Positions 1-38,909 of a DNA stretch of 38,909 nt are shown here, in pieces. The notes beneath the pieces are model-generated. The model did not search any database. It was not told the DNA's origin and saw only the letters and a list, made by a program, of their open reading frames with translations. How positions within the stretch are numbered: the stretch's first letter is position 1; each line of letters starts with the position of its first letter. Where the stretch lies: the IMG/VR virus record IMGVR_UViG_3300045973_000452, positions 1-38,909 of that record. One strand, written 5' to 3'. This stretch comes from a virus. Made by a program: the position numbers and the translations under genes.

Positions 1-67
1 CGTCGCGCTCGTGCTGAAGGCATAGTTCATCACCACGCCATCGCGCACCAGGACGTCAAGCATCTTG
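1..67. repeat. 67-bp terminal direct repeat, left copy
   Basis: Bases 1-67 are identical to 38843-38909. The repeat lies inside a lipoprotein gene that becomes whole when the ends are joined. This is the overlap left by assembling a circular molecule, or a circularly permuted one, rather than a functional terminal repeat. Confidence 0.97.
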
Positions 68-354
68 GAGGTGCCCACGCTTTCCGATTTCACCGCGAGC
101 ATGGAGATTTGCGCCTTCGCGATGCCGCCGGTGTGTGAGTAGATCCACTTTTCTTCTCTGTCGTTCAGGGCGAGCTTCATGGTCGGCTGGCCAAACTGCG
201 CTGCCATCTCGGCCGTCGTGGTGACGCCCTTGACGATGGCGGAAACACGCGATTCATCGAAATCATTGCCGTATGAGTAGGTTGTCGGCGGCGGGCTGGC
301 GCAGGCCGACACGGCAAGCGCAGCGGCCAGGATGGCGGCGTGGGTCAGTTTCAT
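1..354 (-). CDS. BamE/SmpA-like lipoprotein, 5' part (gene continues at 38842)
   Basis: This is the first 118 codons of a 134-residue lipoprotein; the last 16 residues and the stop are at 38792-38842 across the circular junction. Translation starts at ATG 354, eight or nine bases after AAGGGAG. The N-terminus has a basic residue, a hydrophobic stretch and a lipobox ending in Cys18 (VSAC), so lipid attachment and transport to the outer membrane are expected. Residues about 35-60 (VSAIVKGVTTTAEMAAQFGQP) resemble the start of the SmpA/OmlA (BamE) fold, which is common in phage-carried lipoproteins. The gene stands alone between two terminators, so it is probably a lysogenic-conversion gene with its own promoter; CTGACA about 50 bases upstream could be its -35. 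A role in blocking superinfection is a guess. Being a secreted lipoprotein is well supported; the BamE-like fold is moderately supported. Confidence 0.85.
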   Translation of the reverse strand, partial: MKLTHAAILAAALAVSACASPPPTTYSYGNDFDESRVSAIVKGVTTTAEMAAQFGQPTMKLALNDREEKWIYSHTGGIAKAQISMLAVKSESVGTSKMLDVLVRDGVVMNYAFSTSAT

Positions 355-476
355 GTTGTCTCTCCCTTTGGATACGAATTGAAGGCGAGCACATTGTCAG
401 ACCGTGGTGTGTTCCCGCTGTGACTGCGGCAGGCACTGGGCAATCCGTCGCATCGCAGGAATGGCGTCACGGCAGC

Positions 477-499
477 AAAAAGCCGCCTCGTTGGCGGCT
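477..499 (-). terminator. Rho-independent terminator of the leftward small-gene operon
   Basis: Read on the minus strand, a 7-bp stem AGCCGCC/GGCGGCT with a 5-base loop is followed by TTTTT. It begins 20 bases after the stop of the membrane-protein gene at 519-812 and separates that operon from the lipoprotein gene. Confidence 0.85.
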
Positions 500-518
500 C
501 ATTTGCAGAGCGGTGGAG

Positions 519-812
519 CTACTTTTGCGGCGCGACGCTCCAGTCGATCGCGTGCATGGTCAACCGCTGCAGCAGCGTCAACGGCACGACCTTATCGGCA
601 TGACCTTGAGCGATAGCCTGCTCGTTCTGGCACGCCACCACCAGTGCGCCCAGCGAAGCCTGTTCGTCGGCTTCGATGTTGAGCAGCTGGGCGCGGAACT
701 TCACCAACTGCTCTTCGTCGTAAGCGCCTTCAGCAGCAAGCTGCGCTAGGAGCAGCGCAAGAACTGCGGCACCGATGATGTCGCGTTTGAATCTGAAGAG
801 GACCTTCTTCAC
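519..812 (-). CDS. Small single-span membrane protein, unknown function
   Basis: A 97-residue protein, not recognised. Three or four basic residues (KK, RFKR) precede a hydrophobic helix at about residues 12-27, and a soluble acidic helical region of about 65 residues follows. This predicts an inner-membrane anchor or uncleaved signal with a periplasmic tail. The start is GTG 812, overlapping the TGA of the upstream gene (GTGA), so translation is probably coupled. It is last in a three-gene leftward operon ending in a strong terminator. Its place behind the repressor matches lambda rexAB. The shape would also fit an inner-membrane spanin, but no Rz1-like partner is visible. Confidence 0.75.
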   Translation of the reverse strand: MKKVLFRFKRDIIGAAVLALLLAQLAAEGAYDEEQLVKFRAQLLNIEADEQASLGALVVACQNEQAIAQGHADKVVPLTLLQRLTMHAIDWSVAPQK

Positions 813-1087
813 AGCCAGTGGAAGCCCTTGGCCATCAAGCCCGCCAGGCCGAGCGCCACGCCCACGATTGCGCCTAGCAGCAGTTTCATGTCGCCGCGCA
901 ACTCGCGCACGTCGGCGCGCAAGTCGGTCATCTGCCGGTTCATATCGACGCGCAAATCGGCGAGCTGGGTGCGCACGAATTCGGAACTTGCTTCGAGCTT
1001 GGCAACACGGGCTTCCATTGCGCCATTGTCCGGCGGTTCGCCGTTCGTGTCACGTGGCAGACCGGTTTGCATGTCGATGACGGGCAT
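809..1087 (-). CDS. Coiled-coil protein with C-terminal membrane anchor (XhlA-like)
   Basis: A 92-residue protein starting at ATG 1087 inside an ATGA overlap with the zinc-ribbon gene; the longer frame upstream is not needed. Residues about 24-66 form a charged heptad-like helix (repeats such as LADLRVD and MTDLRAD), followed by a hydrophobic segment at about 68-86 (LLLGAIVGVALGLAGLMA). This is the layout of XhlA/haemolysin-type phage proteins: a cytoplasmic coiled coil tail-anchored in the membrane. In Bacillus prophages XhlA works with a holin, but here the gene is far from the endolysin and lies in the cI region, so an immunity or exclusion role is equally plausible. Topology is well supported; function is unknown. 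Confidence 0.75.
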   Translation of the reverse strand: MPVIDMQTGLPRDTNGEPPDNGAMEARVAKLEASSEFVRTQLADLRVDMNRQMTDLRADVRELRGDMKLLLGAIVGVALGLAGLMAKGFHWL

Positions 1088-1311
1088 CACGGCGCCTTGA
1101 TGTCGAAGAGTTGGACGGCGCCACAGCTTGGGCAGCGCCAAGCCTGCAGCGCCAGAGCTTTGCCGTTTGGAACCAGTGCGTTGGGCTTGGAAACAAGGGC
1201 AGTCAGCGCGTTGGTTTGCTTTGGTGCCACGCCCTGCAGCACCCACCACCCTTCTTGCTCAAGCAGTGCACCGTGTCCGTAAGGACAGGTCGGGTTAGAA
1301 GGTTCTGTCAT
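1087..1311 (-). CDS. Small zinc-ribbon protein, unknown function
   Basis: A 74-residue protein starting at ATG 1311, six bases after AAGGA. It has two paired metal-ligand motifs: CPYGH near the N-terminus (about residues 9-13) and CPSC near residue 60, which would together form one zinc ribbon. It is first in a leftward operon with a tail-anchored coiled-coil protein and a small membrane protein. A 183-base gap separates it from the end of cI, so it may be reached by cI transcription or have its own promoter; no convincing promoter was seen. Metal binding is inferred from the motifs; the role is unknown. Confidence 0.75.
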   Translation of the reverse strand: MTEPSNPTCPYGHGALLEQEGWWVLQGVAPKQTNALTALVSKPNALVPNGKALALQAWRCPSCGAVQLFDIKAP

Positions 1312-1494
1312 CTAGCGTCCTTCTTCAAAAAATCCCCCAGCGCCGTCGGATGAACTCCACGCCACCCTGTAGATCGGAGCCGGGCGGCCGGGGGGGGGCT
1401 GGATTGATGTCCTCAATCGGACGGATGAATTGCGGCATTGGCGTCCTAATCGGCGTCACATTCGACCGACAAACTAGGGGAGGCCCGCTGACCG

Positions 1495-1992
1495 TCAAGC
1501 GGCTTTCTGGTGTATCGAAACCTCTACGGGTGCAGGGGTGGGTGCAGCCAACGCCGTAGCCAGCGCCTCGCGCGCCCGCAGGCTGTCGGGTGACACGGCC
1601 AGAGCATCCAGGCGCTCGCGCACCAGGCGCAGGGCGGACTCATCCATCGTGTTCAGGCGCTCAGCAAGGTGCGCAGCAAGGTCGGCGGGCGTCGGGGGAT
1701 GAACCGTCAAGGAATCCTTGTTGGTTGCCGGGGCCGCGGACATTTCGCCGTCTCCGGTGGCCAGCCAGTCCGCGCTGACTTGCATCACCTTCGCCGCGCG
1801 TGAATTGTTGAACGCACTCATTTGCCTCGTGCTTCCGTCCAACACCTTCATGACGGCTTGGTAGGAAATTCCAAGCGCGCCCATCAAGTCCTTGTCGGTC
1901 TTGCCCGAAGCGCGCATCGCCTCCGCAAAACGATCTTTGTATTCAGTGGCTGCAACCATGGTTGCAACGCTACTGCCCAATGCCTTAACCAT
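1495..1992 (-). CDS. cI: CI-type phage repressor without a LexA-like peptidase domain
   Basis: Up to 165 residues, transcribed away from cro. A helix-turn-helix DNA-binding domain covers about residues 18-80 (YKDRFAEAMRASG through SADWLATGDGEM), with the recognition region in LMGALGISYQAVMKVLDG. A helical, Ala/Leu-rich C-terminal half of about 85 residues follows and shows no S24 serine-peptidase features, so RecA-stimulated self-cleavage is not evident. Two starts are possible: ATG 1992, inside the middle operator, or ATG 1959, inside operator O1, which gives 154 residues and fits the usual domain beginning. Neither has a strong Shine-Dalgarno sequence. It faces cro across three AACYATRGTT operators. 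The identity as lysogeny repressor rests on domain and context. Confidence 0.85.
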   Translation of the reverse strand: MVKALGSSVATMVAATEYKDRFAEAMRASGKTDKDLMGALGISYQAVMKVLDGSTRQMSAFNNSRAAKVMQVSADWLATGDGEMSAAPATNKDSLTVHPPTPADLAAHLAERLNTMDESALRLVRERLDALAVSPDSLRAREALATALAAPTPAPVEVSIHQKAA

Positions 1993-2022
1993 GGTTTACA
2001 GGCTTTCTGAACTATGGTTCAA
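1951..2022. promoter_or_regulatory. Right operator region (three operators) between cI and cro
   Basis: Three copies of a near-palindromic motif with core AACYATRGTT lie at 1954-1963 (within the perfect palindrome TGCAACCATGGTTGCA), 1988-1997 and 2010-2019. Centres are 34 and 22 bases apart. A possible rightward promoter is TTTACA (1995-2000), 17 bases, TTCAAT (2018-2023), with the third operator inside the spacer and reaching into the -10, so bound repressor would block cro transcription. A leftward promoter for cI overlaps the same sites. The motif recurs before the leftward early operon. Confidence 0.75.
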
Positions 2023-2028
2023 TGCGGC

Positions 2029-2268
2029 ATGCTTAAAGAAGAAGCCATCCAACTACTCGGCGGCAAGGTGTCGCTCGTGGCCGATGTCATCGGCGTGTCG
2101 TACCAGGCCGTCGAAAAGTGGCCCGACGTTCTGCCGCCCCGAATTGCCGACCGTGTACAGGCGGCGTTGTATCGGCGTATCGCGGCAGAGCGGCAGGCCG
2201 GCTCGGCTTCGATTCCGGTCTCGCCAGAAGCCAAGGCGGCCGCAGTGGAGGTGCGCGATGCCGCGTGA
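2029..2268 (+). CDS. cro: Cro-like repressor (P22 Cro type)
   Basis: A 79-residue protein from ATG 2029 (an upstream ATG at 2014 lies in an operator). The first about 45 residues match the P22 Cro pattern: a short helix (MLKEEAIQLLGG), then VSLVADVIGVSYQAVEKW as helix-turn-helix, then VLPPRIADRVQ. It would compete with the repressor at the shared operators and favour lytic growth. The predicted -10 ends only five bases before ATG 2029, so the transcript may be leaderless; no Shine-Dalgarno sequence is seen. The C-terminal tail of about 30 residues is longer than in P22 Cro. Confidence 0.85.
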   Translation: MLKEEAIQLLGGKVSLVADVIGVSYQAVEKWPDVLPPRIADRVQAALYRRIAAERQAGSASIPVSPEAKAAAVEVRDAA

Positions 2269-2273
2269 GCAAC

Positions 2274-2537
2274 TTATCGGGGCTTCGCTGCGTCTTTTGG
2301 GGACTCGCCTACTGGCGGCCGTAGAAGCGAATCGAAGGTGCTCAGAGCGGCTTGCATCTGCGCTTCCGGGACTTCTGAAGCAAGAAGTTCCGCATGCAAA
2401 GGCTCTCTTAACTGAATCAGATCGGCGCGGACCTGAGGAAGGCTGTACAGCAGCCGACCGATCACAAACTCTGCCGCCAGTTGGCGACCGAGCATCTGAT
2501 TGAACGCGATGACGATTCCATCCAGGTCGTTTTCCAT
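2274..2537 (-). CDS. Small leftward gene between cro and cII, unknown function
   Basis: An 87-residue protein from ATG 2537, preceded by AAGGGGAA at good spacing, a stronger ribosome site than most genes nearby have. It is acidic at the start and mostly helical (QMLGRQLAAEFVIGRLLY), without a recognised domain. It is convergent with cro, with 5 bases between stop codons, and opposes the rightward early transcript. A CII-activated leftward transcript toward cI, as from lambda PRE, would carry it as sense RNA, so it may be a lysogeny-establishment gene. That is inference; no CII box was found. Confidence 0.65.
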   Translation of the reverse strand: MENDLDGIVIAFNQMLGRQLAAEFVIGRLLYSLPQVRADLIQLREPLHAELLASEVPEAQMQAALSTFDSLLRPPVGESPKDAAKPR

Positions 2538-2631
2538 GCCGGTTCCCCTTGCGAAATTGGGTTGTGTGATAGCTCCCAATGTAGTGATCAGGGGCCGGCA
2601 CCCGGCCCCCGAACCCAAGGCCGCCTGACCC

Positions 2632-2787
2632 ATGACCTACCTCTTGTGGTCCCTGGTTCTGGTCGGTGCCGCCCGCCTGCTGGGCTTCTTGTGGCGCCAG
2701 TTCACGGGCGAGCCGCAGGTTTCCATCGGCATCGGGCAGATGGTGTTCGGCGCCTGGGCGGGTTGGTTCCTGTTCTGGGGCGCCTGA
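2632..2787 (+). CDS. Very small membrane protein, unknown function
   Basis: A 51-residue open frame from ATG 2632 to TGA 2787. Hydrophobic stretches at about residues 3-20 (YLLWSLVLVGAARLLGFL) and 33-50 (IGQMVFGAWAGWFLFWGA) predict a two-span hairpin in the inner membrane. AAGG lies 11 bases before the start, which is weak. It lies in the rightward early region between cro and cII, where small toxic or host-takeover proteins are common. Hydrophobicity and tight spacing to neighbours support a real gene. Confidence 0.55.
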   Translation: MTYLLWSLVLVGAARLLGFLWRQFTGEPQVSIGIGQMVFGAWAGWFLFWGA

Positions 2788-2790
2788 GCT

Positions 2791-3072
2791 ATGACAACGC
2801 GGGCTCACAGGGTGCCACCGCACGCATTGCGTCGCGCTGGGGTGGTTCGACTCCGCCAGCCCGCACCCGGTCTTCCCCGCCGCACTGTGGCCGCTCCGAA
2901 TCGGCAGCGTCTGTACGGAAGCGTCCTGTGTGCGGTGGCCCACTCGGCGCAACAAGTTGTCTCCCACGCGCACCGGTGCCGGCCTATCCGGTTGCTGCCG
3001 TACTCCTCTGCAGCGCGCGTGTTTGCCCTGGGCCGGAAGGCTCAGGGCTACTTCTCTGCGGTCGGTGGTTGA
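2791..3072 (+). CDS. Doubtful open frame between small membrane protein and CII-like gene
   Basis: A 93-codon frame that starts 3 bases after one stop and ends 4 bases before the CII-like start, which favours a gene. The product is Arg- and Pro-rich with no recognisable fold, and third-position bases are less GC-biased than in neighbouring genes, which argues against it. In lambda this interval holds nutR and tR1, so it could be non-coding regulatory DNA. Confidence 0.3.
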   Translation: MTTRAHRVPPHALRRAGVVRLRQPAPGLPRRTVAAPNRQRLYGSVLCAVAHSAQQVVSHAHRCRPIRLLPYSSAARVFALGRKAQGYFSAVGG

Positions 3073-3076
3073 TGCC

Positions 3077-3379
3077 ATGCCCTCAATGTCGTGCACCCCG
3101 CTGGAAAGGTCACGCAAGGCATTCGGCCGGGCATTGCAGGCGATGCAAGAGCCCGGAACGGCTCGCAACCTGGCACATGTGCTGGGCGTCAGCGAAGCCA
3201 CGATCAGCCGCACCAAGACCGAGAAGCTCGAAGACTCCATCACGCTGCTCTATCACCTGGGTTTCAAGGTGGTGGAGCAGGACCGGGAATGCGTGCCGCG
3301 CGACTACCTTGTCGCTCTGCAGACGCTGGCCCGCATGCAGGCCCAGCAGCCTGCTCAACTGACTTGGGACGACACATGA
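3077..3379 (+). CDS. CII-like transcriptional activator
   Basis: A 100-residue protein from ATG 3077. After about 20 residues it has the CII-type helix-turn-helix (ARNLAHVLGVSEATISRTK, about 30-48), then a helical segment (LEDSITLLYHLGFKVVEQ) and an Arg-containing C-terminal helix for oligomerisation. In lambda-like phages CII activates promoters for repressor and integrase and so drives lysogeny. Position, just after cro and before the replication genes, is the classical cII place. Its stop overlaps the next start as ATGA. An alternative is another small HTH regulator of the early arm. Confidence 0.75.
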   Translation: MPSMSCTPLERSRKAFGRALQAMQEPGTARNLAHVLGVSEATISRTKTEKLEDSITLLYHLGFKVVEQDRECVPRDYLVALQTLARMQAQQPAQLTWDDT

Positions 3380-3666
3380 GACCCCGCAAACCGCAGTGCG
3401 CCATCCAGGCCGAACTGGAAACTTTCTTCAGCAGCGGCGGCACCGGCACTGCGCCGGCCATCGCGGCGCAGTTGGACCTGTCTCGCGCCAGCGTGTACCA
3501 GGTCATGGGGCAGATGGCCGGCGATGGGCGAATCGTGAAGGTCGGCACCGCGGCTGCTGACACGGCGCCGATACCGGCCACGGTCTGGGGCGCTGCGCCG
3601 ATGCGCGCCGCCGACATCGTGGGGCGGCAGCCGGCGCTGGTGAAGCTGTGGACGGTGACGGTATGA
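3376..3666 (+). CDS. Small winged-helix-like DNA-binding protein
   Basis: A 96-residue protein with ATG 3376 in an ATGA overlap with the CII-like gene. Residues about 27-62 (IAAQLDLSRASVYQVMGQ, then DGRIVKVG) have the pattern of a MarR/GntR-like winged helix with a following wing. The rest has no recognised domain. Lying directly before the replication genes, it could be a regulator or an accessory to initiation. Helix-turn-helix assignment is moderate; role unknown. Confidence 0.7.
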   Translation: MRPRKPQCAIQAELETFFSSGGTGTAPAIAAQLDLSRASVYQVMGQMAGDGRIVKVGTAAADTAPIPATVWGAAPMRAADIVGRQPALVKLWTVTV

Positions 3667-4223
3667 CATCAGCCAAGCGCGCCTTGATCTGCACCATCAC
3701 CGATCTGAAGGCCCGTTGCATCGTCGACCAGGCCACGCACTGCTGGAACTGGCAGGGCGCGATGGTCAGCCCGGGCATGCCCGGCATCTACGCCTTCGAT
3801 CACGCGACCGGTGACAAGCACACGATGACCGGCACGAAGGCCGCGTGGAACATTGCGCATGGCCGCGCCCCCCTGAAGGGCTGGCTTGTCGCACGTTGCT
3901 GCGGCGGCCGGCTCTGTCTGAACCCGGCGCATCTGCGCGAGTTCCGCAACCGGGCTGAGCTGGGGCAGCACATCAGGCGATCGGGCCGGCTGATCGGGAA
4001 CAGCACCGAGCAGCGCCGCGCCAGCATTCGGCTGGCCTACGCAGCGCAGGGCATGGTGGAGACACCGGCCGCCATCGTGCTGGCGATCAGGGCTGCACCA
4101 GCTGGCGTGACATCGACGGCGCTGGCTGCAGTGCATGGGCTTGGGCTGTCGACGATCTGCCGGATCAGGCGGGGTGCGAGTCATCGGATGGTGGGGGCGG
4201 TCGCGGAGAGGCCTTCGGCTTGA
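3663..4223 (+). CDS. HNH-like protein lacking the catalytic His, with C-terminal HTH-like region
   Basis: A 186-residue protein; ATG 3663 overlaps the previous stop (ATGA), though ATG 3648 is also possible. The N-terminal half follows the phage HNH pattern CW.W.GA ... G ... C....C.NPAHL: HCWNWQGA, then LCLNPAHL. Family members have a DHxC motif before the second half, where His is the catalytic base; here the aligned residues are ARCC, so Asp and His are replaced. The protein may therefore bind DNA or zinc without cutting. The C-terminal about 50 residues (AIVLAIRAAPAGVTSTALAAV, then LGLSTICRIRRG) look like a helix-turn-helix. It lies directly before the helicase, where an origin-binding protein would be expected. 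Confidence 0.7.
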   Translation: MTSAKRALICTITDLKARCIVDQATHCWNWQGAMVSPGMPGIYAFDHATGDKHTMTGTKAAWNIAHGRAPLKGWLVARCCGGRLCLNPAHLREFRNRAELGQHIRRSGRLIGNSTEQRRASIRLAYAAQGMVETPAAIVLAIRAAPAGVTSTALAAVHGLGLSTICRIRRGASHRMVGAVAERPSA

Positions 4224-5761
4224 ACGCCCGCGTGATCCCCATCTACCCGGCCGACAACGGCCCCGATGTCCCGCCACCTGACGACGGGTCGCGTCTGCGC
4301 CAACCGCCGCACAGTCTGGAAGCAGAGCAGGGCATCCTGGGTGCCATCCTGCAGTGGCCACACGAGGTCATACCGGTGGCCGCCGAGCTGCTGAAGGCGG
4401 CCGACTTCTACAGCCACCCGCACCGGCTGATCTACGCCGCAGCATGCGACGTCTCGGCTTCCGGCTCCGAGGTCGACATGATCACGGTGTTCGAGGCGCT
4501 GCAGGAGCGCGGCCAGGCGCAGGACGCCGGCGGCCTGGCCTACCTCAACGCATTGACCCAAGGCGTGGTGACCTCACGCGGTGCACGGCGTTACGCTAAG
4601 CTGGTGGCAGAACGGGCCACCCTTCGTGCGCTGATCGCAGCGAGCGACGAGCTGGCGACGGCCGCGTTCAATCCGCAGGGTCGCAGGGTCACCGACTTAC
4701 TGGACGAAGCGAAACTGGCGCTTGGTCGCATTGAGACCCGCAGCAAGCACGGCGGCCAAAAGATGCCGCTGATGTGCTTGGAGGATCTGCGACAGCAGTC
4801 CGACCAGGTGCGCTGGCTTGTGAAGAATGTTCTTCCGGCCGAGGCCGTCGGGATGATGTTCGGCGGCAGCGGAACCTTCAAATCCTTCATCGCCTTGGAC
4901 GCTGCGTTGCACGTAGCCCATGGGCTGCCTTGGATGGGCCGGCGCACGAACAAGGGGCCGGTGCTCTACATCGCTGCCGAAGGCGGGGCCGGCCTGTGGG
5001 CCCGCGTCGACGCATGGCATCGTGCGCGCAAGCTGGAATACGGCGGCATTGACTTCCGCGTGCTGCCAGCGGCCATCAACCTGGCGCAGGACGCCTGGCG
5101 CGTTGTCGACGCGGCGCAGCTGGTCAGCCACACGCCGGCGCTGGTGGTGGTCGACACGCTCAGCCAGACGTACGCGGGCGAAGAGAACAGCGCCCAGGAG
5201 ATGGCCGGCTATCTGCGCGAGCTGGGAACCCGCTTCCGCGATCTGTGGCGCTGCGCGGTGCTCCTGATCCACCACAGCGGCCACAGCGCCACGGAGCGCC
5301 CCCGCGGCAGCAGCGCCATCCGAGCGAACCTCGACTACATGCTCGGTGTGTTCCGCGACGAGAAGGAAATGCTGGCGACCGTCAGCTGCGCCAAACAGAA
5401 GGACGGCGACACCTTCTCTGACGTGACGTTCCAGATGCGCGTGCTCGAGCTCGGCGTCGACAGCGACGGCGACCGAATCACTTCGCTGGTGGCGCGCCAC
5501 CTGTCTGCACAGCACGAGGTCGAAGAGGCCCAGGCCGACGAACAGAAGGCCGGCCGCGGCGGCAAGCGATCGCTGCTGATCACCCTGGCCCAGAACGGCA
5601 TGAAGTACGAGGCGCTGCGCAAGGCCTTCTACGAAGACTGCGGCCTGACGTCACCGGACGCACAGCGCCAAGCCTTCCACCGGGCCCTGAACGCCGCCAA
5701 GAAGGCCGGCGCTCTTGAGGTTGCAGAGGGCTACATCCTGATCCTTGGAGGCTCCAAATGA
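4220..5761 (+). CDS. Replicative helicase: DnaB N-terminal domain joined to RepA-type ATPase
   Basis: A 513-residue protein starting at TTG 4220, overlapping the previous TGA; GGAGAGG lies upstream. Residues about 30-135 match the DnaB N-terminal domain (PHSLEAEQGILGAILQ), which in DnaB forms the hexamer collar and binds primase. Residues about 195-430 are an AAA_25/RepA-like RecA-fold ATPase: P-loop GGSGTFKS at 215-222, Walker B LVVVDTLSQ near 307-315, and LLIHHSGHS after it, typical of hexameric RepA helicases. The last 70 residues resemble a winged helix. It should unwind the phage origin, probably the iteron cluster in the next gene. The combination differs from standard DnaB, whose C-terminal domain is a DnaB-type RecA fold. 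Confidence 0.85.
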   Translation: MNARVIPIYPADNGPDVPPPDDGSRLRQPPHSLEAEQGILGAILQWPHEVIPVAAELLKAADFYSHPHRLIYAAACDVSASGSEVDMITVFEALQERGQAQDAGGLAYLNALTQGVVTSRGARRYAKLVAERATLRALIAASDELATAAFNPQGRRVTDLLDEAKLALGRIETRSKHGGQKMPLMCLEDLRQQSDQVRWLVKNVLPAEAVGMMFGGSGTFKSFIALDAALHVAHGLPWMGRRTNKGPVLYIAAEGGAGLWARVDAWHRARKLEYGGIDFRVLPAAINLAQDAWRVVDAAQLVSHTPALVVVDTLSQTYAGEENSAQEMAGYLRELGTRFRDLWRCAVLLIHHSGHSATERPRGSSAIRANLDYMLGVFRDEKEMLATVSCAKQKDGDTFSDVTFQMRVLELGVDSDGDRITSLVARHLSAQHEVEEAQADEQKAGRGGKRSLLITLAQNGMKYEALRKAFYEDCGLTSPDAQRQAFHRALNAAKKAGALEVAEGYILILGGSK

Positions 5762-6285
5762 GCGTTGCCGTTGAACCCTGGCCCTTCTACGCCGATGACG
5801 GCGGAGCACCTTCGTGGTGGGTTGACGTCACTACGTCGAAGCGCACATTGCGACTGATCTGGTCCGGTCGGTCTGGCCGATTTGCAAGGGGCTGGAACTC
5901 CATGCATCTGCGCCGCAGCGCTCCCGCCGCGTACCGCGAAGCAGTCGATTTCATGCAGCGCTTTTGCCAAAAAATGCAGCGCCCAGCGCCCGCCGAATGC
6001 GTGACACATGAGCGTGACACTTCAGCGCAATGCGTGACACTCAGTTTAGCGGAGAGCGTGACACTCTTGCGCGCCCACGCGGAACCTACGGTTTTCAGCA
6101 CCGAGTGTCACTGTCACGCTCGGCGTGACTCTGTGACCGTGACACGTGACAGTGACAGTCCTCCGCTTCGCTCCGGGACCGTCACGATCACGCAGGCGAA
6201 ACCTGTGGATCGCCAGCAAGAACACAAAGCGCGTCTGGCGAAAGATGCCCGATTCGCCGGCTGGGTTGCGGGGTCGAAGGCATGA
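5758..6285 (+). CDS. Unknown protein whose gene contains the iteron cluster
   Basis: A 175-residue protein in ATGA overlap with the helicase gene. The first about 75 residues look folded (WPFYADD, SWWVDVT, RTLRLIWSG); residues about 80-150 are low-complexity and enriched in Val-Thr and Asp-Ser because they are encoded by the GTGAC repeats. The last 20 are charged (QEHKARLAKDARFAGW). No known family was recognised. By analogy with lambda O, an initiator gene can carry its own origin iterons, so this could be an origin-binding protein; nothing in the sequence proves it. Confidence 0.7.
   Translation: MSVAVEPWPFYADDGGAPSWWVDVTTSKRTLRLIWSGRSGRFARGWNSMHLRRSAPAAYREAVDFMQRFCQKMQRPAPAECVTHERDTSAQCVTLSLAESVTLLRAHAEPTVFSTECHCHARRDSVTVTRDSDSPPLRSGTVTITQAKPVDRQQEHKARLAKDARFAGWVAGSKA
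5999..6193. repeat. Iteron cluster, probable replication origin
   Basis: Four exact direct copies of GCGTGACAC lie at 5999-6007, 6012-6020, 6032-6040 and 6056-6064. Further on, GTGAC occurs at 6126, 6134, 6139, 6146 and 6152, and its complement GTCAC at 6107, 6113 and 6181, giving 12 copies in 190 bases. A perfect 10-bp inverted repeat CACTGTCACG/CGTGACAGTG (6109-6118 and 6145-6154) lies in the second half. A short A/T-rich tract (CTTTTGCCAAAAAATG, 5961-5976) lies just upstream and could be the melting site. The position beside the helicase supports an origin. Confidence 0.7.
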
Positions 6286-6500
6286 ATGCCGCCGAGCTCG
6301 AGCCCGTCTTCGGCGCCGACAGCCACCCCGACGCCGTGCGGGCGCTCGAAGACCACCACGAACTGATGCGCCGGGTTTCGGTGTTGACGCTGCAGAACCG
6401 CCGGCCGCAGGACATCGAGCCTGGGGCGCTGCGGGCTGCGCAGTTCTGGGCATCGATCCCGCCGTTGGACAGGCCGCTGGGTTCGGGAGATCCGCTGTGA
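6282..6500 (+). CDS. Small hypothetical protein in the replication operon
   Basis: A 72-residue protein, with ATG 6282 in an ATGA overlap with the preceding gene and its own stop overlapping the RuvC-like start (GTGA). It is acidic and helical (VRALEDHHELMRRVSVLTLQ) and ends in a Pro-rich tail. No family was recognised. Coupled translation on both sides supports it being a real gene. Confidence 0.65.
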   Translation: MNAAELEPVFGADSHPDAVRALEDHHELMRRVSVLTLQNRRPQDIEPGALRAAQFWASIPPLDRPLGSGDPL

Positions 6501-7006
6501 TCGTCATCGGTATTGATCCCGGCCTTACCGGCGGCCTGGCCACCATCGATTCGCGCACTGGCAAGTGCAGCGTGCACGACCTGCCGACGACGCCGCTCGA
6601 AGGCAACGGCTTGATCCGTCGCCGCATCCAGGGCCGCGAACTGGGCCTGCTGATCCGCAAGCTCTCGCCGGCTGGCGAGTCCGTCGCTGTGTACCTGGAA
6701 CAGGTCGGTGCGATGGGCGGCAAGAACAACGCGATCCAGATTCAGGCCAGCCTGACCGGAACGTTTCTCGGCATCCGCTGCGTGCTCGACGTGCTGCAGC
6801 TGAACGCGCACCTGGTGCAGCCGCAGAAGTGGAAGTCGCACTTCGGCCTGAAGCGGGTCCCCGATGAGAAGGACTCGGCCTACAAGGCGCGGCACGTCAC
6901 GCTTGCCCGGACGCTGTACCCGGACGCGCCTCTGCCGCTGGCCAAGGACCACAACAAGGCCGAAGCGCTGTTGATCGCGCACTACGGCCTGCAGGCGGCC
7001 GCGTGA
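6497..7006 (+). CDS. RuvC-like Holliday-junction resolvase
   Basis: A 169-residue protein from GTG 6497, overlapping the previous stop. The RNase H fold of RuvC is shown by IGIDPGLTGG at residues 4-13 (catalytic Asp7), YLEQV with Glu68, and KDHNKAEALLIA near the end with Asp151 and Glu156. These acidic residues would bind two Mg2+ ions. Phage RuvC-type resolvases cut branched DNA before packaging, which fits its place between replication and terminase genes. The frame is open further upstream, but the IDPG motif and overlap fix the start. Confidence 0.9.
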   Translation: MIVIGIDPGLTGGLATIDSRTGKCSVHDLPTTPLEGNGLIRRRIQGRELGLLIRKLSPAGESVAVYLEQVGAMGGKNNAIQIQASLTGTFLGIRCVLDVLQLNAHLVQPQKWKSHFGLKRVPDEKDSAYKARHVTLARTLYPDAPLPLAKDHNKAEALLIAHYGLQAAA

Positions 7007-7203
7007 TGTGCATCCTCTGCGGTCGCCGCCTGATCCGTGCATCTGCCACGGTGCCGGCGCGCGGCGACATCCCAGAGGGCGCAGTCGGCCCGACCTGCGC
7101 ACGCAAGGCCGGGCTGATCGCACCGGCGCGGCTGCAGCTGTTCGCCCGCAAGCCTCGGCAGCGCGTGAGGGCAGTGACGCCGCAGATGGAACTGCTGGCA
7201 TGA
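7006..7203 (+). CDS. Small zinc-binding phage protein (DUF6011-like)
   Basis: A 65-residue protein from ATG 7006, overlapping the RuvC-like stop (TGATG). The N-terminus MCILCGRRL carries a CxxC pair and residues about 25-31 (GPTCARK) give another Cys, a pattern of small phage zinc proteins like DUF6011. A basic C-terminal tail may bind nucleic acid. Such proteins are often found next to RuvC-like genes, but their role is unknown. Confidence 0.7.
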   Translation: MCILCGRRLIRASATVPARGDIPEGAVGPTCARKAGLIAPARLQLFARKPRQRVRAVTPQMELLA

Positions 7204-7215
7204 CCTCCCGAACCC

Positions 7216-7671
7216 ATGACACCAACCATCGCCCAATGTTGGCCCCGTGGCGCTGAGCCCATGCAACGCCCGGACATTCAACCTCCGGACCTTGAAGATG
7301 ACGCCGACCCCGCAGATACCGCATGGGACTACCCGAAGCAGCGTACCCGCCCCGCCGCAGAAGCCCCGCAGCCCCGTACCCGCGCGCCGTCTTGCGTGTG
7401 GGACGTGGCCGCCATCGGCGCGGCAACCAAGGCCATGCGTGCCAAAGGCCGGTTCGGAGACGCTGCGGGCTTCACCGCGCCAGCACCTGCAGTTGTCCGA
7501 GAAGGTGGCACCGTGCGCGTGATCGGCGCTCAGTACCCGGCAGGCCGGATGACGGATGACAAGGCCGAAGCGGAGAAGCAGCGCCGTGCACGGCAGATGC
7601 CGCCGAAGCCAGCGAAGGGGGCGAGGACGCGGGGTGTGAAGGTTCGGTTGTGGGATGGCGAGGATGAGTAG
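7216..7671 (+). CDS. Hypothetical basic protein before the terminase genes
   Basis: A 151-residue frame from ATG 7216; ATG 7261 is an alternative, and neither has a clear ribosome site. It is Pro/Ala-rich and probably disordered at the start, with a short ordered block (CVWDVAAIGAATKAMRAKGRF, about 60-80) and a very basic C-terminus. No family recognised. Its place, last gene before the packaging genes, is where lambda keeps the late antiterminator Q, but no sequence feature supports that role. Confidence 0.6.
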   Translation: MTPTIAQCWPRGAEPMQRPDIQPPDLEDDADPADTAWDYPKQRTRPAAEAPQPRTRAPSCVWDVAAIGAATKAMRAKGRFGDAAGFTAPAPAVVREGGTVRVIGAQYPAGRMTDDKAEAEKQRRARQMPPKPAKGARTRGVKVRLWDGEDE

Positions 7672-8224
7672 GCCGCCAGCACTGAATCCGCAACAGCAGG
7701 ATGCGGTCAGGCGACGGCTGGCTGAGGGCGAAGGGGTGCGAGCACTGGCGCGGGAGTTCAACACCAGCGACGCAACGATTCGCCGCCTTTCGTCGCATTC
7801 GTCGCAGATTCGAAACGTGGCCGAAACCCTCGCGGCGGCACAGACCGCTCTGGCCGCGCTTCCTCTCGCGCAGCAGCATCAAGCCCTCAGCCTGGCCGAC
7901 AAGCTGCGCAGCATCAGTGAGAACCTGGCCAGCGCCGCCGAACTGGGCGCGAAGACGTCGCACCGCCTGCAGGCCCTGGCAAACAGCCAAGTGGCGAAGG
8001 TTGACGATGCCGATCCGATGAAGTCCATAGGCGCACTGCGCGATGTCGGCGTGCTGACCAAGTTGGCAAACGACAGCGCCAGCATCGCCCTGAACTTGCT
8101 GGCGGCGAACAAGGGCACGGTAGAAAAGCTGAACACCGACAAGCCTGAAGAGCCTGGCATCGACTCATCGAAGCTGTCGTCTGCCACGCTGGCCGAACTG
8201 CTGGCCGCCCGTGGTCCTGTCTGA
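7664..8224 (+). CDS. Probable terminase small subunit
   Basis: A 186-residue protein from ATG 7664, overlapping the previous stop by 8 bases (ATG 7655 is an alternative). Residues about 10-45 are a helix-turn-helix of the resolvase/terminase type (AVRRRLAEGEGVRALAREF, then NTSDATIRRLSS). The rest is helical and Ala/Leu-rich, suitable for a ring-forming oligomer. It immediately precedes and overlaps the large terminase, the standard place for the DNA-recognition subunit that brings phage DNA to the packaging motor. Assignment depends on position and HTH. Confidence 0.75.
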   Translation: MSRPPALNPQQQDAVRRRLAEGEGVRALAREFNTSDATIRRLSSHSSQIRNVAETLAAAQTALAALPLAQQHQALSLADKLRSISENLASAAELGAKTSHRLQALANSQVAKVDDADPMKSIGALRDVGVLTKLANDSASIALNLLAANKGTVEKLNTDKPEEPGIDSSKLSSATLAELLAARGPV

Positions 8225-9623
8225 CGCCGACTGGCTGTCCATAGAGCGCGAGGCCTGCAAACGCAGCCTGGCCACCTTCATCCGCGAGGCGTGGAAAGTC
8301 CTAGAGCCCGGCCAGCCATACGTGCACGGCTGGCACATCGACGCCCTGGCCGACCACCTTCAAGCGGTAACCGCCGGGCAGATAACCCGGCTGCTGGTCA
8401 ACGTGCCGCCGGGCACCATGAAAAGCCTGATGACGGGCGTTTTCTGGCCCGCGTGGGAATGGGGACCGCGCAGCATGAGCCACGTCCGCTTCATCGGCGC
8501 CAGCCATGAATCGACGCTGGCCACGCGCGACAACCTGCGCATGCGGCGCCTGGTGCAAAGCGAGTGGTATCAGCGGCTGTGGCCTCTGGTGCTGACATCA
8601 GATCAGAACGAGAAGACATTCTTCGAGAACTCAGCCACCGGCTGGCGACAGTCCTGCGCAGTACGGTCGATGACGGGCCGCCGCGGCGACCGCGTGTGCT
8701 GGGATGACCCGCACAGCGTGGAAGACGCGCACTCGGTGGCAGCGCTGGATGAGGCCGCGCGCATCTTCTCGGAGACGCTTCCGACCCGGCTGAACAACCC
8801 CGCGTCATCGGCCATCGTGATCGACATGCAGCGGCTGCACGAACGCGACATCAGCGGCCTGATCCTGGCGCGCGAGCTGGGCTATGACCACCTGTGCCTG
8901 CCGATGGAGTGGGACGGCCCGCGGCCAGCCACCAGCATCGGATTCAAAGACCCGCGTACCGAGATGGGAGCGCTCCTGTTCCCGGCACGGTTCTCGCGCG
9001 AGGTGGTGGACCGCGACAAGCGCGTGATGGGGCCCTATGCCGTGGCTGGCCAGTTCCAGCAGCGCCCAGCGCCACCCAAGGGCGACGAATTCCAGCCCGA
9101 CATGATCGGAACCATCGACGCCATCCCGGCCGGCGCGGTGCAGTGGTGCCGAGGGTGGGACATGGCGGCCACCGAAGGCGGCGGCGACTGGACAGCCGGC
9201 GTGAAGATCGGCCGCCTTGTTGATGGCCGGTACATCGTGGCCGACGTGAAGCGCGCGCAGTACGCCACCCACCGCCGCGACGCGCTGCTGAAAGCCACGG
9301 CGCAGGGCGACGGCCCGGCGCTGAAGCAGAGCATCCCGCAAGACGGCGGGCAGGCCGGCAAGGACCAGCGCCTTGCGTTCGCGGCGCTGCTGGCCGGCAG
9401 CACGGTGCACTTCAGCCCCGAGACCGGCGACAAGGTGACGCGCGCCCGGCCGTTTGCCAGTCAGGTCAACGCGGGCAACGTGCTCATGCTCAAGGCCGGG
9501 TGGAATCACGACTTCCGTGAAGAGCTGCGCCTATTCCCGAACGGCAGCCATGATGACCAGGTGGACGGCGCATCGCGAGCTTTCGCGGGCCTGCTGGTGC
9601 CGCGCACGGGCATCTTCGTCTGA
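8211..9623 (+). CDS. terL: Terminase large subunit
   Basis: A 470-residue protein from GTG 8211, overlapping the small subunit by 14 bases. N-terminal ATPase: Walker A VPPGTMKS at about 65-72, Walker B DRVCWDDP near 160-167. C-terminal RNase H-type nuclease: GWDMAATEGGGDW near 316-328, with the first catalytic Asp, and HDDQVDGAS near 447-455 with the last acidic residues. It powers DNA translocation into the prohead through the portal and cuts concatemers. All key residues appear intact. The start region (FIREAWKVLEPGQPYVHGWH) is typical of terminases in proteobacterial siphophages. Confidence 0.95.
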   Translation: MVLSDADWLSIEREACKRSLATFIREAWKVLEPGQPYVHGWHIDALADHLQAVTAGQITRLLVNVPPGTMKSLMTGVFWPAWEWGPRSMSHVRFIGASHESTLATRDNLRMRRLVQSEWYQRLWPLVLTSDQNEKTFFENSATGWRQSCAVRSMTGRRGDRVCWDDPHSVEDAHSVAALDEAARIFSETLPTRLNNPASSAIVIDMQRLHERDISGLILARELGYDHLCLPMEWDGPRPATSIGFKDPRTEMGALLFPARFSREVVDRDKRVMGPYAVAGQFQQRPAPPKGDEFQPDMIGTIDAIPAGAVQWCRGWDMAATEGGGDWTAGVKIGRLVDGRYIVADVKRAQYATHRRDALLKATAQGDGPALKQSIPQDGGQAGKDQRLAFAALLAGSTVHFSPETGDKVTRARPFASQVNAGNVLMLKAGWNHDFREELRLFPNGSHDDQVDGASRAFAGLLVPRTGIFV

Positions 9624-9651
9624 CCGCAGCAATCCACCCCGGCGGGGCTCC

Positions 9652-9669
9652 CTCCCTAGCATCCCGCCC
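9652..9669 (+). promoter_or_regulatory. CTCCCTAGCAT element, copy 1 (portal gene)
   Basis: CTCCCTAGCATCCCGC lies directly before the portal ATG at 9670, with seven bases between the CCCTAGCAT block and the start. The gene has no Shine-Dalgarno sequence in the normal window. Two near-identical copies precede two other structural genes. TAGCAT (9657-9662) could act as a -10 for a leaderless transcript, but no shared -35 is seen. Confidence 0.55.
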
Positions 9670-11022
9670 ATGCCAGCCGTCACCGTCAACGCCACCGCCT
9701 CCGAAATCAGCCGCGCCCGCGAAGAACTGGCCGGTGTCTTCGGCTCCCTCGACGCCGGCCGCCCGAACGCCTGGGGACAGTACGGCTACAAGGCCGCACT
9801 GACGTTCCAAGACCTGATGCAGGCCTATGACCGAGGCGGCGCAGGTCACGGTGCAGTTCACCGCATCCTCGACAAGTGCTGGCAGCAGACGCCGCGCATC
9901 AAACAGCCCAAGGCCGACGCCGCGACGCCGTGGGAAGATGCGCTGACCAAGCAACTGCAGGCCGTCCGTGCCTGGCAGAAGCTGCGCGACTTTGACCGCC
10001 GCAACATGGTCGGCCGCTACGCCGGGCTGATCTACCGCGTGGCTGACGGCCTGGCGCTGCGCGAGCCGGTGACACGCGGCAAGCTGGTGGATATCGTTCC
10101 GGTGTACGAAAACCAGATCAAGGTGACGGCCTGGAACAACGACACGGCCAGCCCTGATTACGGCCAGCCGACCATGTGGCAGTACCAGATGCGCCCGCGC
10201 CACCAGGTCGGCGACATGCAGGGAGCGCCTGACCAGTGGGTGGACGTTCACCCCAGCCGAATCCAGATCATGGCCGAGGGCAGCGTGGGCGACTTCCTCG
10301 ACGGCGTGCCCTTGCTGCGCGCCGGCTTCAACTGCCTCGTTGACATCGAGAAGATCGCAGGCGGCAGCGCCGAGAGCTTCCTGAAGAACAGCGCCCGCAC
10401 GCTGGTGATGAAGTTCGACGCTAACGCCACCCCGCAGGTCATCGCCACCAACCCGGACGGCAGCGCCAGCGGCGAGTCGGTGGCAGAGGTGATGGAAGCC
10501 AAGACCCGCGCTCTGAACCGCAACCAAGACAGCAGCATCGTCATGCAGGGCGGCGACGCCAGCACGCTGCAGACCACCGTCAGCGACCCCGCGCCATCGT
10601 TCCAGGTGGCGGCGAACCTGTTTGCAGCCTCGGTACAGATCCCGTTCACCGTCCTGTTCGGCCAGCAGACAGGCCGCATGGCCAGCGACGAAGACAAGGT
10701 CGACATGTTGGCCAGATGTCAGGCGCGGCAGGTCAACGAACTGACCCCCATGCTGCGCGAGCTGGTGACGCGACTGCAGGCCATCGGCGCGGTCGAGGCT
10801 GGTGAGTTCGAGATCGAGTGGCCCGCACTCGACATGCCCGGCGACACCGAAAAGGCCGACGTTCTGGGCAAGATGACAGCCGCGATGAAGCAGGCCTTCG
10901 ACGCCGGATTGTCTGAGCCCCTCTTCGATGCCAACGAACTGCGCCGCGTGATTGGCTTCGAGAAGCGAGCCGATGACGGCATGCCAGGCGAGGGTGCGGA
11001 CCCGATCAACCCAGCCGCATGA
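9670..11022 (+). CDS. Portal protein (DUF1073-like)
   Basis: A 450-residue protein from ATG 9670; the frame is open upstream, but this ATG lies 46 bases after the terminase stop. It has the hallmarks of DUF1073-type portals: LMQAYDRGGAGHGAVHRILD near the N-terminus, a beta-rich stem/wing region (IVPVYENQIKVT, WVDVHPSRIQIMAEG), SFQVAANLFAASVQIP with FTVLFGQQTGRMAS after it, and a helical C-terminus. Twelve copies should form the DNA channel at the capsid vertex and dock the terminase. It has no Shine-Dalgarno sequence but carries the CCCTAGCAT element. The stop overlaps the next start by ATGA. Confidence 0.9.
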   Translation: MPAVTVNATASEISRAREELAGVFGSLDAGRPNAWGQYGYKAALTFQDLMQAYDRGGAGHGAVHRILDKCWQQTPRIKQPKADAATPWEDALTKQLQAVRAWQKLRDFDRRNMVGRYAGLIYRVADGLALREPVTRGKLVDIVPVYENQIKVTAWNNDTASPDYGQPTMWQYQMRPRHQVGDMQGAPDQWVDVHPSRIQIMAEGSVGDFLDGVPLLRAGFNCLVDIEKIAGGSAESFLKNSARTLVMKFDANATPQVIATNPDGSASGESVAEVMEAKTRALNRNQDSSIVMQGGDASTLQTTVSDPAPSFQVAANLFAASVQIPFTVLFGQQTGRMASDEDKVDMLARCQARQVNELTPMLRELVTRLQAIGAVEAGEFEIEWPALDMPGDTEKADVLGKMTAAMKQAFDAGLSEPLFDANELRRVIGFEKRADDGMPGEGADPINPAA

Positions 11023-11987
11023 ATCCGCGCGCCGCGCCGCGCAAGCCGCGCACCCGCGACCCAGCCATCCCCGGAACCACCAAGGACCGCACCGGCGCTG
11101 CCGGCATCCTGCGCCGTGCCGGCGCCGACATCAACCGCCGATTCACCGGCCTGCTGTCCGACGTGGCGGCCGTGTTCGCGCGCATCCCTGTCTATGCAGT
11201 CAACGACATCGAGCTGGGTCGTGTGATCTACGGCCTGACACCCGAAGAGCTGGCAGCCACTGCCGAGGCGCTGCAAGCAGGCCTTGACCGCTGGATTGCC
11301 GAGGGCCGCGAGACGAAGCATGTGCTGTGGTGGGAGCCGTACCAGGCCGAGGCGCAACACCTGGGCGCGGCGCAGGCCGTATCGAACCTGAGCGGACTGT
11401 CCAACACCTACGCCGCCGTGCGCAGCCTGCAGCACGTCGTGTTCAGCGAGCCCTACCGCGTGCGCGCCGCGATGGCGCAGGTGAAGAGCTACGAACACTG
11501 GACGGGCCTGGCTGCCGGAATGCGCCAGGAACTGAGCCAGATCATTGGCCGCGCCGTCATCGATGGCAAGAACCCGAAGGCCGTGGTGAAGGAGATCGCC
11601 GAGCGGCTGGACGTGAGCAAGTCCGAGGCCCTGCAGTACGCACAGACCGACATCACCGACACGCTGCGGCAGGCGCGGTGGGCTGAGGCTGAGTACGCGC
11701 AGATCGACATCGGGCTCAAGCTTGGCTTGCTGTGGACATCGGCGCTGATCCCGCAGACGCGGCCGTGGCATGCCAGCCGAAACGGCAAGGTCTACACGGC
11801 GGCGCAGTGCAGGGCGTTCTACGAAGAGCGGGGAAACCGCTACGCCTGCCGGTGCGCACAGACGGAGTGCCTGCTCGACACCGACGGCAAGCCGATCATT
11901 TCCGACCGGGCCAAGGCCAGCCGGGCGAAGGAGCTTGCCGACTGGCAGGAGCAGCGCACGCGAGATGGCGACGGCACCTCTCCCTAG
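11019..11987 (+). CDS. Phage head morphogenesis protein (Mu gpF-like)
   Basis: A 322-residue protein from ATG 11019, ATGA-overlapping the portal gene. The C-terminal half matches the Mu F/SPP1 gp7 minor head family: ALQYAQTDITDTLRQARW, then WTSALIPQTRPWHASRNGKV and a Cys-containing end (RYACRCAQTECL). Such proteins are injected or placed inside the capsid near the portal at low copy. The basic N-terminal 30 residues may bind DNA. Its TAG stop is part of the CCCTAGCAT element preceding the next gene. Confidence 0.85.
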   Translation: MNPRAAPRKPRTRDPAIPGTTKDRTGAAGILRRAGADINRRFTGLLSDVAAVFARIPVYAVNDIELGRVIYGLTPEELAATAEALQAGLDRWIAEGRETKHVLWWEPYQAEAQHLGAAQAVSNLSGLSNTYAAVRSLQHVVFSEPYRVRAAMAQVKSYEHWTGLAAGMRQELSQIIGRAVIDGKNPKAVVKEIAERLDVSKSEALQYAQTDITDTLRQARWAEAEYAQIDIGLKLGLLWTSALIPQTRPWHASRNGKVYTAAQCRAFYEERGNRYACRCAQTECLLDTDGKPIISDRAKASRAKELADWQEQRTRDGDGTSP

Positions 11988-11998
11988 CATTCCGCGCC
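11978..11998 (+). promoter_or_regulatory. CTCTCCCTAGCAT element, copy 2 (protease/scaffold gene)
   Basis: CTCTCCCTAGCATTCCGC, identical over 18 bases to the copy at 15406, starts in the last codons of the head-morphogenesis gene and ends just before ATG 11999. CCCTAGCAT ends eight bases before the ATG. No Shine-Dalgarno sequence is present. Confidence 0.6.
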
Positions 11999-13285
11999 AT
12001 GAAGACCAAGCGCGTGCACATCCTCTCAGCCGTCAACGCTGCCAACGTCAGCAAGACCGGCTCTACCTACACCATCCGCGACGTGTGCGGAGCGATGGAT
12101 GACATCGTGATGAACCGCATGCTGTACCCGGCTGAGCAGCTTGCCGCCGGCGCGACGTCGATGGAAGGCAGGCCGGCGCCGGCAGGCCACCCCAAGAATG
12201 CAGCTGGACAGCACATCAGCGCCACCAACGGCGAAGCCCTGCTGACCACGTACGCGGGCGCGGTCTGCCGCAATGCCCGCCACGAGGGCGGACGTTCGCT
12301 GGTGGACATCGTGGTCAACGAAGCCCAAGCCAAGGCACACCCCGACGGCGAAAAGCTGGTGCAGCGCCTGGACGCCGCCATCGCCGGAACCAACACCGAC
12401 CCGATCCACGTCAGCACCGGCCTGTACTGCGAGCCGATCACCGCCAACGGTGAGAGCGGCGGCAAGGCCTATGACCGCATCGCCACCAAGGTGCGCTATG
12501 ACCACCTGGCCATCCTGCTGAACGAAAGCGGAGCAGCCACGCCGGAGCAGGGCGTCGGCATGTTCCTCAACCATGCCGGCCAGCCCGAGCAGGTCGAGTG
12601 CGTGGCGCTGAACACCGAGCCGCTGGACAAGCGTGCCGCCGGTCTGCTGCGCTGGGTGAACCGCCTGCTGGGCAACGCCAAAGGCGACATCAGCTTCGAC
12701 GCCATCACCTCGGGCCTCTATGCCCTGATGCCAGAAGGAGCCTGGGTGCAAGAGGTATTCGACCGCTACTGCATCTGGCGCGACAAGGACGGCAAATCGT
12801 GGCGGCAAGACTATTCCGTGTCGTCTGAAGGCGCCTCCGTAGCATTTTCGACAGAAGCGGTGGAAGTGCGCCGTTCCGTGCACTACGAACCCGTCACCAA
12901 CCTGGAGCGTGACCCCATGAAAGAACTGATCCTCTCCGCGCTGAATGCAGCCGGCATCAACACCACCGGCAAGACCGATGCGCAGCTGCTGCAGGACTTC
13001 GAGGTCGTCAAGGGCAAGCCCGCTGCCGACGCGCTGACCGCTGCCAACAGCAAGCTGGCCGGCCTGGAGTTGCAAGCCAACGCCGCCGCCGAAGCCGAAC
13101 TGACCACGCTGGCCGCCGAGCTGGCCGTGAACACCTCGCTGACCGCTGCCGACTTCAAGGCCATGGGCCTGGCGCGCTGCAAGGAACTGAAGGCAGCCAA
13201 CGCGAAGGCCGCCCCGGTGTTGCCGGGTGCTGCCGGCTCCACGACTGCCGACGAGTTCGCCGGCTACGACATCAACGCCCTTTAA
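11999..13285 (+). CDS. Prohead protease and scaffold protein (DUF2213-like)
   Basis: A 428-residue protein from ATG 11999. The N-terminal about 290 residues resemble DUF2213 phage proteases (GRPAPAGHPKNAAGQHIS, IHVSTGLYCEPI, YDHLAILLNESGAATPEQGV). The C-terminal about 120 residues are Ala-rich and helical (LLQDFEVVKGKPAADALTA, AAEAELTTLAAELAVN), as expected for a scaffold removed during maturation. An in-frame ATG at 12917 preceded by GGAG could make the scaffold part alone (122 residues), as lambda C makes Nu3. It lies between head morphogenesis and decoration/capsid genes. The active-site residues cannot be fixed by eye. Confidence 0.85.
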   Translation: MKTKRVHILSAVNAANVSKTGSTYTIRDVCGAMDDIVMNRMLYPAEQLAAGATSMEGRPAPAGHPKNAAGQHISATNGEALLTTYAGAVCRNARHEGGRSLVDIVVNEAQAKAHPDGEKLVQRLDAAIAGTNTDPIHVSTGLYCEPITANGESGGKAYDRIATKVRYDHLAILLNESGAATPEQGVGMFLNHAGQPEQVECVALNTEPLDKRAAGLLRWVNRLLGNAKGDISFDAITSGLYALMPEGAWVQEVFDRYCIWRDKDGKSWRQDYSVSSEGASVAFSTEAVEVRRSVHYEPVTNLERDPMKELILSALNAAGINTTGKTDAQLLQDFEVVKGKPAADALTAANSKLAGLELQANAAAEAELTTLAAELAVNTSLTAADFKAMGLARCKELKAANAKAAPVLPGAAGSTTADEFAGYDINAL

Positions 13286-13297
13286 GGAGCCGCAACC

Positions 13298-13747
13298 ATG
13301 ACCAACCGAATCCTGCGCAGCGCCTGTGAAGACGTGCGCATCATCTCCGACCGCACCGTGTCGGGCGCTCTGCTGCCTGGCACCGCGGTGTTTGTCGGTG
13401 CTTCGCAACTGACCCAAGCCGCTGCCGTCAGCGGTGGCCGCCTGGCCCTACTGGGCGACCGTGATTTCTACGGCATCTCATCGGCCACGACCGACCCGCT
13501 TCTGACGCCCTACGTGTCGGGCGAAACCGGCCTGGCCTACCAGCTGGAACCCGACATGGAAGTGCAGTGGGCCATGGCTGCCGCCACCTACACCAACGGG
13601 CAAGAACTGACCGTCAGCGCCTCGGGCCGCCTGGCCGCTGCAGCCGCCGGCAACGTCGTGGTCGCGTTCTTCGACCAGGCCGGCGCTGCCGTCGCGGCCG
13701 GTGCGCTGTGCGATGTCTGCATCGCCAACTTCTACACCAAGGCGTAA
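13298..13747 (+). CDS. Head decoration (capsid cement) protein
   Basis: A 149-residue protein from ATG 13298 with AAGGAG upstream. It is beta-rich and Ala/Gly/Thr-rich with no catalytic motifs (SGALLPGTAVFVGAS, GLAYQLEPDMEVQW, AAAAAGNVVVAFFDQAG), like the small trimeric decoration proteins of lambda gpD/gp128 type. Its position between protease/scaffold and major capsid genes is the usual one. The identity comes mainly from size, composition and synteny. Confidence 0.75.
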   Translation: MTNRILRSACEDVRIISDRTVSGALLPGTAVFVGASQLTQAAAVSGGRLALLGDRDFYGISSATTDPLLTPYVSGETGLAYQLEPDMEVQWAMAAATYTNGQELTVSASGRLAAAAAGNVVVAFFDQAGAAVAAGALCDVCIANFYTKA

Positions 13748-13757
13748 GGGAGCCACC

Positions 13758-14753
13758 ATGCTGAAATTCACCACCGAGCAGCACAGCGGCATCAGCCGCG
13801 CCCGCGCTGCCTTTAATGCCCGCATGGTCGCGCTGGCCGCCAGCGCTGCCGTCACCATCGAAGGCAATGCCCTGTCGATCCCGCTGGACGCCTGGCGTCG
13901 CATCGACTCTCGCGCTCAGGCCCTGGCTCGCAGCCGCCTGCAGGTCTTCAACCGCCTGGCGCAGGCCAGCACCATCCCGGTGTCGATCGCCGACCTGGTG
14001 AACTTCTACCCGCAGATCAGCGACAGCGGCGAAGTGCTGGTGTCACTGGACGGCCGCAACCAGGCCAAGGCCGACGCCGCCTCCGTGAAGTACGTGGGCA
14101 CGCCGGTTCCGGTGCTGACCAGCACGGCCCGCATGGGCTGGCGTCAGATGGAAGTGATCCGCAAGGGCGGCGGCATGTTGGACGTGACCAGCATCGCCAA
14201 CAACCAGCGCAAGATCGCCGAGAAGCTGGAGGACATGGCCATCAACGGCCTGGCCTCTGTGACCGTCGGCGCTGACACCATCTATGGCCTGCGCACGCTG
14301 CCGGCGCGCAACACGTTTTCGCACACCTTCACGCTGGCGACCGCCAGTGGTGCGCAGTGGCTGACTGCCGTCAAGGCAGCGATTGCAGCCGCGCTGGGCG
14401 ACAACAACTTTGGCCGCCTGACCTTGTTCGTCAATCAAGGCGACTACACCGCAGCCGACACGACCGATTACGCGGCGAACTACAGCGGCACCATCCTGCA
14501 ACGACTGCGAGCCATCAGCCAGATTGCCGAGATCGTGCCGGCCTCTGCCGTGCCGGCCAACGAGATCCTGGGCATCGCCGACATGGACACCGGCGAATGG
14601 GGCGGAATCCTGTCGGCCATGCCGATGATCACGCGGCCCAAGAGCCGCAGCGAACCGGAAGACGACTACGTGTTCAGCGTGATCGCAGCCGCCGCGCCGC
14701 AGTTCCGCAGCGACTACGCCGGCCAGTCGGCTTTCGTGCACGGGTCGCAGTGA
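13758..14753 (+). CDS. Major capsid protein (HK97 fold expected)
   Basis: A 331-residue protein from ATG 13758, preceded by AAGGGAG. It has an N-terminal helical arm, a central region (VADLVNFYPQISDSGEVLV-like beta strand and GRNQAKADAASVKYVG) and a C-terminal domain (LGIADMDTGEWGGILSAMPM, FVHGSQ), in the pattern of DUF6260-type capsid proteins in DUF2213/DUF1073 phages. Lysogenic phage siphovirus synteny (decoration before, connectors after) supports it strongly. The protein has no long N-terminal delta domain, consistent with a separate scaffold. Confidence 0.88.
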   Translation: MLKFTTEQHSGISRARAAFNARMVALAASAAVTIEGNALSIPLDAWRRIDSRAQALARSRLQVFNRLAQASTIPVSIADLVNFYPQISDSGEVLVSLDGRNQAKADAASVKYVGTPVPVLTSTARMGWRQMEVIRKGGGMLDVTSIANNQRKIAEKLEDMAINGLASVTVGADTIYGLRTLPARNTFSHTFTLATASGAQWLTAVKAAIAAALGDNNFGRLTLFVNQGDYTAADTTDYAANYSGTILQRLRAISQIAEIVPASAVPANEILGIADMDTGEWGGILSAMPMITRPKSRSEPEDDYVFSVIAAAAPQFRSDYAGQSAFVHGSQ

Positions 14754-14755
14754 TC

Positions 14756-14995
14756 ATGAAGGTCACCGTCACCCACCTCAAAGCGCCGTGGCCGGCCGAC
14801 ACCGTGCCAGGCCATGTTGTCGAGTTCGTCAACATGGAAGCCATTCCAGCCTGGGCACTGGGAAAGTGCACGCCGGCCGACGACGAAGCCGAGGCAGCCT
14901 CTGTGTGGACCCCAGCCGCCGCAGAGCCGGCGCTGATCGTCAACCCGGCCAGCGCTGACGCTTCGGCCACTCGAAAGTCCAAGGCGATCGGCTGA
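14756..14995 (+). CDS. Small structural-region hypothetical protein
   Basis: A 79-residue protein from ATG 14756, two bases after the capsid stop. A short beta-rich N-terminal part (KVTVTHLKAPWPADTVPGHVV) precedes an acidic and Pro/Ala-rich, probably disordered C-terminus. No domain recognised. Small genes here commonly encode head-tail connection or head fibre accessory proteins. Confidence 0.7.
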   Translation: MKVTVTHLKAPWPADTVPGHVVEFVNMEAIPAWALGKCTPADDEAEAASVWTPAAAEPALIVNPASADASATRKSKAIG

Positions 14996-14999
14996 TCCT

Positions 15000-15365
15000 G
15001 TGATCACCGCTGATCAGGCTGCCGAGTACCTTGACGCCACGCTGGGCGTCTCGGTGCCCAGCTTCTTGATGGACGCGGCGGTGGTCAAGGTGGCCGCCGC
15101 CGAACCCGCCATGCTGGCCGCCGGCTACAGCAGCGCAGACACCATCCTGATCCAGTGCATGGCCACGGCGCTGATCGCGGCCGCAGGAGCACCGCGCCGC
15201 ATCCAGTCGCAGGGCGCTCCGTCCGGCGCCTCGCGCAGCTTCAAGAACGCCGACAACGCACTAACCGCCCTGCGCCGCGCGCTGGCCGCGCTGGACACCA
15301 AGGCCACAACTGCCGCTCTGGTCGGCCCCGACCCTTCGACGCAAACGCTGCTGCTGGTGGTGTAG
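15000..15365 (+). CDS. Head-tail connector-like protein
   Basis: A 121-residue protein from GTG 15000. It starts with MITADQAAEYLDATLGVSVP, a typical opening of gp6-like head-tail adaptor proteins, followed by helices (AAVVKVAAAEPAMLAAGY, ILIQCMATALIAAAGA) and a C-terminal beta hook. Such adaptors form a ring under the portal. Assignment is from helical content, length and synteny. Confidence 0.7.
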   Translation: MITADQAAEYLDATLGVSVPSFLMDAAVVKVAAAEPAMLAAGYSSADTILIQCMATALIAAAGAPRRIQSQGAPSGASRSFKNADNALTALRRALAALDTKATTAALVGPDPSTQTLLLVV

Positions 15366-15405
15366 CGCCCCGTCTCCGAGCGGTGAAGCTGCAGGCGCGC
15401 AAGGA

Positions 15406-15426
15406 CTCTCCCTAGCATTCCGCAGC
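15406..15426 (+). promoter_or_regulatory. CTCTCCCTAGCAT element, copy 3 (connector gene)
   Basis: CTCTCCCTAGCATTCCGC, identical over 18 bases to the copy at 11978, fills the end of the 61-base gap between two connector genes. CCCTAGCAT ends eight bases before ATG 15427. The only purine-rich stretch (AAGGA, 15401-15405) is 21 bases away, too far for normal initiation. Confidence 0.6.
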
Positions 15427-15774
15427 ATGTCGAAAGCAGCCTCTTGGAGTTACGTCGCCAAAGCCACGCACTGGGCCCTGCTGGACGCCCAGGCATGGGG
15501 AGACGCCCGCTCTTACGACACGCCCGTGACCTTCCTGTGCGACTACAGCACAGCCACCCGCCGCGCCGTGAACAAGGCCGGCGCTGAGGTTGTCACGCAA
15601 CTGACGATCTACACCGAGCGCAACAGCATCAAAGACGGCGACCGCGTGGCGCTGGGCGTGTTCACTGAGTTCGACCCGCTGACCGTTGAAGCCTCGCGCG
15701 AAGTGGCCACCGTGCTGCGCAACGCCGACACCCTGGACGGCCGCGCCGATGACTTCGAGGTTCTGACATCGTGA
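15427..15774 (+). CDS. Head closure / neck protein-like
   Basis: A 115-residue protein from ATG 15427, mostly beta (YDTPVTFLCDYSTATRRAV, EVVTQLTIYTERNSIKDGDRV), with the strand pattern of head-completion (gpFII-like or gp16-like stopper) proteins. It lies between the adaptor and the HK97 gp10-like gene, the stopper position. No sequence motif is specific, so the call is by order. It has the third CCCTAGCAT element in place of a ribosome site. Confidence 0.65.
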   Translation: MSKAASWSYVAKATHWALLDAQAWGDARSYDTPVTFLCDYSTATRRAVNKAGAEVVTQLTIYTERNSIKDGDRVALGVFTEFDPLTVEASREVATVLRNADTLDGRADDFEVLTS

Positions 15775-16121
15775 GCCAGATCCGCATCACCAACCGGCTG
15801 CCTCAGTTCATCGGCGGCGTGCAGCGCAAGCTGGCGCGCGGGATGACTGTGGCTCTTGTTCAAGGCGCGCAAGAGGCGTCGGCCATCACGCCTATCGACA
15901 CCAGCGTGCTGATCAACAGCCAGTACAAGGACGTGAACCCCGAGGGCTCCAAGATCGTGGGCACGGTGGGATACACGGCCGAATACGCGGCTGCCGTGCA
16001 CGACCCAGAGAACCCGCAAAACTTCCGCCGCGCTGCGGCAGAGAAAGAGTTTCTCCGCAAGGGCTTCGAGCGTGCTGAACCGGCCATTCGCCAGATCATC
16101 ACCGGGGCCATCAAGGTATGA
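15771..16121 (+). CDS. HK97 gp10-like neck/tail completion protein
   Basis: A 116-residue protein from GTG 15771, overlapping the previous stop. The pattern TPIDTSVLINSQYKDVNPEG, then VGYTAEYAAAVHDPENPQNF is characteristic of the HK97 gp10 family (a conserved P.DTG.L..S, then ..Y..yvh...). These proteins complete the neck or tail end. Length fits the family. It overlaps the next start as ATGA. Confidence 0.8.
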   Translation: MSQIRITNRLPQFIGGVQRKLARGMTVALVQGAQEASAITPIDTSVLINSQYKDVNPEGSKIVGTVGYTAEYAAAVHDPENPQNFRRAAAEKEFLRKGFERAEPAIRQIITGAIKV

Positions 16122-16477
16122 GCGCCGCCGCCCTGGCCATCGCCGACCTGCTGGCACAGGCCCTGCCAGGCCCCACATGGTCTGTGCAGTTCCCCAAGTG
16201 GAGCGACCAAGGTCCATCGATCCGCTATGCGGTCATCCGCCCGGCCGGTGGTGGCGGTGGCGACCTGGTGCGCCGACCTCAGTTCACGCTGTCGCTGATC
16301 GGCCAGAGCCGCAACGACACGCTGCCCATGTCGGCCGCCGCCGAGCTTGTCGTCACCCTGCTGCGCCGCGATGCCGGCGCTCTCGTTTTCCTTCAGCCGG
16401 CAGAGCCGGTTTTCTTGTCTGCCGCTGACGGCCGACCCATTTTCGAGATTGCCCTGTCGGCCATCACCAACCCCTGA
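16118..16477 (+). CDS. Tail terminator-like protein
   Basis: A 119-residue protein from ATG 16118. The alpha/beta pattern (IADLLAQALPG, IRYAVIRPAG, RPQFTLSLIGQS, IFEIALSAITNP) fits the gpU-like tail-terminator group that caps the tail tube at the neck. It directly precedes the tail tube gene, the standard place. No unique motif is visible. Confidence 0.7.
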   Translation: MSAAALAIADLLAQALPGPTWSVQFPKWSDQGPSIRYAVIRPAGGGGGDLVRRPQFTLSLIGQSRNDTLPMSAAAELVVTLLRRDAGALVFLQPAEPVFLSAADGRPIFEIALSAITNP

Positions 16478-16489
16478 AAGGTAATTCAA

Positions 16490-17326
16490 ATGAGCGCTTT
16501 TTCTGGCCGCGACGTTCTCGTGGAATTCTCAATTGCTGACGAAACTGCAACTGCCGCCACGCTGACCTTCAGCACGCTGGGCATGATGCGCGGCAAGAGC
16601 ATGAAGACCAACTGGGACACGGTGGATACCACCGCCGACAAGTCCCCCGCGTACACCAAGACAAGCCTGGTCACGTTCAAGTCGGTCGAGTTCAGCGGCG
16701 ACGGCGTCAGCTACACCGAGGCCCTGCACAACCAGCTGCAGGTGAAGCAGCTGGTCATCAGCCCGAGCGCCGCCACCAGCTTCCAGCCAAAGGCGTGGAT
16801 GCGCCTCACGGACCCGGACGGCTCTTTCTACGTTGGCCCGTTCATCATCACCGAATGGAGCGATGAGCGGCCCTATGCCGACACCGCCACCTGGTCGATC
16901 AAGGCCACCAGCAACGGCGAAGTGACGTTCACCGCCGGCATCACTGGCCCCGACCTGCGCCCGCGCTGGGGCCTGGGTGACGCGACCGCTGGCGTGGCCA
17001 CAGCCGCCGCCCTGTTCGCTGCGATGACCAACCTGTTCGGCGTCACCGGGACCAAGACCGGAACTGCGTCCATCACCAGCACCGCCAGCAATTACGTCTG
17101 GGTCGCAGTGCTTGCCAGCGCCAGCACGACCGGCGTGACCTTCACCGGGTCGCTGGGTGTGGGCGGCTTCGCTGGTGCAAGCAGCGCTGGCGACAACACC
17201 GGCGCATCCCCGACACCGACCGAGAGCGTTGTGACCTACACCGACCCGTCCGGCAACACCTGGCGCTTCTTCCGCGCGGACTATGTGAACAGCGACCCGA
17301 CCGCCGCCAACTACACGTTGAGCTGA
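16490..17326 (+). CDS. Major tail (tube) protein with extra C-terminal domain
   Basis: A 278-residue protein from ATG 16490, preceded by AAAGGT. The first about 155 residues match tail tube proteins (FSGRDVLVEFSIADETATAA at the start, FSGDGVSYTEALHNQLQV, YVGPFIITEWSDERPYADTA, EVTFTAG). A separate beta-rich, Ser/Thr/Gly-rich domain of about 110 residues follows (ASTTGVTFTGSLGVGG, FFRADYVNSDPT), probably a surface decoration like the Ig-type C-terminal domain of lambda gpV. It is followed by three accessory virion genes rather than directly by the tail chaperone. Confidence 0.85.
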   Translation: MSAFSGRDVLVEFSIADETATAATLTFSTLGMMRGKSMKTNWDTVDTTADKSPAYTKTSLVTFKSVEFSGDGVSYTEALHNQLQVKQLVISPSAATSFQPKAWMRLTDPDGSFYVGPFIITEWSDERPYADTATWSIKATSNGEVTFTAGITGPDLRPRWGLGDATAGVATAAALFAAMTNLFGVTGTKTGTASITSTASNYVWVAVLASASTTGVTFTGSLGVGGFAGASSAGDNTGASPTPTESVVTYTDPSGNTWRFFRADYVNSDPTAANYTLS

Positions 17327-17366
17327 TCCACGCCGCAAGCCAGCCACCCATTCAAGGACACACACC

Positions 17367-18032
17367 ATGCCGAACGTCACCAGCCCTCTGGGCACCAGCC
17401 AGCGATACATTCCTCTCGTCAATTCGTCGGAAATCGGCAAGGCTGCCGGCCTGCACATGCACTTTGCGACCTTGGCAAATTTGCTGCTGGCCGTGGGTAC
17501 GGTCGCACCGCTGGCAGGCGAGCGCGGCAACATCACCAGCAGTCAGGCCACCTGGCAGGCTGGTCAGCCGTTCAGCGTGGCCACCGAGCCGGCCGGGGTG
17601 CATCGCGTGTGGGTCATCGGCGCATCGGCCGCACTGAGCCATGCTCGCACCGTTGTGCTGCCATCTGGCGCGACTGTAGTGCTGGCAGGTGACACAAACA
17701 CCGTCTTTGCCACAACCGGTGTGCCCGGTGTCGGCGTCGGCGCTGACGGCGACCTGGCTGTGGACGTGGCCGGCAATGCGAGGTACATCAAGGGCGCGAG
17801 TGCGTGGGGTGGTGCGACGGCCATTTTCCCAGGCAGCAGCGCCGGGGCAGGCAGCGTTGGGCTTTCCGCAGTCACCTACAACGGCGACCTGACCGTCAGT
17901 GGCTACACGCTGGGCGGAGTTGTCTACACCTTCACCTACCCGAACGCAACGACGATCCGGCGCAACGGCAGCGACGGCAGTTTGGTGACGATCACCTTGA
18001 ACGCGGCCGGCGACATCGTTTCCGTCGTCTAA
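17367..18032 (+). CDS. Beta-rich accessory virion protein, unknown
   Basis: A 221-residue protein from ATG 17367 with AAGGA upstream. It is almost wholly beta strands and Gly/Ala/Val/Thr-rich, with a short helical patch (LHMHFATLANLLLAVG). Strand-loop repeats in the C-terminal half (GDLTVSGYTLGGVVYTFTY) suggest a fibre or tail-surface domain. No known family was recognised. It begins a three-gene set placed between the tail tube and tail-chaperone genes, which are normally adjacent. Confidence 0.7.
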   Translation: MPNVTSPLGTSQRYIPLVNSSEIGKAAGLHMHFATLANLLLAVGTVAPLAGERGNITSSQATWQAGQPFSVATEPAGVHRVWVIGASAALSHARTVVLPSGATVVLAGDTNTVFATTGVPGVGVGADGDLAVDVAGNARYIKGASAWGGATAIFPGSSAGAGSVGLSAVTYNGDLTVSGYTLGGVVYTFTYPNATTIRRNGSDGSLVTITLNAAGDIVSVV

Positions 18033-18046
18033 ACAGGGGCCCTCAC

Positions 18047-19093
18047 ATGACTATTCTGAGCACAGACACCTTCACCGGCGCCGATGGCACCTTGCTGACT
18101 GCGCGGGGGCCTGACACTGGGGGCGGCGCATGGCTTCCGGCCATCGTCAAGAACCAGGCCACGACAGCGCCCAAGATACTGGGCAACCGGCTGACCGGCT
18201 CAATAGGAGGGGCAAGCACGCAAGCGGTCTACTACCTGAGTGCAGCGCCAGGATCGGCCGACTATTCCGCCAGCGTGGATTGGCAAATATCGGCCACCAG
18301 CGGCGGGGATGGATTCGGCCCAGGCGTTCGCGTCACCCCAGGGGCGGCGGGCAGCGGGTACTGGTTCTTGAATTTCCAAGCCCTGAGTCGAGTTGCGATC
18401 TACTGCTACAACAACGGCACGCCGTACAGTTTCATTGGGCCGCAACCCCCGACGACCGGGACAACCTTTGATACTGCATCAACCTACCGGTCCACGATCA
18501 AGGTTGTGGGAGCTGTCATTACCTGTCAAATTCAGGCGCTGACAGGTACGAATGCGGGCAAGTACCTTGACAGCACGCCGGCCTGGGTCACTGGTGCCGT
18601 CGATTGCATCACCTACACCGACCCATCCCCCCTGACCGTGACCGGGTTCCCGAGCATCTACTTGGGGCAAAGCGCAGTTGCCCCGAGCGCGGGCGCTGTC
18701 TACATGGATAACTTTTCGGTGGATGGCGTGCCGGCCGCCGCAACCGCAGTCACGGCGTCAGGGGCGAGCGCGGGCAATGTGGGCGTGCCGTCACCGTTCA
18801 CAGTTGGGGCCAACGGGCCGATTGCTGGAACGGTCAACGTCACTTTGAGCAGCAGCAATGCCGGCGCAACCTTCGCGCCCGCCAGTGTTGCGCTGACCGC
18901 CGCCAACCCGACCGCGATTATTCAATTCACGCCAGCAGTCACCGGGGTGGATAGTATTTTCGTCGCCAACGACGCCGCGCTGACCAACCCAGCAGCGCTC
19001 AGTTTCACGACAAGCCCAGCGCCCATCCCAACCCCCGAGCGGGGCTTCAAGATCGGAATTGGCCGCGACAAGAAACTGATCGTCATTTTCTGA
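18047..19093 (+). CDS. LamG-like plus Ig-like tail surface protein
   Basis: A 348-residue protein from ATG 18047. Residues 1-230 form a concanavalin/LamG-like jelly roll (STDTFTGADGTLLTARGPDT opening, YSASVDWQISATSGGDGFGP, YMDNFSVDGV closing), a fold used to bind sugars. Residues about 230-325 are an Ig-like beta domain (VNVTLSSSNAGATFAPASVA). It ends in a short basic-hydrophobic tail (GRDKKLIVIF) resembling that of the next protein. It may present the adjacent hydrolase or bind surface polysaccharide. Domain calls are from strand pattern and are moderate. Confidence 0.75.
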   Translation: MTILSTDTFTGADGTLLTARGPDTGGGAWLPAIVKNQATTAPKILGNRLTGSIGGASTQAVYYLSAAPGSADYSASVDWQISATSGGDGFGPGVRVTPGAAGSGYWFLNFQALSRVAIYCYNNGTPYSFIGPQPPTTGTTFDTASTYRSTIKVVGAVITCQIQALTGTNAGKYLDSTPAWVTGAVDCITYTDPSPLTVTGFPSIYLGQSAVAPSAGAVYMDNFSVDGVPAAATAVTASGASAGNVGVPSPFTVGANGPIAGTVNVTLSSSNAGATFAPASVALTAANPTAIIQFTPAVTGVDSIFVANDAALTNPAALSFTTSPAPIPTPERGFKIGIGRDKKLIVIF

Positions 19094-19103
19094 TCGGGAC
19101 GCA

Positions 19104-19955
19104 ATGCCTTTCACGACCGTTACCGGCACTGACCCGTTGAGTGGAAAAGCATTCAACGTGTTGGTGCCAACGATTTACAACGCGGGAACCCCCACGGGGG
19201 TCATCATTTACTGTCACGGTAATGGCGGCGCTGAGAATGCACTGCTGGTGGACAGCTTGGCATACACCTGCCGAGACATTCTAATCAACAACGGATACAT
19301 ACTGGCGGGGTCAGTGGGGAATGGCGTCTTCAATGTGGCCGAACCGCCAACCGTTGACGCCTACGTGGGGCTTGCGTCTTACATCAAGGCGAATTACAAC
19401 GTCAGGGGATTTGCACTCTGGTCGATGAGTATGGGTGGAATTACGGGCCTGCGCGCCATCATGGATGGTCGCATAAACTATTGCGGTTGGCTTGGAACAT
19501 ACCCGGTATGCAATATCGCCAAAGCCTACGCCGGTCTGTTCACGCAGCAGATCAATACGGCGTATGGAATTTCCAATACGGCCACTCAAGACCTAGCTAC
19601 CTTTGCTTTGAAGATTTACGGCAACGACCCCGCCGCGCAACCCGCCCGCGCCTTCCGTGACGTGCCGATGCGCTTTTATTCGTCGCCGGGTGATGACGCC
19701 GTGACAACGGTGGACCACTCCAACGTGATCGCTTCAATCTGCGCGTCAAGCCGGCGCGAGTGCACGGTGGTGCAGTGCACCGGATACCACGGCGACACGA
19801 GCCATTTCCAGCCGCAGGATTACCTTGACTTTTTCAATCGGTGCTTTGCTGCGCCGGTCGGGCAACTTGAGCCCCGCAAAGCGGTTTTCTTGCCCGGCGC
19901 GGCCGGGCGCGGAGTCGTTTTCACCAAAGGCAAGAAGATTCTTCCGGTCCTGTAG
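19104..19955 (+). CDS. Alpha/beta-hydrolase (esterase/deacetylase-like) tail-module enzyme
   Basis: A 283-residue protein from ATG 19104. It shows an alpha/beta-hydrolase fold: oxyanion region YCHGNGG (His38), nucleophile elbow WSMSMGG with Ser109, acid candidate in SSPGDDAV (Asp197/Asp198) and base in GYHGDTSHF (His229 or His234). A C-terminal extension of about 30 residues (VVFTKGKKILPVL) may fix it to the virion. No signal peptide. Between tail genes, such an enzyme would plausibly remove acyl groups from capsule or O-antigen at adsorption. The coding region is less GC-rich than its neighbours, which suggests recent acquisition. Lipase activity is an alternative. Confidence 0.8.
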   Translation: MPFTTVTGTDPLSGKAFNVLVPTIYNAGTPTGVIIYCHGNGGAENALLVDSLAYTCRDILINNGYILAGSVGNGVFNVAEPPTVDAYVGLASYIKANYNVRGFALWSMSMGGITGLRAIMDGRINYCGWLGTYPVCNIAKAYAGLFTQQINTAYGISNTATQDLATFALKIYGNDPAAQPARAFRDVPMRFYSSPGDDAVTTVDHSNVIASICASSRRECTVVQCTGYHGDTSHFQPQDYLDFFNRCFAAPVGQLEPRKAVFLPGAAGRGVVFTKGKKILPVL

Positions 19956-19969
19956 TCAACGGCCCGACC

Positions 19970-20536
19970 ATGCTCACCGAATCCGGCCACGCCCAGCTAA
20001 CCACTCAGCAAGGCGCTGAATTCAGCTTCACGCCGTCGCTGGGCCGCATCGCCACGCTTGGGAGCCCTCATGAGATCGTGGCCTGTTTCCACGCCCTGCA
20101 TGGGCCGCACGCAGCGCAGGAAGCGGCCTATGTGCTGGCTTGTCTTTGCGATCAGGAAGATGCGTCTCCGCTGATCGGCTGGTGGGATGAAGACGGTTGG
20201 CATGAGGGCGCAATGCCGCCCGCTGAGCGCGTCATCCTGGCCCGCCACTTGATGCACCACGGCATCGTCGGAAAGGCCAGCCCAGAAGCGGACAGCGGGC
20301 AGGGCAGGGGCCGAGAAGGCAAGTACAGCGAGACCTTCGACGCCAGCGAGTTCGTGTCGGCCGCACGCGTGCACCTGGGCCTGTCCAGCGCCGACGCCGA
20401 AGCGCTTTCGATGACCGAGTGGCATCAGATGATGGAACTGAAGTTCCCCGACACGAAGAAGCGCGAGCGCAACGTGGCAAGCCGGCCAGAGTACGAAGCG
20501 CTGATGGCGCGCATCAAGGGGAAGCGCGGTGACTGA
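19970..20536 (+). CDS. Tail assembly chaperone-like protein (DUF6246-like)
   Basis: A 188-residue protein from ATG 19970. The opening (MLTESGHAQLTTQQGAEFSF, then TPSLGRIATLGSPHEIV) and helical remainder resemble DUF6246-type proteins found just before the tape measure. Residues about 100-125 are a charged linker and 125-185 a second helical domain (EFVSAARVHLGLSSADAEAL, then MTEWHQMMELKFP). In lambda the G/GT pair fills this role through a frameshift; here both parts appear in one frame. It overlaps the tape measure gene by 8 bases. Confidence 0.75.
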   Translation: MLTESGHAQLTTQQGAEFSFTPSLGRIATLGSPHEIVACFHALHGPHAAQEAAYVLACLCDQEDASPLIGWWDEDGWHEGAMPPAERVILARHLMHHGIVGKASPEADSGQGRGREGKYSETFDASEFVSAARVHLGLSSADAEALSMTEWHQMMELKFPDTKKRERNVASRPEYEALMARIKGKRGD

Positions 20537-22937
20537 AATCGTCGGATCAATTGCGTACACCGTCACGGCCGACACGACGGCTCTGGTCAATCAGAGCCGC
20601 GCGGTCGACCGCGAGACCGCCGGCATGGCGCGTTCGTTCAGCGTCATCACGGTGGCCATCGCGGCCTACGGCGCGGCACTGGCCGCCGTCAAGACCGCGC
20701 AGATGGCCGATGAGATGCGCTTGCTGGCCGCGCGCATCGACGTCGCAGCCGGCAGCGCCACGGCAGGCGCTGCAGCCCTGCGCGACCTGGCCGCGATGAG
20801 CCTGCGCACCCAGACCAGCGTGGCGGCGAATGCGCAGGTGTTCCAGCGGCTGAACCAGTCGCTGATCCAGATGGGCGGCACGCAGGCCGACACCCTGCGC
20901 GTGACTGAGCTGCTTGGCATGGCCGTGAAGGTCTCCGGCGCGAGCGCGCAGGAATCGGCAAGCGCCATGCTGCAGTTCGGCCAGGCCCTGGGCTCTGGCA
21001 AGCTGGCGGGCGACGAGCTGCGCAGCCTGATGGAAAACGCGCCGTACCTGATGAAGCAGCTCGCTGACGGTATCGGCGTGCCGGTGGGCGCGCTGAAGAG
21101 CCTGGGCGAAGAAGGCAAGTTGACCGCCGACGTTGTGGTCAACGCGCTGGGCAAGGCCGCAGCCAAGATCACCGACGACTTCGCCAAGATGCCGCAGACG
21201 CTGGGCAGCGCGTTTCAGGTGGCGCAGGACCAGATGGCCCGCCTCATCCTGGCGATGGATGAGGCCAGCGGCAAAAGCACGGTGCTGACGGGTGTCACGC
21301 GCGGCGTGGGCGAGGCATTCGATGCGCTGGCCAAGCAGATCGACGCAGCGTCTGGCAAGGCCACCGACCTGGAAAAGAACGACTCAATCAAGACATGGGC
21401 CGACCGCTCGAAGATCGCGGTTTCCTACGTGGTCGACGCCTTTGACTGGGCGGCGCAGAGGCTGGAGCGGATCTGGAACACGACGAAGCTGCTGAACATG
21501 CTGCTGTCCAAGCCGTTCGTGGCCCTTGCCAACAACGACGGCGGCGGCTTCTACGGCAGCGCCGTCAAGGCCAAGCGCGAGCAACCGTCGGCAGAGCCAC
21601 AGTCCAACGCGATGACGGCCGGCGAGCGCATGCGCGCGCAGTGGGACACCGAGGAATGGTCAGGCCCCAACGCGGGCCCGGCGCGCGGCAAGTCGAAGGC
21701 CGATTCGAAGCTGAAGGCGCCGCCGGGAGAAGCCAAGAAGAAGAACGAGAAAACGGACAGGTCATCTGAGCAGGCATGGGAGGCCGAGAAGAAGATCATC
21801 GAAGAACAGGATGCTCTGACCATCAAGTTCTACGCCGACCAGCAAAAGCGGCTGGAGGATGCCAACGACAAGACCAACGCCGAGAACGTCCAGCAAATCC
21901 AGACCGAAGAGAAGAACGCGGCGGCCCGCAAGAAAATTCAGGACGAAGCCTCTCAGTTCTCCGCCACCGCCACCCGCGCCGTCAACCCCCTGGACGCCAT
22001 GCGCCAGGAGTACGAAGCCAAGCTGGAGATGGTGACCCAGTACGAAACGATGATGGCCGACGCCGGTGTGCTGGCGTTCGATCAAGGTCAGATCGCCCGC
22101 ACGGAGCTGGAGACGCTTTACAACCAGCAGCGCCTGGCGATGGCCGAGCAGTCCTTCCGCGCGCAGGGCGAAGGGAACGCCTTCCTGATCGACTCGATCA
22201 ACTCGATGGCGCAGGCATCCACGGGCGTCATCATGGGCCTGCTGGAGGGCACGCAGAACGGCTCCGATGCCATGCGCGCTTTCGGCAAGATCATCATCAG
22301 CGAGGGCGTGAGCGCGCTGGTGCAGATGGGGTTGCAGCAGATCAAGAATGCGTTGCTGGGCGACACGGTGGAAGCCGCGGCGCGTGCCCGCTCTGTGGCG
22401 AACGGCGCGATCTACGCCACCAGCATCACGGCACAGGTGGCAGGCATGGCCGCCATTGCAGGCCAGAACGCCTTTGCCGCCACCGCCGCCATCCCAGTGG
22501 TCGGCCCTGGCCTGGCCGCCGCAGCCGCAACCAGCGCCATCACTGCGGCATCGGCCATCGGCGCAACAGCCATCGCCACTGCCCCCGTGGCCGGCGCCCG
22601 CCAGTACGGTGGCCCCGCCAGCGCCGGCAGTCTGTACCGCGTGAACGAAGGCGGTCGGCCTGAGATGTTCACGGCAAGCAACGGCGCACAGTACATGATG
22701 CCCACCGCAGACGGCCGCGTGACGCCTTCCGGTGCTGCGGGCAGCGCCTCCGGCTGGACGATCATCGTCAACAACAACGCTTCGGGAACGGTGGTCAGTG
22801 AGCCGCAGGTCGATGACCAGGCCAGGACGATCCGCCTGGCCGTGTCTGAGGTTGCCGGGCAGATCGCCAGCAACCAGGGTCCGGTGTGGTCAGCCATGCG
22901 CAACGCCACCAGCGTGAAGGGGCGGATCAATGGCTGA
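20529..22937 (+). CDS. Tape measure protein
   Basis: An 802-residue protein from GTG 20529. Residues about 60-250 match the conserved tape measure domain (LAARIDVAAGSATAGAAALR, LLGMAVKVSGASAQESASAM, GDELRSLMENAPYLMKQLA). A charged coiled coil follows at about 380-520 (AKKKNEKTDRSSEQAWEAEK), then two Ala/Gly-rich hydrophobic stretches near 620-690, likely the membrane-inserting segments. At about 1.5 angstroms per residue, the tail would be near 120 nm, as expected for a siphovirus. It is among the shorter tape measures for this group. Confidence 0.92.
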   Translation: MTEIVGSIAYTVTADTTALVNQSRAVDRETAGMARSFSVITVAIAAYGAALAAVKTAQMADEMRLLAARIDVAAGSATAGAAALRDLAAMSLRTQTSVAANAQVFQRLNQSLIQMGGTQADTLRVTELLGMAVKVSGASAQESASAMLQFGQALGSGKLAGDELRSLMENAPYLMKQLADGIGVPVGALKSLGEEGKLTADVVVNALGKAAAKITDDFAKMPQTLGSAFQVAQDQMARLILAMDEASGKSTVLTGVTRGVGEAFDALAKQIDAASGKATDLEKNDSIKTWADRSKIAVSYVVDAFDWAAQRLERIWNTTKLLNMLLSKPFVALANNDGGGFYGSAVKAKREQPSAEPQSNAMTAGERMRAQWDTEEWSGPNAGPARGKSKADSKLKAPPGEAKKKNEKTDRSSEQAWEAEKKIIEEQDALTIKFYADQQKRLEDANDKTNAENVQQIQTEEKNAAARKKIQDEASQFSATATRAVNPLDAMRQEYEAKLEMVTQYETMMADAGVLAFDQGQIARTELETLYNQQRLAMAEQSFRAQGEGNAFLIDSINSMAQASTGVIMGLLEGTQNGSDAMRAFGKIIISEGVSALVQMGLQQIKNALLGDTVEAAARARSVANGAIYATSITAQVAGMAAIAGQNAFAATAAIPVVGPGLAAAAATSAITAASAIGATAIATAPVAGARQYGGPASAGSLYRVNEGGRPEMFTASNGAQYMMPTADGRVTPSGAAGSASGWTIIVNNNASGTVVSEPQVDDQARTIRLAVSEVAGQIASNQGPVWSAMRNATSVKGRING

Positions 22938-23322
22938 CATCGCCTACCCGTCCGGCATCCCCACGTTCTTGCGGCAGGGAAAGTCGCGCAGCCAGCCTGC
23001 GGCCTTCCGCCTGAACCAGCCGCGGCGCGGCACTGCATTCGCCGAGGCATCTGGCAACGACACGCCGGTTTTCTGGGACGTTGATTTCCGCTTCACGCAG
23101 TTGCAGGCACAAACCTTCCTGCGCTGGTTCCGCACCGACCTGCAGCGCGGCGTGCTGCCGTTCACCATGCCCATCCGCACGGAGTTCGGCCTGCAGGTCC
23201 ACCTGTGCCAGTTCCTCCCTGACAGCCTGCTGAACACCACCGAGACGGCTGGCCTGTGGAACTACAGCGCCAAGCTGATGGCCCGCGAACTGCCTATGCC
23301 GGCCGTGGCGCCGGCGGTGTAA
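22930..23322 (+). CDS. Minor tail protein (distal tail side)
   Basis: A 130-residue protein from ATG 22930, overlapping the tape measure by 8 bases. It starts MADIAYPSGIPTFLRQGKSR and contains FWDVDFRFTQLQAQTFLRWF, a pattern of small lambda gpM-like distal proteins. It is followed by gpL-, gpK- and TipJ-like genes in the usual lambda order. Function is inferred from order. Confidence 0.75.
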   Translation: MADIAYPSGIPTFLRQGKSRSQPAAFRLNQPRRGTAFAEASGNDTPVFWDVDFRFTQLQAQTFLRWFRTDLQRGVLPFTMPIRTEFGLQVHLCQFLPDSLLNTTETAGLWNYSAKLMARELPMPAVAPAV

Positions 23323-23329
23323 GGCCGCA

Positions 23330-23812
23330 GTGGACAAACGCACCTTCTGGGCCACCAAGAGCCCGCAGGCTGTCTATGAGGCGGTCACGCTCTCGCACTC
23401 TGTCTTCACCAGCCCCATCCGCCTGGTGCGCGACAAGTTCGATCCGGTCACGTTGGGCGGATTTGTTCATCTGCCGGTGCCCATGACGATCACCACACCC
23501 GAGCAGCGCGGCTCATCCCAGCCCCGACTGCGCCTGAGCTTCCCGCGCGCCGTGGTGGGCCGCCAGGTCAAGCAGTACCTGAAAGACATCGTACGCAGCG
23601 GGTCGCGTGATCCGATCACCATCGCTTATGCCCTGTATCTGGACAGCACCGACGTTCCGCAAGCGACATGGATGCTCTACGCGGCTGACCAGGGCGGCGT
23701 TAACTTCAGCACCGACCAGGTACAGATCAACGCCACACTGGAAAACGTCATGCGCCGCGCTGTGGCTCCGATCTACACGCCCGAGCAGTTCTCAGGCCTG
23801 TCGGGCTTGTGA
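23330..23812 (+). CDS. Minor tail protein, DUF1833/gpL-like
   Basis: A 160-residue protein from GTG 23330. It is beta-rich: LVRDKFDPVTLGGFVHLPVP, RLRLSFPRAVVGRQVKQY, ITIAYALYLDSTDVPQ. This matches DUF1833-type minor tail proteins, the functional counterpart of lambda gpL in the tail tip. It ends 12 bases before the NlpC/P60 gene. Confidence 0.75.
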   Translation: MDKRTFWATKSPQAVYEAVTLSHSVFTSPIRLVRDKFDPVTLGGFVHLPVPMTITTPEQRGSSQPRLRLSFPRAVVGRQVKQYLKDIVRSGSRDPITIAYALYLDSTDVPQATWMLYAADQGGVNFSTDQVQINATLENVMRRAVAPIYTPEQFSGLSGL

Positions 23813-23824
23813 TGACGGCCCGTG

Positions 23825-24244
23825 ATGACGCCGCAGGCCTTCGCTGACCGTGCGGTAGGGCTGCCCTGGGTGCGCTGGCGCAGCGACTGGCGCGCGTGCG
23901 ATTGCTTCGGCTTGGTGGTGCTGTACTTCCGCGAGGTGCTGGCCGTAGACCTGGGCGCGGTGCCAATGGTGGAGATAGCCGACGGCTTTGCTGCGGCGTC
24001 TTCATCCTGGCAGCCCTGCGATCCGGAGCCAGGCTGCACAGCGTGGATGGCCTGGCGCAACGGGTCTCCTGAGCACTGCGGCGTGCTGCTGGCCGGCGAC
24101 CTGATGTTGCACGCAGACGGACGCTCCGATCGTGCCGGCAGCGTGCGTGCGACGCGTCGGTCTGTGATGGAGCGCCTGTACCCAGACATCCGCTATTTCA
24201 AGCCCGCGCCAAAGAACGGAACACCACCATGCTCACCATCCTGA
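23825..24244 (+). CDS. NlpC/P60-family tail-tip peptidase
   Basis: A 139-residue protein from ATG 23825 (GTG 23822 is adjacent). The papain-like NlpC/P60 motifs are present: DCFGLV with nucleophile Cys27 and EHCGVLLAGDLMLHADG around residues 78-95, with the His. In lambda gpK this domain cuts peptidoglycan cross-links to let DNA enter. Here it lacks the JAB/MPN domain of gpK. It overlaps the TipJ-like gene by 16 bases. Confidence 0.82.
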   Translation: MTPQAFADRAVGLPWVRWRSDWRACDCFGLVVLYFREVLAVDLGAVPMVEIADGFAAASSSWQPCDPEPGCTAWMAWRNGSPEHCGVLLAGDLMLHADGRSDRAGSVRATRRSVMERLYPDIRYFKPAPKNGTPPCSPS

Positions 24245-26718
24245 ATGACCCAGCAGGCATCACCGGCCGGCAACGTTTCCCGTGGAACCTTGAGGCGAGC
24301 CTGCAGGACAACATTGCTGCAGCCATGCCCGACGGCGGCGGCGAATGCCAACTGCGCATCAACGGTGTGACGGTTGACCCGCTCACAGATCCCCGAATGG
24401 ACGAGCCGCCCGAGCTGGGCGACTTCGTCACCATCACGCGCCGTCCAGGAACCGGCATCGAGGTGTACCTCTACGTGGCCCTGGCCGCCATCACGATCTA
24501 CACCCTGGCCACGATGCCAAAAGCGCCGTCGGACACCAACCAGGCCGGCAAGCAAAGCCCGAACAATGCCCTGACTGCGCAGACCAATCTGGTTCGCGTC
24601 TACCAGGCTATCCCCGACGCCTACGGCCTGCGCCGCCTGTGGCCAGACCTGATTCAGCCCTCGGTGGTCGAATACATCGACAACGTGAAGTATGTGACCG
24701 AGTGGCTTTGCTTGAGTCGAGGAAAAGGCACGGTCACAAGCGTGCAGTACGCCGACACGCCAATCGCAGACATTGACGGTTCGAGCCACAGGGTGTTCGA
24801 ACCGGCTGCTTTGCCATCACCCTATCCAGAGAACAACGACACGACGCTGACGGACGTTTTGGAGGTGTTCCAGAGCCCAGAGGTTAATGGGCAAGAAATC
24901 GTTTATGCAGGATCTGTAGTGCCGCCTGCAGACCAGTCCATCGAAAGGCCTGGGAGCATCTTGCAAGTCGGAAACGCCTTGCAAATCCTGATCACAACTC
25001 TATTCCTTCCAACTGGATCAAATCCACTTGCATCCGTCAGCAATGTTCGAATAGAGGTTACTGATTACGGCCCTGGATTCACCGCTGGAATGGAATGGAC
25101 TCCGGTCGTGTTTCCGCTTACCGGATACACATCGGATGACCATGGAACATATTTCAACTTCAACTCTACGGGACTCACTTACGCATTTTTGCTAAGCCAA
25201 GCGAAGTTCCGGCTGACCTTCATGAGCGTGCTTACCAATAACATCCTGGGCCCATTCATCCTGCCCCGCGAATGCTCACGAATCCAGTGGAACACCGTAT
25301 TTCTGCGCGGCCTGAACGGAACTGCTGAGATCCTTGCGACATGGAACAAGGTGGACGCTTCCGGCGCTGCCATTCCTGGCACTACGGGAACCAAGGCGCT
25401 CACGTACACCAACACCACAGCCGACGAACTGTTCTTCACAGAGTGGGCCTATCCAACAGCCGGATTTGGCCGCTATGCCATCACATTCCAGCGCACAAAC
25501 CCAAACTCAGACACCACAGTTGCGAAGCTTGAAGCGCTGTACGCAGCCAACCTATATGCAACCAAGACGCTTCCCGGCGTGACTGTTATTCGCGTCACCA
25601 CGCAGGCCACTATCCAGGCAACTGGTTTCAGCGAACGGAAGTTCAATGCGCGATGGCAACGTCACGTCAGAACACTGAGCAGCGACACGCTGACTCCATC
25701 GCGAAACTTCGCGCGCACCATTGCCCATCTGTGGGCGCTGGCTGGCCAGAGCATGGCCGAGCTGGACACCGGAACGCTCGCAGGTATCAATGCCGAATTC
25801 GGTGAGGACAGCGAGCTGCTGCGATACGACGGATCGTTCGATGATGCCGACGTGAGCCTGGGCGAGCGCATGCAGCAAGCTGCCAGCCATGCCCGCTGCA
25901 ACCTGTGGCGCGACGGCACGAAGTGGACCGTGACGCGAGAACAGGCGCGCAGCACGCCAGAGCTTCAGTTTGACTACCGCAACCTGTCCGCCAGCGGAGA
26001 AAGCGGAATCAGCTACGCGGCGCACCTGCCAGGCTCCAGCGACGGCATCGAGGTCGAGTATGTTGACCCCGTGACGCTGGCAGAGAAAGCCTATGTGCGT
26101 CTCAGCGTAGCAGGCGGTGTGACCATAGCCGGGCGGTCTGAAAACCCGCTGAAGGTGCAGCTTCCAGGGTGCACCACCGAACTGCAAGCCAGGAATCGTG
26201 CGCACCTTGAAGCCCGTCGCCTGCTGTTCCAGCGCGTGCGCGTGCAAGACACCGCGTTGCCAGACGCCTCGGTGTTGGGGGCTGGCGCTCTGGTGCGCTG
26301 GGTGGACCCGAACGACTTCGCGGGTGACGACGGCCTGCAGGCGGGAGAGGTGCTGAGCATCGCCGGCGACGTCATCACGACCAGCGAGCCATTGGACTGG
26401 AAGGGAGAGATCGTCGGCCGCGTGCTGCTCACCGGCGAAGACGGTCGCTACCTGGGCTCACCCATCTCTTGCACACCTGTCACTGGCGGCCTGCAGCTGG
26501 CCACCGTGCCCGCTGGCCTGTTCGTGCGAGATGCGGCGCGACAGTGCGGAAGCCGCTACGCCTTCGCCGTGGGCCTCACGAATGCAGAGGTCGAGGCGGC
26601 GGGCCTGTACGTGGTGGAAGAACTGCGACCAGGCGCTGATCGGAGCGTGTCCATAGCATTGTCGAACTACGACGTGAGGCTGTTCGAAAAGGACAACTTT
26701 CCGCTGAACCAACTTTGA
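24229..26718 (+). CDS. TipJ-like host-specificity tail tip protein
   Basis: An 829-residue protein from ATG 24229. The first about 80 residues are a ubiquitin/MoaD-like fold (GECQLRINGVTVDPLTDPRM, GDFVTITRRPG), then one hydrophobic helix (YLYVALAAITIYTLATMP, about 84-101), then the TipJ body: QAIPDAYGLRRLWPDLIQP, LARGKG-type turn, YADTPIADIDGSSHRVFEP. The C-terminal half contains conserved hub domains (RTIAHLWALAGQSMAELDTG, GIEVEYVDPVTLAEKAYV, LSNYDVRLFEKDNFPLNQL). It should form the tail hub and receptor contact. The stretch at about 24,880-25,650 is visibly less GC-rich than both sides, so the receptor-facing part may be exchanged. Lambda J is the functional analogue. Confidence 0.88.
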   Translation: MLTILNDPAGITGRQRFPWNLEASLQDNIAAAMPDGGGECQLRINGVTVDPLTDPRMDEPPELGDFVTITRRPGTGIEVYLYVALAAITIYTLATMPKAPSDTNQAGKQSPNNALTAQTNLVRVYQAIPDAYGLRRLWPDLIQPSVVEYIDNVKYVTEWLCLSRGKGTVTSVQYADTPIADIDGSSHRVFEPAALPSPYPENNDTTLTDVLEVFQSPEVNGQEIVYAGSVVPPADQSIERPGSILQVGNALQILITTLFLPTGSNPLASVSNVRIEVTDYGPGFTAGMEWTPVVFPLTGYTSDDHGTYFNFNSTGLTYAFLLSQAKFRLTFMSVLTNNILGPFILPRECSRIQWNTVFLRGLNGTAEILATWNKVDASGAAIPGTTGTKALTYTNTTADELFFTEWAYPTAGFGRYAITFQRTNPNSDTTVAKLEALYAANLYATKTLPGVTVIRVTTQATIQATGFSERKFNARWQRHVRTLSSDTLTPSRNFARTIAHLWALAGQSMAELDTGTLAGINAEFGEDSELLRYDGSFDDADVSLGERMQQAASHARCNLWRDGTKWTVTREQARSTPELQFDYRNLSASGESGISYAAHLPGSSDGIEVEYVDPVTLAEKAYVRLSVAGGVTIAGRSENPLKVQLPGCTTELQARNRAHLEARRLLFQRVRVQDTALPDASVLGAGALVRWVDPNDFAGDDGLQAGEVLSIAGDVITTSEPLDWKGEIVGRVLLTGEDGRYLGSPISCTPVTGGLQLATVPAGLFVRDAARQCGSRYAFAVGLTNAEVEAAGLYVVEELRPGADRSVSIALSNYDVRLFEKDNFPLNQL

Positions 26719-26732
26719 ACCGGAGCATCTCT

Positions 26733-26999
26733 TTGAGACACGAAATCAACGGCTGGCACTTGGACAAGAAGGTGCCCATCGGCATCATCTTTGCGATGCT
26801 GTTGCAGTTCGCCGGCGCTCTGTGGTTCGTCAGCAAGCTCGACGCCCGCATCATGAGCCTCGAATCTGAGCGTGATTTGCAGCGCGGCCGCGATGAGCGC
26901 CAAGACACCACCAACAAGGACGCGCTGGGCCAGCTTACCCGCCAGCTCGAGCGCATCGACGAAAAGCTGGACCGCTTGATCGAGAAGGGCCGCAAGTAA
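26733..26999 (+). CDS. Single-span membrane protein, holin-like
   Basis: An 88-residue protein. TTG 26733 is preferred because CGGAG lies 7 bases before it; TTG 26715 is the longer alternative. A hydrophobic helix at about residues 16-33 (IGIIFAMLLQFAGALWFV) follows a basic start, and a charged coiled coil (ESERDLQRGRDERQD, LGQLTRQLERIDEKLDRLIE) fills the rest. This is the layout of small class III holins or XhlA-like partners. It opens the lysis region after the tail genes. Confidence 0.75.
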   Translation: MRHEINGWHLDKKVPIGIIFAMLLQFAGALWFVSKLDARIMSLESERDLQRGRDERQDTTNKDALGQLTRQLERIDEKLDRLIEKGRK

Positions 27000-27211
27000 T
27001 GCGCGTGCCGACAGACCACCCGCTGCTGGCGCTGTTGCAGGCCAAGCGCGAGAGATATCTGTCTGTCGGCCGACATTCCGAGGCTCATGGCGTGAGCGCT
27101 GCTCTGATCATCGTCTGGCGCTGGCTGGGGCAGATGCCGGAGACGACAACCAGCGATTGGAGCCGCCTCGAAGGCCCTCTGGAGCCACCGAGCGGCCGCA
27201 ATGGCGCTTGA
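26999..27211 (+). CDS. Small hypothetical protein in the lysis region
   Basis: A 70-residue protein from ATG 26999, overlapping the previous stop (TAATG). It begins with helices (HPLLALLQAKRERYLSVG) and has a short hydrophobic stretch (GVSAALIIVWRWLGQMP, about 31-47) that may be amphipathic rather than membrane-spanning. No family was recognised. Tight coupling suggests it belongs to the lysis cassette. Confidence 0.65.
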   Translation: MRVPTDHPLLALLQAKRERYLSVGRHSEAHGVSAALIIVWRWLGQMPETTTSDWSRLEGPLEPPSGRNGA

Positions 27212-27224
27212 CCAGTAGCCATCC

Positions 27225-28352
27225 ATGCTGACCGCCGACACCCTGCGCGCCGCCACCGGATGTACCGCCGAACACGCGGCCCTGTTTGCCGGACCGATTG
27301 CCGAGGCCTGTGCGGCGTACAAGATCGACACACCCGCGCGCCTGGCCGCGTTCCTGGCACAGGTGGGGCACGAATCCGGGTCGTTGCGGTACGTGCGCGA
27401 GCTGGCCAGCGGCGCAGCCTACGAGGGTCGCAAGGACCTGGGCAACACCAAGCCCGGCGACGGCATCCGCTACCGCGGTCGAGGCCTGCTGCAGACCACC
27501 GGCCGAGCCAACTACCGCCGCGTCGCCTACCGGATACCGAACTCCCCTGATTTCGAGGCAGAGCCCGAGCTGCTGGAGCTTCCGCGCTGGGCTGCGATGT
27601 CGGCCGCCGACTACTGGGCCGACCACGAACTGAACACGTTGGCCGACGCTGGGCAGTTCGAACTGATCACCCGCCGCATCAACGGCGGACTGAACGGTCA
27701 GGCTGACCGGCTGCAGCGCTGGGAGCGTGCCAAGGCTGCTCTGGCTGCGGCACCTTCGTCCGTCACAGACAGCCCACCCACCACGGCCGCCGCTGCGGTC
27801 CTACCGCCACCGAAGGAGTCCACCATGCCTCTACCCGCCATCCTGGCCGCGCTGTTGCCCAGCCTGATCGAGTCCGTTCCAAAGCTGGGCAAGCTGTTCG
27901 GTAGCGGCAGCGAAGTGGCCGAGCGCAACGTCAAGGCGGCCGAGATCGCCATGCAGATCGCGCAGACCACGCTTGGATCACGCAACGCTCAAGAGGCCGT
28001 CGAGACCTTGAAGGCCGACCCGCAGGCCGTTCAGCAGGTGGTGCAGGCCATCGAGTCTCGGTGGCTGGAATTGACCGAGGCCGGCGGCGACGGCATCGCC
28101 GGGGCTCGCAAGGCCGACGAAACCACGCGCCAGAGCGGCGACATGCTGCACAGCCCCAGCTTCTGGGTCACGCTGGCCCTGCTTCCGCTGGTGTACTTGG
28201 TCGTGGGCAGCGTGGTCGGGCTGTGGGGTGAGTCCTGGCCCAGCGACGTGCGCGCGGCGATTGCCACGGCCGTGGTGAGCTTGATCATCGGCGGCGCGGC
28301 CGGGTACTACTGGGGGCAGACGACGAGCAGGAATCGGAGTGCGGCGGCGTAG
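27225..28352 (+). CDS. GH19 chitinase-type endolysin fused to a holin-like C-terminal domain
   Basis: A 375-residue protein from ATG 27225. Residues 1-175 are a GH19 muramidase/chitinase-type domain: FLAQVGHESGSLRYVREL with catalytic Glu50, IRYRGRGLLQTTGRANYRR, TRRINGGLNG. It should cut peptidoglycan glycans. A Pro/Ala linker (about 180-198) leads to a 175-residue second part with a helical stalk (ERNVKAAEIAMQIAQ) and two membrane helices (SFWVTLALLPLVYLVVGSVV and ATAVVSLIIGGAAGYYWG). The two parts share one frame without a stop, yet an internal ATG 27825 has a perfect AAGGAG. No signal peptide or SAR start is visible, so the membrane part may help export. Confidence 0.88.
   Translation: MLTADTLRAATGCTAEHAALFAGPIAEACAAYKIDTPARLAAFLAQVGHESGSLRYVRELASGAAYEGRKDLGNTKPGDGIRYRGRGLLQTTGRANYRRVAYRIPNSPDFEAEPELLELPRWAAMSAADYWADHELNTLADAGQFELITRRINGGLNGQADRLQRWERAKAALAAAPSSVTDSPPTTAAAAVLPPPKESTMPLPAILAALLPSLIESVPKLGKLFGSGSEVAERNVKAAEIAMQIAQTTLGSRNAQEAVETLKADPQAVQQVVQAIESRWLELTEAGGDGIAGARKADETTRQSGDMLHSPSFWVTLALLPLVYLVVGSVVGLWGESWPSDVRAAIATAVVSLIIGGAAGYYWGQTTSRNRSAAA
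27825..28352 (+). CDS. Nested holin-like membrane protein (internal start of the endolysin gene)
   Basis: ATG 27825 lies in the endolysin frame and is preceded by AAGGAG eight bases away, the best ribosome site in the lysis region. Translation here gives 175 residues: an amphipathic start (MPLPAILAALLPSLIESVPK), a helical stalk and two membrane helices ending in a basic tail. In related phages such proteins are usually separate genes. The likely situation is that two genes merged by loss of the upstream stop while the second start was kept. Product use is inferred. Confidence 0.6.
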   Translation: MPLPAILAALLPSLIESVPKLGKLFGSGSEVAERNVKAAEIAMQIAQTTLGSRNAQEAVETLKADPQAVQQVVQAIESRWLELTEAGGDGIAGARKADETTRQSGDMLHSPSFWVTLALLPLVYLVVGSVVGLWGESWPSDVRAAIATAVVSLIIGGAAGYYWGQTTSRNRSAAA

Positions 28353-28508
28353 CTGGCAACCCAAGAGCAATGAGTTTCCGGTTTTCCCGACTCGCCGCGA
28401 TTGAGTCCACAGGGGAAGGTCTTCAAGGGCGCTGCGGCACCCAGGAAGCTAAGCGGCTGAACCGCCGGCCCGCCCACCCATTTATCCACAGCCTTGAAAG
28501 GGCACCCC

Positions 28509-28799
28509 ATGACCACCATGCGCGCCAAGCTGCAAGTCGGCTTCGTTCAGGTTCACGAGCACCGCATCAACGCCGAAGGGCGCTGGGACCCTGCTGCCGC
28601 ACCGACCAAGAGCATGGAGACGCTGCAGATGAATGCCGTCTGCGCTCCGAAGTACGACGCCGCCGGACTGGACGAGGACAACACCTTCGCCAAGTTCAGC
28701 CCGGGCGCCCAGCTGAGCATCAACATCGCCAACCCGGCGCTGTGGGGTCAGTTCAAGGTCGGCGACCGCTTCTACGTGGACTTCACGCCAGCGGCGTAA
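28509..28799 (+). CDS. Small conserved-type phage protein, unknown
   Basis: A 96-residue protein from ATG 28509 with GAAAGGG upstream. It is a compact beta protein (MRAKLQVGFVQVHEHRINAE, LQMNAVCAPKYDAAG, AQLSINIANPALWGQFKVGD, FYVDFTPAA). The sequence suggests a small structural or decoration fold rather than an enzyme. It is the last rightward gene and ends 3 bases before the stop of the convergent gene. A DnaA-box-like TTATCCACA lies upstream at 28482-28490. Confidence 0.7.
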   Translation: MTTMRAKLQVGFVQVHEHRINAEGRWDPAAAPTKSMETLQMNAVCAPKYDAAGLDEDNTFAKFSPGAQLSINIANPALWGQFKVGDRFYVDFTPAA

Positions 28800-28802
28800 G
28801 CC

Positions 28803-29177
28803 TCAGGCCTGTTCCCGCGCGTGCAGCTCGGCCGCGGCTTCAGGCTCAAGCACGTTGAAGCGCCGGTCTTCTGCCAGATCCACGGCCACGGCGCGCAGAT
28901 CCTCCAGGCTGACGCCCTCATCCTGTATCAACGCGACCAGGCGGGCGGTGCAGCGATCGATCCAGGCGTCGGGCGTCATGCGGTCAGGATAGTCCACCTG
29001 GCTGGCGTCGCTGGATGGAGTGGCTGGTCGAAGTTCCATCGTGCCCTCGACGCGCTCAGCGCCCGGGTAGGCGGCCGCAGTCTCCGCGCTCATCTTCCAG
29101 CGCGACCGCATGCGCTTGCCGCTTGTTTCGCTGGTGATCCACCAGGCCCAGAACTCGACGGGTGCTGCTTGCTTCAT
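28803..29177 (-). CDS. Small leftward hypothetical protein next to attP
   Basis: A 124-residue protein from ATG 29177; longer starts would run into the attP region. It begins MKQAAPVEFWAWWITSETSG and continues KRMRSRWKMSAETAAA, resembling small phage proteins that start with F.AW......GKR....WRM and often occur in Burkholderiales prophages. The C-terminal half is acidic and helical (WIDRCTARLVALIQDEGVSL). It is convergent with the lysis operon. Between late genes and attP it is well placed for a lysogeny-expressed accessory gene. Function unknown. Confidence 0.7.
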   Translation of the reverse strand: MKQAAPVEFWAWWITSETSGKRMRSRWKMSAETAAAYPGAERVEGTMELRPATPSSDASQVDYPDRMTPDAWIDRCTARLVALIQDEGVSLEDLRAVAVDLAEDRRFNVLEPEAAAELHAREQA

Positions 29178-29335
29178 GACTTCAGAGTACGCCTGTGGTG
29201 GCTCAAAGCGCGAGCCATTGGCGGTCGGAAGCGTAGGAAAATCCCCGCTAGAACCCGCGCAGATACTGGCTCGCTTCGTGGCTGTATATTCCCACCACCG
29301 GCCCAGAACCCGCATGGATGCTTGATGACGGCTCA

Positions 29336-29382
29336 GATTGTGATTCCTGTTGTCGTGGGTTCGAACCCCATCAGCCACCCCA
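29336..29382 (+). other. attP core: 3' end of tRNA-His (GTG)
   Basis: This 47-base stretch matches the 3' half of bacterial tRNA-His: anticodon loop TTGTGAT with GTG, T-arm GTGGG-TTCGAAC-CCCAT, acceptor CAGCCAC, discriminator C and CCA. The 5' half of a tRNA is absent. It lies 88 bases beyond the integrase stop. Phage integrases commonly use the 3' ends of tRNA genes, and the carried copy restores the host gene on integration. Confidence 0.85.
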
Positions 29383-29392
29383 CCAAAACATC

Positions 29393-29427
29393 AACGCCGA
29401 CAAGCACTTAGCTGCTGTCGGCGTTTT
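29393..29427 (+). terminator. Hairpin terminator directly after the attP tRNA end
   Basis: A perfect 10-bp stem (AACGCCGACA, TGTCGGCGTT) with a 13-base loop is followed by TT and then G on the plus strand, with the stem's last bases forming TTTT. It starts 11 bases after the CCA of the tRNA-His fragment. After integration it would terminate the restored tRNA transcript; on the other strand it follows the integrase gene. Confidence 0.65.
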
Positions 29428-29470
29428 GCTTTCCGGGGTCCGTGGGAATCTCAGGCCCGGGCGTGGGAAA

Positions 29471-30523
29471 TCACAGCGCGCGCCGATTGACCTCTTTCGA
29501 CCGGTCGTACACCCGCGCCGTAGTGGCCGGGTCCTTGTGCAGGTCGGGCAAATTGCCCCGCCGGCGCTTGTGCTCGGTGACGAAAAAGGCCCGCACGTCA
29601 TGGAAGGTGAAGCGCGTCTCAGGCGTGAGTACCGGAGGCCCAAAGCTGCAGTCCATCGCGTCCACGCGCAGCCGCGCCCAGGCTGACTTGAAAGCCCGGT
29701 CCTTGTAGGCGCCCCCGCGCGCCGCCGGAAACACCGGCCCGATCTTGTCCTTGCCGCTGATCGCGCGCATCCTGGCCAGCAGGTCGGCCAGCGCAGGCGA
29801 GATCTCGATCACCTCGACGATGGGGTCATCCCCGGCGCGCTGCTTGGCGCGCATCAGGCGAATCTCTGAGGCCCCGACCTGGGGCCAGTGCAGCGCCAAA
29901 AACTCCACCCGACGATTTCCAGAGCAGGCCACGAACTCGGCCATGCCAGCCAGCACCGCAGCCGAGCCGCCGCGTGCCTGGGCCCAGTTCAGGAAGCGGA
30001 CCATCGTGGCGGCAGCCGGCGCTAGGTTGCGCGGTCGTTCCTTGTTCCTGCGCACGTGCCGGCACACGTTGATGTCGGCGTCGCCGGTGTCGATGGCCAC
30101 ATTGAGCAGGTTCGACAGCAGCGCCATCTCGCGATTGGCGCGGACCGGTGCGTCGATGCGCTCGATCCGCAGGTAGCGGCGGCAGTGCAGCGCCGTGATG
30201 GCGCGCGGCTGCATTTTCCCGAAGCGCTGATCCAGCTGCAGCCAGCAGGCCCGGTAGTCCTCCTGCGTGGCCGGCGCCAGCGCCAGCCAGTCAGGCGTCT
30301 TGTGGTAAACCCGCCACATCTCGGACAGGGTGCCGCTGTCGGCAGCCCGGCGGGTCAGTTGCAGTACCTGCTCGATGGCTGCCGCCTTGTCGGTGGTCCA
30401 GGGCGTCGGCGTGCCGCCAGTCGGGTGGAAGCGGTAGCTGACGGTTTTGCCGTCCTTCCAGGGCCGCGACTCCATGCCGGGCAACAGGCCTCCCGCGCTG
30501 GCGCGGTCACGGTGACGGCTCAT
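29471..30523 (-). CDS. int: Tyrosine-type site-specific integrase
   Basis: A 350-residue tyrosine recombinase; ATG 30523 overlaps the upstream stop by ATGA. The N-terminal SAM-like core-binding domain is at about 60-150 (LALAPATQEDYRACWLQLDQ). The catalytic domain has the first Arg in CSGNRRVEFLALHW, FTFHDVRAFF with His308 and Arg311, and the nucleophile Tyr339 in ARVYDRS. It should recombine the adjacent attP with a host tRNA-His gene. It is the last gene of the leftward operon, as in lambda. Key residues appear intact, so integration should be functional. Confidence 0.93.
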   Translation of the reverse strand: MSRHRDRASAGGLLPGMESRPWKDGKTVSYRFHPTGGTPTPWTTDKAAAIEQVLQLTRRAADSGTLSEMWRVYHKTPDWLALAPATQEDYRACWLQLDQRFGKMQPRAITALHCRRYLRIERIDAPVRANREMALLSNLLNVAIDTGDADINVCRHVRRNKERPRNLAPAAATMVRFLNWAQARGGSAAVLAGMAEFVACSGNRRVEFLALHWPQVGASEIRLMRAKQRAGDDPIVEVIEISPALADLLARMRAISGKDKIGPVFPAARGGAYKDRAFKSAWARLRVDAMDCSFGPPVLTPETRFTFHDVRAFFVTEHKRRRGNLPDLHKDPATTARVYDRSKEVNRRAL

Positions 30524-30750
30524 GCGGCTTTGCGGCTCCACGCTGGTTCGTTGGAAGCGCCGACTGTAGCGCCGGCCTCGGGCGGTGCTTGTCGGCGTTC
30601 GACGTCGTGGCGCCAGACTAGGGGGGTGCCGTCAGCGCGGCGCGTGACCTTCAGGCCGAGGGCGCGCAAGAACTTGATCTGCGCGGCGCCCTGCTTGCGG
30701 GGGCGGCAGATCTCGGCCACCTCGGCGTCGGTGAGGTAGGGCGGCGGCAT
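30520..30750 (-). CDS. DUF4224-like small protein, possible excisionase
   Basis: A 76-residue protein from ATG 30750. The opening (PPPYLTDAEVAEICRPRKQ, then AAQIKFLRALGLKVTRR and DGTPLV) matches DUF4224, small helix-turn-helix proteins placed next to integrase genes. Position directly upstream of and overlapping int suggests a recombination directionality factor that bends attR/attL for excision. No experimental role is known to me for this exact protein. The C-terminal 25 residues are variable. Confidence 0.78.
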   Translation of the reverse strand: MPPPYLTDAEVAEICRPRKQGAAQIKFLRALGLKVTRRADGTPLVWRHDVERRQAPPEAGATVGASNEPAWSRKAA

Positions 30751-31034
30751 CAGAACAACCCCGCCTGCCAAGGCTCCATCGGCGTCGGCTCGTGCTCCTG
30801 CCGCTGGACGCACCCAGCGCACAGATGCCGATCCGTCCCCACTTCGGCCGCACACCCGGCGCACAGGTGCTTGTCGCAAGTCCCTGACTTGCGCCTGCTG
30901 GGCCCGTCGCACTGCAGCGTGGCCGGCTTTCCGCAGGCGCAGCGCGGGCGCGGGCCTCGGGTGCAGATGAAGCCGCGCGCGCCGCCACCCAGGCCGGCGA
31001 AAAGGTGGAAGTGGCGGACCTCGACGGTGTTCAT
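30750..31034 (-). CDS. Cytosine-methyltransferase motif-I remnant joined to a zinc-cluster domain
   Basis: A 94-residue protein; both ends overlap neighbours as ATGA, so it appears to be translated. The N-terminus [17 protein letters not shown] is the SAM-binding motif I of C5-cytosine methyltransferases, but nothing else of that enzyme (motif IV PCQ, motif VI ENV, motif VIII, target domain) follows. Instead there are Cys pairs: [22 protein letters not shown] and RHLCAGC, able to bind one or two zinc ions. It is therefore too small to methylate DNA by itself. It may be a fusion of a truncated gene with a zinc protein or a new small protein. Confidence 0.7.
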
Positions 31035-31561
31035 TCCACCGCCGCCGTCAGCTTTTCAAAGCGCGCCAGGAACATCGCACGCGCCTCGCGCGGCCCCAGT
31101 GGGCGGATCGCGCCACGCAGCGGTGCCGCGCCTTCCAGGCAGGCCCACTCGTCATGGTGCGCGGGCATCAAGTCGCGCTTCTCGGTGCTGAGCAGCACCA
31201 TGTCGGCGTGCTTCACTTCGGGCGCCAGCTTCGCCGGAAGACCGAAGCGCGCGAACACCGCAGCCTCGACGCGATCCTCGACGGCCTTGTAGTCGGGCAG
31301 CAGCGCCTTGAGCGGCCGGCTCACGTCGCCGATGAAGGCCTCCGCAGCGTCGTGCAGCAGGCCCGCCAGGGCGTGTTCCGGCGGCACGACGTAGGACACC
31401 AGCACCGAGTGCTGGGCCACCGAGTAGAACTCGCGCACGTGGCCGGTGAAGCGGCAGATGTGCGACAGGGCGTGGGCGATGTCTTCGATGGTGAAGACGC
31501 TGGTGTGCGGCTCCATGAAGTCGAAGTAGGTGCCGCCAGCGGTGAGGATGTCGGGCCTCAT
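31031..31561 (-). CDS. HD-domain phosphohydrolase (YfbR-like)
   Basis: A 176-residue protein from ATG 31561 (ATGA overlap with the ParB-like gene). It has HD-domain ligands: His34 and QHS at 50-52 (His51), [12 protein letters not shown] with His70-Asp71, and a later Asp in KHADMVLLS. This matches YfbR-type deoxynucleotide 5'-nucleotidases and related metal-dependent phosphohydrolases. In phages such enzymes adjust nucleotide pools or degrade signalling nucleotides. The residues look intact. Substrate is unknown. Confidence 0.85.
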
Positions 31562-32421
31562 GCTGCGATCGCTCCATCGCGCAAAGTCAATTGGATTCGG
31601 CAGCCCTTGTTCAGCGCTTCCAGCATGCCAAGCGCCCAAACCTTGGCGCCGCCTCGGGCGTAGAAGGTCGAAGCGCGCTGCGCGGAGTCAAGCAGCCCCT
31701 GAAAGCCAACACGCACCACGCGTTCACGCCAGCGCTTGTCGGTCAGGCTTTCTCCCTGTTCAAGGTGCTGATCAAGCCAGAACAGCCCCTCGAAGATGCG
31801 CTCGTGCAGCGGCTTTCCATTGCAAATCTCGACCACCAGCGGCCACAACTGGCCCAGCGCTTCGCGGTCGGAATCGACAGCGCGCAGCATCGCTGTCAAG
31901 CAGCGGACATAGCCGGGCCCAGTGTCATTGCCAGCCTGCCGGCCAGAATTCCGGATGAGGGCGTCGGCAAACATCGTGGTCTCATCGCCGCGCATCAACT
32001 GCGCCTTCCACTTCTCCAGGCTGGTGGGCAAACGCCGCCCGGTGTTGGCATCGAAAAAGCCGGCCGCCTCTTCCTTGGCGCTGTCGGTCCTGAAGAGCAG
32101 GCACGGAAGGCGCTCGATGTCGCTGCGCTTGAGGGCCGCAAGGACACGATGCTGACCGTCAACCACGTAGAGGCGCTGACCATCTTCTCGCTTCGCAACG
32201 ATGATCACGCCGCACGCCAGCCAGCTCCACTCTCTGGCGATGTTCAAAACCCGTTTGTGTGCTGCTGCCCGTTGGTAGCTGTGATCAACGAGAAGTTCGG
32301 ACTTCGGCAGCCACACGAGTTCGCCGGGCTTGTCCTTCAACACCCAGCCGTACTGATTCAGCTTGGACATGCCAGTAGCCGAGTTCACCTCGCTTTTAGA
32401 TATCGGTGTTTTCATGGTCAT
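31558..32421 (-). CDS. ParB/DGQHR-like protein
   Basis: A 287-residue protein; ATG 32421 overlaps the upstream stop (ATGA), while ATG 32415 has better ribosome-site spacing. A ParB/Srx-type domain covers about residues 35-110: [54 protein letters not shown] is the key motif. The rest is helical and resembles DUF6551-type phage proteins. There is no ParA, so partition is unlikely; DNA binding or nuclease activity is possible. It lies in the recombination operon. Confidence 0.8.
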
Positions 32422-33226
32422 TCCACCGCCGCCGTCCGACGCCCACGCCGCGCCGGCTTGACGCCCGCGTCCTTGATGCTGGCGGCCATGCCGGCTTCCA
32501 GCTCGGCCTGCTCTTTGTCAGCCTGTGTCAGCGCGCCGTCGAGGCGGTCTTCGAGGTCCGGCTGCGCGCCTTCGTCGTCGGTGAACTCGTCCGGGTCGCC
32601 TTCATCTTGTCCATCGACGCCAGGGTCTGCGAACTCGGCATCGACAACCGTGCCGGCCGCAAACAGGTCTGTAGCGTCCGGGCCGTCGCCGAACTCCGGG
32701 TGGTCGCGCTTGAAGGACTCGACGCTGCCGTCGATGCATCCGGCTTCACCTCGGGCTTCAGCAGCTTCACCCAGATGCTCTTCCCGTTGTGCATGCCCAG
32801 CTTGCCCAGCCGGTCGGCGTCGATGTTGCTCGTGCCCAGGCGCATCGTCAGTTCGATGCTGCCGCCTTGTTTGGCATCGACGCGCAGCTTGTCCACCTTC
32901 ACGCCGTCGAAGGTCATCGGGTCGGTGTCGTCGATGCCGTCATCGACCAGCAGGCGCCAGCCTTCGTGCATCGTCGTCAACACCACGGTGTCGATGCAGT
33001 TGGCGCGCAACACCGGTGTGCTGGGCTCGACGCCGGGCAGTTGCCTGGCCATCGACGGCTTGTAGAGCGCGTGGCGCAGGCCTGGTTCGATGCTGTCCAG
33101 CAGCGTGTTGGCGGCCGTGATGACCGTCGAGAGGGTGACGGCGGGCACGTCCTCGTCGCCGTGCTTCTCGGTGCGGTTGGTGACGCTGGCGAGGCGAGCC
33201 TCAGTGAAATCGGTCAGTTGGAACAT
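32418..33226 (-). pseudogene. Conserved-type early protein interrupted by a -1 frameshift
   Basis: From ATG 33226 (AAGGAA upstream) the frame reads well through about residue 164 (QLTDFTEARLASVTNR, GIDDTDPMTFDGVKVDKLRV, GMHNGKSIWVKLLKPEVKPD). It then becomes Ser/Thr/Arg-rich junk until a stop at 32528. In the adjacent frame a sensible acidic sequence continues (IDGSVESFKRDHPEFGDG, DATDLFAAGTVVDAEFADPG) to TGA 32418, which overlaps the next gene by ATGA. The switch lies near 32731-32745 and fits a one-base deletion. The total of 809 bases, not a multiple of three, agrees. It may be a sequencing error, a mutation, or recoding; no classical slippery heptamer is seen. Function unknown; it belongs to the recombination operon. 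Confidence 0.75.
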
Positions 33227-33348
33227 GCAAGGATTCCTTGTCGGTTGGGTGTTGGGTGTGGCGGCCGGGAAGCGAGCCCGGCTCGGGCTCCAGATGGAAG
33301 GTGATAGGTGCCCTACCCAGCGCCACGCCGGGCCGCCACGTTGATCGG

Positions 33349-33609
33349 TCAGGAAACTGCGCGCTCGGCCGCCGTGCCCACGGCACGCCCGAACTGCACG
33401 CACTCGGCCAGCAGCTGCTCGCGCGGCACGCCGGAGCGGATGAGGTCCAGCGCGGTCAGGGCGCCGGCATAGAACGCCCGGCGGTGCTCGACGATGTGGT
33501 CGCGCGGACGCTGCTCGGTCCACGCATCGGCCAGGGTTCCGGGATTGGCCTGGGCGGCTTCTTCGCGGGCCATGCGTTCGGCGGTGGCTTGTTGGAGGGC
33601 CGCGCTCAA
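33349..33609 (-). CDS. Small hypothetical protein of the leftward operon
   Basis: An 86-residue helical protein from TTG 33609, overlapping the previous stop as TTGA. The sequence has an Arg/Glu-rich first half (ATAERMAREEAAQANPG) and a helix-forming region (HIVEHRRAFYAGALTALDLI). No family was recognised. A 122-base non-coding gap with an inverted repeat (GAGCCCG/CGGGCTC near 33273-33289) follows on the minus strand. Real-gene status rests on overlap. Confidence 0.65.
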   Translation of the reverse strand: MSAALQQATAERMAREEAAQANPGTLADAWTEQRPRDHIVEHRRAFYAGALTALDLIRSGVPREQLLAECVQFGRAVGTAAERAVS

Positions 33610-33887
33610 GGCGTCACCTCGGCAACTTCAGGCAGCTCTTCCGGGAACGCATCGCGCGCCGTGGTCTTCAGGTCGCCCTGGCTGATAAGGTAGTCGCGCG
33701 CCGGCTTCTCGTGCGCCCACTTCGGCGCCACGCTGTACAGGATCGTCCACTTCGGCTGATACCCGGCGGTGGCGCAGACGGCCTCGATCTTTGTGACGAC
33801 GCCGCGCACAACCGTGTCCGACTCGGCCTCGTGGAAGAAGACGACATCGCCGACGCTGTGGTCGGTGTGGATGGTGGAGTAGCTCAA
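33606..33887 (-). CDS. Small beta-rich hypothetical protein
   Basis: A 93-residue protein from TTG 33887, in a TTGA overlap with the ATPase gene. It begins SYSTIHTDHSVGDVVFFHEA, with a barrel-like strand pattern (DTVVRGVVTKIEAVCATAGY, PKWTILYSVAPKW), as in small KOW/SH3-type proteins. A longer start at 33911 lies within the upstream gene and is not needed. No known family. It probably works with the adjacent recombination genes. Confidence 0.65.
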   Translation of the reverse strand: MSYSTIHTDHSVGDVVFFHEAESDTVVRGVVTKIEAVCATAGYQPKWTILYSVAPKWAHEKPARDYLISQGDLKTTARDAFPEELPEVAEVTP

Positions 33888-35686
33888 GCAGCCTCCTGCA
33901 GCTGGCCGCACACGCCGGATTCGATCCAGCTGCAGCCGATGGTTTCGGGAAGGGAAGCCGGCAGCGCCTTGAGCATGCCGAACAGCAGCGCGGTGTCGAT
34001 CTCGCCGGTTTCAGCCAGGACATCGAACCAGCCCAGGGCGTCAGCGCGGCCCTGCAGGTCCAGCACGTCGAAGCGGTCCAGCACCAGCAGGCGCACACCC
34101 GACAGGCTGGCCACGGCCTCGGCCAGCATCGCGTCGGTGCGCCACTTCTCGGACTCGCTCAGCAGCCGGTACTCGCGGCCGCCAGCGGTGATGGCCATGT
34201 CGGCGCCGATCACCGGCGTGGGCCAGGTGGTGTCGGCGGCCGACTGCGCCAGGCGCTCGTTGATCGGGCCCAGAGCCTCGGACAGGATCTCGGCCGGGAT
34301 GCCGTCAGGCGCCAGGGCATCGACCAGCGCATCCCAGGCGGCCACGTCGTCGGCGTGCTTGGCGGCGCCCTTGGTCTTCGCATCGGCCGCGTCGACCAGG
34401 GCCTTGATGCTGCGCAGCGCGTCCTGGCGCTGCACGATGGTGGCGCGCGTCTGCTTCAGCGCGGCGCCGCGTTCCTTGGCCTCGGCCAGGCCGGCGGCGT
34501 CGAAGGTCTCGGCCAGCTCGGCAGTGATGCTGTCGGCCTCGGTCTTCGCTGCCTTCGCGGCTTCGAGGTCGCGCTTGTCGTTGGCGACGGCGCTGGCCAT
34601 CAGGTCGCGGGAATGCTTGACGCTCGGCAGCCGGGCCGCGGCCTTCGGGTCGCTGGTGGTGCCAGAAAAGACCGGGCCGTGTTCCTTGGTGTAGGCGTCC
34701 ATGGCGTTCAGCGCGCGATCCCAGTCCGCCGTGTGCGCGTCGGCGTCGCTCGGCGTGGTCATGGCCATCAGGTCGGTGAGCGCGCGCGCCAGCTCGTGCA
34801 CCAGGCCCACGCGGGGCCCGGTGCCGGCGGCGGCTGATGTCTTCTCGAAGTCGGCCGTCCAGTCGTTCAGCGACGTCACGTCGGCCGCCAGCTTGTCGGC
34901 GATGCGGCCCAGCTTGGCAGCGTGCTCCTGCAGGCCTGGCAGCTTTGCGCGCAGACCAGCACGGCGCTTCTCTTCGGCTTCCAGCGCGCCCACCTGGCGC
35001 TGCCACTGCTCGGCCGCAACGTCGCAGTGCTGCAGCTCGGTGGCCAGCTGCGCGGCGGCGCCGGCATCGTAGGCCGGCACGTGCGCGCGCCAGGCCTTGG
35101 CCTTCTCGCTGCCGTAGGCCTCACCGGTGACGGTGCGCCACGCGCCCTTGGCCTCGGTCGCCTTGGCCTTCGCTTCCTTGCATGCGGCATCGAACCCGGA
35201 GCGCAGCAGGGGCAGCACGCGCTGCACGCGGGCATCTTCGAAGCCGCGAGCCTTCAGGCGCTCAGCGATCTCGGCCTGGCCCATCTTCACGCCCATCAGG
35301 CCGAACAGGAAGGCACGGCGCTCGGTGTCGGTCAGGCGGGCCAGGCGCTGCGCGTCCAGCACGTACGGCAGGGTGGCGTCGGCGTCCTTTCCGATGCGGC
35401 TGTCGGTGATCTTGCCGCTGCGGTTGATGCTGACGCGGTACTCGTCGCGGTCGGCGGTGATGACCTCGCACACGGCCAGGTCGGAGCCGTCGCGGATCAG
35501 GGCAGCGGCTTCCTTCTTCAGGCTGACGCGGCCCAGGTCGGCGGTGAGGGCCAGGGCGATGCTGTCGCGCAGGCTGGACTTGCCGGCGCCGTTCTTGCCG
35601 GCGAACAGGTGCACGCGGTGGTGCAGGCGCACGTCGACGGCTTGGCAGCCGAGGAAGTGCGAGACGTGGATGGTCTGGATCTGCAT
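33884..35686 (-). CDS. RecF/SbcC-like DNA-repair ATPase
   Basis: A 600-residue protein from ATG 35686. N-terminal P-loop FAGKNGAGKSS (30-38) follows the typical RecF/SMC opening MQIQTIHVSHFLGCQAVDVR. Central residues about 180-450 are a charged coiled coil. Near the C-terminus come the ABC signature LLSESEKWRTDAML and Walker B VRLLVLDRFDVLDLQGR, where Asp-Arg replaces the usual Asp-Glu. It should be a head-engaging SMC/Rad50-type ATPase acting on DNA ends together with the RecT and nuclease genes. No SbcD nuclease gene is visible, so the PD-(D/E)XK protein may be its nuclease. Confidence 0.85.
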   Translation of the reverse strand: MQIQTIHVSHFLGCQAVDVRLHHRVHLFAGKNGAGKSSLRDSIALALTADLGRVSLKKEAAALIRDGSDLAVCEVITADRDEYRVSINRSGKITDSRIGKDADATLPYVLDAQRLARLTDTERRAFLFGLMGVKMGQAEIAERLKARGFEDARVQRVLPLLRSGFDAACKEAKAKATEAKGAWRTVTGEAYGSEKAKAWRAHVPAYDAGAAAQLATELQHCDVAAEQWQRQVGALEAEEKRRAGLRAKLPGLQEHAAKLGRIADKLAADVTSLNDWTADFEKTSAAAGTGPRVGLVHELARALTDLMAMTTPSDADAHTADWDRALNAMDAYTKEHGPVFSGTTSDPKAAARLPSVKHSRDLMASAVANDKRDLEAAKAAKTEADSITAELAETFDAAGLAEAKERGAALKQTRATIVQRQDALRSIKALVDAADAKTKGAAKHADDVAAWDALVDALAPDGIPAEILSEALGPINERLAQSAADTTWPTPVIGADMAITAGGREYRLLSESEKWRTDAMLAEAVASLSGVRLLVLDRFDVLDLQGRADALGWFDVLAETGEIDTALLFGMLKALPASLPETIGCSWIESGVCGQLQEAA

Positions 35687-35696
35687 GGCTGTGGCC

Positions 35697-36749
35697 TCAC
35701 TCGGGGGCGATGGTGGCGGCGCGGGTGCGGCGGCCGGTGGTGGTTGCAGCAGCCTGGGCCGGCGGCTGAGCGGGCGCGCCGGCGGTGTCGTCGCCCCAGC
35801 CAGCGTCGTCGGCATCGGTGGAAGCGGCGGGCGCCGGCGCAGGGCTGGCGGCAGGCGGAACCTTCACGGCTGCGGGCTTCGGCGCGGGCAGTTCTCCGGT
35901 GTCCGGGTCAGCGCCGCCGACGCCATCACCCTGCGGCGCGTCGTCGTCTTGCACCAGCATGAACTCGCCGTCGATGGTGTCGAGCTTCTGGTCCTTGCCG
36001 CTCTCGGCTTGGTTGTCCAGCGCCACGGCAGTCTGGAACTCGATGGACAGCGGCAGGTACTTGGCCAGCCGGCGGATCACCGTCTTGCGGCCCATCTCGA
36101 TGAAGTGATCCAGCCAGGGGCCGTACTTGCCCTTGCTCTGCGTCGCCTTCATGATTTCCTGCACCTGGTGCACGCTCATGAACTCGAAGCTGTAGCCGCC
36201 GTCCTTCAGCTTGGCCACCGCGTAGAAGCCTTTCACGGCCCCGCGCTCGCCCATTGCGGGCGTGTGGTTCAGCTTCTCGTCCAGGCCGTAGACCAGCTCG
36301 AAGTGGTCGTTCTCGCAGACCTCGTGTGCGGCGATGCTGACGATCTGGCCGCTGCGGCGCGCGAGGTCGATCAAGCCCTTGTAGCCGATGATCACCTGCA
36401 CGCTGTTGACCCAGCGCTCCTGCCCGCTGGCGTCCTTGCGTTTGGTGTTGAAGGGCACGAGGTAGGCGTGGCCCAGCACGGTGTTGGGCTCCAGGCCCAT
36501 CTGCGCACACTGGCCGATGGCGCCCACGAGCGATGGCACATCGCACTTGGCCAGGGCCGGTGTGGTGGTGGCCGCGATCTGCGCGACCTTCAGCAGGCGT
36601 TCGATGCTCAGCGTCTTGGGCAGCATCTTGGCCAGCTCACCTTTCTTCTGGTTCAGCAGGTAGGCGATCTGTTCCTTGGGGCGCATGTCGGCCAGGGGGC
36701 GGGTTGCGGGCTGCGCGGTGCGCAGTTCGGCGATGGAAGCGGTAGCCAT
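35697..36749 (-). CDS. recT: RecT-family single-strand annealing protein
   Basis: A 350-residue protein from ATG 36749. RecT features are clear over residues about 25-245: LLKVAQIAATTTPALAKCDV, GAIGQCAQMGLEPNTVLGHA, YLVPFNTKRKD, VIIGYKGLIDLARRSGQI, GPWLDHFIEMGRKTVIRRLA. The C-terminal 100 residues are Pro/Ala-rich and disordered. It anneals complementary single strands made by the exonuclease encoded next to it, for recombination and repair of phage DNA. Downstream in the operon is the RecF/SbcC-like ATPase. Confidence 0.93.
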   Translation of the reverse strand: MATASIAELRTAQPATRPLADMRPKEQIAYLLNQKKGELAKMLPKTLSIERLLKVAQIAATTTPALAKCDVPSLVGAIGQCAQMGLEPNTVLGHAYLVPFNTKRKDASGQERWVNSVQVIIGYKGLIDLARRSGQIVSIAAHEVCENDHFELVYGLDEKLNHTPAMGERGAVKGFYAVAKLKDGGYSFEFMSVHQVQEIMKATQSKGKYGPWLDHFIEMGRKTVIRRLAKYLPLSIEFQTAVALDNQAESGKDQKLDTIDGEFMLVQDDDAPQGDGVGGADPDTGELPAPKPAAVKVPPAASPAPAPAASTDADDAGWGDDTAGAPAQPPAQAAATTTGRRTRAATIAPE

Positions 36750-36784
36750 GTGGTGGTCTTTCCAGGTGGTGGTGGTTTGGTGGT

Positions 36785-37630
36785 TCAGCCCTTGAACCGG
36801 CAGGTGCTGTGCGCGGGGCAGTAGCGTTCGCTGCAGAGCCAGGACTTCGAGTTGCCGTAGAAGGCGCCGCTGTGGATCAGCCGCGATGCGTGCTCCAGCA
36901 GGCCGGGCTGCTCTTCGGTGCCGATGAGCACGGCGCGCGCGTCGGGCACTTCACCGGTGGCCACGCGTTGCGCTGCGGGCGTCTTTCCGGTGTTCATGCC
37001 GACGATCTGCGCCGGCGCGGTGATGTGCAGGCCCATCGCGTGCTCGGCCAGCAGTTCGTAGACGCCCAGCTGGGTGCCGTGGCCTTGCGTGTTGGCCTTG
37101 CCGTCGGCGCCCACGGCGCTCTTGCCGGTCTTCAGGTCGCTGATACCAAGGCCTGCAGGCGTCTCCCGCACGCGGTCAGTCGTGCCGGTCAGCGCGATAC
37201 CCAGGTCGGGAAGCTCCAGCTTCTCGCACTTGACCTCGACGCCTCGGTAGACCTGGCGCGGGGCGATGTCGTTGCAGTACTTCGTGTGCAGCGCCAGCGC
37301 GATGCGTTCGGCATCGTTCGGCGCGGTGTCTTCCCACTCGACCTCTTCCTCGGGGTGGTGGATGGCATCGACCAGGGCACCGGCCGCATCGTCGGCGCTC
37401 ACCGGGCTGCCACCGGGCAGACGCGAGGCATCGAACACGGCGGTGCCGGCGTGCACAGCGGTGCCCAGCTGAGCGGCGGCGCTGCGCGGGCCGCGCATGC
37501 CGAGGATGTATTTCGCTTCCCAGCGCGCTGGGCAGTCGAAGAGTTCGGCCAGTGAGCTGGCGCGGATGAAGATCAGTTCGCGCTGGGCTGGCCAGGCGCT
37601 GGCAATGACGGTGCGGTCGGGTGCGTTCAC
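36785..37630 (-). CDS. PD-(D/E)XK nuclease with probable Fe-S cluster (Cas4/RecB-like)
   Basis: A 281-residue protein from ATG 37630. The nuclease core has GTTDRV then GISDLKTGK (the D...DxK motif), and LGVYELLAEHAMG with the QxxxY-like helix region. Cys33 (FDCPARW) and Cys266, Cys271 and Cys277 at the C-terminus (WLCSERYCPAHSTC) are arranged as in the 4Fe-4S nucleases Cas4 and AddB. It is therefore probably the 5'-3' exonuclease partner of RecT, making single-strand tails. It is 35 bases before recT in the transcript. Confidence 0.88.
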   Translation of the reverse strand: MNAPDRTVIASAWPAQRELIFIRASSLAELFDCPARWEAKYILGMRGPRSAAAQLGTAVHAGTAVFDASRLPGGSPVSADDAAGALVDAIHHPEEEVEWEDTAPNDAERIALALHTKYCNDIAPRQVYRGVEVKCEKLELPDLGIALTGTTDRVRETPAGLGISDLKTGKSAVGADGKANTQGHGTQLGVYELLAEHAMGLHITAPAQIVGMNTGKTPAAQRVATGEVPDARAVLIGTEEQPGLLEHASRLIHSGAFYGNSKSWLCSERYCPAHSTCRFKG

Positions 37631-37866
37631 AGGGAATTCCTCGGGTTGAAGATCGCTTTCAGCTCACCCCAGACACGGGCGAACAGGCTCAGTTGGAAGG
37701 GGTGCGGCTTGCGGTACGGCCCAGCCAACGCACCGCTGGACAGCAGCAGCTCAGGCAGCGCAGCGTCGGGTGCAAGGTTCGGCTCGATGGCCACGGCCTC
37801 GCACTGCTCAGCCAGCACGCGGCCCATCGGGTCGCCGTCGGCCTCCATCGGGATGTAGAAGGCCAT
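37627..37866 (-). CDS. Small hypothetical protein of the leftward operon
   Basis: A 79-residue protein from ATG 37866, ATGA-overlapping the nuclease. It begins MAFYIPMEADGDPMGRVLAE, then a mixed region and an amphipathic helix (FQLSLFARVWGELKAIF). No domain recognised. Overlap and operon position support a real gene. Confidence 0.65.
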   Translation of the reverse strand: MAFYIPMEADGDPMGRVLAEQCEAVAIEPNLAPDAALPELLLSSGALAGPYRKPHPFQLSLFARVWGELKAIFNPRNSL

Positions 37867-37869
37867 GGC

Positions 37870-38364
37870 TCAGTCGCCGCAAAAGCGAACGCCGCGATTG
37901 ACCCAGCGTTCGACCGTTTCGTCTATCAAAACGCAGTCGTAATCGACCCAGGGCCGCAGGTTCTCGACCTGGACCTGCAGCGCATGCGCCCGGCGCCACA
38001 TCAGGAAGGCGCGGTAGTGGCTGCGGTAGCGGCCGCGGCGCCCCTGGCTCATGTCCTCGAAGCGCATGGCCGGGAAGGTGTCCTCGCGCAGCAGCTCGGC
38101 GCCTTCGGGGATGAAGTTCTCGGCGCGCGGCGGGTTGTGCATCGGGGCCTGGACGATGCGCAGGCCGAACATGCCGATGCCCGGGGTGCTGCTGTAGGTG
38201 AACTGCACGACCCACGGGTAGAGGGTGGCGCGCTCGATCAGCGACGCAGCGGACAGCGGGTGCAGCAGCAGCGGCACGGTGTTGCGTTCGGCGTGCTCGG
38301 CATTGGCCTGCTCGACGGCCTGCACCTGATCGGCGCGGGCGGCGTTGTGGACGAGGGTGAGCAT
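37870..38364 (-). CDS. Hypothetical early protein
   Basis: A 164-residue protein from ATG 38364 in an ATGA overlap (GTG 38367 possible). It is alpha/beta, with an Ala/Glu-rich first third (ADQVQAVEQANAEHAER), aromatic strands (YPWVVQFTYSSTPGIGMFGL), and a basic segment (QGRRGRYRSHYRAFLMWRR). It ends with LRPWVDYDCVLIDETVERW. No family recognised. As second gene after PL it is likely expressed very early, when host-takeover genes act. Confidence 0.7.
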   Translation of the reverse strand: MLTLVHNAARADQVQAVEQANAEHAERNTVPLLLHPLSAASLIERATLYPWVVQFTYSSTPGIGMFGLRIVQAPMHNPPRAENFIPEGAELLREDTFPAMRFEDMSQGRRGRYRSHYRAFLMWRRAHALQVQVENLRPWVDYDCVLIDETVERWVNRGVRFCGD

Positions 38365-38570
38365 CACGCCACCTTGGCGACGAACACGCCACCGACGACT
38401 TCCATGTGCTCGCGCAGGCCGGCGTCGTTCATCGCTGTCACCATCTGCAGAAAGGATTTCTGGCTGCGCGTGGCGCGCATCACGCCGGATAGCGTGGCGG
38501 CGGCGAAGCGTGGGTCGGTGTGGGCGAAGTTGACGGCCTTGGTCACTTCGCGCTGCTCGGATGCGTTCAT
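38364..38570 (-). CDS. First gene of the leftward early operon, unknown
   Basis: A 68-residue protein from ATG 38570, with GGGAG eight bases upstream; the longer frame to 38648 would extend through the operator and is not supported. It is helical (SEQREVTKAVNFAHTDPRF, MRATRSQKSFLQMVTAMNDA) and ends in a short beta segment. No antiterminator N motif (Arg-rich start) is seen. It is the gene first reached from the putative left promoter. Confidence 0.7.
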   Translation of the reverse strand: MNASEQREVTKAVNFAHTDPRFAAATLSGVMRATRSQKSFLQMVTAMNDAGLREHMEVVGGVFVAKVA

Positions 38571-38620
38571 CTGCGGCTCCCTTGCACCGGACCCGGCGGG
38601 TCTCTCAGTGCATGGATGCA

Positions 38621-38660
38621 TTGAACCATAGTTCAAACAAATCCGCAACCATAGTTAACG
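38621..38660. promoter_or_regulatory. Left operator region (two operators) before the leftward operon
   Basis: TTGAACCATAGTTCAA (38621-38636) and a second copy with core AACCATAGTT (38647-38656) match the operators between cI and cro; the first is 15 of 16 bases the same as the third right operator. Their centres are 23 bases apart. On the minus strand, TTCAAT at the proximal edge could be a -10, as in the right promoter. Repressor bound here should shut off the recombination/integration operon. Confidence 0.7.
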
Positions 38661-38744
38661 CTTTTCTATCGACCCCTAACTTTTTTTCAACAGCCGGCTG
38701 CAGTCCGGCGATCTCGGCCACGCAGCCGCACAGCGACCCGGCGC

Positions 38745-38767
38745 AAAAAAGCCCGCGCACGGCGGGC
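38745..38767 (-). terminator. Rho-independent terminator after the lipoprotein gene
   Basis: On the minus strand a 6-bp GC stem (GCCCGC/GCGGGC) with a short loop is followed by TTTTTT. It begins 25 bases after the lipoprotein stop at 38792. It isolates the lipoprotein transcript from the left early promoter region. Confidence 0.85.
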
Positions 38768-38791
38768 GTTCGGCGGCGGCAGTCGACGTGT

Positions 38792-38909
38792 CTACTTCGG
38801 ACTGCTGGTCATGGTGGTTCGGCCGTTGCCTATGCTGTAGTTCGTCGCGCTCGTGCTGAAGGCATAGTTCATCACCACGCCATCGCGCACCAGGACGTCA
38901 AGCATCTTG
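38792..38909 (-). CDS. BamE/SmpA-like lipoprotein, 3' part (joins 1-354)
   Basis: Bases 38792-38842 encode the last 16 residues (NYSIGNGRTTMTSSPK) and stop of the lipoprotein whose first 118 codons are at 1-354. Bases 38843-38909 repeat 1-67. The complete gene is 405 bases, encoding 134 residues, once the circle is closed. The Ser/Thr-rich tail after the BamE-like domain is probably exposed. Confidence 0.85.
   Translation of the reverse strand, partial: KMLDVLVRDGVVMNYAFSTSATNYSIGNGRTTMTSSPK
38843..38909. repeat. 67-bp terminal direct repeat, right copy
   Basis: Identical to 1-67. It is the circular overlap; 38,842 bases are unique. Confidence 0.97.

Follow-up and report, generated by a model that had tools for sequence, protein, structure and literature searches.

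In textbook lysis, the endolysin is a soluble protein in its own right that diffuses out once a holin has opened the membrane. The lambda S gene, which has two in-frame starts, yields the holin S105 and an N-terminally extended antiholin form, S107. Holin and endolysin are joined in one natural polypeptide in the Clostridium sporogenes fusion, whose holin belongs to the TpeE family, and the authors of that study proposed that an endolysin tethered in this way might be active on the wall (PMC9527704). In the two-polypeptide endolysins of Gram-positive phages, one gene gives two proteins that end at the same stop, the shorter being initiated in frame from an internal start with a dedicated RBS; the survey that compiled them excluded Gram-negative phages because internal starts were judged unlikely in single-domain endolysins (PMC9430671). 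The ICP1 protein TeaA dissipates the proton motive force, can be triggered by dinitrophenol (DNP), and causes lysis of V. cholerae, and its own published GTA_holin_3TM/DUF3154-like assignment rested on remote homology (PMC7182436).

A GH19 endolysin domain and a TeaA-like protein in one frame

The window (i.e., the whole stretch of DNA analyzed) is a linear virus record of 38,909 bases. It carries an open frame of 375 codons on the plus strand, as are all of the features described here, which extends from ATG 27225 to TAG 28352 (positions 27225 to 28352, stop included; 375 aa) with zero stops between an N-terminal GH19 domain and a C-terminal membrane domain (C-domain). The N-domain (residues 1 to 175; positions 27225 to 27749) matched phrog_181 among the PHROGs (E value of 6e-63) and the GH19 endolysin 9ms7 in a profile search of the PDB (E value of 4e-67), and Foldseek aligned its predicted fold with that of 9ms7 at a TM-score of 0.92 on the target. 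Two candidate catalytic glutamates within positions 27372 to 27401, E50 (27372-27374) and E59 (27399-27401), are invariant in 21/21 aligned GH19 fusions; their catalytic role is presumed by analogy with GH19 endolysins in general. AlphaFold2 modeled the fusion as a confident domain to approximately residue 175 (pLDDT mostly >90), a disordered linker at residues 180 to 202 (pLDDT <50), and subsequent helices, including those at residues 203 to 217, 311 to 331, and 340 to 367. The linker segment, which is rich in Pro, Ala, Ser, and Thr (residues 176 to 200; positions 27750 to 27824), varies from 8 to 43 aa among GH19 homologs, and no cleavage motif conserved across the homolog linkers was seen. 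Neither domain was recognized in a Pfam search with the full fused protein of the window.

The C-domain (approximately 175 aa) comprises a hydrophobic/amphipathic helix at its own N terminus (fusion residues 203 to 217; positions 27831 to 27875), a long helical region, and a C-terminal two-helix hairpin. The hairpin consists of two predicted transmembrane helices (residues 311 to 331, positions 28155 to 28217, and residues 340 to 367, positions 28242 to 28325), the second with a basic C-terminal tail; hydropathy and AlphaFold2 point to all three of these helices. Across C-domain homologs, hydropathy gave three hydrophobic stretches in 40/53 and two in 12/53. The original prediction had a GH19 domain running through a linker into a two-helix membrane protein without a stop. 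The open frame, the GH19 domain, and the disordered linker all stand, but the C-domain has more than two helices, given the additional N-terminal helix and the long helical region.

A profile built from 43 C-domains matched residues 1 to 168 of ICP1 TeaA (182 residues) with 69 bits, the match being judged by bit score (the E value came from a database of three sequences); the controls, reversed TeaA and ArrA, were unmatched. In this alignment, the internal Met of the fusion pairs with Met1 of TeaA, and identity between C-domains and TeaA is roughly 20 to 35%. The link to TeaA was first reached by a tblastn search with the C-domain of a relative (L056), which led to ICP1 teaA. The C-domain of the window had zero matches in a tblastn search against 50,697 phage records, and it was relatives as queries that led to TeaA. 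The top viral match of the C-domain in a Foldseek search (BFVD) was ORF20 of VHML, a weak and nonsignificant hit (E value of 0.17); ORF20 is a TeaA homolog that tblastn independently finds together with TeaA. The window protein has no match to Pfam PF11351 (GTA_holin_3TM) at the curated cutoff, and this family is absent from the 25 Pfam families listed for 43 homologs. We assign the C-domain to the TeaA family of holins by homology only. The earlier reading of this domain as holin-like thus appears sound, and the TeaA match places it on a firmer basis than was previously available.

A TeaA-like protein was also found in Xanthomonas phage PBR31 (L087:2498-3046), where the product annotated as a "putative spanin" matches TeaA (40% over 77 aa) and is encoded directly after a lysozyme gene. 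This product is more likely to be a TeaA-type holin than a spanin, as judged from the match.

Fused and unfused homologs and the internal start

An internal ORF in the same frame (positions 27825 to 28352, stop included; 175 aa), which covers the segment matched to the TeaA profile, is predicted to encode a free TeaA-family holin-like protein. The perfect AAGGAG previously reported for ATG 27825 is present as a Shine-Dalgarno (SD) sequence at positions 27813 to 27818, 6 nt before the start codon, and is conserved in homologs. The calculated SD duplex energy is −8.3 kcal/mol at ATG 27825 versus −0.6 kcal/mol at the endolysin start, ATG 27225, which has almost no SD pairing. The endolysin start lies 13 nt past the stop of a preceding small ORF and is therefore likely to be translationally coupled to it.

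Searches of sequence collections yielded 50 nonredundant C-domains with a start codon at the border, of which 47 belong to in-frame fusions (the upstream part being truncated in two of those counted, L050 and L071) and 3 to unfused close relatives. These searches used the C-domain alone and hence carry no bias toward fusions, with the proviso that unfused forms could be undersampled. In Burkholderiales-type bacterial genomes, all six full-length, high-scoring C-domain matches, which come on top of the 47, are fused frames (363 to 478 aa), one of them on a contig of 4.57 Mb and another on a contig of >2.1 Mb. The more distant TeaA-like proteins of such genomes and of phage PBR31 are mostly encoded by separate short frames. 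Searches of the 50,697 phage records with C-domains found no fusion of this kind at tblastn sensitivity (zero matches for four C-domains and only unfused Vibrio phage proteins for two), and a plasmid search likewise found none at its own sensitivity. The phage of the window is itself distant from named phages, the best matches of its large terminase (positions 8211 to 9623) being <50% identical.

The unfused relatives (L055, L065, and L072) group as one clade on the C-domain tree. Each initiates this protein at the equivalent Met, and its endolysin is encoded by a gene of its own that runs, in a different frame, across the holin start and terminates shortly downstream. This arrangement is a likely model of the state before fusion or of a reversal. 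A second, divergent class of membrane C-domains (approximately 20% identical; L010, L014, L017, L018, and L081) is likewise joined to endolysins of the GH19 or lambda R-like type, with an SD and an ATG at the border.

The border start codon is kept in 47/47 fused homologs (44 ATG and 3 GTG), and only three other ATG codons occur within 12 codons on either side of the border across the entire set. The mean SD duplex energy at the border of the fused homologs is −7.66 kcal/mol, versus −2.2 kcal/mol at control pseudo-borders chosen by the same rule as the real borders (P of approximately 1e-23 to 2e-23) and −3.0 kcal/mol at other internal starts. Chance occurrence of an SD before ATG 27825 was rejected on the homolog set, in which the SD is far above the control positions. 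A synonymous-recoding control for the SD gave a combined P value of 0.75, the Lys-Glu or Gln-Glu peptide at this site already implying an SD. The SD core lies in a different codon frame in 4 of the 42 scored members (e.g., TGG AGG in L004), and conservation therefore extends beyond the peptide alone. Three bacterial-genome loci outside model building (L103 to L105) all keep the ATG with AGGAG or AAGGAG, and a few fused members (L047, L062, and L068) have a weak SD with the ATG kept. Across GH19 members, the tendency of the internal SD to be stronger than that of the endolysin is a trend that does not reach significance (P = 0.06). Taken with the border start codon, the SD pairing above control positions suggests that the internal holin start is under selection.

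Farther upstream, positions 26715 to 26999 encode a 94-aa protein with one transmembrane helix and a charged, coiled-coil-like tail as judged by hydropathy; it lies outside our core claim. Small ORFs of varied kinds with one transmembrane helix are found upstream of the fusion in 13/49 loci. In a search of the homologous loci for a partner gene conserved upstream, homologs of the 94-aa protein adjoined the fusion in only two other loci (L038 and L046). A similar-looking ORF of 108 aa lies beside the fusion in one bacterial genome (G381; L101:10566-10892). The 94-aa protein is a possible spanin-like or antiholin-like lysis accessory; a quick lipobox scan of the 20- to 32-kb region of the window found no lipoprotein candidate.

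Endolysin exchange at the joint

Four unrelated endolysin types are joined to closely related C-domains: GH19, lambda R-like (phrog_90), GH24 (PF00959, phrog_7), and P5-like (phrog_873). The P5-like transglycosylase domain occurs in a single case (L069:5542-6546). On the C-domain tree, the distribution of endolysin types needs at least 21 changes, and strongly supported branches force 8 changes for GH19 and 9 for the lambda R-like type. Two pairs of sister sequences (L090/L091 and L049/L067) locate the joint: their DNA shares approximately 88% identity beyond the holin start and is near background upstream of it, where identity is retained only over the last 15 or so bases, which include the SD. 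From this break at the RBS and holin start, it follows that the exchanges fell in nonhomologous linker.

Joints made at random in a linker would be in frame in approximately one-third of cases, and eight consecutive in-frame joints would have a probability of approximately 1.5e-4 with stops not yet counted, a rough value given that the exchanges counted on the tree are not all independent. The in-frame fusion itself appears to be under selection, because the frames stay fused through repeated endolysin exchanges. We tentatively propose a wider reading, to which we give a little less than even weight, in which Gram-negative phages would share a widespread lysis module whose resident holin, with its own RBS and start, serves as a socket. 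Varied endolysins would have been plugged repeatedly and in frame onto its N terminus, and each phage would make both the holin alone and an endolysin tethered to the holin, the latter delivered by its own hole and possibly timing it, instead of releasing a free enzyme.

Two probable lysis proteins from one gene and comparison with known systems

Since selection appears to act on the in-frame fusion as well as on the separate holin start, two products would be expected, a tethered endolysin-holin and a free holin. This expectation, already part of the original prediction, gains strong support from the comparative data: the border start and its SD are conserved, and both the unfused relatives and TeaA start at the same Met. 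We consider it probable that this one gene specifies two lysis proteins, a GH19 endolysin tethered to a complete TeaA-family holin and a free holin from ATG 27825, which co-assemble. Initiation at ATG 27225 would give a membrane protein with the GH19 endolysin on a flexible tether joined to the holin N terminus, and initiation at ATG 27825, with its strong SD, would give the free holin, probably in excess; in the window, the free form should dominate because SD pairing at the internal start far exceeds that at the endolysin start. Lacking a signal sequence and lying N-terminal to the holin, the endolysin should be cytoplasmic and membrane tethered, in line with the tethering proposed earlier. 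The free and tethered holins may then co-assemble in the inner membrane, with the endolysin remaining cytoplasmic until the holin triggers. Upon triggering, the enzyme could move with the holin to the edge of the hole or flip to the outer side, and it would reach the peptidoglycan either while tethered or following cleavage of the linker. We infer the production of both forms, their co-assembly, their topology, and the route to the wall from sequence comparison, and the functional proposal as a whole (i.e., activity while tethered, a tether in place of holin-dependent release, and lysis timing set by the ratio of the products) is plausible.

The long form could also, or mainly, be an antiholin, with the bulky cytoplasmic endolysin blocking insertion or movement of the N-terminal helix of the holin and the ratio of long to short forms acting as a timer, as in lambda S107/S105. 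The first hydrophobic helix of the holin starts only a few residues after the internal Met, so that fusion caps a free N terminus with a domain of 200 aa; two in-frame starts are conserved; and ICP1 has a separate antiholin gene, arrA, directly upstream of teaA. However, only two residues separate S107 from S105, and hydropathy gives TeaA only two clear transmembrane segments. We regard this explanation as unlikely, if the most serious of the alternatives.

Somewhat less probable still is that the fusion is a delivery precursor, in which host proteases cut the linker and the soluble endolysin leaves via the holes of the free holin, with tethering having no role. Such proteolytic release is the main rival among the explanations that would make tethering unimportant. 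A disordered, Pro/Ala-rich linker that is highly variable in length would suit it, and separate endolysin and holin genes evidently suffice in the unfused clade and in phage PBR31. Nevertheless, a stop codon would be a simpler solution, the linkers lack a conserved cleavage motif, and the precursor explanation does not account for frames that stay fused after repeated endolysin exchanges.

An alternative in which the fusion is the sole product and the internal start a relic of once-separate genes would agree with the holin of unfused relatives starting at the same Met, but it is improbable given a start codon kept in every fused homolog with an SD far above controls, over branches long enough for complete change of the linker and across endolysin exchanges. 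An assembly or sequencing error that removed a stop, conceivable for a metagenomic virus record, is refuted for the family and can be dismissed here, since no stop or frameshift between the domains was seen and the same fused frame recurs in dozens of independent contigs and in six bacterial genomes, including the single contigs of megabase length noted above.

Under the preferred reading of a tethered endolysin-holin together with a free holin, the closest functional relative is ICP1 TeaA, whose holin activity is experimentally supported (PMC7182436); the two proteins are homologous from Met1 to residue 168, the TeaA start being equivalent to the internal Met. Unlike the C-domain described here, TeaA is encoded by a separate, unfused gene, with the antiholin ArrA encoded just upstream. 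In the open-access literature that was searched for endolysin-holin fusions, the reverse-order Clostridium fusion was the one relevant case, and none of the present kind was found. The C. sporogenes fusion differs in that the holin comes first and is of the one-helix TpeE/BhlA type, the host is Gram positive, six sequences are known, and no separate holin product was described. The fusion of the window has no N-terminal TpeE/BhlA holin; its order is reversed, and its holin matches TeaA. The gene in the window resembles those of the two-polypeptide endolysins, including CTP1L, LysIME-EF1, and phi2638A, in that a second in-frame start within it has an RBS of its own and leads to the same stop. 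The short form in those systems has a cell wall binding domain, either by itself or together with a catalytic domain, whereas here it would be a TeaA-like membrane protein. The GH19 phage endolysins of SPN1S (4ok7) and PWe2 (9ms7) have the fold and conserved glutamates of the N-domain of the window, and these solved chains are without a holin domain of this kind, judging by their lengths and matches. Compared with lambda S107, in which the extension is 2 residues, the extension here is approximately 200 residues and is an enzyme.

If a conserved holin-attached endolysin is indeed made together with a free holin from an internal start, release of the enzyme would become unnecessary, or the endolysin would become part of the timer. 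Such genes would mean that internal-start endolysins also occur in Gram-negative phages and that their short product can be a holin, and two starts, one linker, and four interchangeable enzymes would offer a concrete genetic system for studying how hole formation is coupled to wall degradation. What is new here is a variant of two described arrangements, the dual-start lysis gene and the endolysin-holin fusion, with an unusually clear modular exchange at a retained RBS.
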